50,441 nucleotides of DNA, from contig CAIYJU010000179.1 in NCBI GenBank assembly GCA_903926565.1, positions 1 to 50,441 on the forward strand, written 5' to 3'. This stretch comes from an uncultured Bacteroidales bacterium. GTDB taxonomy: Bacteria > Bacteroidota > Bacteroidia > Bacteroidales > FEN-979. How positions within the stretch are numbered: the stretch's first letter is position 1; every line of letters begins with the position of its first letter. Positions 1 through 50,441 of the stretch are shown here, piece after piece. The position numbers were made by a program, and so were the translations under genes. The notes below the pieces were generated by a model that was not told where the DNA came from, did not search any database, and saw only the letters and a list, made by a program, of their open reading frames with translations.

Positions 1-294
1 GGCTTTCTTAATTTGATGACCCGGAATATTATCCCAAGTCCTGTCCATTTCCAGTTTCTTAAACTCCTCGGAGATCTTCACATATTTGTTGAACACGCTG
101 TCTTTTTTATGGCCTGTGATATCCTTGATCGTTTTTGTATTCATTCCCAGAACGATGCTATTGGTGATGAACGTTTTCCTGGCGGTATGGTTGGTAATCA
201 ATTTCCATTTTGGCTCTGAATGCTCCCTGGCCTTGCCGCCGGAATAGTCAACATAGTGGACCCGGGTATTAATCACTACGGTAAAGGTACGGTA
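1..294 (-). pseudogene. Tyrosine recombinase (phage-type integrase), C-terminal catalytic fragment
   Basis: The frame is open through the left window edge. It reads as the end of a Bacteroidota tyrosine recombinase: KPKW-like segment (EPKWKLITNHTARKTF), then ITGHKKDSVFNKYVKI. These carry the HxxR box (HTAR), the second His (GH) and the candidate nucleophile Tyr in NKYVKI. An in-frame TAA at 295-297 cuts the frame off upstream, so the N-terminal DNA-binding domain and the first catalytic Arg/Lys are missing; the first possible start is a GTG at 276. The protein ends beyond the window. I infer an inactivated remnant of an integrated element; a sequencing frameshift just upstream cannot be excluded. 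Confidence 0.7.
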
Positions 295-329
295 TTACAC
301 ACATTTTTCTAATACATAGCGGACTATTC

Positions 330-572
330 TCATTCCAGAAAAATCATCTTCTTCGCAAAATTGTTTTCGGTAACCAGGGTAACATCGTAAAATCCACTTT
401 TGACATGCAACGATATGGTCGTATTTGTAAACTCTTTTTCAATCTTTTTAAATACAATTTTCCCGGCGGGGTCGCTGACTTTTATCCAGCAACACGGGAT
501 TCGAATTTTACTCCTGAGTTGGCTATTTTTCCCTGAAGCGCAAATTTCAAGTACGTCGTCAAATGGTTTCAT
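330..572 (-). CDS. Small ORF resembling a T9SS sorting tail; possible gene remnant
   Basis: An 80-residue frame from an ATG; a TTG nine codons further upstream is also possible. The second half (IKVSDPAGKIVFKK, then KSGFYDVTLVTENNFAKKM) has the strand pattern and the G-[FIV]-Y-x-V motif of type A T9SS C-terminal sorting domains, and the frame ends four residues after KKM as such tails do. There is no signal peptide and no cargo domain, so an independent gene is doubtful. It may be the surviving 3' end of a lost secreted protein between the integrase fragment and the large adhesin gene. It could also be chance coding. Confidence 0.3.
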   Translation of the reverse strand: MKPFDDVLEICASGKNSQLRSKIRIPCCWIKVSDPAGKIVFKKIEKEFTNTTISLHVKSGFYDVTLVTENNFAKKMIFLE

Positions 573-636
573 ACACTTTGAGACTGTTAATATTTCCAAG
601 AAATGAATCCATCAAAATGGTAAAATGGGTAACCTG

Positions 637-3600
637 CTACTGCACAACCATTTTCAGGATTCGCGTCTTGCCATTATTCACAATCCGGGCAACATAAACG
701 CCTGCCGGAGGGTTGAGATGTACCGTTTGTAGCCCGATGCCATTCAGTTGAAAATCATGCAATTGCTGCCCCCGGATGTTGAAAATGCCAATGGAGGCAA
801 GTCCTTCAACGTTTTTTACAGATAAGGTGCCACTATGATACCACGCGATGATTGTTTGCACTGCTGGCAAATCGTTGATGCCTACACTGCCAAAATGCAG
901 TTCAAACCGGGCCGGTGAATCGCCCGTTGTGGAGGTGAACGCATAAACCGGGTTTTCCGACAAGTTGTGGTCTGTCCCGAGCTTTTTGTCCTTAAGAAAA
1001 ACAGTGGCTGCCGGTTGCAGGGTTGCGATGCCGGTGGCTTCGATGGTGAAGTTCGTGCCTTCGTTTTTGATGAAGGTGAAGGGGATGATGGTTTCTGCCG
1101 TAAGCATCGGCAAACTGTTCACCATCAGGTTTTCACCCGCCATTACCGAGTAAAACAACGGGGCATATCCCGCAAGGAAACGGCCGTCGTGCTCAACGTC
1201 AAAGCCAGTGGTTGAAGCCGGGTTGAACCTTACCTGGCTTTCCTGAAAGGAAGGATCATCGAGGTTATGGGCAAATAGTTTGATCACCGGATAATCAGTG
1301 TTTTTGTACCAACCCTGGGCGCTGTGCACACGCAGTGCTGACGGAATGGTGAACGAACCGGGGCCAGTGGTTACCTGAACCATAAATCCGTTGCCGGAAG
1401 GAATTATCCCACCGGCGCTGATGGGGGTGTAACTTTGCCCGACTTCATTCCAGATATTCGCGACCCCACCAATGCCGGACATTGTCCAATCGCTGTACCA
1501 GGGAATGGCTGAGGTGAAAGGATTGCCCAGAAGATGCCAGCCGCAGTTCGTACCGGAAGAAATTGCAAGGCCGGAAACCGGAATGTCTGCAACATTCAGT
1601 GCGCCGGCAAATAATTTGGTTGAACTGGTTTTATATTCGCACAAATATCCATGCCCCAATTCAAATGTGTTACTTCCGTTTGCTTCTGCAAAAGTAGGGT
1701 TTGTTCCGGCTTTATAATTGACCCAAAGATTATCCGGCTCACTCCAGGCGAAAAAGTCGTAATCTGTAGCAGGATCCACTGTGAAATTACCGGCGATCGG
1801 ATAATCGGCAACGGGTGATGACAGAAAATGCCAGCCATCATACCCGGTTATCCATGCGGCGGCAGGGATGTATCTTTCCACCGTTCCGGGAACACTGGCG
1901 GTGGTGTGTATAAGGGAACCGGTCCCTGCAGCGGTTGATTGAACCACCAGGCCGGCGTTTCCGCCATTATTGGAAAGTATCCCGTTCACGGTAAGGGCTT
2001 TGCCTGGTGCGATCGTCAACACAGCGCCTGAAGCGATGGCAAGGTCGTTGCAAGCTGCCGGAGTGGACGGGGCCTGATTTACAATCGGGTCATTGGCCAC
2101 ATGGGGGATATTGATGTTATAAAATGTAGTAGGCATTGCATTTGGGGTCCAGTTCGCAGCTGTGTTAAAATCGCTGCCAGTGCCGTTCCAGGTTAAAGTC
2201 ATTCTTTCAGCAGCCATCCACCGTGAAAAATCACCGATTTCCGACAGTATGATGATATTTGTGGAGGTGTTTACCGTCCCGCCTTCACAGGAGTATGCAA
2301 AACCGCCATCGGTTGATTTGTAGAGAAACAGTTTGTTTTCAGTTAGGCCATTCAGCTCATTGTCCATGTAATTATAGGTGAGTGTGGCATTCAGCCCGGT
2401 ATTGTTCTCAGGTGCGATATCATAATATCTCAGCACACTGTTTTTTTCGCCCCAGCTTTGGTTAGTGTGCCCGCGGGTGACGGTGGTTGCGCCCATGTCG
2501 GCAGTGGTGGTAAGTGTAGCTCCCAGGCCGGCAACATTTACTGCCGAAATATTGTTCAGGTTCCGGGTGGTGGTGATATCTCCGGTTGTACCATAAAATC
2601 TGCCCGAAGCTTCATTAAGCGTGATTTCGTTGCCCAGTGTGATGGTTTGCCCAATAAGATCAATATTGTTTTCAAGGTTCAGGTTGCCATTGGCATTAAA
2701 CGTAACCGGATCGTTGAACGGGATTGCCTTGATACCAATATTTCCGGCCGTGCTGCTGCCGATGGTTATTGCCGAAAATCCATTCACAAAGTTGGCAGTA
2801 AAGTAGGTGGCAGGCAGAATCATTGCTCCTGTACCGCCGGCAATCCCAATTGTATTTCCATCGGTGAAAGGTTTCAGTATAAGATACCCGCTGCTTCCGA
2901 TACGAGGAGCAGCAGACATCCAGAAAATGTTTGTAATGAGACTAATATTTCCGGAGGTACTGGAAATGTTTGATTGAATCGCAATACCATCCGATAAATA
3001 CTGTGTTGTTGAACTTCCGGTAAGTGAAATATTTCCGTAGGTTGTGGTGATGGGGCCATTCAACACGATTCCGTCGCAATCCCAGGCGTTCTGGCCACCG
3101 ATGCCGTAAAGACTTACATTTCCGGCACCTGTGTTTATGCTTCCCAAACTTATGTTTATACCATCGGCGCCATATCCACCATTGGCTGTGCTTTCACCTT
3201 TTATCAGGATATCCCCACCCGAGGTTGAGAGATTGGCCGAAGTAAGTGAAACAGCATCTGCGATACTTTTGGCAAAGCCGTTGCCGACTGTCAACCCGTT
3301 CCAGGCTGCTGAACCCGATCCTCCCCCTATCCATAAATGGCCACCTTTGGTATTGATGGAAGCGGAGTTATTGAATAGAACCCAGCCTTCACCTGAAGCA
3401 TCCGAATCGGACCAGAAAATGGTGTTTAAAGCAAATTCGGTAGAAGGTGCTATCGAGGTGGAAGCATACATGGCAATATTTCCACCTGCCTTCAATGTTA
3501 AGGTGCGGGCAGCTGTCAAAGCCGAAGAGATGGATGCATTGATAATAATGTCGTTGGTAGCCTGGATGGTGAGATTGCCTGCTACCAGGGCTGTTTTAAT

Positions 3601-6516
3601 ATCGACCACATTGATTGTGACATCCGTTGAAGCGGTAAGCACCCCGCCGCTGATTGACCAGCCGCAGGTGGGGCTTTCTGTGGTTCCGATAGTAATGGTT
3701 GACGGAAACGTTGCGGTGTTTGTATATCCCTGCAAGCTTAAAAATGGATAGCCACTGTTATCGGTTGCATTGATTCCCCAATAATCGTTGGCCCCATTGC
3801 CGGTTTCTGCCTGGAAATCCCAACAGTTACCTACAAAGGTTAAAGCGGTTTTCATCTCGGCAGTGGTTTTCCCGATACCGCCGGCACTTGTCGCCTGCCC
3901 TGAAGTTTGGGTATCCCAGAAACTGTTTACCAATGATGCAAAAAGTGTCAAACCAACCAGTCCGCCAACATCGATACTTCCGGTTACGTTTGCAGAGGAG
4001 TATGCGTTTGTTACATTTCCATTCCAAATAAACCCAACCAGCCCACCAACTTCCTCATTTCCGGTTACACTTCCTGCGGAGTAAGCGCTTGTTAAGGTTC
4101 CGCTGCTCTGCATAATCCCAACCAGCCCGCCGACATAACTGCCGGTTCCGCTTACATTTCCTGATGCGTAAACGTTTGTGAAGGTTCCGCCATAAGTCTC
4201 CCCAACCAGCCCGCCGACAAAATTTTGTCCTGCGATGGTTGTATTGGTCAACCCCAGGTTGCTGAAGCTGTTGGATGTGTTGATGTACCCAAAAAGTCCA
4301 ATGTAATCCTGTAAAGGGCGGTTTATATGCAAACCATCAATGGTGTGTCCGTTACCATTGTAACTGCCGGTGAATTTGACAGTTTCGTTTCCAATGGGTG
4401 AAAAGCCTGCGTTGCTGTTCCAGCCTGATGTTGCAGCAGCATCAATGTTGGCAGTCTGGATAAAATGTTTTGCCCAAAAGTCTGAATTTTCGCTTAAAAA
4501 TTTCAAATCGGCAAGGGTTGCTATCTGGTATGGATTTTCCGAAGTACCGATACCACCTGAGTAGAGAAGGTCTGTCAGGCCCGGTATGGGATTCACTACC
4601 GGTGAAGCGCCAGGCTCATCATAGGTAAAGCCTTGCAGATATGGATAAGATTTATAAAGGCTGGTGATTTCTTTAATCTGCCATACTCCTGTGCCTGCTG
4701 TAAAATTCCAATCGGTAAAAGTGGGTTGGATTTTCATCTCCAGGGAGGTTTTACCTGTACCTTTGGCGCTGCTGTTTTGCCCTGATGTTTGCTTATCCCA
4801 GAAACTATTAACTAATGTTATGTACCATTCCCAGCCAATCAGCCCGCCTACATAATTGTTTCCGGTTACAAGCCCTGTGGAGTATGCGTTTGTGATATTG
4901 TCCCTGGTAGCTGCAACAAGCCCGCCAGCTCCCCAGTCTCCGGTTACGGTTGCAGTGGAGTAAACGTTTGTAACGAGTCCATCGTTAATTTCCCCGACCA
5001 GTCCACCCACATCCTTCGGTGCGGTAACATGCCCTGTAACATAAGAATTGGCAATGCTTCCGGTAGCGGCATCGAAATATCCAACCAACCCGCCCACATT
5101 CTCCTTACCTGCAATGGCAACATTAACCAGACCTATGTTGCTGATGCTGCCGGATGAACTGACGTAACCAAACAGCCCAATATCGACCGTTGCAGGGCGG
5201 TTGATATACAAACCGGTAATGGTGTGGTAATTGCCGTTGTAGTTGCCGGTGAATTTTTTTTCAGTAAAAATAACCGGGCTTCTACCAATGGGTGAAAAGC
5301 CGAGGCCGGTGTCCCAGCCCGAGGTTGCCGTGGCATCAATATTGGCGGTTTGGATAAAATATTTTGATAAATCGTAATATTGTTCGCTTAAAAATTTCAA
5401 ATCCGTAAGGTCGGCAATCTGGTAAGGGCTGCCCGATGTTCCATCGCCTCCCGAGTAAGCCCATATAAGACCCGGTATTGGATTAACGGCTGGTGTAGTA
5501 CCCGGTGCATCATAAGCAAAACCTTGCAGACTTGGACAATATCTGTAATTGCTGCCCGCTGATAACATTTGCCATTTGCCTGGCCCGGTTGTAAAATCCC
5601 AACCGGTAAAGGTGGCCTGGGTCCTCATTTCGTCGGCAGTTTTACCGATGCCGCCTTCACTGGAGATTACACCCGATACTTGGGTATCCCAAAAACAGTT
5701 ATTGAAGATTCCATCCGTATTCTTTCCTACAAGTCCGCCGATATGTCCCGATATAGGGGGACCATTTACCACGGGGTTTACACCACCTTTTACAAGTCCA
5801 ATGGCGTAAGAGTTTGTGAACCATCCCTCTACAATCACACCAACCAGTCCACCTGTATAATCAATTGCAACTGTATTTACTGTGGAGTAAGCGTTTGTTA
5901 TATATCCCTTCTCGATTCTTCCAACCATTCCGCCAACATTTGAACTGCCGGTTACACTTCCTGTGGCGTAGGCGTTTGTGACGGTTCCCGACATGAATTT
6001 TCCAACCAGTGCACCTACATAATCTCTACCTGAAATTACTGCATTGGTCAAACCTACATTGCTGATGATCGCACCTCCGGTAATGATGCCAAAAAGCCCG
6101 ATATAGTCCTCAGTAAAAATCCATAAGGTATGGTATAGACCACGGTTTATATACAAACTATTAATCGTGTGGTAATCGCCATTGTAGTTGCCGCTAAAAT
6201 GATTAAGTTCTTTCCCAATCGGGCTCCAGCCAAAATACACACCTGATCCATCGGGAAACCAGGTTGAAGTGGGTGAAGCGTCAATATCGGCGGTTTGGAT
6301 ATAATATTTGGTCCATCTTATTGCCTGGGTTGGAGAAGGCACCACGGCATCGGCGGCGGCTATCCAGTAAAGGTTTTCAAGCGTTGCTATCTGCCAGGGA
6401 TCGGCTGCCGTGCCCGAACCCGCAGGCGCTACCGGGGTGGGTTGTGCCGAAATTGTTGTGTTACTGCCCAGTAGCAGGGCAACCGTAACCAAAAGAGAAA
6501 ATAATAGTTTTTTCAT
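637..6516 (-). CDS. Giant GLUG-repeat surface adhesin with T9SS type A sorting domain
   Basis: A 1959-residue secreted protein. Residues 1-24 form a signal peptide ending in TISAQ. Three similar cassettes follow (about 27-345, 345-640 and 642-905). Each opens with a PWQIA/PYQIA-LxxLxxLSE segment and an NIDA-xxTSxW motif, then has a run of GLUG motifs (VGGLVG, IGGLVG) alternating with ITNAYST-like strands, and closes with an SFWDTQTSG block. Residues about 940-1400 resemble the filamentous-haemagglutinin type beta-helix (DIIINASI, GGNIAMYAS, GNISLTG). Residues about 1440-1600 contain an NWTPNAMP-type module common in T9SS cargo. The last 75 residues are a sorting domain ending GVYVARIVNNGKTRILKMVVQ-like. 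By family it is exported, attached to or released from the cell surface, and probably adhesive. No catalytic motif was seen. It is monocistronic, with a gap of about 285 bp to the response regulator upstream. Confidence 0.92.
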   Translation of the reverse strand: MKKLLFSLLVTVALLLGSNTTISAQPTPVAPAGSGTAADPWQIATLENLYWIAAADAVVPSPTQAIRWTKYYIQTADIDASPTSTWFPDGSGVYFGWSPIGKELNHFSGNYNGDYHTINSLYINRGLYHTLWIFTEDYIGLFGIITGGAIISNVGLTNAVISGRDYVGALVGKFMSGTVTNAYATGSVTGSSNVGGMVGRIEKGYITNAYSTVNTVAIDYTGGLVGVIVEGWFTNSYAIGLVKGGVNPVVNGPPISGHIGGLVGKNTDGIFNNCFWDTQVSGVISSEGGIGKTADEMRTQATFTGWDFTTGPGKWQMLSAGSNYRYCPSLQGFAYDAPGTTPAVNPIPGLIWAYSGGDGTSGSPYQIADLTDLKFLSEQYYDLSKYFIQTANIDATATSGWDTGLGFSPIGRSPVIFTEKKFTGNYNGNYHTITGLYINRPATVDIGLFGYVSSSGSISNIGLVNVAIAGKENVGGLVGYFDAATGSIANSYVTGHVTAPKDVGGLVGEINDGLVTNVYSTATVTGDWGAGGLVAATRDNITNAYSTGLVTGNNYVGGLIGWEWYITLVNSFWDKQTSGQNSSAKGTGKTSLEMKIQPTFTDWNFTAGTGVWQIKEITSLYKSYPYLQGFTYDEPGASPVVNPIPGLTDLLYSGGIGTSENPYQIATLADLKFLSENSDFWAKHFIQTANIDAAATSGWNSNAGFSPIGNETVKFTGSYNGNGHTIDGLHINRPLQDYIGLFGYINTSNSFSNLGLTNTTIAGQNFVGGLVGETYGGTFTNVYASGNVSGTGSYVGGLVGIMQSSGTLTSAYSAGSVTGNEEVGGLVGFIWNGNVTNAYSSANVTGSIDVGGLVGLTLFASLVNSFWDTQTSGQATSAGGIGKTTAEMKTALTFVGNCWDFQAETGNGANDYWGINATDNSGYPFLSLQGYTNTATFPSTITIGTTESPTCGWSISGGVLTASTDVTINVVDIKTALVAGNLTIQATNDIIINASISSALTAARTLTLKAGGNIAMYASTSIAPSTEFALNTIFWSDSDASGEGWVLFNNSASINTKGGHLWIGGGSGSAAWNGLTVGNGFAKSIADAVSLTSANLSTSGGDILIKGESTANGGYGADGINISLGSINTGAGNVSLYGIGGQNAWDCDGIVLNGPITTTYGNISLTGSSTTQYLSDGIAIQSNISSTSGNISLITNIFWMSAAPRIGSSGYLILKPFTDGNTIGIAGGTGAMILPATYFTANFVNGFSAITIGSSTAGNIGIKAIPFNDPVTFNANGNLNLENNIDLIGQTITLGNEITLNEASGRFYGTTGDITTTRNLNNISAVNVAGLGATLTTTADMGATTVTRGHTNQSWGEKNSVLRYYDIAPENNTGLNATLTYNYMDNELNGLTENKLFLYKSTDGGFAYSCEGGTVNTSTNIIILSEIGDFSRWMAAERMTLTWNGTGSDFNTAANWTPNAMPTTFYNINIPHVANDPIVNQAPSTPAACNDLAIASGAVLTIAPGKALTVNGILSNNGGNAGLVVQSTAAGTGSLIHTTASVPGTVERYIPAAAWITGYDGWHFLSSPVADYPIAGNFTVDPATDYDFFAWSEPDNLWVNYKAGTNPTFAEANGSNTFELGHGYLCEYKTSSTKLFAGALNVADIPVSGLAISSGTNCGWHLLGNPFTSAIPWYSDWTMSGIGGVANIWNEVGQSYTPISAGGIIPSGNGFMVQVTTGPGSFTIPSALRVHSAQGWYKNTDYPVIKLFAHNLDDPSFQESQVRFNPASTTGFDVEHDGRFLAGYAPLFYSVMAGENLMVNSLPMLTAETIIPFTFIKNEGTNFTIEATGIATLQPAATVFLKDKKLGTDHNLSENPVYAFTSTTGDSPARFELHFGSVGINDLPAVQTIIAWYHSGTLSVKNVEGLASIGIFNIRGQQLHDFQLNGIGLQTVHLNPPAGVYVARIVNNGKTRILKMVVQ

Positions 6517-6652
6517 GGTAATGTATAGTTAGTTTTTAGTAGTGATCCCGGAAACTACAGCCTGATAGGGTTTGAAACTCTGGCAGCGGTAAACATCAAA
6601 CAAAATCCATTGCAAGATTATAATTAAAAAATGGGAAACAGCCAACCAAAAG

Positions 6653-6705
6653 GTTAGCAAAAGGTTAACAAGGAAGGGGAAAAAGTTAGCAAAAGGTTAA
6701 CAAGG
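6653..6705. repeat. Two direct copies of a 21-bp repeat
   Basis: Identical 21-bp copies at 6653-6673 and 6685-6705, starting GTTAGCAAAAGG, lie 32 bp apart in the space between the adhesin start and the response regulator end. They are directly followed by GGTTTCGACAAGCTC, a sequence that recurs in intergenic repeats of environmental bacteria. The location upstream of the adhesin would suit a regulator-binding site, but plain repeat expansion is equally possible. Confidence 0.6.
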
Positions 6706-6801
6706 TTTCGACAAGCTCAGCACAAGAGAGGACAAAGAGACGAAGAGATGGAGCGAAAGGAAGGCAGGGCGATAAGGAGACGGAGAAGCTGGCAATCCAG
6801 C

Positions 6802-7638
6802 TTAAAATGCCATCAGATAACTATGAAGATTATCCGTCAGGGAAAGCCCCAGTTTTTTTCGGAGCCTTGAACGGGCAACTTTAACGCTTTCCGGGGTGAG
6901 AAATAATAAATTGGCAATATCCTTGGTGTTCATTCCAAGTTTCAGGAAAATACTGAGTTTAACCTCACCCGGGCTAAGTTCGGGATGGGTTTCAGCAAGC
7001 ATCTGAACATAACCGCTGTGAACAGTCTCAAAGGAAAGCTGGAACCGTTGCCAGTTGTCGTGAATTAATAGTCGGTCAAGTTCGCCGATAATGGCTGCTA
7101 ATTCTTCCCTGGGATGGATTTGGTCGTCGCGAAAAGCCGGTAGCAAATCCTCCATTCGCTTTTTAAATTTATTCAGAAAAGTATCGTTTTTGGTTATGTC
7201 CAGCGCAATTTCTGCCAATTGCCTGTCTTTTTCAGCCAGTGCATTTTTATGTTGCTCCGAAAGTAATAATGCCGAGTGGGTACGGGCTAACAATTCCACG
7301 GCATTGATTGGGCGGGTTAAAAAATCAATTGCACCTGCTTGCAGGGCTTCCCTGAGATTTTCGGGCGAAAGCATGATGCCGGTGGCCATAATCACCGGGA
7401 TATTACGGGTTGTTTTTTGTTTTCTTAATTCAAGGATCAAATCAATACCCGATGATCCGGGCATATCCCAGTCGGTAAGAATAATGTCGGGTAACATTTT
7501 AAGCGCCAGTTCCAATCCCATTTCCCCGCTGTTGGCCTGATAAATAACCAGGTCGGGGCGGTTTTGTTCAAATATCGAAACGATAACCTGAAGGTTTTCA
7601 ACAAGATCATCAACAATCAGTATGGCTCTGTCTTTCAT
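6802..7638 (-). CDS. Response regulator: receiver domain plus LuxR-like HTH
   Basis: 278 residues. The N-terminal receiver domain (about 1-125) shows the acidic pair D10/D11 (IVDD), the phospho-acceptor D56 in ILTDWDMPG and T86 in MATG. The usually invariant Lys of the KP motif is Arg here (LTRP, R109). A helical linker (about 128-205) follows, and the last 70 residues form a LuxR/GerE-type helix-turn-helix (LSPGEVKLSIFLKLGMNTKDI, then SVKVARSRLRKKLGL). The start codon lies 2 bp after the stop of the histidine kinase gene, so the two are cotranscribed and probably form a cognate pair. No SD sequence is obvious, which is usual in this phylum. Target genes are unknown; the adhesin downstream on the same strand is a candidate by position only. 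Confidence 0.93.
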   Translation of the reverse strand: MKDRAILIVDDLVENLQVIVSIFEQNRPDLVIYQANSGEMGLELALKMLPDIILTDWDMPGSSGIDLILELRKQKTTRNIPVIMATGIMLSPENLREALQAGAIDFLTRPINAVELLARTHSALLLSEQHKNALAEKDRQLAEIALDITKNDTFLNKFKKRMEDLLPAFRDDQIHPREELAAIIGELDRLLIHDNWQRFQLSFETVHSGYVQMLAETHPELSPGEVKLSIFLKLGMNTKDIANLLFLTPESVKVARSRLRKKLGLSLTDNLHSYLMAF

Positions 7639-7640
7639 GG

Positions 7641-9785
7641 TTATTGGTTTGTCAGTGATTGATAGTATTTGCCGTTCATGGCATTTACAGCCTGGTAAAC
7701 TTCATCTTTCCAAAGCTGAATATCGACATTTTCTGATACGGGGATGGTTTTAAGGCAGGCATGGATTTCGCTTACCGCGTAAATCTCGAGGGTCCTGAGT
7801 TTCGACAAGAAAGGGGCGAGTTCTTCGAGGGCTGTTTTACTTAATTGCAATTTTTTAGTTTTGCCTGGAACATGTTGGATTTCAGTAAATAAATCAGCTC
7901 TTCCCATCTTATTGGCAAAAGGCAGCGTAAACCAAAAAACGGAACCGGCCCCTTTTTCTGAAGTCGCCCCGATGTTACCGCCGTGTGCTTCGACAACCAT
8001 TTTGCAAAAGGCCAGGCCTAATCCGGTTGATCCGGCCAGTCCCGATTTTTTCTTTTCGGTCTGGGCGAATTTATCAAAAATTACAGGCAAAATCTTTTGA
8101 TCAATGCCTTCGCCTTTGTCGGTAACTTCAAGTTTAAGCCATCCGGGTCCTGCTTCCAAGATGGTGATATCAATATTTTCGTTGGTTTTCGAAAACTTGA
8201 TGGCATTGGCAAGAAGGTTGGAAATCACTCTTTGCATCAGCTCGCTGTCGGCAAGTATGGTATAGTTGGAACTTGCAATAATCTGGATATTCAGGTTTTT
8301 TTCCTGGGCCAGCAATCTCACATCGTTGCACGCTTCCCGGGTTATTTTACTGATAAGAATGGCTTCTTTCGTGATTTTTAATTCGGCGTTTTCATATTTG
8401 TAAACATCCAGTATATTCATTACCATGTTGAGCATAGCCCGTCCGTTTTTTTCGATGATCACCTTTGCTTTATCGGGATTTTTCTCGATCTGTTCAAGGT
8501 TAATCATCGTATTCAGAGGATTTTTCAGGTCATGGATCACCATTCCGGTCATGGCTTCCTTAAAGTCTGACAATTTATGTAATTTTTGATTCCGAATTTC
8601 CAGTTCACCCGCCTGCCGGTTGATTTCCTCATTTTTAAGCAACAGCAGGCGATTGACCTTTTTTAGTTTCAGTTGTGTGAATACAACATAAATCAAAATT
8701 AATACAGCCAGAATAATTCCGGCGAGGAGGATGTTGTTCTCTCTTTTCTCCAGCCCGATCAGGTATATTTGATCGGCAATACGCGCCTCCTTTTTCCCTG
8801 ATTCATACTGGGCATTCTTCTCGGCAATAAGCTGATCGTGGGCTTCTGCATACCGCTGCCATTTCAGGTTTTCCTTAATTGCGAGATATTGATAGGCTTG
8901 CCTGAAATTGCCTGTCCCTGCATACGCCTTTGCCAGACATTCGGCTGCGGATTCGAGCTGAATTTTACTTTGGGCTTTCCCTGAAGCCTCATTTGACTTC
9001 AATGCATACGAAAGTGCATTTGGAAAATCATTCATAGCCAGGTATGCCTTTGCGAGATTGTTATACAGGTTAGCCTCAAGTAAAATGAAACTGTCATCGG
9101 TAATTTTTTTTAAAGCGTCATTAAAGTAACCGATTGCCTTCTGGTAATGACCCTGCTGGCGCTGGGAAGCTCCCATGATTTCGAGATTGCTGATCGAAAT
9201 ACGCTTGTTTCTCCCAGGCGTTAATACCCTTTGTGATGAATCAATGTACGCATCGGCTAACTGATATTTATTCAGTTCGAAATATACCGCAGCCATCCGG
9301 CTGAAAACATATGACTCCATGGTGTCCATATCCGAAATTTCCCCGCAATGGGCAGCCTCTCCGAAATACTTGATCGCAGCTTCATAGTGCCCAAATTGCC
9401 TGCTTTTTTCAGCAACCAGAACCAACAATTTTATCTTATACGCCTTGTATTCTATTTTATCGAAATAAGCAATTGCATTTTGCCCCTGAACAAGAGCGCT
9501 TCCCCTTCTGTCGGTTTCATAAAGCGCCGAGACCAGGTTATAACAACCCCGGAAATAGCCTTCATTATGTTGGGCTTTCAAGGCAACCTGCTGAAGCTTC
9601 TTGGAGTAATAAATAGCCGAATCGGAATTTTTGGATGTCCAGTACCGGGAAAGAACCATTAGTGCCTGAATTTCACCTTTCTCCGTTACCGCTTTCTCCA
9701 TCGAAATGCGCAAACTATCTGTGTTTTCATCTTTGATCAGGGTCCCTAAAAGCAACAAAGATGCAAGCCATAAATATCTGAACAT
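7641..9785 (-). CDS. TPR-containing sensor histidine kinase
   Basis: 714 residues from the chosen ATG, which begins a signal peptide (MFRYLWLASLLLLG) and follows AAAGGAT by 7 bp; a longer frame starting 87 bp upstream is less likely. Residues about 20-330 are tetratricopeptide-type helical repeats, predicted periplasmic. One membrane helix (about 348-370, ILLAGIILAVLILIYVVF) is followed by a coiled segment. The HisKA dimerisation domain has H418 in VIHDLKNPL. The HATPase domain has the N-box LLANAIKFS, G1 DKGEGID and G2 GSTGLGLAF. About 85 residues of unassigned sequence follow the kinase. It autophosphorylates on His and should pass phosphate to the response regulator whose gene follows after 2 bp. 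The stimulus is not readable; TPR sensor kinases of this layout are frequent in Bacteroidota. Confidence 0.93.
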   Translation of the reverse strand: MFRYLWLASLLLLGTLIKDENTDSLRISMEKAVTEKGEIQALMVLSRYWTSKNSDSAIYYSKKLQQVALKAQHNEGYFRGCYNLVSALYETDRRGSALVQGQNAIAYFDKIEYKAYKIKLLVLVAEKSRQFGHYEAAIKYFGEAAHCGEISDMDTMESYVFSRMAAVYFELNKYQLADAYIDSSQRVLTPGRNKRISISNLEIMGASQRQQGHYQKAIGYFNDALKKITDDSFILLEANLYNNLAKAYLAMNDFPNALSYALKSNEASGKAQSKIQLESAAECLAKAYAGTGNFRQAYQYLAIKENLKWQRYAEAHDQLIAEKNAQYESGKKEARIADQIYLIGLEKRENNILLAGIILAVLILIYVVFTQLKLKKVNRLLLLKNEEINRQAGELEIRNQKLHKLSDFKEAMTGMVIHDLKNPLNTMINLEQIEKNPDKAKVIIEKNGRAMLNMVMNILDVYKYENAELKITKEAILISKITREACNDVRLLAQEKNLNIQIIASSNYTILADSELMQRVISNLLANAIKFSKTNENIDITILEAGPGWLKLEVTDKGEGIDQKILPVIFDKFAQTEKKKSGLAGSTGLGLAFCKMVVEAHGGNIGATSEKGAGSVFWFTLPFANKMGRADLFTEIQHVPGKTKKLQLSKTALEELAPFLSKLRTLEIYAVSEIHACLKTIPVSENVDIQLWKDEVYQAVNAMNGKYYQSLTNQ

Positions 9786-9899
9786 ACCAATATCCTTTCT
9801 ATGCAAAATTAGCATAAAACAGAGACTTAAACCCACAAATATCCGTACAAACTCGCAACCGTCCGAACACATTAAAACCCGTTTCCATTTCAGATTATC

Positions 9900-10239
9900 T
9901 TACCAGATTGCTGCAAAGTCTTGTTTGCATTTCTGATAAAATGACTGTTTTTAGTCATCATATCTTGCATTGATGTAAAACCGGTCACTGTCGAAAAGAA
10001 GATTTGTTGCTCCTCGTTTAACTCCAATCATGCTTTTTCAGCTATTCGCAAAAGGTTGTGAATCATTGGACAACTTTCATCTTTTGTTCGGATGTAGAAT
10101 GCCTTGAGCAACTTCTCAATCACAAGATGTCCAATGAATAATGACCACATATAGTCACCAGACAATAAAGATGGTCCATTGTCTGAAAATCTTTATCCGA
10201 AGATTCCAACCAGGATTGTATGACTTCTTCTTTTGTCAT
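9900..10239 (-). pseudogene. Decayed HEPN-domain protein gene
   Basis: Reading through frameshifts gives MTKEEVIQSWLESSDKDF, then (one base shifted) SGDYMWSLFIGHLVIEKLLK with AFYIRTKDESCPMIHNL, then (shifted again) FYINARYDD, a TAA stop, and KQSFYQKC. This is the order of landmarks in the roughly 125-residue HEPN proteins usually paired with MNT nucleotidyltransferases: WSLF..GHLVIEKLLKA, P..HNL, and NINARYDDYKQSFYKKC. At least two frameshifts and two internal stops show it is dead. No nucleotidyltransferase partner was found next to it. Family assignment rests on motif recall, but the agreement over three blocks is strong. Confidence 0.75.
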
Positions 10240-10298
10240 CTTTCATATTGTTCAGACAAACAATACATCATTTTCAGATATATTTATCAGAGGTTAAG

Positions 10299-10494
10299 TT
10301 AATCTTCCATTTCCTTAATAAAATCAACCACTTTCATGTAATCCGGAACGATTCCAAAGTTAGATAATTGGTCAGTTAAGTGTACGAAAACACCCTAAGC
10401 CCCATGCCAGTCGTGGGTCTTTATTTTCCCGGCAGCCTTACAGAGAGAATGAACAAAATCATAAACTTGTTGAAGTACTTGGATTTTCTTAACC
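10299..10494 (-). pseudogene. Decayed small ORF of unknown family
   Basis: From a GTG the frame reads VVKKIQVLQQVYDFVHSLC, then KAAGKIKTHDWHGA, one TAG, then GVFVHLTDQLSNFGIVPDY, MKVVDFIKEMED and a TAA. The last part is repeated about 3.7 kb away in the same orientation (VHFTDQLSNFRIIPDSLKVV). Conservation at the amino acid level suggests a once-coding sequence that ended just upstream of the HEPN remnant. I do not recognise the family. Confidence 0.35.
10307..10385. repeat. 79-bp imperfect direct repeat, left copy
   Basis: Matches 14050-14128 at 69 of 79 positions by hand count (about 87%), without gaps. It overlaps the C-terminal part of the decayed ORF on the minus strand. The two copies bracket the C45 hydrolase and T9SS cargo genes. 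Confidence 0.8.
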
Positions 10495-10590
10495 ACAAAG
10501 GCACTAAGAGCACACAGAACCACTAAGCGTTTGTCAATAAACATTTTATTATCCTAAGTGTTCCTTCGTGTTCTTAGTGTCTAAGTGGTT
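10491..10590. repeat. Imperfect inverted repeat, about 39-bp arms
   Basis: The left arm begins AACCACAAAGGCACTAAGAG and the right arm, read on the minus strand, begins AACCACTTAGACACTAAGAA. The arms are separated by about 22 bp of AT-rich loop. Such ACTAAG-rich palindromic elements are common as dispersed intergenic repeats in Bacteroidota. No T-run follows, so I do not call it a terminator. Confidence 0.65.
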
Positions 10591-10884
10591 TATTTTCAAT
10601 TATTAAAATACTGTTATAAAAGTCTGGCGTGTCACAGGTTATCTTCACAAAAAAAAGACATGAATACATTGTTTAGCTGCTGTTTTTCCTAACTGGCACG
10701 AAAGTGCTTAATCAAAAAATAATATTTCATATTACATTGATATTCTGTTATATATAATTTATTTATATGTATTATACATCTAAATGAGATAAACATTAGG
10801 TTTTCACAAAAGATCCACCAACCTTTGTGAATAAACTAACAATAGAAATAGCAGTTTTGTGAGATACCCTGAAATCAAAAACCC
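10591..10884. other. AT-rich leader region, no gene seen
   Basis: No coding frame supported on either strand. It holds a short inverted repeat, TTCACAAA (10803-10810) and TTTGTGAA (10824-10831), about 55 bp before the start of the C45 hydrolase gene, which could be an operator. No clear TAnnTTTG box was found. Confidence 0.4.
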
Positions 10885-12213
10885 ATGAAAACAAACATTT
10901 ATTTCATCGCATTACTTTTTTTAATTGGGATAGCCTTGTTCCCTGCCTGTAAAAAAGACACATCAGTTAATCCAATTCCCTTGATCAAGATTGAAGACAC
11001 CGCTGTTGTTATCGAAGATATGGGGAAATACTATATGGTCACCATTGATATGACAAAAGGCTATTCCCATTACCAGGTTGGTCAGTCATATGGCAGATGC
11101 ATAAAAAAAATGGTACCCGGGTATGAAGATATTATAAGTTCATACCTATGGCAGCTTGCAACCGTTCAAGGGCTCTGGCTCAATACCATTCCTTCAAGAA
11201 TTGAAAATGTGAAACCTCAGATTGATGCCGCTTATGTTGATGAAATGAATGGATTGGTCTCCCAGATGGCAGGGACCAGCGATTGGACAGGGCACCAGTT
11301 GATCTATGGTTTTAACCTGATTCCTGATATCTTCCGAAGCTCGCAATGCAGTGCTTTTGGATGTTGGGGAGCCGCATCGTTTACAGGAAAAAATGTTGCT
11401 TATCGCACACTCGATTGGTGGGGCGGTTTATGGAAAGTAAAAATACCTACCATCCAGGCGGTTACAAAAATCAAATACCCTACCCAAACCATTTACCTTA
11501 TCGGAGCGCTCGGTAGTTTGGGGTGCATTACCGGGATTAATTATAATACAGGGGTAATGGGAGCCATTCTGGATTCGGATGTCGGGTCCGATTATCATTC
11601 GCCGGGTATGCGTTCGTACAACTTCGATTTACGTCATGCGCTCGAAACCTCAAATACCAAAGAACAAGTGGCAGGATATCTCAAAGATCCATTAAAACCT
11701 TATGCCTTCAATCACCTCATCTTTCTGGCGGATGATAAAAACTGCGTCATGCTGGAAAACAACATTTCCAACTCAGGGTCAAACCCACAACGTGCTCTCC
11801 GGTATGACACCTCTTACCTGAACCCAGGTATCAACTGGAACTTCAAAGAGATGATCGGAGGGGTGAATTGTTTCATGCTGCGCGGACAGGTTGACAATTA
11901 TTCGGCTGGTCCAAATGAAAAAATCAACACCCAGCGGTGGAAGTTGATGTTGCAGCGAACGGTAGATAAACTTTACAATAGTCCCCAACATAAACTAACC
12001 TCAGACGGCGTTCGTGAAATCATGAGCTCATACTGGGGAAGCAAACCGGAATCGCTGATAGGGGGATACGGCGACCTGTACAATACCGACACCCAGCAGA
12101 TGATGGTTTATATTCCTGTTGACAGGTCACTCAGAGTATTCTTCAAACCAAAAGATAATTCCACACCACTTGACCCAGGTGCTTACTTCATTACCATTCC
12201 GTTATCACAATAA
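10885..12213 (+). CDS. Lipoprotein of the C45 / linear-amide hydrolase (Ntn) type
   Basis: 442 residues. A lipoprotein signal ends in FPAC with the lipidated C22. The core carries SSQCSAFGCWGAASFTGKN followed by YRTLDWW, which matches the nucleophile region of the acyl-CoA:6-aminopenicillanate acyltransferase-like (peptidase C45) and related Ntn hydrolases, where an N-terminal Cys exposed by autocleavage attacks amide bonds; C155 is the candidate. Later blocks (TGINYNTGVMGAI, and FLADDKNCVMLEN) fit the same fold. The substrate is not deducible. It is predicted to sit on the outer membrane or in the periplasm. The next gene, a T9SS cargo protein, starts 29 bp downstream, so the two are likely cotranscribed. 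Whether it self-cleaves despite a 154-residue N-terminal stretch needs testing. Confidence 0.8.
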   Translation: MKTNIYFIALLFLIGIALFPACKKDTSVNPIPLIKIEDTAVVIEDMGKYYMVTIDMTKGYSHYQVGQSYGRCIKKMVPGYEDIISSYLWQLATVQGLWLNTIPSRIENVKPQIDAAYVDEMNGLVSQMAGTSDWTGHQLIYGFNLIPDIFRSSQCSAFGCWGAASFTGKNVAYRTLDWWGGLWKVKIPTIQAVTKIKYPTQTIYLIGALGSLGCITGINYNTGVMGAILDSDVGSDYHSPGMRSYNFDLRHALETSNTKEQVAGYLKDPLKPYAFNHLIFLADDKNCVMLENNISNSGSNPQRALRYDTSYLNPGINWNFKEMIGGVNCFMLRGQVDNYSAGPNEKINTQRWKLMLQRTVDKLYNSPQHKLTSDGVREIMSSYWGSKPESLIGGYGDLYNTDTQQMMVYIPVDRSLRVFFKPKDNSTPLDPGAYFITIPLSQ

Positions 12214-12242
12214 CCCATAACAAAATTAACATTCCTTAACCA

Positions 12243-14027
12243 ATGAAAAAATTAACATTTTTAGTTGTCTTTTCGCTGATAGTGAGCACCATGACCGCTC
12301 AGTGGGTTTCCGACCCTTCAAAGAACACGCTGATAGCAGGAGTTGATACGGCTTATTCCTATGGCGAAATGGCAGGGAATAAAAATGATTCGGCTTCGTA
12401 CCTGTTGTATTACAAATCATTCTTACCGACCCCTCTCAACTATATGCTTTACATGCAAAAAATCGATTTTCGCGGGAACAGAAAATGGGGGAATGATGGA
12501 GTTCTAATCAGTCAGGGGCCAAACCGAACATGGGTCTCCGGCGTTGCATTGATCCCGAACCAGGATTCATGCATCTACGTGGCTTATTCGAAAGCGGCAT
12601 TTTATCCGGGGCCGCAGGATACCGTAAACAGAATCTTTTTGAACAAAGTCACAAAAAGCGGAACAAAGCTATGGGGAGTAGAGGGAATTCAGGTCAGCGA
12701 ATCAACGGCAGGCTCTTCCTATACACCTGTTTTACTCAATACGGAAGATAACCAGGTTTGCATTGGCTACGAAGTTATTGATTCCGTTGATTCTCCCTTT
12801 GGGCCACTTGTGAATCTGAAACTGAAAAAATTCTCTGCTTCAGGTGTTCAACTATGGCAATATACCTTACCCCGGGATGCTGAACATGATAACCTTGGGA
12901 TCATACTTGAACCTTTGTCGGGAGGAAACATCATGGCCATTTACAAGCATATTCATATCAACTTTATTGATTCCCTTTTCAATCAATCTCTCGTTGCCCA
13001 GAAATTTGATGCCGGAGGAAATCCTGCATTTCTGCAACCCAAAGAGGTTGTAACTTACAATTGGTATAAATATGAACCGCCGATGACTTCCGTGAAGGTT
13101 GAAAGCAATATGCAGAATGGCTTTTTTATCGGCGCTTCATGGGACGAAGGACCTGTTGCCATACAAACGTACATTCAACAAATTGATGCCGATGCCAACA
13201 CCCTCTTTCCTACACCTGTACCTCTTGTTCCCGATTCCTCCGATAATCTTGACCGCACCGATTATGGTATGCGTTACCTGCCGGGTTCCCGGGAACTATT
13301 GGTCGTTTGGGCAGATAAACATACGAGCTTAAACAACGCAGCGATCCTTGGCCAGAAAATAACTTTGGCGGGGCAGCGGGTTTGGGCTGATACGGGGAAA
13401 GTAATTTATCCGCTGATATCCACCCTGGATTCCGCCTATGGATATATAAGCCTGAGAAAGTCCGGAGCAGATGAATCAGTCCTGTTTTTTATGAAGAAAA
13501 TCAACAACGACAGCCAGGATATTTTTTCCTATGCCAATAAATATGGCCCGGATGGAATCAGTATATGGGGAAAAACTGTTTTGCTTTCAAACCATAAGGG
13601 AACGGTTAATGGGCTGAAACCCCTTGAAGAGATTGGTAGTCAATGGGTGGTTTCTTTTTCCGATTTTACTGATACGGCTTATGCCAGTAAGGCAAAGGGT
13701 CAGCTTTATGCCCAGAATCTTTTCGTGGATGGAAGAATAGGATTGGGAGTCATGGAGCATTCAAACCATTCGGTCCCGGTCAAAATTTATCCCAATCCAA
13801 CTTCAGATAATCTTACCATTGAATTCGAAAAGCCCATCTGTAAAGGCGTGAAACTTATCCTGAACAATGCACAGGCCCAACCTCTTCATTGGTGGGATTA
13901 TATAGAAAATTTACCGAAATCATCATCTGTTACGATATCTCTGAAAGAGTTTTCAGCCGGGTTCTACCTGCTGAATATTCAGACTCCTGAAGGATCCGCA
14001 ATGGTAAAAGTGCTAATCTCACGTTAA
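12243..14027 (+). CDS. Secreted protein with T9SS type A sorting domain
   Basis: 594 residues: signal peptide (MKKLTFLVVFSLIVSTMTAQ), a body of about 490 residues without a motif I can name, and a T9SS sorting domain from about residue 515 (VPVKIYPNPTSDNLTIEF to GFYLLNIQTPEGSAMVKVL). The body repeatedly shows short strands such as WGNDGVLIS, LWGVEGIQV, VWADTGKVIY and IWGKTVLLS at intervals of 60-100 residues, the pattern of a beta-propeller-like repeat (inference). It follows the C45 hydrolase gene by 29 bp and is followed by a strong intrinsic terminator, so the pair forms a two-gene operon exporting a surface-associated hydrolase and a partner. Confidence 0.88.
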   Translation: MKKLTFLVVFSLIVSTMTAQWVSDPSKNTLIAGVDTAYSYGEMAGNKNDSASYLLYYKSFLPTPLNYMLYMQKIDFRGNRKWGNDGVLISQGPNRTWVSGVALIPNQDSCIYVAYSKAAFYPGPQDTVNRIFLNKVTKSGTKLWGVEGIQVSESTAGSSYTPVLLNTEDNQVCIGYEVIDSVDSPFGPLVNLKLKKFSASGVQLWQYTLPRDAEHDNLGIILEPLSGGNIMAIYKHIHINFIDSLFNQSLVAQKFDAGGNPAFLQPKEVVTYNWYKYEPPMTSVKVESNMQNGFFIGASWDEGPVAIQTYIQQIDADANTLFPTPVPLVPDSSDNLDRTDYGMRYLPGSRELLVVWADKHTSLNNAAILGQKITLAGQRVWADTGKVIYPLISTLDSAYGYISLRKSGADESVLFFMKKINNDSQDIFSYANKYGPDGISIWGKTVLLSNHKGTVNGLKPLEEIGSQWVVSFSDFTDTAYASKAKGQLYAQNLFVDGRIGLGVMEHSNHSVPVKIYPNPTSDNLTIEFEKPICKGVKLILNNAQAQPLHWWDYIENLPKSSSVTISLKEFSAGFYLLNIQTPEGSAMVKVLISR

Positions 14028-14049
14028 ATAATCTTCGTCAATAAATCAC

Positions 14050-14128
14050 CCATTCCCTCAATAAAATCAACCACTTTCAGGGAATCTGGAATAATCCTAA
14101 AGTTAGATAATTGGTCAGTGAAGTGTAC
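14050..14128. repeat. 79-bp imperfect direct repeat, right copy
   Basis: Second copy of 10307-10385 (10 mismatches). Read on the minus strand it encodes VHFTDQLSNFRIIPDSLKVV followed by DFIEGMGDLL, matching the end of the decayed ORF at the left copy. It lies directly between the stop of the T9SS cargo gene and the terminator hairpin. Confidence 0.8.
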
Positions 14129-14137
14129 CGAATCGGA

Positions 14138-14169
14138 TTCCTCGCTGTTTTCAGCGGGGAATTTTTTTT
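14138..14169 (+). terminator. Rho-independent terminator
   Basis: A 10-bp stem (TTCCTCGCTG pairing with CAGCGGGGAA, one G-T pair) with a TTTT loop at 14138-14161, followed by a run of eight T. It ends the transcript of the C45 hydrolase and T9SS cargo genes. Confidence 0.85.
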
Positions 14170-14658
14170 ATGCCACCCGGACGCCTTGATATTCCTTTTG
14201 ATAGCTTAAACAAACAACTCACGCTGGGGTTAGACCTTTAAGACCGGAATTAGAAAAGAAAAATTGGCAAAATTTCATCCTGCCTGACAAATATATTTAG
14301 AGGTCAATTTGGATCGGCAGACACTGGTCTTCGTGACTGGTTTATCCACAAGCCGGCCCGATCATGAAACTCGTTGTTCAACCTCATTCAACCCTGTGGC
14401 GAAATCATTTTATCCGTATATTCGTAAGATAATAGTACGTTCACTTTTGGATGATTGCATTTGTGACAGTAAGGTAATGCCTTTAAGCAAATTATAACTC
14501 AGTTGTGAAATTCATGGCATAATCCGGGATTAACCTGGAAAAACCGAAGTTCCCGATCACCCTCTGCCGATTTTTATTGATCGTCTTATCTTTTTAACAA
14601 TCAACAATATGATGTGGCCTGATTTCAGGTAAACTGCAATCAATCTAAAAAGTAAATC
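14170..14658. other. Intergenic region before the flavoredoxin gene
   Basis: No supported gene. A 62-codon plus frame at 14309-14497 has no recognisable product and an unlikely composition. The 3' part contains the 43-bp repeat described separately, about 50 bp before the next gene. Confidence 0.4.
14565..14607. repeat. 43-bp dispersed repeat, copy 1
   Basis: Matches 16756-16798 at 38 of 43 positions, including 24 identical consecutive bases that start TCTTATCTTTTTAAC. The copies bracket the flavoredoxin and uracil permease genes. The TTATCTTTT core resembles, but does not match, the phylum's -7 box, so a promoter role for this copy is possible. Confidence 0.7.
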
Positions 14659-15237
14659 ATGAAACTTTCTCTTCCACCAAACACTGTATTACTCCCTGCT
14701 CCCGTGCTAATCATTGCAACATATGGCGCCGATGGCAAACCCAATATGATGAATGCCGCATGGGGTGGAATTGTATCAGGCAGGCCACCTTGTATCAGTG
14801 TGTCAATAAGGGATGGTAAACTCAGTTTTCACAACATCAGGCAAACCGAGGCATTCACAGTTAACATTCCCTCTGAAAAGTATTTTAAAGAGGCCGACTT
14901 TGTCGGCATTGTTTCCGGGAAAGAATACGACAAATTTAAAGTTGCAGGACTTACGCCGGAAAGGAGTAAACTGGTAAATGCTCCTGTCGTAAAAGAATTT
15001 CCATATACACTCGAATGCAAACTGGTCAGGGAAATTAATCTTGGCTCACATACAATGTTCATTGGAGAAATTGTCGGAATGGTCGCTGATAGCGAGGTTC
15101 TGAATCCAAAACAACTTCCCGATATTGAGAAAGTCAGACCCATGATATGGGGCTCCTTTGGAAGCCAGGCATATTATAACATCGGTGACAGACTTGGGGA
15201 TGCGTTTTCTGTTGGAAATGAATTGAAACAAAAATGA
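14659..15237 (+). CDS. Flavin reductase-like / flavoredoxin family protein
   Basis: 192 residues, the usual length of flavoredoxin-type FMN proteins. The N-terminus (LLPAPVLIIATYGADGKPN, then MMNAAWGGIVSGRPPCISV) is the FMN-binding split-barrel signature. Next come SIRDGKLSFHNIRQTEAFTVNIPSE and a GKEYDKFKVAGLT block typical of the family. Members bind FMN and transfer electrons to or from a partner; the partner here is unknown. It is soluble, with no signal peptide. The uracil permease gene starts 65 bp downstream on the same strand, so cotranscription is likely, although no functional link between them is evident. Confidence 0.9.
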   Translation: MKLSLPPNTVLLPAPVLIIATYGADGKPNMMNAAWGGIVSGRPPCISVSIRDGKLSFHNIRQTEAFTVNIPSEKYFKEADFVGIVSGKEYDKFKVAGLTPERSKLVNAPVVKEFPYTLECKLVREINLGSHTMFIGEIVGMVADSEVLNPKQLPDIEKVRPMIWGSFGSQAYYNIGDRLGDAFSVGNELKQK

Positions 15238-15302
15238 GGTAAAGATTTAGTTGAAAAATACTGAAACAGAAAATCCGGAGTAACCAATTAAAGAATCAAT
15301 CC

Positions 15303-16595
15303 ATGTCAAGACGTATTGTTGGGATAGACCAAAAACTTCCGCTTTTCGAAAGCCTTCCGCTCAGTTTCCAGCACCTGACAGCCATGTTCGGGGGAACCGT
15401 GCTGGCGCCGGTCCTTCTTGGTGTTGACCCTTCCATCGCATTGCTGATGAACGGGATCGGCACGCTGGTGTACGCCTGGGTAACCAAAGGCGGTATCCCC
15501 GCCTACCTGGGATCAAGCTTTGCCTTCATTGCACCCACACTTCTGATTATCAGTGTTTATGGTGGTTATAATCATGCCCAGTCCGGATTCATATTTTTCG
15601 GAATGTTCTTCATCCTGATATCGTTTGTCGTGAAAAAATGGGGCACCAGGTGGATTGACATCCTGATGCCACCTGCGGTGATGGGTGCGGTGGTTGCCAT
15701 CATCGGGCTGGAACTGGCACCGGTTGCCGCCCAGCAGGCAGGGTTGTGTCCTTATCCCACAGCTGTCGGGAAAATTGTTGAACCCTTTGTGCTGAACGGA
15801 CCTGTGCTGATCGTTTCAATGTCGACATTGTTTATCGGCATTTTTGGCTCGGTGATGTTCAGGGGCTTTATGCAGGTGATCCCCATCCTGGTCGCTGTCA
15901 TTGGTGGTTACCTCGTTGCCCACGCGATGGGCCTGGTCGACACAACTGCAATCAACAATGCCGCATGGTTTGCCCTGCCGAAATTTCATGCTCCGGTTTT
16001 TGACATCAAGGCAATCATCATCATTGCCCCGGCATGTATCGTTGTCCTTGCCGAACATATCAGCCACCTGATTGTCACCGGCAGGATCACCGGGTCCGAC
16101 CTGATGAAAAAACCCGGTCTTCACCGGTCATTGCTTGGCGATGGCCTCAGCAATGTTTTATCGGGTTTCGCAGGATCAACGCCCAACACGACTTATGGCG
16201 AAAACATCGGCGTGATGGCAATCACCCGTGTCTATTCAGTTTGGGTAATCCGGGGAGCCGCTGTCATGGCCATTCTGTTTTCATGTATCGGAAAGATCTC
16301 TGCGGCAATTTCAACTATTCCCACCCCGGTGATGGGAGGCATTACCCTGCTCCTGTTCGGGGTGATTGCCATGCAGGGATTGCGCATGTATGTAGAGCAA
16401 AAGGTCGATTTCAGTCAGAACCGCAACATGGTGCTGGGCGCCGTTGCCTTTGTGGCAGGCATCAGCGGGGCAGGCATCAGCATCGGGTCGGTGCAATTAA
16501 AGGGAATGGCGCTTGCTGCCGTCATCGGGGTTGTTTTGTCTCTGGTTTTCTGGATATTTGACAAACTCGGGCTGATGAATACAGAAGCTGCCTGA
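15303..16595 (+). CDS. uraA: Uracil-xanthine permease (NCS2 family)
   Basis: 430 residues with about 14 hydrophobic segments, as in E. coli UraA. Landmarks: FQHLTAMFGGTVLAPVLLG, GTLVYAWVTKGGIPAYLGSS, and PPAVMGAVVAIIGLELA. The substrate-site segment VLAEHISHLIVTG carries E251 and H255, and STPNTTYGENIGVMAITR carries E300; these correspond to the UraA residues E241, H245 and E290. It is a proton-coupled inner-membrane uptake system for uracil or a related pyrimidine. Agreement with the uracil branch is closer than with the xanthine/urate branch. It follows the flavoredoxin gene by 65 bp. No terminator is obvious after the stop. Confidence 0.95.
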   Translation: MSRRIVGIDQKLPLFESLPLSFQHLTAMFGGTVLAPVLLGVDPSIALLMNGIGTLVYAWVTKGGIPAYLGSSFAFIAPTLLIISVYGGYNHAQSGFIFFGMFFILISFVVKKWGTRWIDILMPPAVMGAVVAIIGLELAPVAAQQAGLCPYPTAVGKIVEPFVLNGPVLIVSMSTLFIGIFGSVMFRGFMQVIPILVAVIGGYLVAHAMGLVDTTAINNAAWFALPKFHAPVFDIKAIIIIAPACIVVLAEHISHLIVTGRITGSDLMKKPGLHRSLLGDGLSNVLSGFAGSTPNTTYGENIGVMAITRVYSVWVIRGAAVMAILFSCIGKISAAISTIPTPVMGGITLLLFGVIAMQGLRMYVEQKVDFSQNRNMVLGAVAFVAGISGAGISIGSVQLKGMALAAVIGVVLSLVFWIFDKLGLMNTEAA

Positions 16596-16755
16596 CAGGA
16601 GACTGGAGGTAATCCTGATCATCATTGCAATACGCTGTTTTTCACAGATTTCGTTTTTCATGGGTGGTCGATGAATCCAATCCGGCCGATAATAACATCC
16701 TGGTCGAATCCATCGAATTCGCCTATTCCTTTTTCACCCGTGAAAAATAAAACCA

Positions 16756-16798
16756 TGCCGATTTCCATTGACTATCTTATCTTTTTAACAATCAACAA
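16756..16798. repeat. 43-bp dispersed repeat, copy 2
   Basis: Second copy of 14565-14607, same orientation, downstream of uraA. Confidence 0.7.
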
Positions 16799-16808
16799 GA
16801 TGTGATCT

Positions 16809-16830
16809 GATTGCCCCGGCGAAGACTGGT
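16809..16830. repeat. 22-bp dispersed repeat
   Basis: GATTGCCCCGGCGAAGAC plus TGGT; 20 of 22 bases recur at 18405-18426, directly after the FISUMP gene. Weaker resemblance is seen near 32571. Confidence 0.5.
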
Positions 16831-17068
16831 GATCTCATTTTATTGAATGCCAATGGCATAAGGTGACCTGCAAAAATCACCGGAGGATAGACCGGGTGAC
16901 CAGTTTATGGATATTGTTAAGGATTGTTCTGTTAAATAATGTTAAATATAATGTGTATTTGGATTAAATAAACGTATTATGGTATATATTTACTGAAGTT
17001 TAGTATCATGAGACCAGATATTGTGAAATTACTTAACCCGTATTTTAATATTAATAAAACACATTATT

Positions 17069-18379
17069 ATGAAAAACATACTTATACTAATCCTATTCAT
17101 TATATTGATCATCAATGGATTCAGCCAAACCCCGGTCACCCTTACGTTCCAGGCAAAAGATTCGCTCACGCAGAGTTCTTTGGCCCTGGATAGTGTCAAG
17201 GTGACAAATCTGGCCGAAAATTGCGACACCACCATTTATGGCGCAGTTTCTGTTTTGAATGTTGTTGCTTTATGGCCTGTCGGCATCGAAGACCCGGCCA
17301 CCGGGAGTTCAGAAACTTTCACGGTGACACAGAACACGCCCAACCCTTTCCGGGGATCAACCCTGGTCAGGATTTACATGAAGAATTCCGGAGAACTTAA
17401 CCTGTCCGTTAATGACAACCAGGGTAAGCAACGCTCGGAATACCACAACACGTTAGAAAAAGGATGGCACCTGTTTGGTGTTTCGGCAAACAGTGCCATG
17501 CTTATGTTTCTGAATGTGTCTGACAACTCAACCACGAAAACAATCAAGCTGCTCAGCACAGGTGCAGGCAATGAAGGTGACCGCATTTCCTATAAAGGAA
17601 TGACCGGGCAAGTTTCAACGCTTAAATCATCGCCGAATGCAGCAGGTTTTATCTTCTACCTTGGAAACCAGCTTCAATATACAGCTTATGCCGGGGGATA
17701 CCAGGAAAGAATCCTTACAGACAATCCTGTTTCCAGCGAAACATATACTTTCGCTTTGCTTCCGGCTGTTTTCACCTGCGGCTCTTCCATCACCATTAAC
17801 CATGTGGCCGGGGCAGTAGCGCCTGTAAATAAAACAGTTACCTACGGCACCGTTACCAATATTCCCGGAGAACCTTCAAAATGCTGGATCACCAGCAACC
17901 TCGGCGCCGATCACCAGGCAACAGCAAAAGACGATGCTACCGAAGCCTCAGCCGGCTGGTACTGGCAGTTCAACCGTAAGCAGGGATATAAGCATGACGG
18001 CATGGCCAGGACACCCAATTCCACCTGGATCAATAGCATCAACGAAAATAACGACTGGGCACCAGCCAACGACCCGTGTGTACTCGAACTCGGCAGTGGC
18101 TGGCGACTTGCTACTCAGGTTGAATGGACCAATACAGATGCGGGTGGCAATTGGACAAATTGGGACGGCCCGTGGAATTCTGCTCTAAAACTTCATGCTG
18201 CAGGGAGACTAAATGTCAGTAATGGTGCGCTGGAATATCGCGGCTCGGATGGCGGTTACTGGAGCAGTAACCAGTTCGATGCGCAAAACGGCCGGTTCCT
18301 CTCCTTTGTCTATAACCTGTGCGGCATGTTTCTCAACGGCAAGACAAGTGGCTTCACCGTTCGCTGCGTCAAAGAATAG
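17069..18379 (+). CDS. Secreted FISUMP-domain (Fib_succ_major-like) protein
   Basis: 436 residues. The signal peptide is MKNILILILFIILIINGFSQ. Residues about 20-90 look like a carrier domain (TPVTLTFQAKDSLTQ). Residues about 90-135 contain QNTPNPFRGSTLVRIYMKN, which resembles a T9SS sorting module but sits in the middle of the protein. Residues about 265-436 match the Fibrobacter succinogenes major paralogous domain: WITSNLGADHQA, ASAGWYWQFNRKQGYKHDG, GSGWRLATQVEWTN, YRGSDGGYWSSNQFD and a final SGFTVRCVKE. These are extracellular proteins of unknown biochemical role. It is followed closely by the convergent small secreted protein gene. Confidence 0.82.
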   Translation: MKNILILILFIILIINGFSQTPVTLTFQAKDSLTQSSLALDSVKVTNLAENCDTTIYGAVSVLNVVALWPVGIEDPATGSSETFTVTQNTPNPFRGSTLVRIYMKNSGELNLSVNDNQGKQRSEYHNTLEKGWHLFGVSANSAMLMFLNVSDNSTTKTIKLLSTGAGNEGDRISYKGMTGQVSTLKSSPNAAGFIFYLGNQLQYTAYAGGYQERILTDNPVSSETYTFALLPAVFTCGSSITINHVAGAVAPVNKTVTYGTVTNIPGEPSKCWITSNLGADHQATAKDDATEASAGWYWQFNRKQGYKHDGMARTPNSTWINSINENNDWAPANDPCVLELGSGWRLATQVEWTNTDAGGNWTNWDGPWNSALKLHAAGRLNVSNGALEYRGSDGGYWSSNQFDAQNGRFLSFVYNLCGMFLNGKTSGFTVRCVKE

Positions 18380-18404
18380 TGATTAACTGGTTTCGTTTTA
18401 ATCA

Positions 18405-18426
18405 GATTGCTCCGGCGAAGACGGGT
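18405..18426. repeat. 22-bp dispersed repeat, second copy
   Basis: Differs from 16809-16830 at two positions. It lies between two convergent genes. Confidence 0.5.
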
Positions 18427-18494
18427 CAACGTGCGTGTTTATTCCAGGCAGGATCGCTTTTTCGAACACCGGTCAAAATGATTGCTTTTTCAAC

Positions 18495-18971
18495 CTATTG
18501 AGCTAACATAACCGGCTGGCATGGGGAATCAGGCGAGAGGCTCTCCCCCCCCGTCAGTGGGTCGATTGAAATCCCGATAACCGCCTTGCAACCTCCCGGA
18601 AATGGGTTGGGATGAAAAGTTCCGTCATCCTGCACAAAGACGAAGTACCGTTTCCCGACAGTGAGATCAGGAATATCAGGGATCTTCAGAGCCCTTCCGT
18701 TGAGCATCCCTCCTGCATAAACGATCCGAATCTCCGGATCGTTACCAGATCGTGAAGGATTCACGGATCTTACGATCTCGATGTCACTGAAAACAGTTTC
18801 GGTGACGGGCATGGAATCACCTAGCAGGAAACAATTCTGCCTGACGACCGTTCCGCTGAATACAAGATCAGCCTGCGTGCCTGCTGCATCATACACCGGG
18901 GTGTCCTGCTGGGCCTTGACTTCCGATATCAGGCACATAAGCAGTAAAAATCCTGAAGTTAACTTTTTCAT
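18495..18971 (-). CDS. Small secreted protein, family not named
   Basis: 158 residues with a signal peptide (MKKLTSGFLLLMCLISEVKA). The mature part has the pattern ADLVFSGTV ... FSDIEIVRSV ... IRIVYAGGMLNGRALKI ... DLTVGKRYFVFV, a small extracytoplasmic beta-domain pattern (GTV, GG..G, P.l..G.r.lvF) seen in many secreted proteins of unknown function. Three Cys (NCFLL, GGCKA, SPCQP) may form a disulfide. No active site is recognisable. A decayed paralogue lies at 32.6 kb, and a copy of this gene's upstream region lies at 34.4 kb. It is convergent with the FISUMP gene and probably transcribed alone. Confidence 0.75.
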   Translation of the reverse strand: MKKLTSGFLLLMCLISEVKAQQDTPVYDAAGTQADLVFSGTVVRQNCFLLGDSMPVTETVFSDIEIVRSVNPSRSGNDPEIRIVYAGGMLNGRALKIPDIPDLTVGKRYFVFVQDDGTFHPNPFPGGCKAVIGISIDPLTGGESLSPDSPCQPVMLAQ

Positions 18972-19000
18972 AGGGCTTTATTTTTCGTGGTTGTTTCCCG

Positions 19001-19064
19001 TAAAAGTACAACCACCACACTGGGCAGGTCAAGCGTTGAAATGCCTGATAAGCATGCGTATTTT
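19001..19064. repeat. 64-bp repeat upstream of the small secreted protein gene
   Basis: Matches 34374-34437 at about 51 of 64 positions, with two near-perfect blocks (TAAAAGTACAACC, and TCAAGCGTTGAAATGCC followed by AGCATGCGTATTTT). It starts 30 bp upstream of the gene's ATG, so it probably covers the promoter. Confidence 0.65.
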
Positions 19065-19199
19065 TTCGTATACCTGATTTGCCGGCTGGCCTCTGGTTTC
19101 TGAAGGTAACGGGTCAGGGAGGCTGCACGATGGCAAAGGTCAGAGGTTTCCAGGGAAGCGACATGCTTCCAAAGACAAGCAGCTTCTAAACAGCTGTAT

Positions 19200-20801
19200 T
19201 TAAAATCCGTTCAATTTCATGGTTACGGTCGGAATAAGCAGAAGGAAGCCCAATATGATCAGGATCAGCATGAAGGGGAGGACCCATTTCAGCCATTTAT
19301 CGTAGGGAATGCGGGCGATGCCCAGAACACCCATCAACACGCCGGAGGTAGGAGTGATCATGTTTGTAAAACCATCTCCAAACTGGAAAGCCATGACCGT
19401 TGCCTGACGGGAAACACCAATGAGGTCGGAGAACTGCGACATGATCGGCATGGTAAGCGCAGCTTTGGCTGATCCGGAAGGCATGATAAGGTTGATCCCG
19501 GTCTGGATGACATACATGAGGCTGATGGTAGCATAGTTCCCCATGTCGCTCATTGAACCAGCAACATAATAGAGCAGGGTGTCGATCACCTGCCCGTTTT
19601 TCAGGATGATGATAATACCCCCGGCCAGACCGACGATAATCCCGGCTGAAAGGATATCGCGGGCACCGTCGAGAAAGTGCCTGGTAAGGTCATTCAGCGA
19701 GTAGTTCATCGCAAGTCCTGAAGCGATGCCCATGACAAAGAAGAGGGTGGCAATTTCCATTACATACCATTCATAACCCATAACCCCGACTATCAGGAAG
19801 GCAATGGTAAAAAACAGAAGGTTGAGGATGTAAAAATGCACTGATTTTCGCAGCAAAAGCAGGCTGGTTAGCAGGTAGACTGCCGTCAGGACGGGTATGA
19901 CCGGTGCCGTAAAGGCTGACAGTCCTATTTTCAGAATCGTCACCGGATAATAAACTGAAAACAGTATCAGTACAACCTGAATGGCGCCAAAAACAAACCA
20001 GGCGCTGCGGGGTGTGTGATACTCGCCAGCATCTTCCTGCCTGTCGTTTTGTTCCCTCCAGTGGGCATCCTCGTCATACATGCTGGAGGATTCCGGATTT
20101 TTCCTAACTTTATGTGCATACCAAAGCACATAGGTGATACCGACAAAGGTTATTACTACCCAGCAGAATAACCGGTATTCGATCCCGGAGAAGAGGGGTA
20201 ATTTTGACAAACCCTGCGCGATTCCGATCGTAAACGGATTGAGTAATGCCCCTGCAAATCCAAGGTGGGCGGCTATATAGCACATGCATACGCCGGTAAT
20301 CGAATCATATCCCATGCGGATGGCAAGGGGGATAAAGATGATCGTAAAGGCGATGGTCTCTTCGCTCATGCCGAAAACTGCTCCGAAGATGCTGAATATC
20401 AGCATTAATAAAACGATGATGAGGTTGTCGACCCCAAGGTATTTCATTACCCGGTTATGCCCGATCTTTTTGGTGTAACGCAGGAATGCATAAATGCCGA
20501 TATCGATCGATTTCGTCTGGTTCATGATCCAGAAAGCCCCACCAATCAGCAAAATGAATACGATGATATTGGCTTTATCGACAAATCCGTCGAAGATGGC
20601 TGAAAAGATCTGCCAGGTTTGAGGCGTATTCCCAACATAATGAAAACTGTTGCTTTTAATGACCTCCCGGTCAATCCCGTTCACCTTGATCATTTCCCGT
20701 TCAAATGTACCTCCCGGAATGATCCAAGTAAGTATCCCTGCAATGATAATAATAGAGAACACGATGACGTAGGTGTGGGGGATTCTTGATTTTTTTGCCA
20801 T
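19200..20801 (-). CDS. YfcC/DcuC-type membrane carrier
   Basis: 533 residues with about 12 hydrophobic segments. The N-terminus (IPHTYVIVFSIIIIAGILTWI followed by PGGTFER) and the central FGAVFGMSEETIAFTIIF, LGFAGALLNPFTIGIAQG and TGINLIMPSGSAKAALTMPI blocks match the YfcC family of the DcuC/AitC ion-transporter superfamily. These are inner-membrane carriers annotated for C4-dicarboxylates, amino acids or short-chain acids; the substrate cannot be read from sequence. A large hydrophilic loop (about 230-265, rich in E, D, R) lies between the two halves. The gene stands alone. A TACCTTTG box 40 bp upstream supports the start. Confidence 0.88.
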   Translation of the reverse strand: MAKKSRIPHTYVIVFSIIIIAGILTWIIPGGTFEREMIKVNGIDREVIKSNSFHYVGNTPQTWQIFSAIFDGFVDKANIIVFILLIGGAFWIMNQTKSIDIGIYAFLRYTKKIGHNRVMKYLGVDNLIIVLLMLIFSIFGAVFGMSEETIAFTIIFIPLAIRMGYDSITGVCMCYIAAHLGFAGALLNPFTIGIAQGLSKLPLFSGIEYRLFCWVVITFVGITYVLWYAHKVRKNPESSSMYDEDAHWREQNDRQEDAGEYHTPRSAWFVFGAIQVVLILFSVYYPVTILKIGLSAFTAPVIPVLTAVYLLTSLLLLRKSVHFYILNLLFFTIAFLIVGVMGYEWYVMEIATLFFVMGIASGLAMNYSLNDLTRHFLDGARDILSAGIIVGLAGGIIIILKNGQVIDTLLYYVAGSMSDMGNYATISLMYVIQTGINLIMPSGSAKAALTMPIMSQFSDLIGVSRQATVMAFQFGDGFTNMITPTSGVLMGVLGIARIPYDKWLKWVLPFMLILIILGFLLLIPTVTMKLNGF

Positions 20802-20840
20802 AGGAGCCGGTCGGATTTAAAGATTCAGGTACCAAGTGTC

Positions 20841-20848
20841 CAAAGGTA
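20841..20848 (-). promoter_or_regulatory. -7 box TACCTTTG of the YfcC gene
   Basis: Perfect match to the Bacteroidota TAnnTTTG consensus, predicting a leader of about 33 nt. No convincing -33 TTTG at the usual spacing. Confidence 0.55.
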
Positions 20849-20960
20849 AGAGGATTATTCATCGCTTGTCGCAATGGTTTATATTACCGAAGCAGAATTG
20901 AAGCCTGGCTGGAAAAACTTCTTGCAGGAATCTTTTTTCACCACCATGTTCAGCGGAATA

Positions 20961-21293
20961 TTATTTTGCAGGCAATTCGTTTACTTTCATTTTTACAGCA
21001 TCAAGGTCATTAATTGCCGACTGATTGCCTTTGAACCGGATATACCCCATCTTGTCGATAACAATCAGGCGGTCGTTGGTGGTTTTATAGTCGCCCGCTT
21101 TCCTTTTTCGCTTTTTTCTGGCGGCTGGTCGTTTTATAGGCCAAAAAACCTACAATCAATACGCCAAGAGCAACGGAAAGGACCCTGTCGTGCAATTGAA
21201 AAAAATCGGGGGTTGTAGGAACGAAATGGTCCCGAGCGGTAACAACAACAAGGAAAATGCAAAGGCGTAAAATGATACTTTATAACACAACAT
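20961..21293 (-). pseudogene. Decayed small membrane-protein gene
   Basis: From an ATG the frame reads MLCYKVSFYAFAFSLLLLPL and GTISFLQPP. A shifted frame then gives FFQLHDRVLSVALGVLIVGF with LAYKTTSRQKKAKKESG (a membrane helix followed by basic residues). Back in the first frame comes DYKTTNDRLIVIDKMGYIRF with KGNQ to a TAA. The first and last parts are in the same frame but two stops lie between, so two compensating shifts would be needed. The VIDKMGYIRFKG end resembles thioredoxin-like proteins, but the family is uncertain. Confidence 0.35.
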
Positions 21294-21360
21294 ATTAACA
21301 ATAAACATGTTACTAATAGCTAAGGACCAACTGTTTAACTACGTAAAAAAAACGCATCCG

Positions 21361-21394
21361 TTTGAACAATCTGACGGGAAAATGACTATATTTG
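21361..21394 (+). promoter_or_regulatory. Promoter of the GEVED-repeat protein gene
   Basis: TTTG, 22 bp, TATATTTG: a near-consensus Bacteroidota promoter with spacing one base longer than the usual 19-21. It would give a leader of about 240 nt, in which I see no further gene. Confidence 0.5.
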
Positions 21395-21639
21395 AAGACT
21401 ATGACAAATTACTTATAAAATACTTTACATAATAAAGAGGGATCGAACTTCCGGAAAGGGCCAACTAAGGTCAACAGTTTTTTGAAAGTGAATGTTGTTA
21501 TCGACAGGTTTTGAATCCTTCGTGATTGAAATTGTTTGGCAGATCGAATATGATACTGAATATCCTGGTATGTAATGACAGGAAACTATTCCTTATATAT
21601 TCCAATCATTTATTGTCTAACACTCAAAACCACGAAAGT

Positions 21640-24210
21640 ATGTACAAAACATTTTACAACAAAATGAAATGGTGCATCACAGTATTAGTGTTTGTATCAG
21701 GTATCTCTTATTTTCCGCCCGTAGTCGGGCAAATTACCAATGAATGGGATTTTGGCGATGCACCGGAAGAATATGTCGCCTATCCCGGTATCCCGCCTGT
21801 GATGGGCTGGTTTCCAACCTGTATCAATGTAGGGGCAACCGGAACCTACATCAGTCATGGCACGTGCGTGTGTGTCTCGGGTGGCTATTTTGGAATGCTC
21901 AAGGATGATGAAACCGACGGAAACGCGGGTAGTTGTCCCGCCGTTCCGCCGAATACCATGGCACCCAACATGGATGAGTGTTTTGGCGATATGGACGCGG
22001 GACTGACCAAACCTGGCGCATACAGAATAACGGAATTTAACGGACAGGGGGTCGTCAGTACCTGTCCGTTTTCTTCGGGCGGCAAGCTTGGAGTTCCTTG
22101 CGGAACAGCCACGTGGGGACCCGATATCGACATCCAAATTGTCGGCTTAACTCCTCAGCTGGGATATCCTCCTCCGCCAGCTTTTTACCTGAATGTGCTG
22201 GCTGACTGGAACCAGGACGGTCAATGGACCACCTTTACACCCTGCAACGGAACAATTCAGACGGATGAACGGGTCGTGAGGAACGCTCTGGTCCCGACCA
22301 TGTACTACGGTCTGGCATCTGGGCTTAATTTGGGTGGTTTTCAGATCGGACCCAACAGGGGTTATGTGTGGTTCAGGTTTACCCTTACGGCAGACCCGCT
22401 ACCGGAATATTGGACCGGTGCCGGGACATATGACCTTGGTGAAACCGAGGATTACCTGTTATATGTGACGGGCACCGATTTCGGCGATGCACCCTCGCCC
22501 TACCCCACTTTATTGGCCAACGGCGGCGCGCGTCATGACATCGGCACCCTTCAAATGAGTCCGAATCCCCTCGCCTGGCCCGATTACGAAGCTGACGGAC
22601 AACCTGACCTGAATGCTGAGGGTGACGACCTGAACGGGATTGACGACGAGGATGGCGTGTTGCTGCCGTCCGTCTTTGAACCTGGCCAGACCGCGCAGAT
22701 CACCGTTCTGGTAAATGGAGAATTTACCGGTTACCCGGTTTCAGGTAAGCTGAGTGCCTGGATTGACTGGAACCAGAACGGTACCTGGGAAAACAACCCC
22801 ATGGAGCTCATTATTAACAACCAGGTGGTTTTTGAAGGAGCAAACAACTTTACGATCAACGTACCTGGTGGACCAACCGGTTATACCTTTGCCAGGTTCC
22901 GTATCAGCTCTCAGGGGGTCACCACCCCCAACGGGCCTGCCCCTAACGGAGAGGTTGAAGATTACCGTGTATTGGTCCAAATCCCGGAGGTTTATGACTT
23001 CGGTGATGCTCCCGAAGGTGCCCCGGCCTATCCCGACCTGGGGGTGCCAGGCCAGTTCCCGACCTGTCGGACTGCCGGTCCGGCCGGGTTTGTCCGGACT
23101 ACCATCGGCAACGCGTTCTTAGGGTATTCAAAAGATGATGAAGCAGACGGCAATGGCGGCGCCTGTCCGAATTTCACACCGGGTCTCTACAACATAGACG
23201 AGTGTCAGAACGACGGTGATGCAGGGCTATCCATTGCAGGCGCTTATACAATATTTGGCGACCCGGGTTCGGAAGTTGTGACGAACTGTCTGTATACATC
23301 CGGAGAGCCACTGGGGAGTGTGTGCACACCGGCGATCTGGGGTCAGCATATTGATATCTTCGTTCAGAACACGACGCAAAACACGGTTTATGTAAATGTC
23401 CTGTTCGACTGGAATCACGATGGGGTTTGGTCAGGTTCTGCACAGTGTCCGTTCGGCCCCCTGGTGCCTGAACATGTTCTGGTGAACCATCCTGTTTCTG
23501 CCGGATATTCCGGACCCTTGTCGTTGACCCCCATGCTCCAGCCCTTACTCATCGGCCCACAGAAGGGATATGTCTGGGCAAGGTTTACAATCAGCGAAAC
23601 TTCTGTCCTTCAAAATTGGGATGGAAGCGGGATCCTGGGAGTCGGAGAAACCGAAGACTATCTGCTGAAAGTCAACATGGCACAGGACCTTAACCTGCTG
23701 AACATCAACATCCCGACAGGGCAATCGTATTGCTTCGAGGCCACGCAGACCATTACCCTGGCAGGCGACGGAACTACGTTTATCGTCCAGGATGGTGCAT
23801 CCGCCGACCTGGTAGCCGGGCAGAACATCCTCATGAAAGCGGGAACCCATTTCAAGAACGGCTCAACGGTGCACGCCCGAATCGACATTACAGGCCAGTA
23901 CTGTGACGCTCCCTTCACGAAAGCGACATCAGAGACGGTTAATGAAAAGGTTATTCCCGAAAAGGATGGCCTCTTCCGCGTTTATCCGAACCCGACCACG
24001 GGGCTGTTTACCCTGGCACTGAAAGATTCTGAACCAGCCGGAAGTATCCGGGTAGAGATTTTCAGCCTGATGGGTGAATGCGTTATGCGCACCGAGTTGC
24101 CACTGATGAAACAATACCAGCTTGACCTGTCAAACAGACAACCCGGGTTGTATATGATAAAAGTGGTGAAAGGCTATGAAGTTGGTTATTTGAAGTTGAT
24201 AAGGCTCTAA
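21640..24210 (+). CDS. GEVED-repeat secreted protein with T9SS type A sorting domain
   Basis: 856 residues from the chosen ATG. An upstream in-frame TTG adds 38 residues with no signal character; the chosen N-terminus is MYKTFYNKMKWCITVLVFVS and continues as a signal peptide ending near VVGQ. Three modules each open with DFGDAP (about 37, 280 and 453) and close with GETEDYLL or GEVEDYRV (about 267, 437 and 671), which defines GEVED domains. Within them are D-x-N-x-D-G-like acidic loops (DWNQDGQW, DWNQNGTW, DWNHDGVW) that may bind calcium. Residues about 690-755 form the coat-hanger-like linker typical of T9SS cargo. The sorting domain starts near 780 (VYPNPTTGLFTL). It is predicted to be a cell-surface or secreted protein; its ligand is unknown. 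Confidence 0.88.
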   Translation: MYKTFYNKMKWCITVLVFVSGISYFPPVVGQITNEWDFGDAPEEYVAYPGIPPVMGWFPTCINVGATGTYISHGTCVCVSGGYFGMLKDDETDGNAGSCPAVPPNTMAPNMDECFGDMDAGLTKPGAYRITEFNGQGVVSTCPFSSGGKLGVPCGTATWGPDIDIQIVGLTPQLGYPPPPAFYLNVLADWNQDGQWTTFTPCNGTIQTDERVVRNALVPTMYYGLASGLNLGGFQIGPNRGYVWFRFTLTADPLPEYWTGAGTYDLGETEDYLLYVTGTDFGDAPSPYPTLLANGGARHDIGTLQMSPNPLAWPDYEADGQPDLNAEGDDLNGIDDEDGVLLPSVFEPGQTAQITVLVNGEFTGYPVSGKLSAWIDWNQNGTWENNPMELIINNQVVFEGANNFTINVPGGPTGYTFARFRISSQGVTTPNGPAPNGEVEDYRVLVQIPEVYDFGDAPEGAPAYPDLGVPGQFPTCRTAGPAGFVRTTIGNAFLGYSKDDEADGNGGACPNFTPGLYNIDECQNDGDAGLSIAGAYTIFGDPGSEVVTNCLYTSGEPLGSVCTPAIWGQHIDIFVQNTTQNTVYVNVLFDWNHDGVWSGSAQCPFGPLVPEHVLVNHPVSAGYSGPLSLTPMLQPLLIGPQKGYVWARFTISETSVLQNWDGSGILGVGETEDYLLKVNMAQDLNLLNINIPTGQSYCFEATQTITLAGDGTTFIVQDGASADLVAGQNILMKAGTHFKNGSTVHARIDITGQYCDAPFTKATSETVNEKVIPEKDGLFRVYPNPTTGLFTLALKDSEPAGSIRVEIFSLMGECVMRTELPLMKQYQLDLSNRQPGLYMIKVVKGYEVGYLKLIRL

Positions 24211-24241
24211 GTCGTATATTCCCTCATTCTTTTATAGAAAT

Positions 24242-24280
24242 AGCCGGCCAGGTATTTAAAGGGATACCTGGCCGGCTGTT
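24242..24280 (+). terminator. Long GC-rich hairpin between convergent genes
   Basis: A perfect 14-bp stem (AGCCGGCCAGGTAT with its complement) and an 8-base loop, followed by GTTTTCATT on the plus strand. It ends the GEVED gene and probably also the convergent S9 peptidase gene, although the T-run is weak on both sides. Confidence 0.75.
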
Positions 24281-24334
24281 TTCATTGCTGCTCCCCCGAT
24301 TTACCGGGAAGAGTTTTGGAGGTTTTATTCGACA

Positions 24335-26983
24335 TTACTTCTTCTCGATGGTCATCACTGCGTTGCCCATTGCTGGCATAACGGAGACAATTTTATCGGC
24401 TGACTGGGTTTTAGGATTGATCCAGAAGGTGGTTTTATCGGTTGCGTTGTCGGTGCTGACCATTTCAACCTTTACACATTCGTCGGTCTTAATGGTTTCC
24501 TTGCCTGTCACGCTTATTTTCACCTGCTTGGCTTTCATGGTCGTCATGTCAGGAACCTCAACAACAAGGCTGAAACCATCTTTCAGCGGCCACCTGGCAA
24601 TGATCTGATCCACTCCGGGTCCGTCCTGTAAAACAGCGCCTGTAAATTCCATCTCTGTCTTTTTCCCCTGCATGTCCACGATTGCCTTGTTGCCTTCGAG
24701 TGTCATGCTGATCTTCTGACCCATCTGTTCCATCTCCCTTGAAACCGGGGTCGCATCCTGTTGAAACAGGATCGCATCCTTCATCTCTCCCATCGCACCA
24801 GAAACCAGGTCGGAAACCAGCCAGTTGTTATCTTTGGGTTCAATGGTCCGCTTCATCTGCATCGCAATTTTCTGACCCTGTACTTCAAATACCACATTAT
24901 ATTCCATTGCCGAAGTGCTCCAGACGTTTTGTACGGAGGGAAGTGCTTTTGCTGTTTTCTGGGCTGTCTTCGGCTCATATTTCACTGTTGAAATATCAAC
25001 ACGCAGCTTATCAAGATTCGTTTTCACATCTTCTTCCATCCCTTCCTGGTATCGACCACCGAGGATTTCGGAGAGGAATTTCTCAGTTTCCGCATACATT
25101 GCTTTCTTGTTGAGCGGTTTGATAAAGCCATGTCCTTCGTCGGGAGCCAGCAGATATGCTACTTTCTTCCCCTTCTCCCTCAGTGCGATCACGATCTGGT
25201 CGGCTTCGGCTTTCTTCACCCTCGGATCATTTGCGCCCTGGATAATTAATAGCGGCCTGTTGATCTTTTCGGCGCTGAACAGCGGACTGGCAGCACGAAT
25301 GGCTGCCTTGCCCTCCTCGGTATTGGGATCACCAACCATGCCGTACAAAAATGCCCTGCCTGATTCCCAGTATGCAGGGATGGATTCGAGCAGGGTAAAG
25401 ATGTTGCTCGGGCCCACAATGTCAACGCCGCATGCATACACCTCAGGGGTGAATGCCAATCCGGCGAGTGTTGCATAACCTCCGTAACTGCCGCCCATGA
25501 TGGCAACCTTGTTCTTATCGGCGATACCCGCTTCAATCAGATACTTCACACCCCAGGTGATATCATCCTGCATCAGTTTTCCCCATTGCATGTCGCCGGC
25601 ATTTAAAAATTTCTTTCCGTATCCACCGCTCGACCTGAAATTGGGCTGCAAAACGGCATATCCACGGTTGGCCAGGAACTGGACTTCCGGATCGTATCCC
25701 CAATTGTCACGAGGTCCTTTCGGGCCGCCATGAACCAGTACGATCACAGGAAGGTTTTTCCCTTCAATCCCTGCAGGCATGGTCAGGTATGCCGGAATAT
25801 CAAGACCATCGCTGCTTTTGTAGGAAATCGGTTTCATCCCGGCCAGGTGTTGTTCCACCGCTTTGAGTGCCGGCCTCGGAGTATATTGATGGATCAGTTT
25901 TTTTGACTTCACATCGAAAAAATGAACTTCAGCGGCATATTTATCACCACTCACAGCAATCAACAGTTTGGAATAATCATTTGTGGTGCTCTGCAGGTAA
26001 ACCTCACGACCCGGGAATTTGGATTCCAGGTATTTATAGGTTGATTCCCATTTCTTGTCTTTCCAGTAATACTCGGTTTTATCCAGGGTGTAACTTGTGG
26101 AGATGATTTTCCTGGTATTGTCATCGAGCATCAGTCCGCCGAAATCGACTTTTTTATTCGGATCGCTTTCCATCAACTTCATTTTCTGAGTTTTTGGATC
26201 CATCAGAAACAGGGTCGACTTATCAATGTCTCCCTTGTTTGTAACAAAATAGCATTGCGAATTATCCTCATTCCATCCGGCAATGTAGGCCTGTTCATTT
26301 ACGTTGAAATCGTAGATCGGAGTGAGTTTATTTCCTTCATCGACCCTGAACATGGTGGTATTGCCCTTTTCATCGGTTTTGCTCATGACCCTCATTTTCT
26401 CATCCCAGTCAAAATCATACCCGGTGATGCGGTCATTGTTTTCAAAGAGTTTTGTCAGTTTTCCTGAGGCTATCTGCAATTCATAGAGATCATGCCATGC
26501 GGCATCCCGATCATTGAGCCCCACATAGAGAATGTTCGGATCCTTCTTGCTCACCATGAAAATTTGTGCAGCAACCTCTTTCAACGGCGTGAGATTTTTC
26601 GATTCGGGTACTCCCCCTTCTGCCGGACTTGCTTTGGGATCAACCGCAAAAATATTCATGTTCTCATCCCCGTCCTTATCTTTTACATAAAGAAGGTATT
26701 TGCTGTCCCTGGTCCAGAAATATCCGTAAAACGGACGTGTGCTGTTGGTCAGGGGGCGGGCCTTTTCAAAAGGCTCGTCAAAAGATTTCACCCACAGGTT
26801 CATGATCCCGTTGTATTGTTTCATAAACGAGATAAATTTCCCATCAGGGCTCAACTGGCCCCCGGAGATTTCCGGGTTGCCGAAAAAGAGATCACGGTCC
26901 AGTAACGGAGGCTGCTGGGCTGATGTTGAGTAAGCAATTGTCATCATGGTCATGGCCAGTAAGAAATTTTTAATCATTTTCAT
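24335..26983 (-). CDS. S9 prolyl oligopeptidase-family peptidase with a C-terminal extension
   Basis: 882 residues. A signal peptide ends at STSAQ. Residues about 30-390 form the WD40-like beta-propeller ([33 protein letters not shown]). Residues about 400-650 form the alpha/beta-hydrolase with [17 protein letters not shown], the nucleophile S499 in [10 protein letters not shown]586 in GANDPRV and H618 in DEGHGF. S9C enzymes usually stop there. Here about 230 more residues follow, with alternating strands ([55 protein letters not shown]) that look like a DUF3108-type lipoprotein-like beta domain (inference). It is periplasmic or secreted, probably releasing dipeptides from peptides, and transcribed alone. 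Confidence 0.92.
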
Positions 26984-27113
26984 AGGATTTGAATTAATTG
27001 TTTAAACGTTATTAGATCGCAATATTTCCCAGATGTTACAAATTATTTTCAAAATCTTTCAACTGCCGACAATAAATATCTGAAAACTCCGGGTATCAGG
27101 GAGAAAGAGAGGT

Positions 27114-28982
27114 TTATTGGCATGCACTATTTACAAAATACATTTCAACTTTACCCTTATTCTTTGCCTCAATCATTCCACGCGGCGTACAATTGAACCT
27201 GGGTTTTACAAGCTGATAGGTTGCCTGGCTGATATTTATCCTGCCGGCTTCCCCGCTGCTTTCAATACGTGAGGCTGTGTTAACCGTATCGCCCCAGATG
27301 TCATAGACGAATTTCCTGATTCCTACAATACCAGCGACCAATGGGCCGGTATGGATTCCTATCCTGATTTCAAAAACTTCCTGCCCGGATTTTTTCATTT
27401 GTTCTGCGTGTTCCATCATGAATGCCTGAATTTCGAGTGCGGCATTCACCGTATCAACTGCATGTGTTTTGTTCTGTACAGGAAGTCCGCCGGCACATAA
27501 ATAGCTGTCGCCAATTGTCTTTATCTTTTCAAGGTTGTATTTTTGAATGATCCTGTCAAATGCGGTAAAGCAGGTATGAAGAATGGTAACCAGTTCGGTC
27601 GCGGAAAGTTTCTCTGAAATTGTCGTGAAATTTTTAAAATCCGTGAACATCACCGTCACTTCATCATACTGCTTTGCTTCAGCACTCCCCGTCTGTTTTA
27701 GTTCTTCCGCCACCTTTGCAGGAAGGATATTCAGCAAAAGGCCTTCGGATTTCTTTTTTTCCCTTGCGGTCTTCATAAGACCCATAAAGATTGAACCTGC
27801 CAGTAAAATCAGGAGGATCGTGCCGATGAAAAGAAAATTCCTTTGGGTAGCGCGGGTTTTATTCTGAGAATCAAGCAGGGCAATACGCTGTTCATTTTTC
27901 TCTGTTCCATATTTTGTCTGCATTTCTGCTATGCTCCTGATCTTCTCGCGGGTCAATAACGAATCGTTCAGCACATTAAACTGTTGCTGCAAACGATATG
28001 CCTGCATGTAATCGTGGTTAAGTGCAAAAGCCTCTGAAAGTGCATCGGTACTTTCTGCCACACGGACCCGGTCATTTGTCTCATTTCCAAGATCCACAGA
28101 CTTCTGAAGATATGAAATTGCACTGTCAGCCATTTCACGGTTGATGAACATACGTCCCATGTTGAAATAGATGTGGGCGAGGTCAGAAAGTAAACCCAGT
28201 TCTTTATACACCGCCACCACCTGGTTGTAATAAAGAGACGACTTTGCATAATCATGAAGCTGATCATAACAGAGTGCAATATTGCATTTTACCTGGGCCC
28301 GTGAGACAGGATTACCAATATTATGGTCAATGAATTCCTTTTTGAAAAAGTAAGACAATGCTTTTTCATACTGTCCTGTGTTGAAATAGTAGTTGCCCAG
28401 TCCTCCGTAAACAAGACTAAGTTCACCCTGGTTGTTAATGCCCGAAGCTATTGATTCCGCCCTGAGATAATACTTCAGGGATGCCTCCGGCTGATGGAAA
28501 TCAACGCAAAGGTTACCCAGCGAAATGTAGATATAAGCAAGATTGGCGGAGTCTTTTGAAAAATTGTTCAGTCGCAGCGATTCATAAAGGATGCTAAACG
28601 CTGAATCTTTTTTTCCAAGCGTGCTGAACACATAGCTCATCATGACACATGCAGCCGAAGCTCCATTGAAATCCCCGCGTGATTTACGGATATCATACGC
28701 TTTGCGGAAACAGGATAGCGCAGTATCATTCTGCCCTCTTGAATAAAAATAAGAACCCATGCGCATGGAAGCATCACTGATACCTTTCGGGAAATTGGCT
28801 TCCTGCGACAGGCGAAAGGCTATTGTCGCGAGATGAAACGATGAGTCCCGGCTGGTATTTTGCCTTAAAAGCGAAAGGTCCAGGAGCCTTTTAATCCGGT
28901 TCGTATCCGGCACAATTCCTGCTTCGGAATTCACAGATCCGTTGAACAGCAGGATTATAACGATGTAACTATAAAGCCGCAA
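27114..28982 (-). CDS. TPR-containing membrane adenylate cyclase (class III)
   Basis: 622 residues: a signal-like N-terminus, TPR repeats (about 60-340, for example LAYIYISLGNLCVDFHQPEA), a coiled segment, one membrane helix (about 385-406, FLFIGTILLILLAGSIFMG) and a class III cyclase domain (about 430-615). The catalytic set is complete: metal ligands D448 (VMFTDFKNFT) and D492 (IGDSY), adenine-selecting K488 (KIKTIGD) and D561 (YDIWGD), then N568 and R572. The K/D pair points to ATP rather than GTP. It should make cAMP in the cytoplasm in response to an extracytoplasmic signal sensed by the TPR part. A small gene ends 19 bp before its start and is probably cotranscribed. Confidence 0.92.
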   Translation of the reverse strand: MRLYSYIVIILLFNGSVNSEAGIVPDTNRIKRLLDLSLLRQNTSRDSSFHLATIAFRLSQEANFPKGISDASMRMGSYFYSRGQNDTALSCFRKAYDIRKSRGDFNGASAACVMMSYVFSTLGKKDSAFSILYESLRLNNFSKDSANLAYIYISLGNLCVDFHQPEASLKYYLRAESIASGINNQGELSLVYGGLGNYYFNTGQYEKALSYFFKKEFIDHNIGNPVSRAQVKCNIALCYDQLHDYAKSSLYYNQVVAVYKELGLLSDLAHIYFNMGRMFINREMADSAISYLQKSVDLGNETNDRVRVAESTDALSEAFALNHDYMQAYRLQQQFNVLNDSLLTREKIRSIAEMQTKYGTEKNEQRIALLDSQNKTRATQRNFLFIGTILLILLAGSIFMGLMKTAREKKKSEGLLLNILPAKVAEELKQTGSAEAKQYDEVTVMFTDFKNFTTISEKLSATELVTILHTCFTAFDRIIQKYNLEKIKTIGDSYLCAGGLPVQNKTHAVDTVNAALEIQAFMMEHAEQMKKSGQEVFEIRIGIHTGPLVAGIVGIRKFVYDIWGDTVNTASRIESSGEAGRINISQATYQLVKPRFNCTPRGMIEAKNKGKVEMYFVNSACQ

Positions 28983-29001
28983 TTGGTGAAACTTATAGCT
29001 G

Positions 29002-29340
29002 TTATCTTTTAAGGACCGGAACCGAATTAGTTACTGTTCCGGTTTTGCGTACACCTGTTGCTCCGTTTTTACCTTGAATAACTATCTTGACGTCGCCTAA
29101 ATTGAATGGTATTTTGGCAACATCAACGATATGTTTAAAGGAATATGTCGTAAAAGGGGTATCGGAAGGTTTTGAAGCCGGAGGCGGAAAATCGGTCGTC
29201 GCTGAAAAGGTGACTGTATTGGTTAAAGCGTCAAACGTTCCCGTCGGATCAGCCCAGACCAACTTCGTACCCCATGAATCAGGTATATCTGCTTCTATAA
29301 TAAATTGAACATTCCCTGTTGCATTGTTTCTAAAAGCCAT
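29002..29340 (-). CDS. Small protein upstream of the adenylate cyclase
   Basis: 112 residues, no signal peptide, no membrane segment and no family I recognise. The sequence is strand-rich (VQFIIEADIPDSWG, TNTVTFSATTDFP, GDVKIVIQGKNG) and looks like a compact beta-sandwich. The gene has a good -7 box about 38 bp upstream, and its stop lies 19 bp before the cyclase start, so the two probably share an mRNA. A role as a partner or regulator of the cyclase is possible from position only. Confidence 0.6.
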   Translation of the reverse strand: MAFRNNATGNVQFIIEADIPDSWGTKLVWADPTGTFDALTNTVTFSATTDFPPPASKPSDTPFTTYSFKHIVDVAKIPFNLGDVKIVIQGKNGATGVRKTGTVTNSVPVLKR

Positions 29341-29377
29341 ATTTTATGTATTTTAGGTTGTTTATTTATATTTAGTC

Positions 29378-29385
29378 CAAAGATA
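29378..29385 (-). promoter_or_regulatory. -7 box TATCTTTG of the small gene and cyclase operon
   Basis: Perfect TAnnTTTG match, giving a leader of about 30 nt to the ATG at 29340. The -33 region is AT-rich without a clear TTTG. Confidence 0.55.
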
Positions 29386-29942
29386 ATGTAAAAATATTAA
29401 AATCCTCATTTCAGGGATAAAAAAATTTAAGCGTGTACAATCAGACCGGTTTTTTGAAAGGACTTTGATAGGAACAGTCAAATATTGATGGTTTTTCAGG
29501 AAAGTGCAACCTTGTGAAATTCAGTGGCAGAATTCTTCTTGAAAAATGTTAATGTATAATTTCTTTATCATGTTTAGCAACAGTAATGTTCCAGGCGACC
29601 TGCATAAGTAAAACTAACCTATTGTCTCAGGCCTCAACATAATTTGGTCACATTTACCGTCAGCAAATCGGTTTAGTACCATTTCTCTTATCAATCCTGA
29701 AAATCTATCGGCCATCTTATCAACAAGGCATGGTCGTCAAGGTTGCAAATGTGTTTTATGATCAGTAAGCCAATAATTAAGTGAAGGCTTAAAACGGTAT
29801 GACCTGTGCTGGTGATACAGGCATGTTTCAGGTACAAGTAACAGACTCCATCCCGGAGGTTCTCTGGGTTGAGAGTCTGATCAAACCCTTTTTAGAATTG
29901 TTAACCCCGTTGATGAGAGGAAGAAATCACGCGGAGCAGTTT
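29386..29942. other. Intergenic region, no gene seen
   Basis: About 550 bp without a frame of protein-like character. A 73-codon plus frame that runs into the next gene's 3' end is judged spurious. No repeat shared with other parts of the window was noticed. Confidence 0.45.
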
Positions 29943-30917
29943 TCACCTGAACCCGGTGGATTTCATTTCCGGCTTTGTCTTGTCAACATAACCCTTTCTG
30001 TCAATAATTCTGATCAGTGAGTCGCAAAAAATCCTGACCCCACTCTGATTTAAATGATCTGCGTCATAAAAGTCCAAACTGTCATTAAGGTTAAGCAAAT
30101 TATTAAAATTGTACATTATTCCTTTGTTTAAGAAACAGGAGTCAATCTCTTTCGTGTTGATCCAGGATTGATTTTTGAATCTGGTAACAGGTGCCTGGAC
30201 TAAAATAAAAGGGATATTTCGGTTTTTCAGGAGGTCCAGGCTTTTTGTGAACGCATGCATTTGCACGTTATTAATGATTAATTTGTCTTTTTTTATACTG
30301 TCATGACTCGAAAAGTGTTTCAATTTACTTTCAACAAAGCCTCCATGGATATAAATATTATCACCGCTCATATAAACTTTCTTCAATTTTTTATTTCTGT
30401 TGAACACCTGACGGTAATATGCATATATCAAGGTGTTGTATGCCTTGACATGATTAAGTGTCATCACCATTTTTACAGTTTTCAAATCTATCTTGTCGCT
30501 GGCAAGAAGATCCAGCCCCGATTCCAGGCCATCAAGGGAAAATGTAAACGGATAAACTTCATAAATGACCAGTTTAGGCTGTAAAAGTTCGAGGTATTTT
30601 TCCAGCAACATTTCGGTCTGGATGGGTGTTTGAGCGCTGGAGCCAAAGTTGAAAGAAGTATAACCATGGTCACGGAAGATCCTGGTATCGAAACTCCTGT
30701 AGGCATGGGAGGATCCAAGAAACAAAATATCTACCTTTTTATAATCAGAAATTTCGTTGATTCGAAATGACATAGCATTATAGTAGCCAATATAATAATA
30801 TATGTTTTTCTTATACGAATGATTATGAATCAGTTCACTCCAAAGAATTATCGATAAACAATAGAATACAATTGTAAAGAGCGTGAATGAAAATAATTTT
30901 TTAAAAAACGATCTCAT
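29943..30917 (-). CDS. SGNH-type protein, AlgJ/AlgX-like O-acylation partner
   Basis: 324 residues with one N-terminal membrane anchor (LFSFTLFTIVFYCLSIILW) and a periplasmic SGNH-hydrolase-like domain. Block I is VDILFLGSSHAYRSFD (S69/S70, H71), and the C-terminal catalytic pair is D287-H288 in YDADHLNQSG. The ADHLNQSG ending and the GSSH block are typical of proteins encoded with MBOAT acyltransferases, which finish transfer of an acetyl group to a polysaccharide or surface glycan. The MBOAT gene lies 10 bp upstream on the same strand, which supports this. The acceptor glycan is unknown; no polysaccharide synthesis genes are in the window. The region is visibly richer in A and T than the genes on either side. 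Confidence 0.8.
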   Translation of the reverse strand: MRSFFKKLFSFTLFTIVFYCLSIILWSELIHNHSYKKNIYYYIGYYNAMSFRINEISDYKKVDILFLGSSHAYRSFDTRIFRDHGYTSFNFGSSAQTPIQTEMLLEKYLELLQPKLVIYEVYPFTFSLDGLESGLDLLASDKIDLKTVKMVMTLNHVKAYNTLIYAYYRQVFNRNKKLKKVYMSGDNIYIHGGFVESKLKHFSSHDSIKKDKLIINNVQMHAFTKSLDLLKNRNIPFILVQAPVTRFKNQSWINTKEIDSCFLNKGIMYNFNNLLNLNDSLDFYDADHLNQSGVRIFCDSLIRIIDRKGYVDKTKPEMKSTGFR

Positions 30918-30927
30918 CTATGACAAT

Positions 30928-32409
30928 TTAGAATTGAAAATAAATAAAGGGTGATTCACTCGTTGACATGAACATACCGATCAGAAAAATAACTAAGCAA
31001 TATAGTGACCATCTAAACAAAATCGGCCACTTTTTGCCAATTCCTTCAATGGCATATTCCTGTTTTCTACCAATCCATTCAACCAGAAAAAACAAAGCAA
31101 TCAGAATCAATAATACCGAATCGACTTTTATATCCGGAGCAGTAAATAAGGATGAAGTAAAAATTCCGGATATATATTTACATGCATCCCAAAGGTTATC
31201 TGCCCTGAAAAAAATCCATGAAAACATAATAATTGTCAAGGTAAGCAGAGTCTCGACAAAAATGAAAACACTGTTATTATTGCTGAGGTTAAATCGTTTA
31301 AGCAGCCTTTTCCTGGGTTTTACGCTTATATGATAAATAATTAGAAAAACACCCTGAATCAGACCCCAGACTATAAACGTATAATTGGCGCCATGCCACA
31401 ATCCGGTTAGCATCCATGTTAGCGTAATCCCTGTTATATAAATCAGTATTTCAGTTTTGATAAAGTAGAATTTCTCCGATTTTATTTTTCCTGAAACCCA
31501 ATAAGCAACAGGCAGAAAGGTATAATCCCTGAACCATGTTGTAAGCGACATATTCCATCTTTTCCAAAAATCCCTGATATCCCTTGAAAAATAAGGATAA
31601 GCAAAATTTTGCATTAAATTAAAACCAAGGAGCTTACCAATTCCGATAGCAATATTGGAATATCCGGCAAAGTCAGTATATATCTGAACAGTGAACAAAA
31701 ATGCTCCGAGTGCAAGTGTACTGCCATTATACGATTCAAAGCCATGAAAGATCGTGCTTACATAACCGACACAATTATCCGCAATCACCATTTTCATGAA
31801 AACACCCCAGAGAATTTGTTTTAAACCGCTTATTGTCAGGGCATTATCGAATATTCTTTTAGTTTGAATCTGTTGCAGTAACCCAATCGGTCGTTGGATT
31901 GGACCGGCAAGGATTATAGGAAAAAAACTGAACGTCAGCAATGCATCAAAAACGTTGCGTACGGCCTCAAGTTTATTCTGATATACATCAATAATGTAGC
32001 TTAATGAAAGAAAAATGTAAAAACTTATTCCCAGAGGCAGGATGATGTTGAAGGTTTCAATGCTTACTTTAACACCGGTTAAGGAGATAAGGCTCATAAG
32101 GCCATCAATGAAGAAATTAAAATATTTAAAAATTATCAAGGTGCCTATATTAACTATCAGTGCTGCAAAGAAGAAGGGTTTGCTTTGTGATTTCTTTGCC
32201 CGTTTCCGGATCTCTATTGCCAGTAAATAATTTGAAATCGATATAAAAAACAACAGGAGTAAAAACCGCCAGTCCCACCATCCGTAAAAGAAATAACTGC
32301 TGCCAAGGAGAAGGAGATTCTGAAGTTTCAGGTTCCGGTTAAAAACGAACCAATAAAAGGAAAAGACGACAATAAGGAATAAAACAAAGGGGATAGAAGT
32401 AAAAAGCAT
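30928..32409 (-). CDS. MBOAT O-acyltransferase, AlgI/DltB-like
   Basis: 493 residues from the chosen ATG (MLFTSIPFVLFLIVVF); a TTG four codons upstream is also in frame, but family members begin MLF. About 11 membrane segments. Landmarks: YFFYGWWDWRFLLLLF, ISFYIFLSLSYIIDVYQ, FPIILAGPIQRP, FAGYSNIAIGIGKLLGF, DFWKRWNMSLTTWFRDY and GLWHGANYTFIVWG with the catalytic H339. It moves an acyl, normally acetyl, group across the inner membrane for transfer to a glycan, working with the SGNH protein encoded 10 bp downstream. It is probably the first gene of a two-gene operon. Confidence 0.92.
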   Translation of the reverse strand: MLFTSIPFVLFLIVVFSFYWFVFNRNLKLQNLLLLGSSYFFYGWWDWRFLLLLFFISISNYLLAIEIRKRAKKSQSKPFFFAALIVNIGTLIIFKYFNFFIDGLMSLISLTGVKVSIETFNIILPLGISFYIFLSLSYIIDVYQNKLEAVRNVFDALLTFSFFPIILAGPIQRPIGLLQQIQTKRIFDNALTISGLKQILWGVFMKMVIADNCVGYVSTIFHGFESYNGSTLALGAFLFTVQIYTDFAGYSNIAIGIGKLLGFNLMQNFAYPYFSRDIRDFWKRWNMSLTTWFRDYTFLPVAYWVSGKIKSEKFYFIKTEILIYITGITLTWMLTGLWHGANYTFIVWGLIQGVFLIIYHISVKPRKRLLKRFNLSNNNSVFIFVETLLTLTIIMFSWIFFRADNLWDACKYISGIFTSSLFTAPDIKVDSVLLILIALFFLVEWIGRKQEYAIEGIGKKWPILFRWSLYCLVIFLIGMFMSTSESPFIYFQF

Positions 32410-32618
32410 CTTCAGTACCAATTAAATTGTTGACAGTAAAAATACGAAAACAATGTCTCGGTACAGTCTCTTGGAATTATATTTTATTTTTTTCAAACCG
32501 GTTCCATGCTTGGCATTATTTCCCGCCAAAGATTTTAGTAAAAATCAAAGCGACAGGTGCGAGATGATGTGGTCAGATCGCCTCTGCGAATCCAGGTCAA
32601 AGTGAGCGTTTTTTCCAC

Positions 32619-32827
32619 CTATGGGGCCAGTGCCACCGGTCGGCACGACGACATTGACGAAAGGCTCTCCCCCCCTGTCTGGGAATCCCTGGGAATTCCG
32701 ATTACTGCCTTGCACCCCCCCGGAAAGGGGTTGGGATGAAAAGTTCCGTCGTCTTTCACAAACACGAGTTACCTTTTGCCTGCGGCAAGGTGAGGAATAT
32801 CTTTGTCCAAGTGAAAAAGCTCTGCCA
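32619..32827 (-). pseudogene. Decayed paralogue of the 18.5-kb small secreted protein
   Basis: Read on the minus strand: DIPHLAAGKR, a TAA in place of the Tyr codon, LVFVKDDGTFHPNPFPGG, CKAVIGI, TGGESLS, and SSCRPVALAP with a stop. This aligns with VGKRYFVFVQDDGTFHPNPF, CKAVIGI, TGGESLS and SPCQPVMLAQ of the intact protein. The 5' half, including the signal peptide, is missing. Similarity stops within 10 bp of the stop codon of the AraC-type regulator gene. The downstream flank also resembles the flank of the intact gene. Confidence 0.85.
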
Positions 32828-32835
32828 ATTAAATT

Positions 32836-33981
32836 TCAGGCCCGTTTCTTCATCAAAACCGAAGATCTGAAATCATGGAAAGACATCCCGGTTATAGCGG
32901 TAACAGAGCGCTTCATGGAGTTCACCGACCCGAAACCGCAAAGCACAACGTATTGAACCAACAGGTAGTCGGGGGTTTCGAGTATTACGCGTTCCAGTTC
33001 GTTAACACGGAAACCATTTACAAAAGTGCAGAAGTTTAAATTGAAATTCTGGTTAATCACGGTTGACAGGTACGTTCTGTTCGTCCCGACGGTTTTTGCC
33101 AGATCTTGGATGGTAAGGTCGTTGTTTAAATAGAGTTTGCTTTCCACGAATGTCAACAGGATTTTATTGACCAAAACTTCCTGATCCGTTACTGATGTGT
33201 TAAACAACTGAACAGGTTCAGAATTGTCTTGCAATACGTCCGGATTGATTACCTTCTGCCTGGCCCCGAGGTAACCTATGAAATACAAGGTAACCGTTAT
33301 CGATAACCAGGCGAAAAAAATCAGAAAATCCTGCGACATTAAAAATGTCCTTCCAACTGCAACCACCACAAGGGTGACAACACCTGATGCCACAATGGAT
33401 AAATTCAACATTTTGGCATAGTTGGTTTGGGCATCCCGCAGATCCGAATAAAACTGTATAGCCCTGTCTGAATACCTGTTGATGAGCCGATGATTCGCAA
33501 TAGTATAAAAGATGACCTGTGCGCAAAAGATCATTTTCATGATAACACGCAGGATTTGAAGAAATTGAACGGATGGTGAACCCGGGCTGTCGATTTTATT
33601 GAACAACCATGCCTTATATTCCGGCAAAGACGAATTGAAAACGGCAATTCCGTATAGGATCACGAAAGTTAACGGAAGAACAAGGTGTAATATGTATTTC
33701 CTGAAGGAAATCTCGTCATCCACTGTGAGCAACCTGAAATAAATATGGTACAGGGGGAAAACCATAATACCAAAAAGTTGCAGGGGAATATCAAACCAGA
33801 CATACCAATCAGGGAAATTGGCAAAATAGAGAAAATGACAGAAAAAAAGCAGCGCCGGCACCAGCATGAACAGTGAAAGATACCTGCGTGACCGGTCATG
33901 GTCTTTATGATCACTCATCAGGGTTATTGCCCAGAACAGTGATATAAAAACCGGCGCCAGTAAAATTACGATTCGTATCAT
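32836..33981 (-). CDS. Membrane-bound AraC-family transcriptional regulator
   Basis: 381 residues from the chosen ATG (MIRIVILLAPVFISLFWAIT); an upstream in-frame TTG is less likely. The N-terminal half has about seven hydrophobic segments, as in the 7TM-type sensors fused to AraC domains in Bacteroidota. The last 100 residues are a helix-turn-helix domain: NDLTIQDLAKTVGTNRTYLS, INQNFNLNFCTFVNGFR, and a second HTH around YVVLCGFGSVNSMKRSVTAI, where the usual F is partly replaced. A TATTTTTG box ends about 8 bp before the ATG, suggesting a leaderless or very short-leader mRNA. It probably regulates a neighbouring or own promoter; the target is unknown. It lies inside a partly duplicated locus. 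Confidence 0.88.
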   Translation of the reverse strand: MIRIVILLAPVFISLFWAITLMSDHKDHDRSRRYLSLFMLVPALLFFCHFLYFANFPDWYVWFDIPLQLFGIMVFPLYHIYFRLLTVDDEISFRKYILHLVLPLTFVILYGIAVFNSSLPEYKAWLFNKIDSPGSPSVQFLQILRVIMKMIFCAQVIFYTIANHRLINRYSDRAIQFYSDLRDAQTNYAKMLNLSIVASGVVTLVVVAVGRTFLMSQDFLIFFAWLSITVTLYFIGYLGARQKVINPDVLQDNSEPVQLFNTSVTDQEVLVNKILLTFVESKLYLNNDLTIQDLAKTVGTNRTYLSTVINQNFNLNFCTFVNGFRVNELERVILETPDYLLVQYVVLCGFGSVNSMKRSVTAITGMSFHDFRSSVLMKKRA

Positions 33982-33988
33982 CTGAAGG

Positions 33989-34044
33989 CAAAAATAGGAT
34001 AACAAAATGGAAAATGTACGTTTTGGACGTTTTTTTTACATTTT
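33989..34044 (-). promoter_or_regulatory. Promoter region of the AraC-type regulator with inverted repeat
   Basis: The -7 box TATTTTTG is at 33989-33996. Upstream lies a perfect 8-bp inverted repeat, AAAATGTA (34011-34018) and TACATTTT (34037-34044), with 18 bp between. A regulator dimer site, perhaps for autoregulation, is possible. Confidence 0.4.
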
Positions 34045-34566
34045 AATTTTTGATTTCGGGGCTCAGTTATACCTGTTGCCGTCGGTAAGCCTCTGCTTGT
34101 ATATCAGCGGCAATTTCCCGGATTCCTGTATTGCTAATAAGGATAACTGCGACTTGATTATGCACTCTTATGGTTACTGCAGGTTGTCGACCATATGCCG
34201 TTTGCAGGACAGGAGAGGGCTTCTGGCCTCCCCCTGTGTTTTTAGTCAGCAAGGAACATTAAAGGATTCCCCGGTTACGAGGGGGACAAAAGAGTATGAG
34301 AAGCTGAAGCCATTTTGTTTTGTTCAAGGGATCAATATGTTTAATAAGGTAAAAACGCATTGAATTGATGCGGTAAAAGTACAACCGCTGTATAAGGTGT
34401 ATCAAGCGTTGAAATGCCCGATCAGCATGCGTATTTTACGCAAAGCCTAAGATCGGCGTATGGTAGCAGACAATCTGATAAATGGAGTGATGTCGAAAGA
34501 GGAATGCAGTTGCTTATTTTTCAACGCATTGCTGTAATTTACAATCGGAAATCGTCCAATCGGAAA
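34045..34566. other. Intergenic region, no gene supported
   Basis: About 520 bp. A 118-codon plus frame and a 61-codon minus frame are present, but neither looks like a known protein. The only clear content is the 64-bp repeat shared with the promoter region at 19.0 kb. Confidence 0.4.
34374..34437. repeat. 64-bp repeat, second copy
   Basis: Copy of 19001-19064 (about 51 of 64 matches), in the same orientation. In the first locus it precedes the small secreted protein gene; here the corresponding gene body is missing and its 3' part survives 1.5 kb away, beyond the AraC-type gene. Confidence 0.65.
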
Positions 34567-35550
34567 TCATCCAGCCGGTTTTGTCTTTGCCACCTTGTTA
34601 GACACTGGTTTCAGATTATACAGGTACTTGTAGATTGCAGTCAGATCTGTTGTGTCCATTCCCGCATACATGGTCCATGGCATGATCGACTGCATCTCCC
34701 CTTTCTGGAGAACCGGCGGCTTGAAAGTAGCCAGGTCATAAGACTTGAAACGGAAGATAAATGCCTCTTTGGTCCACTTGCCAATACCGGTTTCCTGGTC
34801 CGGAGTAATGTTCGGGGATACCAGCAGGCTGCCATCAGGCATCTGAAACTCGCGCCCCCCGGTAAAGGCAAGCGTTCTGACAATCTGGCCATGCTCGGCC
34901 GGGGTGTGACATTCGACACACCCCGAAGCCCTCACCAGGTATTCACCGTACCCAAGGGTATCAGATGCCGGTGGTTTGACCTGCGGAGTTGCCTTTTTGG
35001 GAATCAGATGTAAAATAATATTCATCGGGAAGGTTGGATTGGAGCGTTCAGATGTATAATCAATGGACGGAATGCTGCGGATGTATGCAATCACGCTCAG
35101 AATATCTTCCGTATCGAGCGTCGCATAGGCAGGATAGTTCATGATCGGAAACAGCGGATGCCCGTCTCTGCTCACGCCACTGGTGATGGCCCGGTAGATT
35201 TCAGCATCGGTCCAGCCCTTCAGGTTAAAGGGAGTGATGTTCGGCGACATGAAATGCCCGGGAAAACCCAGCTTTTCATCAAAAATCTCACCACCTTTCC
35301 CTTCGGTTCCGGGAGTTAATGGACCTGAAAACCTGCTCCAGTCGCGCGTGGAGTGGCAATCCATGCAAACCATCACATGGTTGGCCAGGTACTTCCCGCG
35401 TTCAATGCGATCGGGTGATGGTTCCACTTTTACTGTTTGTAAAGGGATATTGGGCAGGAATAAGACAACATACAGGATGATTCCTGCAATAATTATAACC
35501 AGTACGGCAACCAGACCACCAAGGATCATCAGCCATCTTTTCTTTTTCAT
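34567..35550 (-). CDS. Membrane-anchored dihaem cytochrome c
   Basis: 327 residues: an N-terminal membrane helix (LMILGGLVAVLVIIIAGIIL), then two c-type haem domains with CMDCH (62-66) and CVECH (211-215). Each domain is followed by an SPNITP motif and a GxDxxxxTDAEI/WTKEAF helix, and by Met-containing segments (FPIMNYPAYA, SIMPWTMYAG) that can supply axial ligands. This is the layout of the two-domain cytochromes c used as electron carriers to dehydrogenases or terminal oxidases. It faces the periplasm. It begins 34 bp after the aromatic decarboxylase gene on the same strand, so cotranscription is likely although a functional link is not evident. Confidence 0.92.
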   Translation of the reverse strand: MKKKRWLMILGGLVAVLVIIIAGIILYVVLFLPNIPLQTVKVEPSPDRIERGKYLANHVMVCMDCHSTRDWSRFSGPLTPGTEGKGGEIFDEKLGFPGHFMSPNITPFNLKGWTDAEIYRAITSGVSRDGHPLFPIMNYPAYATLDTEDILSVIAYIRSIPSIDYTSERSNPTFPMNIILHLIPKKATPQVKPPASDTLGYGEYLVRASGCVECHTPAEHGQIVRTLAFTGGREFQMPDGSLLVSPNITPDQETGIGKWTKEAFIFRFKSYDLATFKPPVLQKGEMQSIMPWTMYAGMDTTDLTAIYKYLYNLKPVSNKVAKTKPAG

Positions 35551-35584
35551 AAGGCACGATTTTGAGAACTATTGAAGACCAAAT

Positions 35585-37015
35585 TTAGTGCTTTTTTTTT
35601 CTGAAGTCCAGAAATTGGTCTTTAATAAATTCCCAGCCTTTTTTTACATCCTCTGCAGAGGTATGGGTTTGACCGGCAACAAACCGGATAACATACCTGC
35701 CATTAAGCTTTGTTTGTGTCAGAAAAACCTTCCCGCTCCGGTTTATTTTCTGAAGCATCTCTTCATTGTACCGGTCCAACTGTGTTTCATCATTTATGCC
35801 TTCCGGGTGAAACCGGAAACACACCAGGTTAAAAGGAACCGGCGCCATCATCTCCACCCCGGGTGTGTGAAGAATCTCCTCCTTCAGCCATTGTCCGAAC
35901 CTGATGTGGTCGCGGATTTTCTGTTGCATGCCGCTGACACCATAGGTCCTGATGACAAACCAGAGTTTTAAAGCCCGAAACCTCCTTCCCAGCGGAACGC
36001 CCCAGTCACGGTAGTTGTTCACAATTTTATCCTCCGCAGTTTTAAGATAATCGGGAAGGATGCTGAAGGTGTTGATCAGGCTCTGTTTATCGCGGATGAA
36101 GTAGGCTGAACAGTCGAAATTGGTAAACATCCATTTGTGCGGGTTCACCACAAACGAGTCGCAACGGCCAATCTCAGGGGCAAGAACCCGAATCTCAGGA
36201 ATCATAAGTGCCGATCCTGCATATGAGGCATCAACATGGTGCCAGCAATTGTATTTTTGACATAAACGACCAATCTCACCAATCGGATCGACTGCGGTAG
36301 AACTGGTTGTTCCAAAGGTGGAGACCACTGCAAGCGGGATGAAACCATCGGCAATATCGCGGACAATGGCTTCCTCCAGTTTATCTGATCTCATGGCAAA
36401 AACTTCATCCACCTCGATTTTAACCAGGTTTTCGATGCCGATTCCGGCAATTTTTACATCCTTGTCGATGGAAGAGTGACCCTGCGTTGAGGTGTATACC
36501 CGGTAACGTTCATTGCCGGTAAATCCCCGTCGGTTTATTTCAAAAGCCGACTTTCGTTCACGGGCCGTAAGCAGTGCAACCAGCGTGGCCGATGAACTGC
36601 TGTCCTGGATCACTCCTGTAAACTCCTTTGGAAGCCCAAGGATGTCGCGCAACCACTCCATCACACGCTCTTCAAGTTCCTCAGCCGCCGGGGAGGTAAG
36701 CCATAACATGCACTGGGCACCCATGGTGGCCGTGAGCATCTCAGCAAGGATCGATGGTTCGCTGTTGTTCGCAGGGAAATAGGCAAAGAATCCCGGATGC
36801 TGCCAGTGGGTCATTCCCGGGATGATGATTTCGTTAAAATCTTTAAAGATTTTTTGAAAATCCTCCCCTTCCGCGGGGGCATGTTCAGGAAGCTGGTTCC
36901 TGATGTCTCCCGGACTGATATCGGGTTTCACCGGGTACTTCTCCTGGTTTGCCAGGTAATCGGCCATCCAGTCAACCACCTGGTGTGCATTTGTCCTGAA
37001 TTCTTCATTGTTCAT
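35585..37015 (-). CDS. Aromatic-L-amino-acid decarboxylase-type PLP enzyme (group II)
   Basis: 476 residues from the second ATG (MNNEEFRTNAHQVVDWMADY), chosen because homologues begin there and the predicted transcription start lies about 12 nt before it; an ATG three codons upstream is also possible. PLP features: VIQDSSSSATLVALLTARER, HSSIDKDVKIAG, HHVDASYAGSALMIPE and the Schiff-base K294 in VNPHKWMFTNFDC. The N-terminal PGMTHWQHPGFFAYFP block is typical of the tyrosine/DOPA/tryptophan decarboxylase branch. Expected reaction: loss of CO2 from an aromatic amino acid to give the amine. Substrate preference is not settled. It may connect to the aromatic amino acid catabolic operon 6 kb away (inference). 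It is divergent from the UvrA-like gene. Confidence 0.92.
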   Translation of the reverse strand: MNNEEFRTNAHQVVDWMADYLANQEKYPVKPDISPGDIRNQLPEHAPAEGEDFQKIFKDFNEIIIPGMTHWQHPGFFAYFPANNSEPSILAEMLTATMGAQCMLWLTSPAAEELEERVMEWLRDILGLPKEFTGVIQDSSSSATLVALLTARERKSAFEINRRGFTGNERYRVYTSTQGHSSIDKDVKIAGIGIENLVKIEVDEVFAMRSDKLEEAIVRDIADGFIPLAVVSTFGTTSSTAVDPIGEIGRLCQKYNCWHHVDASYAGSALMIPEIRVLAPEIGRCDSFVVNPHKWMFTNFDCSAYFIRDKQSLINTFSILPDYLKTAEDKIVNNYRDWGVPLGRRFRALKLWFVIRTYGVSGMQQKIRDHIRFGQWLKEEILHTPGVEMMAPVPFNLVCFRFHPEGINDETQLDRYNEEMLQKINRSGKVFLTQTKLNGRYVIRFVAGQTHTSAEDVKKGWEFIKDQFLDFRKKKH

Positions 37016-37034
37016 ACACCTCATTTTCTACTGG

Positions 37035-37042
37035 CAAATTTA
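37035..37042 (-). promoter_or_regulatory. -7 box TAAATTTG of the decarboxylase gene
   Basis: Perfect TAnnTTTG match. It places the transcription start near 37028, which favours the second ATG of the decarboxylase gene. A TTG lies 23 bp further upstream, longer than the usual spacing. Confidence 0.55.
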
Positions 37043-37110
37043 AACGAAAACCTTTGACCTTTTCACAATTTCTCCTTCTCTCCACCCCCCTATTTCACTA
37101 CTTTTGCATC

Positions 37111-40100
37111 ATGCATCCTAATTCTGTCATTGCTGTTACAAATGCTTCTGAACATAACCTTCGTTCGGTGAGTCTTGAATTTCCCAGGAATAAACTCATT
37201 GTGGTTACCGGGGTATCAGGGTCCGGGAAATCATCGCTGATTTTCGATGTACTTTACCGGGAAGCCGAAAGCCGCTATCTTGGATCGTTCTCCTCGTTCG
37301 CACGTCAGTTCATGGGGAAACTGAAAAAACCAGACGTTGATAGCATTACCGGGTTATCCCCTGCCATCGCACTTAATCAGAAAACGGTGGTCACCAGTCC
37401 TCGCTCAACTGTCGGAACCATTACCGGCGTTTATGATTCACTTCGTCTGCTGTTTGCACGTGTTGGCCGCCCACCCGCCGAAATCCCCCTGTTTCCGATA
37501 AACAGGAGTTCGTTTTCCTTCAATACGCCGGAAGGGGCTTGTCCGGTATGCAAAGGGCTTGGCGTTGAAGATTTTCTCGATCCGGAACTGCTGGTCTCCG
37601 ACGATACGAGAACCCTGCGTGAAGGAGCGCTGGTGATCACCGCACCCAATGGCTACATCATTTACTCCCAGGTGACCCTGGATGTACTCGACCAGGTTTG
37701 CCGTTCTGAGGGGTTTCACATCGATATCCCCTGGAAAGACCTCACGCCTGTACAAAAACACATTGTTCTCTATGGCAGTAATAAGATCGAAATTCCATTT
37801 GGCAAACATCCGCTTGAATCGCGGATGAAATGGAGCGGAATCACGGCAAAACCGCGTGAACTTGGTTATTACAAAGGCATTCTCCCGGTAATGGAAGCCA
37901 TCCTTCAACGCGACCGGAATAAGAATATCCTCCGGTTTGTCCGCAGCGGGGAGTGCCGGACCTGCCGCGGCAGGCGACTGAATGAAAGAGCGTTGTCTGT
38001 CAGAATCGGCGGGTACAACATTGCGGAACTTGCCGCACTTCAGTTGGATGAGATTGAACAGGTTCTGAACGGGATCGCACTCACAAAAACGGAACTCCTG
38101 ATCGCCGGTCCGATCCTGGCACAAATAACAAAACAGGCTGGTCTTCTTAAACGATTAGGCTTAGGCTACCTTTCTACCAGCCGGGATTCGGCGACCCTTT
38201 CCGGCGGCGAATCGCAGCGTTTGCGCCTGGCAAACCTCGCGGGGATGGATCTTGGCAGTATGGTCTGTATCTTCGATGAACCATCAATCGGACTTCATCC
38301 GCACGACATCCGGCAACTTATTGACATTCTGAAGGAAATTCGTGACAAAAGCAACACCGTAATTGTTGTGGAACATGATGAGGAGATTATCCGGCACGCC
38401 GACTGGCTCATCGACATCGGTCCCGGTCCCGGTATATCCGGCGGAGAAGTATTGTTCAATGGTCCGCCGGAAACCGCAGTCAAATTACCTGAATCAGACA
38501 TCAGAAGGAGCCGTACCCTCTCTTATCTTTTTGGATTCGAACATATCCCCGTACCTTCCGGCCGAAGGCCAGGTGCCGGTTACCTTACCGTTGCAGGAGC
38601 CTCTGCGCACAACCTTAAAGATATCGATGTCAGCTTCCTCCTTCGGGCATTGAATGTGGTGACCGGGGTGTCAGGTGCCGGGAAGTCCACCCTGACAAAC
38701 CACATACTCGGTTCTTTTTTAAAAACCAAATTACATCACTCAAATGGGTCTATCGGCAAATTCAGGTCCATCACAGGATGGGAGTCTGTAAGGCAACTGA
38801 TCTCAGTCGACCAGACACCGATCGGGCGAACCCCCAGAAGCAATCCCGCAACATATACCGGGTTGTTTGACCATATACGCGATTTGTTCGCAAAGCTGCC
38901 CGGGTCTGTCAGCCGGGGTTATGATAAAAGCCGGTTTTCTTTCAACACACACGGCGGGCGTTGTGAATCCTGCGAAGGCGCGGGTTATCAGCAAATCGGA
39001 ATGCACTTTATGGGAAACGTGGAGGTGCTCTGCGAAGCCTGTGAGGGACGCCGCTTTGATGCCGGCACACTTGAAGTGACTTTTGCGGGAACGGAACCTT
39101 CCGGCAAAGGAAAAAATATTTCCGAAGTTCTGGAGATGACGGTTTCAGACGCCCTGACATTTTTCAAAGGTGAACCAAAAATTTCAGGTTACCTTGATAC
39201 ATTAGACAGCCTTGGGCTTGGTTATCTCACACTTGGTCAGCGATCTTCAACCCTGAGCGGAGGCGAGGCCCAGCGCATAAAACTTGCCGCGGAACTGGCC
39301 AAACCACAATCAGAGCACACCATGTACATCATGGATGAACCAACCACCGGCTTACACATGTCAGATACAGGAGTATTGCTGACTGCACTCGGCAAACTGA
39401 TTCAACAAGGCCATACCATCATACTGATTGAACATCATCCGGGACTGATTGCAGCTGCTGATCATATCATTGACCTGGGACCGGGAAGTGGCCGCGACGG
39501 CGGGTTTTTGCTTTTCTCAGGTACACCGGAGGAGATGGTTTACTGCGAACATTCACTCACTGCAAAAGCCCTGAAGGAATATCGAATATTGAATAGCGAA
39601 TATCGAATGTCGAAATTCTTTTCTAACGAAAATTTTCGGGAATCACCCCTGTTGCCGTCAGGCAAATCATTCAATATTCAAAATTCGTTATTCAATATTC
39701 AATATTCCATTAAACTTAAAGGTGTTACCACGAACAATCTCCAACACATTGATACAGAGATTCCACACAACAAGATCACAGTTATAACCGGAGTGTCAGG
39801 AAGCGGAAAGTCCTCCCTGGCTTTCGACACGATCTTTGCAGAAGGCCGGAGCCGTTTTATGGAGAGTTTCTCTGCTTACTTCCGCAGCCGGCTTGGCGTA
39901 AAAGATCGTGCCGGTTTTGAAGAACTTACAGGACTAACCCCGGTATTTGCTGTTGACCAGGGAAATACCGGATTGAATTCCCGTTCAACGTTAGGAACAA
40001 TGACCGGGATCTATGACCATTACCGGCTGTTGTATTCACGTGTTGGAACAAAAAACGAATATCGAATATTGAACAACGAATATCGAAGTTCGAAGTTCGT

Positions 40101-42114
40101 TGAGAAAGCTGACAGGACGGGTAATCCATCCTCCAGCCTTTTCTCTTTCAACCACGAGCATGGGGCTTGTCCTTCCTGTAAAGGACTGGGATCTAAAACC
40201 TTATGTGATCCGCAAAAACTGATTACACATCCCGGAAAATCATTGCTGGCAGGTGCCCTGGACGGGACAAAAACCGGCAAATTCTATGGTGAGCCGTTCG
40301 GCCAGTATGTTGCAACCCTGAAAGCTGTTGCGCATAAACATGACATCGATTTTTCCCTGCCATGGAACGATCTTTCTGATGAAGCGAAACTCCTGGCATT
40401 GGCAGGCAGCGGAGATGAACAGTATAACGTCAACTGGCAGTTTGTGCGGGATAACCGAACCGGGGAACATCATTTTACAGGTGTTTGGAATGGGCTGTTA
40501 CACCTTGTGAATGAGGAGTATGCACGGAAACATGCCGACCACCGGGGCGAAGGCATGATGAACCTGATGAAAACCGTTCCCTGCCCTGACTGCCACGGTT
40601 CCCGTTTAAAACCAGAGGCTTTGAGTTATACCGTTCTGGGGAAAAACATTGCAGACCTGGCTTCACTTTCCGTGAAAAATACAATCGCCTGGTTCAGGTC
40701 ACTTCCGTCATTACTAACTGTTTTACAGGAAGTTGAAACAGCCATACCCCTCGTCAGCGAGATCCTCCGTAAACTGGAATTTATTGCCGGTCTTGGCTTA
40801 TCATACCTGGCGATCGACCGCATCTCCTCAACCTTGTCGGGGGGAGAGGCGCAGCGCATCAGGCTTGCCGGTCAACTGGGCTCCGGACTGACCGGAATCA
40901 CGTATGTTCTCGATGAACCAACACTGGGCCTTCATTCCCGGGATACAGGAAACCTGATGAAGCTCATCCGGTCGCTGCAGGAAGCAGGAAATACGGTGAT
41001 CATTGTTGAACACGACCGCCAGGTCATTCTCGGGGCCGATCATGTCATCGACATCGGTCCAGGAGCAGGGAGAAATGGCGGGCGGGTGATCGCAGAGGGA
41101 ACTCCGCAACAGATCATTGAAAACCCGGATTCAGTAACCGGTCCCTGGCTTTCAGAACATGGTTACAAACCTTCGCATCAGCCACGCACTTTAAAGCCTG
41201 GTTTGACCATTCACAATGCCTTTGCAAATAACCTTAAGGGTTTCGACCTGGAGATCCCTGCAGGTGGAATCACCGTCATCACGGGAGTATCGGGAAGTGG
41301 CAAATCAACACTGATGTTTGATGTCATCCTCGAATCCTGGGAAAAGAAGGAGCCGGCCGGATGCTCTTCAATTACCGGATTTGAACATTTCCAGCGCATC
41401 GTCAGCGTTCATCAGCGCACAGGATTCAACGCAACCATGGCCACGCCAGCCACTTTCACAGGGATTTTTGATCAGATAAGGAATATGTTCGCCTCCACGC
41501 CGGAATCAAAACAAGCCGGCTTTGGAAAAAATGCCTATTCATTCCTGAACAAAGATGGCCGGTGCCCGGTATGCGAAGGCAAGGGGCAAATCCGCATCTC
41601 CATGGATTTTCTCCCGGATGTGAACATGGCATGTGAACAGTGCCAGGAAACTCGGTACCGCCCGGAAATCCTTTTATGCCTGTACCAGGGAAAAAACATT
41701 GCGGATATCCTGAAGATGACTGCCGCAGAAGCCTGCGCCTTTTTTTCGGAACATAAAAGTCTCCACCACCAGTTGCAGCTGCTTGAAAAAGTCGGGCTCG
41801 GCTACCTTCAGCTGGGACAATCGCTCGATAGCCTCTCAGGAGGGGAATCACAGCGACTGGCATTGGCGGCAGAACTGATGAAGCCCGGAAAAGGGGCCGC
41901 ACTCTACCTATTTGAAGAACCTTCCACCGGGCTCCATTTCCTCGATATTGAATACCTGCTCTCTTTATTTCACCAACTTGCCGGCCAGGAAAACACCCTC
42001 CTCATCATCGAACATGATCCCATGATCATCTCCCAGGCTGATTATACTATTGAATTGGGACCGGAAGGAGGTGAAGCTGGAGGCTACCTGGTCAAGGCTT
42101 CACCGGCCGGGTAA
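37111..42114 (+). CDS. Double-length UvrA-like ABC ATPase (fused UvrA2-type halves)
   Basis: 1667 residues, against about 940 for UvrA. The ATG before HPNSVIAVTNASEHNL was chosen; an earlier in-frame codon adds 19 residues without homology. There are four ATPase sites, with Walker A lysines K40, K525, K900 and K1398, four LSGGE(S/A)QR signatures, and Walker B FDEPSIGLH, MDEPTTGLH, LDEPTLGLH and FEEPSTGLH. Zinc-finger Cys pairs are present (CPVC and CRTC, CESC and CEAC, CPSC and CPDC, CPVC and CEQC). In both halves only 15-45 residues separate LLFARVG/LLYSRVG from FSFN, so the UvrB-binding domain of canonical UvrA is absent, as in UvrA2-type proteins. It probably binds damaged or modified DNA; a role in canonical excision is doubtful. 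Residues about 823-867 and 983-996 are translated heptamer repeats. Confidence 0.93.
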   Translation: MHPNSVIAVTNASEHNLRSVSLEFPRNKLIVVTGVSGSGKSSLIFDVLYREAESRYLGSFSSFARQFMGKLKKPDVDSITGLSPAIALNQKTVVTSPRSTVGTITGVYDSLRLLFARVGRPPAEIPLFPINRSSFSFNTPEGACPVCKGLGVEDFLDPELLVSDDTRTLREGALVITAPNGYIIYSQVTLDVLDQVCRSEGFHIDIPWKDLTPVQKHIVLYGSNKIEIPFGKHPLESRMKWSGITAKPRELGYYKGILPVMEAILQRDRNKNILRFVRSGECRTCRGRRLNERALSVRIGGYNIAELAALQLDEIEQVLNGIALTKTELLIAGPILAQITKQAGLLKRLGLGYLSTSRDSATLSGGESQRLRLANLAGMDLGSMVCIFDEPSIGLHPHDIRQLIDILKEIRDKSNTVIVVEHDEEIIRHADWLIDIGPGPGISGGEVLFNGPPETAVKLPESDIRRSRTLSYLFGFEHIPVPSGRRPGAGYLTVAGASAHNLKDIDVSFLLRALNVVTGVSGAGKSTLTNHILGSFLKTKLHHSNGSIGKFRSITGWESVRQLISVDQTPIGRTPRSNPATYTGLFDHIRDLFAKLPGSVSRGYDKSRFSFNTHGGRCESCEGAGYQQIGMHFMGNVEVLCEACEGRRFDAGTLEVTFAGTEPSGKGKNISEVLEMTVSDALTFFKGEPKISGYLDTLDSLGLGYLTLGQRSSTLSGGEAQRIKLAAELAKPQSEHTMYIMDEPTTGLHMSDTGVLLTALGKLIQQGHTIILIEHHPGLIAAADHIIDLGPGSGRDGGFLLFSGTPEEMVYCEHSLTAKALKEYRILNSEYRMSKFFSNENFRESPLLPSGKSFNIQNSLFNIQYSIKLKGVTTNNLQHIDTEIPHNKITVITGVSGSGKSSLAFDTIFAEGRSRFMESFSAYFRSRLGVKDRAGFEELTGLTPVFAVDQGNTGLNSRSTLGTMTGIYDHYRLLYSRVGTKNEYRILNNEYRSSKFVEKADRTGNPSSSLFSFNHEHGACPSCKGLGSKTLCDPQKLITHPGKSLLAGALDGTKTGKFYGEPFGQYVATLKAVAHKHDIDFSLPWNDLSDEAKLLALAGSGDEQYNVNWQFVRDNRTGEHHFTGVWNGLLHLVNEEYARKHADHRGEGMMNLMKTVPCPDCHGSRLKPEALSYTVLGKNIADLASLSVKNTIAWFRSLPSLLTVLQEVETAIPLVSEILRKLEFIAGLGLSYLAIDRISSTLSGGEAQRIRLAGQLGSGLTGITYVLDEPTLGLHSRDTGNLMKLIRSLQEAGNTVIIVEHDRQVILGADHVIDIGPGAGRNGGRVIAEGTPQQIIENPDSVTGPWLSEHGYKPSHQPRTLKPGLTIHNAFANNLKGFDLEIPAGGITVITGVSGSGKSTLMFDVILESWEKKEPAGCSSITGFEHFQRIVSVHQRTGFNATMATPATFTGIFDQIRNMFASTPESKQAGFGKNAYSFLNKDGRCPVCEGKGQIRISMDFLPDVNMACEQCQETRYRPEILLCLYQGKNIADILKMTAAEACAFFSEHKSLHHQLQLLEKVGLGYLQLGQSLDSLSGGESQRLALAAELMKPGKGAALYLFEEPSTGLHFLDIEYLLSLFHQLAGQENTLLIIEHDPMIISQADYTIELGPEGGEAGGYLVKASPAG
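39577..39710. repeat. Inverted pair of 7-bp tandem arrays inside the uvrA-like gene
   Basis: Six units on the plus strand (GAATATC, GAATATT, GAATAGC, GAATATC, GAATGTC, GAAATTC; 39577-39618), then 50 bp, then six units in the opposite sense (ATTCAAT, ATTCAAA, ATTCGTT, ATTCAAT, ATTCAAT, ATTCCAT; 39669-39710). The whole block is in frame and forms the joint between the two UvrA-like halves (EYRILNSEYRMSKFF ... FNIQNSLFNIQYSI). Confidence 0.9.
40057..40098. repeat. 7-bp tandem array inside the uvrA-like gene, second site
   Basis: Six units: GAATATC, GAATATT, GAACAAC, GAATATC, GAAGTTC, GAAGTTC. It is in frame (EYRILNNEYRSSKF), between the LLYSRVG and FSFNHEHGACPSC blocks of the second half, at the position where canonical UvrA carries its UvrB-binding domain. 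Confidence 0.88.
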
Positions 42115-42142
42115 AAAAAACCGCCCCGGAGTTCGGGGCGGT
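42113..42142 (-). terminator. Rho-independent terminator on the minus strand
   Basis: An 8-bp GC stem (CCGCCCCG with CGGGGCGG, 5-base loop) followed, reading the minus strand, by eight T. The T-run is on the minus strand only, so it primarily ends a minus transcript, here the candidate small RNA. It starts just after the stop codon of the uvrA-like gene and may also stop that transcript weakly. Confidence 0.8.
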
Positions 42143-42288
42143 GTCGCTTCTTGCGATTTAAATCATCCGGCAATCTTGAGATTCCGGATCAGCCTTTGGC
42201 TTTAAATACGTGTTACGTTTGAATGCAACACGCCATAAAACAAAATGAGGTTTTTTCTTTTTTCGGTTTTTTTAGGTTTTAAAAATTA
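42113..42288 (-). ncRNA. Candidate small RNA, about 175 nt
   Basis: Bounded by a near-consensus promoter and an intrinsic terminator with no protein-like frame between. The 5' third is A-rich and unstructured (AAAACCTAAAAAAACCG). The rest can fold into successive hairpins: CGTGTTGCATTC...AACGTAACACG, CCGGAATCTCAAGATTGCCGG, TCGCAAGAAGCGA, and the terminator stem. The only ATG frame is seven codons. It lies between convergent genes, starting about 60 bp after the stop of the reductase gene. I do not recognise an Rfam family. Confidence 0.55.
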
Positions 42289-42294
42289 TATAAA

Positions 42295-42324
42295 CAAAGA
42301 TAACTCAATTGAGCCGGAAGTCAA
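42295..42324 (-). promoter_or_regulatory. Promoter of the candidate small RNA
   Basis: TTG (42322-42324), 19 bp, TATCTTTG (42295-42302): the best match in the window to the Bacteroidota TTTG-N19-21-TAnnTTTG promoter. It points away from the reductase gene and towards the terminator at 42113-42142. Confidence 0.65.
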
Positions 42325-42350
42325 GCGATTTAACATTTTTTAACGTACCG

Positions 42351-43436
42351 TTATTCTGCTTTGTATGCGGGATAGTCAGTGTATCCTTTTTCATCAGCCG
42401 AATAGAACGTATTGAAATCAGCGTTGGAGTTGATAGACCAGTCGTTTTGCATACGCTCAACGAGATCAGGGTTGCTGATAAATGGCCTGCCAAAGGCGAT
42501 GAGGTCGGCAAGGCCGTTTTGAAGGTCACGTTCAGCAGTCTCCTTTGAGTAACCACCAGCAAGGATCAGCGTGTTCTGTAACTTTTCACGGATGATCTGC
42601 TTGATGGCCATCGGCACTTCAGGTGCACCCATGGCGCTGTGGTCAACAAGATGAATGTAAAGGATTCCCAAACGGTCGAGTTCTGAGGCCAGGTAGGTGT
42701 AAGTGTCATTTATTTCAGGATAGGGAACCATGCCGCCATTGACACCGTAAGGAGACAATCGGATGGCTACTTTATCCATGCCGATGGCCTGGCCAACTGA
42801 TTCCACCACCTCTAAAACAAAACGGCAACGGTTTTCGATGGTTCCGCCATACTCATCGGTGCGCTGATTGCTCGAAGGTGACAGAAATTGCTCCAGAAGG
42901 TAGCCATTGGCACCATGGAGCTCAACTCCGTCAAAACCAGCCGAGATGGCATTGATGGCTGACTTCATAAACTCCTTCTTCGTACTTACGATATCTTCAG
43001 CTGTCATGGCCCGTGGAGCCGTATGATCCTGCATTCCCTGGCTGTCGGTGTACATTTGTCCTGAAGCTGCAATGGCAGATGGGGCGATTACTTCTGCACC
43101 CTGCGGAAGGTTGTGCTGATGAGCCATCCTGCCGGTGTGCATAAACTGAACAAAGATCTTCCCGCCTTTGCCGTGTACAGCATCTGTTGTTTTTTTCCAT
43201 CCCTCAATCTGGGCATCGCTGAAGATGCCGGGAATCCGCGCATATCCAAGACCATTCGGAGAGGGTGATGTGCCTTCGGTGATGATCAGACCAGCGGTTG
43301 CGCGCTGCTCATAATAGCTGGCAATGAGATCGTTGGGAATGTTTCCAAGAGCCCTGCAACGGGTCATTGGCGCCATCACGATCCTGTTTTTTAATTCAAT
43401 ATTTCCAAGGGTATATGAACTGAATAATTTCTGCAT
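42351..43436 (-). CDS. nemA: Old Yellow Enzyme-family alkene reductase
   Basis: 361 residues, the usual OYE length. Landmarks: LKNRIVMAPMTRCRA, YYEQRATAGLIITEGTSPSPNG, VQFMHTGRMAH, the FMN/substrate pair H174 and N177 in VELHGANGYLLEQFLSP, NQRTDEYGGTIENRCRF and LADLIAFGRPFISNPDLV. It is an FMN-dependent NAD(P)H reductase of activated C=C bonds and nitro compounds; the physiological substrate is unknown. It is divergent from the catabolic operon, sharing a 92-bp region with a -7 box on each strand. The symbol follows the N-ethylmaleimide reductase branch, the closest named relative by motif. Confidence 0.93.
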   Translation of the reverse strand: MQKLFSSYTLGNIELKNRIVMAPMTRCRALGNIPNDLIASYYEQRATAGLIITEGTSPSPNGLGYARIPGIFSDAQIEGWKKTTDAVHGKGGKIFVQFMHTGRMAHQHNLPQGAEVIAPSAIAASGQMYTDSQGMQDHTAPRAMTAEDIVSTKKEFMKSAINAISAGFDGVELHGANGYLLEQFLSPSSNQRTDEYGGTIENRCRFVLEVVESVGQAIGMDKVAIRLSPYGVNGGMVPYPEINDTYTYLASELDRLGILYIHLVDHSAMGAPEVPMAIKQIIREKLQNTLILAGGYSKETAERDLQNGLADLIAFGRPFISNPDLVERMQNDWSINSNADFNTFYSADEKGYTDYPAYKAE

Positions 43437-43472
43437 TTCAAGAATAATTTATTTGGTTAGAAAAATATTTTG

Positions 43473-43480
43473 CAAAATTA
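43473..43480 (-). promoter_or_regulatory. -7 box TAATTTTG of the alkene reductase gene
   Basis: Perfect TAnnTTTG match on the minus strand, with a leader of about 30 nt. Confidence 0.5.
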
Positions 43481-43502
43481 GGCTTTTTATTTAGAATTAA
43501 TA

Positions 43503-43510
43503 TAAATTTG
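43503..43510 (+). promoter_or_regulatory. -7 box TAAATTTG of the catabolic operon
   Basis: Perfect TAnnTTTG match predicting a transcription start about 12 nt before the scoA ATG. It also shows that the upstream in-frame TTG lies in the promoter and is not the start codon. Confidence 0.55.
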
Positions 43511-43528
43511 CGGGAGATTCTGTTAAAA

Positions 43529-44224
43529 ATGAACAAAGTAGTCAACAATGCCCTCGAGGCAATAAAAGGAATTGAAAGCAATGCAACCATCATGCTTGGT
43601 GGATTTGGCTTATGCGGAATTCCTGAAAACTGCATTGCAGCCCTGGCTGCCAGTGATATCACCGGTCTGACCTGCATTTCGAACAATGCCGGTGTAGACG
43701 GTTTCGGCCTGGGAATGCTTCTTCGCCGCCATCAGATCAGGAAAATGATCTCCTCCTATGTCGGAGAAAACAAGGAGTTTGAACGGCAGTTGCTGAGTGG
43801 TGAACTGGAGGTGGACCTTGTGCCCCAGGGAACGCTGGCAGAACGCATCAGGGCGGGAGGAGCCGGAATCCCTGCATTTTTTGTCCCGGCAGGTTATGGC
43901 ACGGAGGTAGCCGACGGAAAACCCGTCAGGGAATTCGAGGGCAAAATGTATCTCGAGGAACAGTGGCTAAAGGCCGATTTTGCCATCGTCAAAGCCTGGA
44001 AAGGCGATACCCATGGCAACCTCATCTATAAAAATACCGCGAACAACTTCAACCAGGTGATGGCCACTGCGGGTAAAATTACCATCGCAGAAGTGGAAGA
44101 GCTGGTCCCTGCCGGAACCCTTGACCCGAACCAGATTCATACACCCGGTGTGTTTGTGCAACGGATCTTCCAGGGTGCCAACTATGAGAAACGCATTGAA
44201 TTTGCCACGACACGGGCAGATTAG
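43529..44224 (+). CDS. scoA: 3-oxoacid CoA-transferase, subunit A
   Basis: 231 residues from the ATG (MNKVVNNALEAIKGIESNAT). Family landmarks: TIMLGGFGLCGIPENCI, ISNNAGVDGFGLGMLL, MISSYVGENKEFERQ, LVPQGTLAERIRAGGAGIPA, FVPAGYGTEVADGK and a closing TPGVFVQRI. With subunit B it transfers CoA between succinyl-CoA and a 3-oxo acid such as acetoacetate. In this operon it can activate the acetoacetate released by fumarylacetoacetase. It is the first gene of the operon; the subunit B gene starts 49 bp downstream. Confidence 0.95.
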   Translation: MNKVVNNALEAIKGIESNATIMLGGFGLCGIPENCIAALAASDITGLTCISNNAGVDGFGLGMLLRRHQIRKMISSYVGENKEFERQLLSGELEVDLVPQGTLAERIRAGGAGIPAFFVPAGYGTEVADGKPVREFEGKMYLEEQWLKADFAIVKAWKGDTHGNLIYKNTANNFNQVMATAGKITIAEVEELVPAGTLDPNQIHTPGVFVQRIFQGANYEKRIEFATTRAD

Positions 44225-44233
44225 TTCCTGGTC

Positions 44234-44266
44234 ATTCGTAAATCGTAAATCATAAAATCGTAAATC
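44234..44266. repeat. 7-bp tandem repeat (CGTAAAT type) between scoA and scoB
   Basis: Units CGTAAAT, CGTAAAT, CATAAAAT and CGTAAAT. A different unit from the GAATATC arrays but the same period and the same kind of position. Confidence 0.75.
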
Positions 44267-44273
44267 CCTCCTC

Positions 44274-44930
44274 ATGTCTTTAGATAAAAACGGAATTGCA
44301 AAACGGATTGCACGGGAATTAAAGGATGGCTATTATGTCAACCTGGGCATCGGAATTCCCACGCTCGTGGCCAACTATATCCCTGCCGGGATGCAGATTG
44401 TGCTCCAATCTGAAAACGGATTGCTGGGGATCGGGCCCTTTCCGTCAAAAGAAAATATTGACCCCGACCTGATCAATGCCGGGAAACAGACCGTTACCGC
44501 AGTTCCCGGGGCCGCCTTTTTCGACTCTTCGGCAAGTTTTGCCATGATCCGGGGCGGGCATATCGACCTCACCGTTCTTGGTGCCTTCGAAGTTTCTGAT
44601 ACCGGAGATATCTCCTCCTGGAAAATCCCCGGAAAATTGGTGAAAGGGATGGGTGGTGCCATGGACCTTGTTGCCTCCGCCAGGAACATCATTGTTGCTA
44701 TGATGCATACAAATCCCCAGGGAGAGTCGAAGCTTCTCAGGAGATGCACCCTGCCTTTAACCGGTGTCGGCGTTGTCAAACGGATCGTTTCTGACCTTGC
44801 GGTCATTGATGTAACCCCTCAGGGATTCAAGCTCGTGGAAAGGGCCCCCGGAGTTTCTGTTCAGGAGATCATCAATGCCACTGAAGGAAAGCTGATTGTT
44901 GAAGGGGAGATCCCGGAAATAGATGTTTGA
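44274..44930 (+). CDS. scoB: 3-oxoacid CoA-transferase, subunit B
   Basis: 218 residues. The catalytic Glu that forms the CoA thioester is E47 in [15 protein letters not shown]. Other landmarks: [64 protein letters not shown] and [20 protein letters not shown]. It partners subunit A; the complex is cytoplasmic. The gap to subunit A is filled by a heptamer array, and another array separates it from hmgA. Confidence 0.95.
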
Positions 44931-44933
44931 TTT

Positions 44934-44975
44934 GAATATCGAATATTGAATAACGAATTTTGAATTTTGAAGTAG
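44934..44975. repeat. 7-bp tandem array between scoB and hmgA
   Basis: Six units: GAATATC, GAATATT, GAATAAC, GAATTTT, GAATTTT, GAAGTAG, beginning four bases after the scoB stop. Confidence 0.85.
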
Positions 44976-45011
44976 GGCTGACTAAGCGGTTACCTTGAAA
45001 AAAATATAATC

Positions 45012-46169
45012 ATGTCCCATTATTATTCACTCGGCCGGATTCCACGCAAACGGCATGTTGTTTTCCGGAAACCGGATGGAGGTTTATATGCCGAACAGCT
45101 AGTTTCAACAGAAGGGTTTTCCGACACATACTCCCTCGTTTATCATTGCCACCCCCCGACCCTGGTGACAAAGATTGATGAAGCCTACTCTGTTGCACCG
45201 AAGATTGCCGATCCGAAGAACATGCAAAACCGTCTTTTCCGCGGATTTGAGGTGGCTCCTGCCGATGATTACCTTGAAAGCCGGATCCCCGTGCTGGTAA
45301 ACAACGACTGCCACATCAGCCTTGCCGCTCCGCGAAAATCGATGACCGGCTACTGGTTTAAAAATTCAGGCGCCGATGAGATGATCTTCATCCACCGGGG
45401 TGAAGGAACCCTGAAAACCATGTATGGGAACATCCCGTTCAGTTATGGCGACCACCTGGTGGTGCCGCGGGGCGTCATTTACCAGATGGAATTCAACACA
45501 CCGGATAACCGGTTGTTCATTGTAGAATCATTTTCACCGCTCCGGTTTCCGAAACGGTATCTCAACAAATACGGGCAATTGCTTGAGCATGCCCCGTTTT
45601 GTGAACGCGACATCCGGAAACCCCTGGTGCTTGAGACCCACGATGAGAAGGGTGATTTCCTTGTGAAGATCAAGCGGGAAGACACCATCTGGCCGTATCA
45701 CTTTGCCTCCCATCCTTTCGATCTTATTGGCTGGGATGGATTTCACTATCCTTATGCCTTCTCCATCCACGATTTCGAACCGATCACAGGCCGTTTGCAT
45801 CAGCCACCCCCGGTACACCAGACATTTGAAACACCGGCCTTTGTGATCTGCGCTTTTGTCCCGAGGTTATATGATTATCACCCTGACTCCATTCCGGCTC
45901 CCTACAACCACAGCAATGTTGATTCTGACGAGGTGCTCTATTACGTTGATGGTGATTTCATGAGCCGGAACAACATCAAACAGGGATACATCACCCTGCA
46001 TCCAACCGGCATCGTGCATGGCCCGCATCCCGGCGCTGTTGAACGCAGCATCGGTGCAAAAGAGACCAAAGAACTGGCTGTGATGGTTGACACCTTCCGG
46101 CCCCTTAAAATCACAGAGCAGGCTTTTGCTATTGAAGATCCGGACTACTACAGGTCGTGGATTGAATGA
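45012..46169 (+). CDS. hmgA: Homogentisate 1,2-dioxygenase
   Basis: 385 residues, about 50 shorter than proteobacterial and human enzymes but similar to other Bacteroidota forms. Landmarks: YSLGRIPRKRHVVFR, FIHRGEGTLKTMYGNIPFSY, GDHLVVPRGVIYQME and WDGFHYPYAFSIHDFEPITG. The Fe(II) site lies in the C-terminal cupin: H300 with the acidic D306/E307 (HSNVDSDEVLYYV) and H336/H339 (HPTGIVHGPHPG). It opens the homogentisate ring with O2 to give maleylacetoacetate. It is followed by the 4-hydroxyphenylpyruvate dioxygenase gene after 83 bp, which places the two consecutive pathway steps side by side. Confidence 0.95.
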   Translation: MSHYYSLGRIPRKRHVVFRKPDGGLYAEQLVSTEGFSDTYSLVYHCHPPTLVTKIDEAYSVAPKIADPKNMQNRLFRGFEVAPADDYLESRIPVLVNNDCHISLAAPRKSMTGYWFKNSGADEMIFIHRGEGTLKTMYGNIPFSYGDHLVVPRGVIYQMEFNTPDNRLFIVESFSPLRFPKRYLNKYGQLLEHAPFCERDIRKPLVLETHDEKGDFLVKIKREDTIWPYHFASHPFDLIGWDGFHYPYAFSIHDFEPITGRLHQPPPVHQTFETPAFVICAFVPRLYDYHPDSIPAPYNHSNVDSDEVLYYVDGDFMSRNNIKQGYITLHPTGIVHGPHPGAVERSIGAKETKELAVMVDTFRPLKITEQAFAIEDPDYYRSWIE

Positions 46170-46252
46170 AAAAATGCAGTCGATGAAAGCAATGCGGACA
46201 ATGCAAACAATTAAATGAAAAAGCTGAGATTACATATAATAAATTACCTGAG

Positions 46253-47353
46253 ATGAATACAACAGAAGATTTTTTACCGATTAACGGAACAGATTACGTA
46301 GAGTTTTATGTGGGCAACGCCAAACAGGCTGCACACTATTATCAAACCGCTTTCGGGTTTCAGCCGTTGGCCTATGCCGGGCTGGAAACCGGACTGAAGG
46401 ACCGCACTTCGTATGTGCTGCGCCAGGATAAGATCACATTTGTTTTCACCACCGCCCTGGTTCCAGACTCCCCCATTGCCGACCATTGTAAACTTCACGG
46501 CGATGGAGTAAAAGTTGTAGCCCTGTGGGTGGATGATGCGAAGAAATCGTTTGAGGAGACCACAAAACGCGGTGCAATCCCCTATCTCCATCCACATGAG
46601 GAAAAGGATGAAACGGGTAAGGTCGTATTGTCAGGCATTCGTACCTACGGAGAGACGGTTCATATCTTTGTGGAACGAAAGAATTACCGGGGTGTTTTTC
46701 TGCCCGGCTTCGTAAAATGGGAGCCGCACTACCGGCCTTCCTCCGTGGGGTTACGCTACGTTGACCACATGGTTGGTAATGTTGACTGGGGAGAGATGAA
46801 CACCTGGGCCCAGTTTTATCACGATGTGATGGGATTTAACCAGCTGATCTCTTTCGATGATTCCGATATATCCACCGAATTCACCGCCCTGATGAGTAAA
46901 GTAATGGCCAGCAGCAACCTGTACATCAAATTCCCGCTGAATGAACCGGCTGCCGGAAAGAAAAAATCACAGATTGAAGAGTACATCGAATTCTACAAAG
47001 GAGGCGGCGTACAACATGTTGCCATGGCTACCGACAACATCCTTGATACCGTTGCCGCCCTTAAAAGCCGGGGTGTTGAATTCCTCAGGGTGCCCGACAC
47101 CTATTATGATGCTCTGATACAACGTGTCGGCAACATTGAAGAGACCATTGAACCGCTGCGTGAACTGGGCATACTTGTTGACCGTGATGAGGACGGCTAC
47201 CTGTTGCAGATATTTACCAAACCGGTGGAAGACCGCCCCACGGTTTTTTATGAGATCATCCAGCGTAAAGGTGCCAGATCGTTTGGCAAAGGCAATTTCA
47301 AGGCGCTGTTTGAATCGATTGAAATAGAACAGGGGAAAAGGGGGACGCTGTAG
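46253..47353 (+). CDS. hppD: 4-hydroxyphenylpyruvate dioxygenase
   Basis: 366 residues, normal length. The Fe(II) ligands are visible: H172 (VDHMVGNVD), H255 (VQHVAMATDN) and E334 (FYEIIQRKG). Other landmarks: FYVGNAKQAAHYYQTAFGF, RTSYVLRQDKITFVFT, FYHDVMGFNQLISFDD, and GYLLQIFTKPVEDRPTVF. It converts 4-hydroxyphenylpyruvate, CO2-releasing and with O2, to homogentisate, the substrate of HmgA. The stop codon TAG shares its last base with the first unit of a heptamer array. Confidence 0.96.
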   Translation: MNTTEDFLPINGTDYVEFYVGNAKQAAHYYQTAFGFQPLAYAGLETGLKDRTSYVLRQDKITFVFTTALVPDSPIADHCKLHGDGVKVVALWVDDAKKSFEETTKRGAIPYLHPHEEKDETGKVVLSGIRTYGETVHIFVERKNYRGVFLPGFVKWEPHYRPSSVGLRYVDHMVGNVDWGEMNTWAQFYHDVMGFNQLISFDDSDISTEFTALMSKVMASSNLYIKFPLNEPAAGKKKSQIEEYIEFYKGGGVQHVAMATDNILDTVAALKSRGVEFLRVPDTYYDALIQRVGNIEETIEPLRELGILVDRDEDGYLLQIFTKPVEDRPTVFYEIIQRKGARSFGKGNFKALFESIEIEQGKRGTL

Positions 47354-47401
47354 AATATCGAATATCGAATATCGAATATTGAATATTGAATAAAGAATGT
47401 T
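47353..47401. repeat. 7-bp tandem array between hppD and fahA
   Basis: Seven units: GAATATC three times, GAATATT twice, GAATAAA, GAATGTT. The most regular array in the window. It begins on the last base of the hppD stop codon and ends 3 bp before the fahA ATG. Confidence 0.92.
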
Positions 47402-47404
47402 GAA

Positions 47405-48673
47405 ATGGGTGGTGACAGGTTATTGACTTCGTGGATTGAAGTAAAGTCGGAGAGTGATTTTCCGATACAGAATATACCTTTCGGGATATTCAAATCGCCC
47501 GGAGGGAAGGTTGGGGCTGCCACCAGGATCGGTGATACCGTAATCAACCTTTATGCGCTTGCAAGGCATGGATTCCTGGATGGACTTGAAATTGAGGCCG
47601 AGGTTTTTCACAGGCATACCCTGAACGACTTCATTGCCCTCGGGAAACCTGCGTGCCGCGCCTTACGCAACCGGATTGCGGAAATTTTCGGGAATGATAA
47701 TTCCGCACTTCGCGAACACCCCGAACTGCAGTCAGAAATCATGATCAGCCATGAGATGGTTCAGATGCTGATGCCGGTGCAGGTGGGTGATTATACTGAT
47801 TTTTACTCCAGCATCGAGCATGCGACCAACGTTGGCATCATGTTCCGTGATCCGGCAAATGCACTGCTTCCGAATTGGAAACACATACCTGTCGGATACC
47901 ATGGCAGAAGCTCTTCCATCGTTGTTTCCGGTACCGGCATTCACCGGCCAAAGGGACAAACAAAAGCCGACAACGCTGAGCTTCCTGAGTTTGGCCCGTC
48001 AAAACAGGTCGATTTTGAACTGGAGATGGCATTTATCACCGGGAAGAAAACAGAACTGGGACAATCAGTCTCAACAGCGAACGCGGAGGATCACATATTT
48101 GGCATGGTCCTGTTCAATGATCTCTCCGCCCGCGATATCCAGAAATGGGAATATGTACCCCTGGGACCCTTCCTGGCCAAGAATTTCGGTTCCGTGGTCT
48201 CGCCATGGATCATCACCATGGATGCGCTGGAGCCTTTCCGCGTTCCGGGCCCAGGGCAGGAGCCTGAGGTGTTGCCATATCTCCGGTTTGAAGGAGACCA
48301 TAATTTCGACATTCAGCTTGATGTTTTTATTCAACCTGAAAACCAGCCCCAACAGCGAGTTTGCCATTCAAACTACAAATACATGTACTGGAACCTTGCT
48401 CAACAACTGGCACATCAAACGGTGAACGGATGCAACATCAACGTTGGCGACATGTACGGTTCGGGAACCATCAGCGGCCCTACTCCCGACTCATTCGGCT
48501 CCATGCTTGAAATTGCATGGAAAGGAACAAAGCCGGTTAAAATGGCTGATGGCAGTGAACGGAAATTTATCAACGACAACGACACCATCATCATGCGGGG
48601 ATACTGCATGCGGGATAACCTGCGTATCGGTTTTGGCGAAGTTAAAACCAAAATCCTTCCAGCCACCCAATAA
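47405..48673 (+). CDS. fahA: Fumarylacetoacetase
   Basis: 422 residues, the usual size of the two-domain enzyme. An N-terminal FAH_N domain (about 1-125: SWIEVKSESDFPIQNIPFGIF) is followed by the catalytic domain: DYTDFYSSIEHATNVGIMFR, PVGYHGRSSSIVVSG, the metal-site segment DFELEMAFITGKKTE, FGMVLFNDLSARDIQKWEY, VPLGPFLAKNFGSVVSPWI and MYGSGTISGPTPDSFGSMLE. It hydrolyses fumarylacetoacetate to fumarate and acetoacetate. Its start lies immediately after a heptamer array. The ATG used has only array sequence upstream, so the ribosome-binding region is itself repeat-derived. Confidence 0.96.
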   Translation: MGGDRLLTSWIEVKSESDFPIQNIPFGIFKSPGGKVGAATRIGDTVINLYALARHGFLDGLEIEAEVFHRHTLNDFIALGKPACRALRNRIAEIFGNDNSALREHPELQSEIMISHEMVQMLMPVQVGDYTDFYSSIEHATNVGIMFRDPANALLPNWKHIPVGYHGRSSSIVVSGTGIHRPKGQTKADNAELPEFGPSKQVDFELEMAFITGKKTELGQSVSTANAEDHIFGMVLFNDLSARDIQKWEYVPLGPFLAKNFGSVVSPWIITMDALEPFRVPGPGQEPEVLPYLRFEGDHNFDIQLDVFIQPENQPQQRVCHSNYKYMYWNLAQQLAHQTVNGCNINVGDMYGSGTISGPTPDSFGSMLEIAWKGTKPVKMADGSERKFINDNDTIIMRGYCMRDNLRIGFGEVKTKILPATQ

Positions 48674-48707
48674 TTCAATATTCAATATTCGTTATTCAAT
48701 ATTCAAA
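48673..48707. repeat. 7-bp tandem array between fahA and the flavin reductase gene
   Basis: Five units in the opposite sense: ATTCAAT, ATTCAAT, ATTCGTT, ATTCAAT, ATTCAAA. It starts on the last base of the fahA stop codon and ends 1 bp before the next ATG. Confidence 0.9.
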
Positions 48708-48708
48708 A

Positions 48709-49350
48709 ATGAGTACTTCTCCTTCCGACTGCCTGCACTTCGATCCAAAGGAAACTTCCATCCAGAAGTTTCACCACCTGATGTTGGGAGCCATTGCCCC
48801 CCGGCCGATCGCTTTTGCCAGTACGATCGATCGGGACGGTCGCCCCAATCTTTCACCTTTCAGCTTTTTCAACGCATTTGGTGCCAATCCTCCCATTGTG
48901 GTCTTTTCTCCTTCGCGACGCGGGATCGACAACACCACCAAACACACCTATGAAAACATCAGGGAAATTCCTGAGGTTGTGATCAATGCTGTCACTTATG
49001 AGATGGTGCAAAAAATGAGTGATTCAAGTGCCGATTTCCCGAAAGGTGTCAATGAATTTGAGATGGTTGGATTGACCATGCAGCCCTCCGACCTGGTAAA
49101 ACCATTCAGGGTTAAAGAATCACCCGTTCAGTTCGAGTGTAAAGTGATCCAGGTGATCGAAACCGGCAGCGGACCTGCCGCCGGGAACCTCGTGATCTGC
49201 GAAATATTGCGTATCCATGTCAATCCATCGGTGATGGATGACAAAGGCAGAATTGACCCCCACAAAATCGACCTGGTAGGCCGGCTGGGAGGGGAATTTT
49301 ATGTAAGGGCTTCAGGCGACGCCCTATTTGAGCTTGCCAAGCCCGGATAA
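48709..49350 (+). CDS. Flavin reductase-like domain protein
   Basis: 213 residues of the DIM6/NTAB flavin reductase-like family: KFHHLMLGAIAPRPIAFAST, RPNLSPFSFFNAFGANPPIV, VFSPSRRGIDNTTKHT, VVINAVTYEMVQKMSDSSAD, PKGVNEFEMVGLT and FECKVIQVIETG. It binds FMN; a role as a reductase serving a nearby oxygenase is possible, but none of the operon's oxygenases is known to need a flavin. It sits between fahA and the aromatic amino acid hydroxylase gene and is part of the operon by spacing and strand. It is distinct from the flavoredoxin at 14.7 kb. Confidence 0.92.
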   Translation: MSTSPSDCLHFDPKETSIQKFHHLMLGAIAPRPIAFASTIDRDGRPNLSPFSFFNAFGANPPIVVFSPSRRGIDNTTKHTYENIREIPEVVINAVTYEMVQKMSDSSADFPKGVNEFEMVGLTMQPSDLVKPFRVKESPVQFECKVIQVIETGSGPAAGNLVICEILRIHVNPSVMDDKGRIDPHKIDLVGRLGGEFYVRASGDALFELAKPG

Positions 49351-49354
49351 TCAG

Positions 49355-49388
49355 ATTGTAGATACGGGGCATGCCCCGTATCTACAAT
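49355..49388. repeat. 34-bp perfect palindrome
   Basis: ATTGTAGATACGGGGCA and its exact complement, with no loop. It fills the gap between the flavin reductase stop and the hydroxylase start. GTAGA...TCTAC palindromes with a variable GC-rich centre are known as dispersed intergenic elements in several phyla, including Bacteroidota. As RNA it would form a strong hairpin, but it has no T-run. Confidence 0.9.
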
Positions 49389-49402
49389 ATAAAACAAATA
49401 CC

Positions 49403-50441
49403 ATGATGGAATCCAACCCGATCCTCGATAACCTTCCCAGGCACCTGATGAGCCTGGTGATTGATCAGCCATACAACGAGTATACACCACAGGATCATGC
49501 CCTGTGGCGGTATGTTATGCGGCAGAACGTCCGCTATCTTGGTAAGGTCGCCCACGAAGCATACCTGGAAGGGTTGCAAAAAACCGGAATCAGCATCGAA
49601 TGCATCCCAAGCATGTATGGCATGAACCGAATCCTTCAGGAAATCGGATGGGCAGCCGTGGCAGTGGATGGTTTTGTCCCTCCCTCCGCGTTCATGGCGT
49701 TCCAGGCTTACAATGTGCTTGTGATTGCTGCCGACATCCGCCCGATGGACCAGATCGGGTATACTCCTGCCCCCGACATCATTCATGAAGCTGCTGGCCA
49801 TGCACCAATCATTGCCGATCCATTGTATGCCGACTTCCTGCGCAGATTCGGCGAAATCGGATCCAAAGCGTTTTTATCCCCGCAGGATTATGCCCTTTAT
49901 GAAGCGATCCGCCACCTCTCCATCATCAAAGCAGATCCGTATTCAAGTCAGGATGCCATTGAGGAAGCAGAAACACGGCTGAACGACATATCAAACAACA
50001 TGGGTGAACCTTCGGAACTGGCCCGTATCCGAAACCTTCACTGGTGGACGGTTGAATACGGACTCATCGGAAGCCCGGAGAATCCCAGGATATATGGTGC
50101 AGGACTGCTTTCATCCATCGCCGAAAGCTTTCTATGCCTGAAACCTGCAGTGAAAAAGATCCCGCTTACTGTTGATGCTGCCAACTACAACTACGACATC
50201 ACGGAACCGCAGCCCCAGCTTTTCATCACACCCGATTTTGAGTCCCTCAACGTGGTCCTCGATGAATTTGCCGACACCATGGCGCTCAGGCGGGGCGGCC
50301 TGTACGGTCTCAGGCAGGCGATTCAATCCGGGAATACCGGAACAGCAGAATACAGTTCCGGGTTGCAGGTTTCCGGTACCTTTACCCAGGTGACAGAGAA
50401 AGGAGGCAACCCTGTTTACCTCAACACCAGCGGTCCGACCA
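49403..50441 (+). CDS. phhA: Aromatic amino acid hydroxylase (phenylalanine 4-monooxygenase-like), 3' truncated by window
   Basis: 346 complete codons are visible and the frame is open at the right edge. The pterin-dependent hydroxylase core is clear: PSMYGMNRILQEIGW, VDGFVPPSAFMAFQAYNVLV, IGYTPAPDIIHEAAGHAP with the Fe ligands H128 and H133, and HWWTVEYGLIG with E218. In short bacterial and human enzymes the Glu follows the second His by about 40 residues; here the interval is 85, so an extra helical segment is inserted (about 155-205). The frame continues well past the core (GLYGLRQAIQSGN, SSGLQVSGTFTQV), as in the long Bacteroidota form. It converts Phe to Tyr with O2 and tetrahydropterin, feeding the operon. 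Confidence 0.92.
   Translation, partial: MMESNPILDNLPRHLMSLVIDQPYNEYTPQDHALWRYVMRQNVRYLGKVAHEAYLEGLQKTGISIECIPSMYGMNRILQEIGWAAVAVDGFVPPSAFMAFQAYNVLVIAADIRPMDQIGYTPAPDIIHEAAGHAPIIADPLYADFLRRFGEIGSKAFLSPQDYALYEAIRHLSIIKADPYSSQDAIEEAETRLNDISNNMGEPSELARIRNLHWWTVEYGLIGSPENPRIYGAGLLSSIAESFLCLKPAVKKIPLTVDAANYNYDITEPQPQLFITPDFESLNVVLDEFADTMALRRGGLYGLRQAIQSGNTGTAEYSSGLQVSGTFTQVTEKGGNPVYLNTSGPT

Follow-up and report, generated by a model that had tools for sequence, protein, structure and literature searches.

A double-length uvrA-like gene from an uncultured Bacteroidales bacterium carries, in frame, three arrays of tandem 7-base units (heptamers) of the type found between genes, and its open reading frame (ORF) is open throughout. 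The phenomenon is real, and it is more general than this single UvrA case. The original prediction had read this gene as an instance of non-coding repeats becoming protein, and our sequence comparisons suggest that this idea was right at its core and applies more broadly, to MurG, the MurG-MurC joint, PolA and MurF-Alr as well as UvrA. On the same grounds, we consider it quite probable that class-II-type UvrA was fused in tandem long ago, and that intergenic heptamers of the same genome later entered permissive loops, where they were filtered by the reading frame.

Heptamer arrays inside a tandem UvrA gene

The window (the whole stretch of DNA analysed, 50,441 nucleotides) contains a UvrA frame without a stop from 37054 to 42114, which from the ATG at 37111 encodes 1667 amino acids (Table 1). 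Geobacillus UvrA (2r6f) aligned to residues 7–823 of the N-terminal half, and Deinococcus UvrA2 (2vf7) aligned to residues 6–822 in a single stretch. Residues 140–272 of Geobacillus UvrA, which we take to be the location of the UvrB-binding domain, were missing from the N-half, between query residues 122 and 123, and alignment of full-length ORFs left no room for this domain in either half. PF17755 (UvrA DNA-binding domain, two stretches) and PF00005 (ABC ATPase) both scored above cut-off. Each half therefore has the make-up of a class II UvrA, with the DNA-binding and ABC ATPase parts present and the UvrB-binding domain absent, as it is from class II UvrAs according to the accessible part of the source (PMC5128194). 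The canonical uvrA is probably a frame of 951 aa that has ABC matches and lies on another contig of the genome (C105), which would make the tandem gene a likely paralogue. Rfam gave no matches within the window.

Table 1. Coordinates of the tandem UvrA gene, its heptamer arrays and further arrays in the window and genome (window positions unless a locus is named).
Feature	Position	Strand	Basis
Tandem (double-length) class-II-type UvrA gene	37111..42114	+	open frame; matches to UvrA structures and NCBIfam UvrA models
N-terminal UvrA half, residues 1–822	37111..39576	+	2r6f and 2vf7 alignments
N-half loop at UvrB-binding domain site; short connector, repeat-free	37474..37509	+	structure alignment
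Heptamer array GAATATY, 5′ arm of joint, codes EYRILNSEYRMSK	39577..39614	+	Tandem Repeats Finder
Spacer without repeat, between joint arms	39615..39668	+	sequence, array calls
Inverse heptamer array, 3′ arm of joint, + strand codes SFNIQNSLFNIQYS	39669..39707	-	Tandem Repeats Finder
C-terminal UvrA half, residues 867–1667	39709..42111	+	half-to-half alignments begin at residue 866–867
Heptamer array, C-half UvrB-binding-domain site, codes NEYRILNNEYRSSKFV	40056..40099	+	two detectors, alignment
Intergenic heptamer array TCGTAAA	44236..44266	.	between ORFs 43508–44224 and 44274–44930
Intergenic heptamer array, GAATATY type	44932..44971	+	between ORF end 44930 and ORF start 45012
Intergenic heptamer array filling inter-ORF gap	47352..47404	+	ORF end 47353, next ORF start 47405
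Intergenic heptamer array, inverse orientation	48668..48706	-	ORF end 48673, next ORF start 48709
Fused MurG-MurC, TTCAATA heptamer array at joint	L069:1087-3627	-	one 846-aa protein
Array in Lnt	L056:2341-2425
Array in DNA polymerase I	L056:9792-9817
Arrays in MurF-Alr	L061:2531 and 4706
Array in PurL	L072:2477
Array in molybdenum-cofactor protein	L082:2553

The first array starts at codon 823, where the alignment to the C-terminus of 2r6f has its final residue, and homology of the C-half resumes at residue 866–867; the inverted pair of arrays is therefore exactly the joint of the two halves, as originally predicted. The alignment likewise confirmed the placing of the other array at the UvrB-binding-domain site of the C-half (Tandem Repeats Finder called 40056–40087, and a second detector extended it to 40099). 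The window has four more heptamer arrays, all situated between consecutive ORFs and touching ORF ends; those in 45012–48670 separate the genes of a cluster for tyrosine degradation (homogentisate dioxygenase-like, 4-hydroxyphenylpyruvate dioxygenase and fumarylacetoacetase). A 19-base GAATATY-repeat pattern (up to two mismatches) matched the genome 203 times, vs. no matches for the reversed control, and tandem 7-base units thus occupy many genome sites, including the gaps of the window, in the manner of dispersed intergenic heptamers. With a stricter setting, our array detector found two arrays in the real window and none in each of 10 letter-shuffled windows.

Arrays in relatives and in other conserved genes

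A search of 100 genomes, including the window's own, led us to 45 UvrA-like loci from 44 genomes. Their ORFs contained 68 period-7 arrays and at most one array at each of periods 4–6 and 9–13; period 14, an echo of 7, gave 48, and codon shuffling of the ORFs gave none at period 7. Period 8 produced a weaker signal beside period 7, with 12 arrays in UvrA and three to four in each of the other genes studied. Once ORFs with unread letters were dropped, 67 UvrA arrays could be placed by sequence alignment: 34 lay at the joint, in 23 genomes; 14 lay at the UvrB site of the C-half, in 13 genomes; 6 lay at that of the N-half, in 5 genomes; and the remaining 13 lay near residues 735, 1593 and 1361, the first two of which look like the equivalent loop of the two halves. 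The three main regions thus held 54 of the 67 arrays in 7.3% of the residues, and 69% of array residues fell in poorly filled alignment columns (vs. 4.9%). In randomly drawn stretches from four genomes of this genus, scanned at a threshold slightly stricter than that behind the count of 68, there were two period-7 arrays in 275 kb of core coding DNA and 14 intergenic ones, with 5 at ORF edges; 140 kb from three genomes of other families, scanned in the same way, held no coding and one non-coding array. The joint array of G014 (L036:2766-3218) has expanded to 223 bp, with NNEYRIS as the repeating peptide that it encodes, and the joints of G028 and G027 (L050:826-1086 and L020) carry another kind of in-frame repeat, which is C/G-rich and partly palindromic.

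We then looked beyond UvrA in the same genome, examining the window together with 33 stretches around GAATATY matches (drawn from 100 of the 203, those listed). These contained 47 array sites, 12 of them within long ORFs: three in UvrA, two in MurF-Alr, and one each in Lnt (where two unit types are present), DNA polymerase I, MurG-MurC, PurL and a molybdenum-cofactor protein. The other two of the 12, at L065:2481 and L081:2410, look by eye like chance antisense ORFs. In PurL, a short DPVRV(V/E) repeat lies just upstream of the heptamers.

Four genes (UvrA, MurGC, PolA and MurF-Alr), picked because this genome has arrays in them, were compared across relatives. Besides those in UvrA, we found 12 period-7 arrays in ORFs of MurGC, 18 in PolA and 23 in MurF-Alr, and the same loops of MurG, MurF-Alr and PolA held other units in other genomes. 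Arrays were present at MurG residues 265–268 in 7 of 14 fused proteins, in the MurF-Alr linker (321–332) in 9 of 29, and at PolA 309–360 in 11 of 30, the PolA locus being single in each of these 11 genomes. Array residues again fell in poorly filled columns in MurF-Alr (73% vs. 4.1%) and PolA (54% vs. 3.1%), and in MurGC to the extent of only 26% (vs. 3.2%). Our main reason for thinking that the arrays are translated is that model bacteria cannot do without PolA and the Mur enzymes.

Across the four genes we counted 57 heptamer unit types. GAATATY occurs in UvrA of 12 of the 35 family genomes, and all 12 are among the 18 that are rich in this unit, meaning that they have at least four genome-wide matches (P = 2e-5). 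CATCCAG occurs in UvrA of seven genomes, six of which are among the 8 of 35 rich in it (P = 1e-4), while the seventh (G025) carries a near variant; both genomes with GGCAGTY in UvrA are among the 10 of 35 rich in that unit (P only 0.08). The units of UvrA arrays thus tend to match heptamers of their own genome, by tests that take no account of shared ancestry and by genome totals in which the UvrA array is itself counted; many unit-rich genomes do not have the unit in UvrA. The sense strand of the consensus unit had no stop in 107 of 120 coding arrays of the four genes, compared with 25 of the 50 strands of 25 intergenic arrays (Fisher P = 1e-7) and with 64% of letter-shuffled units.

From this, we propose that heptamer arrays from intergenic sites of the same genome invade or overwrite loops that tolerate changes in length, which in UvrA would be the joint, the two loops that lack a UvrB-binding domain, and three more, after the class-II-type tandem fusion had formed. 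An array would persist if it preserved the frame and had no stop on its sense strand, most likely being translated as a flexible, largely inert spacer, and replacement of units between species would make the loop sequence track the repeat repertoire of each genome. The same process would act on MurG, the MurG-MurC joint, PolA and MurF-Alr. As to how arrays are copied, a bolder version, which we put forward tentatively and think rather doubtful as it stands, is that heptamer arrays are copied or overwritten chromosome-wide, also in coding loops, and that the peptides of these loops in conserved proteins therefore undergo concerted evolution with non-coding DNA; hairpin-templated correction could then link the two arms of the UvrA joint.

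The arrays might instead have grown in place from ordinary codons by replication slippage, with no donor array. A preference for 7-base units has been proposed in the accessible part of PMC4679880, and some arrays, such as the joint array of G001, are short. Slippage within a coding frame should, however, favour periods of 3, 6, 9 and 12, which are nearly absent here, and the units tend to match genome-wide families, and we therefore regard this origin as unlikely.

The UvrA joint and the age of the fusion

The inverted arrangement of the joint arrays raised the possibility that they are retained as an mRNA or DNA hairpin acting in expression of both UvrA halves. The predicted RNA hairpin of the window's joint had a z of −5.5, z fell below −2 in 8 of 18 joints of the genus (lowest in G013, −8.1), and complementary arms were built of other units in G007, G012 and G018. 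Against this, 10 of the 18 joints did not reach z −2, five of them lying above −0.5, and the 83% pairing between arms in the joints compared was still 73% after a slide of one unit, meaning that much of the pairing is periodicity; some array-free joints of other genera fold well too. We thus rejected a conserved hairpin as the main cause of the joint arrays, and a role for it in expression seems improbable. Inverted pairing was limited to the joint and to part of the genus, and its being common to that part indicates that many joint arrays are inherited rather than new. Eight of the 15 genus joints compared were exactly 144 nt long, six with GAATATY-like arms and two (G007 and G012) with other units in both arms; this identity of length despite other units hints that arrays were overwritten in place. 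In G002 (L035:3841-4100), the two arms adjoin directly, with no spacer, and the gene consists of two overlapping ORFs, which may represent a failure of the frame filter or a collapse in assembly.

The original prediction had further held that two once-separate uvrA genes had a gap filled with repeats between them, which was turned into the linker, and that the second repeat replaced a lost UvrB-binding domain. The exact position of the inverted pair at the joint and of the third array at the domain site would suit this account, as would the MurG-MurC joint described below. An uninterrupted tandem ORF of more than 1550 aa was present, however, in 34 of the 45 UvrA-like loci (the window's own included), four of them in genomes of other families (G094, G091, G068 and G075), where the joint linker has 17–22 residues, compared with 43 in the window protein, and no period-7 array was found in these four proteins. 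In a 295-genome sample of the class, tandem genes were seen in at least five genomes among the matches listed (G100, G309, G359, G271, with one in-frame stop, and G374, cut by the contig), representing three further families among those matches, and similar single genes of 844–889 aa in at least five others, again among the matches listed; the longest ORF of each class-level locus, several of them partial, had no period-7 array. Short array-free joints occur within the family too (e.g., G023 and G019). Among the relatives examined we saw no pair of ancestral uvrA genes with an intervening repeat, the two UvrA ORFs of G002 being taken as a derived state. Of the outcome that had been named as speaking against the original prediction, one half was observed, in that fused relatives without the repeat exist, and the other was not, in that the linker is hypervariable rather than conserved. 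The N-half and class II UvrAs lack the UvrB-binding domain without any repeat, which argues against domain replacement. A gap-to-linker origin is therefore refuted for UvrA unless the fusions in other families arose independently, and we hold it, together with domain replacement, to be very improbable; on the sequences compared, both the fusion and the absence of the UvrB-binding domain appear to predate the repeats.

The same idea fits better the MurG-MurC fusion of this genome. MurG and MurC are in separate frames with a stop in all nine genomes examined from other genera of the family (G019–G027) and in G006, G008 and G009 of the same genus. They read through as one protein in the window's genome and 12 others of the genus, and also in G005 and G010, which have no visible heptamers. 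At the detector threshold, an array was present at the joint in 4 of 14 fused proteins, those of the window's own genome (G000) and of G012, G001 and G015; by eye, shorter heptamers were seen at this joint in G018, G002, G007 and G014, and none in G011, G013 and G004. On the PolA tree, the distribution of the fused state calls for three changes, and well-supported branches make two or more of these unavoidable. Under the bolder version given above, copying of arrays may also help neighbouring genes to fuse, as at MurG-MurC.

The genomes compared are drafts, probably all metagenomic, but misassembly of short reads can hardly account for the arrays, even with the collapse between the arms in G002 and the 223-bp array of G014 in its favour, since 57 of the 67 arrays are at most 60 bp long and many separate genomes have in-frame arrays in these same loops.

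Significance and comparison with known systems

Across dozens of species, these genes provide a natural series in which conserved proteins carry non-coding repeats and the genome itself reveals their likely donors. The series allows tests of how reading frame and protein structure filter repeat DNA, of whether repeat arrays promote gene fusion, and of which loops of MurG, PolA, MurF-Alr and UvrA accept insertions. It also shows that repeats whose length breaks the frame can prevail within genes over those in multiples of three.

Double-length UvrA is already known from a curated model, NF001885 (PRK00635; 1809 positions), presumably of chlamydial origin, and the window protein scored 1088.9 bits against its cut-off of 3054, far below the level of membership. 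Each half resembles class II UvrA (UvrA2, Deinococcus 2vf7) in aligning without a UvrB-binding domain; unlike 2vf7, the window protein joins two such halves in a single chain and has loops filled with repeats.

Rickettsia palindromic elements, reportedly described by Ogata in 2000, are a close parallel. According to the accessible part of the source, they lie in frame in conserved genes, with different types at one orthologue site (PMC3767692). The Bacteroidales arrays are similar in that repeats of a non-coding type lie within conserved genes, inserted in frame at the same site of orthologues with differing types, and dissimilar in that they are tandem heptamers of 57 unit types rather than palindromic families, no shared palindromic family being seen among them. 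In Xanthomonas and Nostoc, GGGAATC and GGGGA(C/T)T heptamers are mostly intergenic, being intragenic in 7–11% of cases in Xanthomonas and intergenic in 68% in Nostoc (PMC4692102, accessible part). Those heptamers are dispersed and tandem like the ones described here, but are of a G-quadruplex type, and the accessible part of that paper describes no orthologous loops with unit turnover.

Another close system is that of TAACTGA, whose dispersed intergenic arrays are known from five Bacteroidetes as well as from Beggiatoaceae and Cyanobacteria. One genome of the Beggiatoaceae has 10 sets inside ORFs in a translatable orientation, including one that falls in a loop on the surface of an RpoC-like protein; sets also occur inside ORFs in cyanobacteria and, once, inside purC of one Bacteroidetes (PMC4679880, accessible part). 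Heptamers inside genes are thus not new as such. Our literature search, which took in few subscription journals, listed no title on heptamer arrays inside Bacteroidales proteins, which is weak evidence of novelty. Earlier work reported in the accessible part of PMC4679880 found units in multiples of three likeliest in coding regions, whereas period 7 dominates in these Bacteroidales genes; and where the TAACTGA system consists of a single heptamer, the Bacteroidales system comprises many units, which refill the loops of orthologues in several conserved genes.
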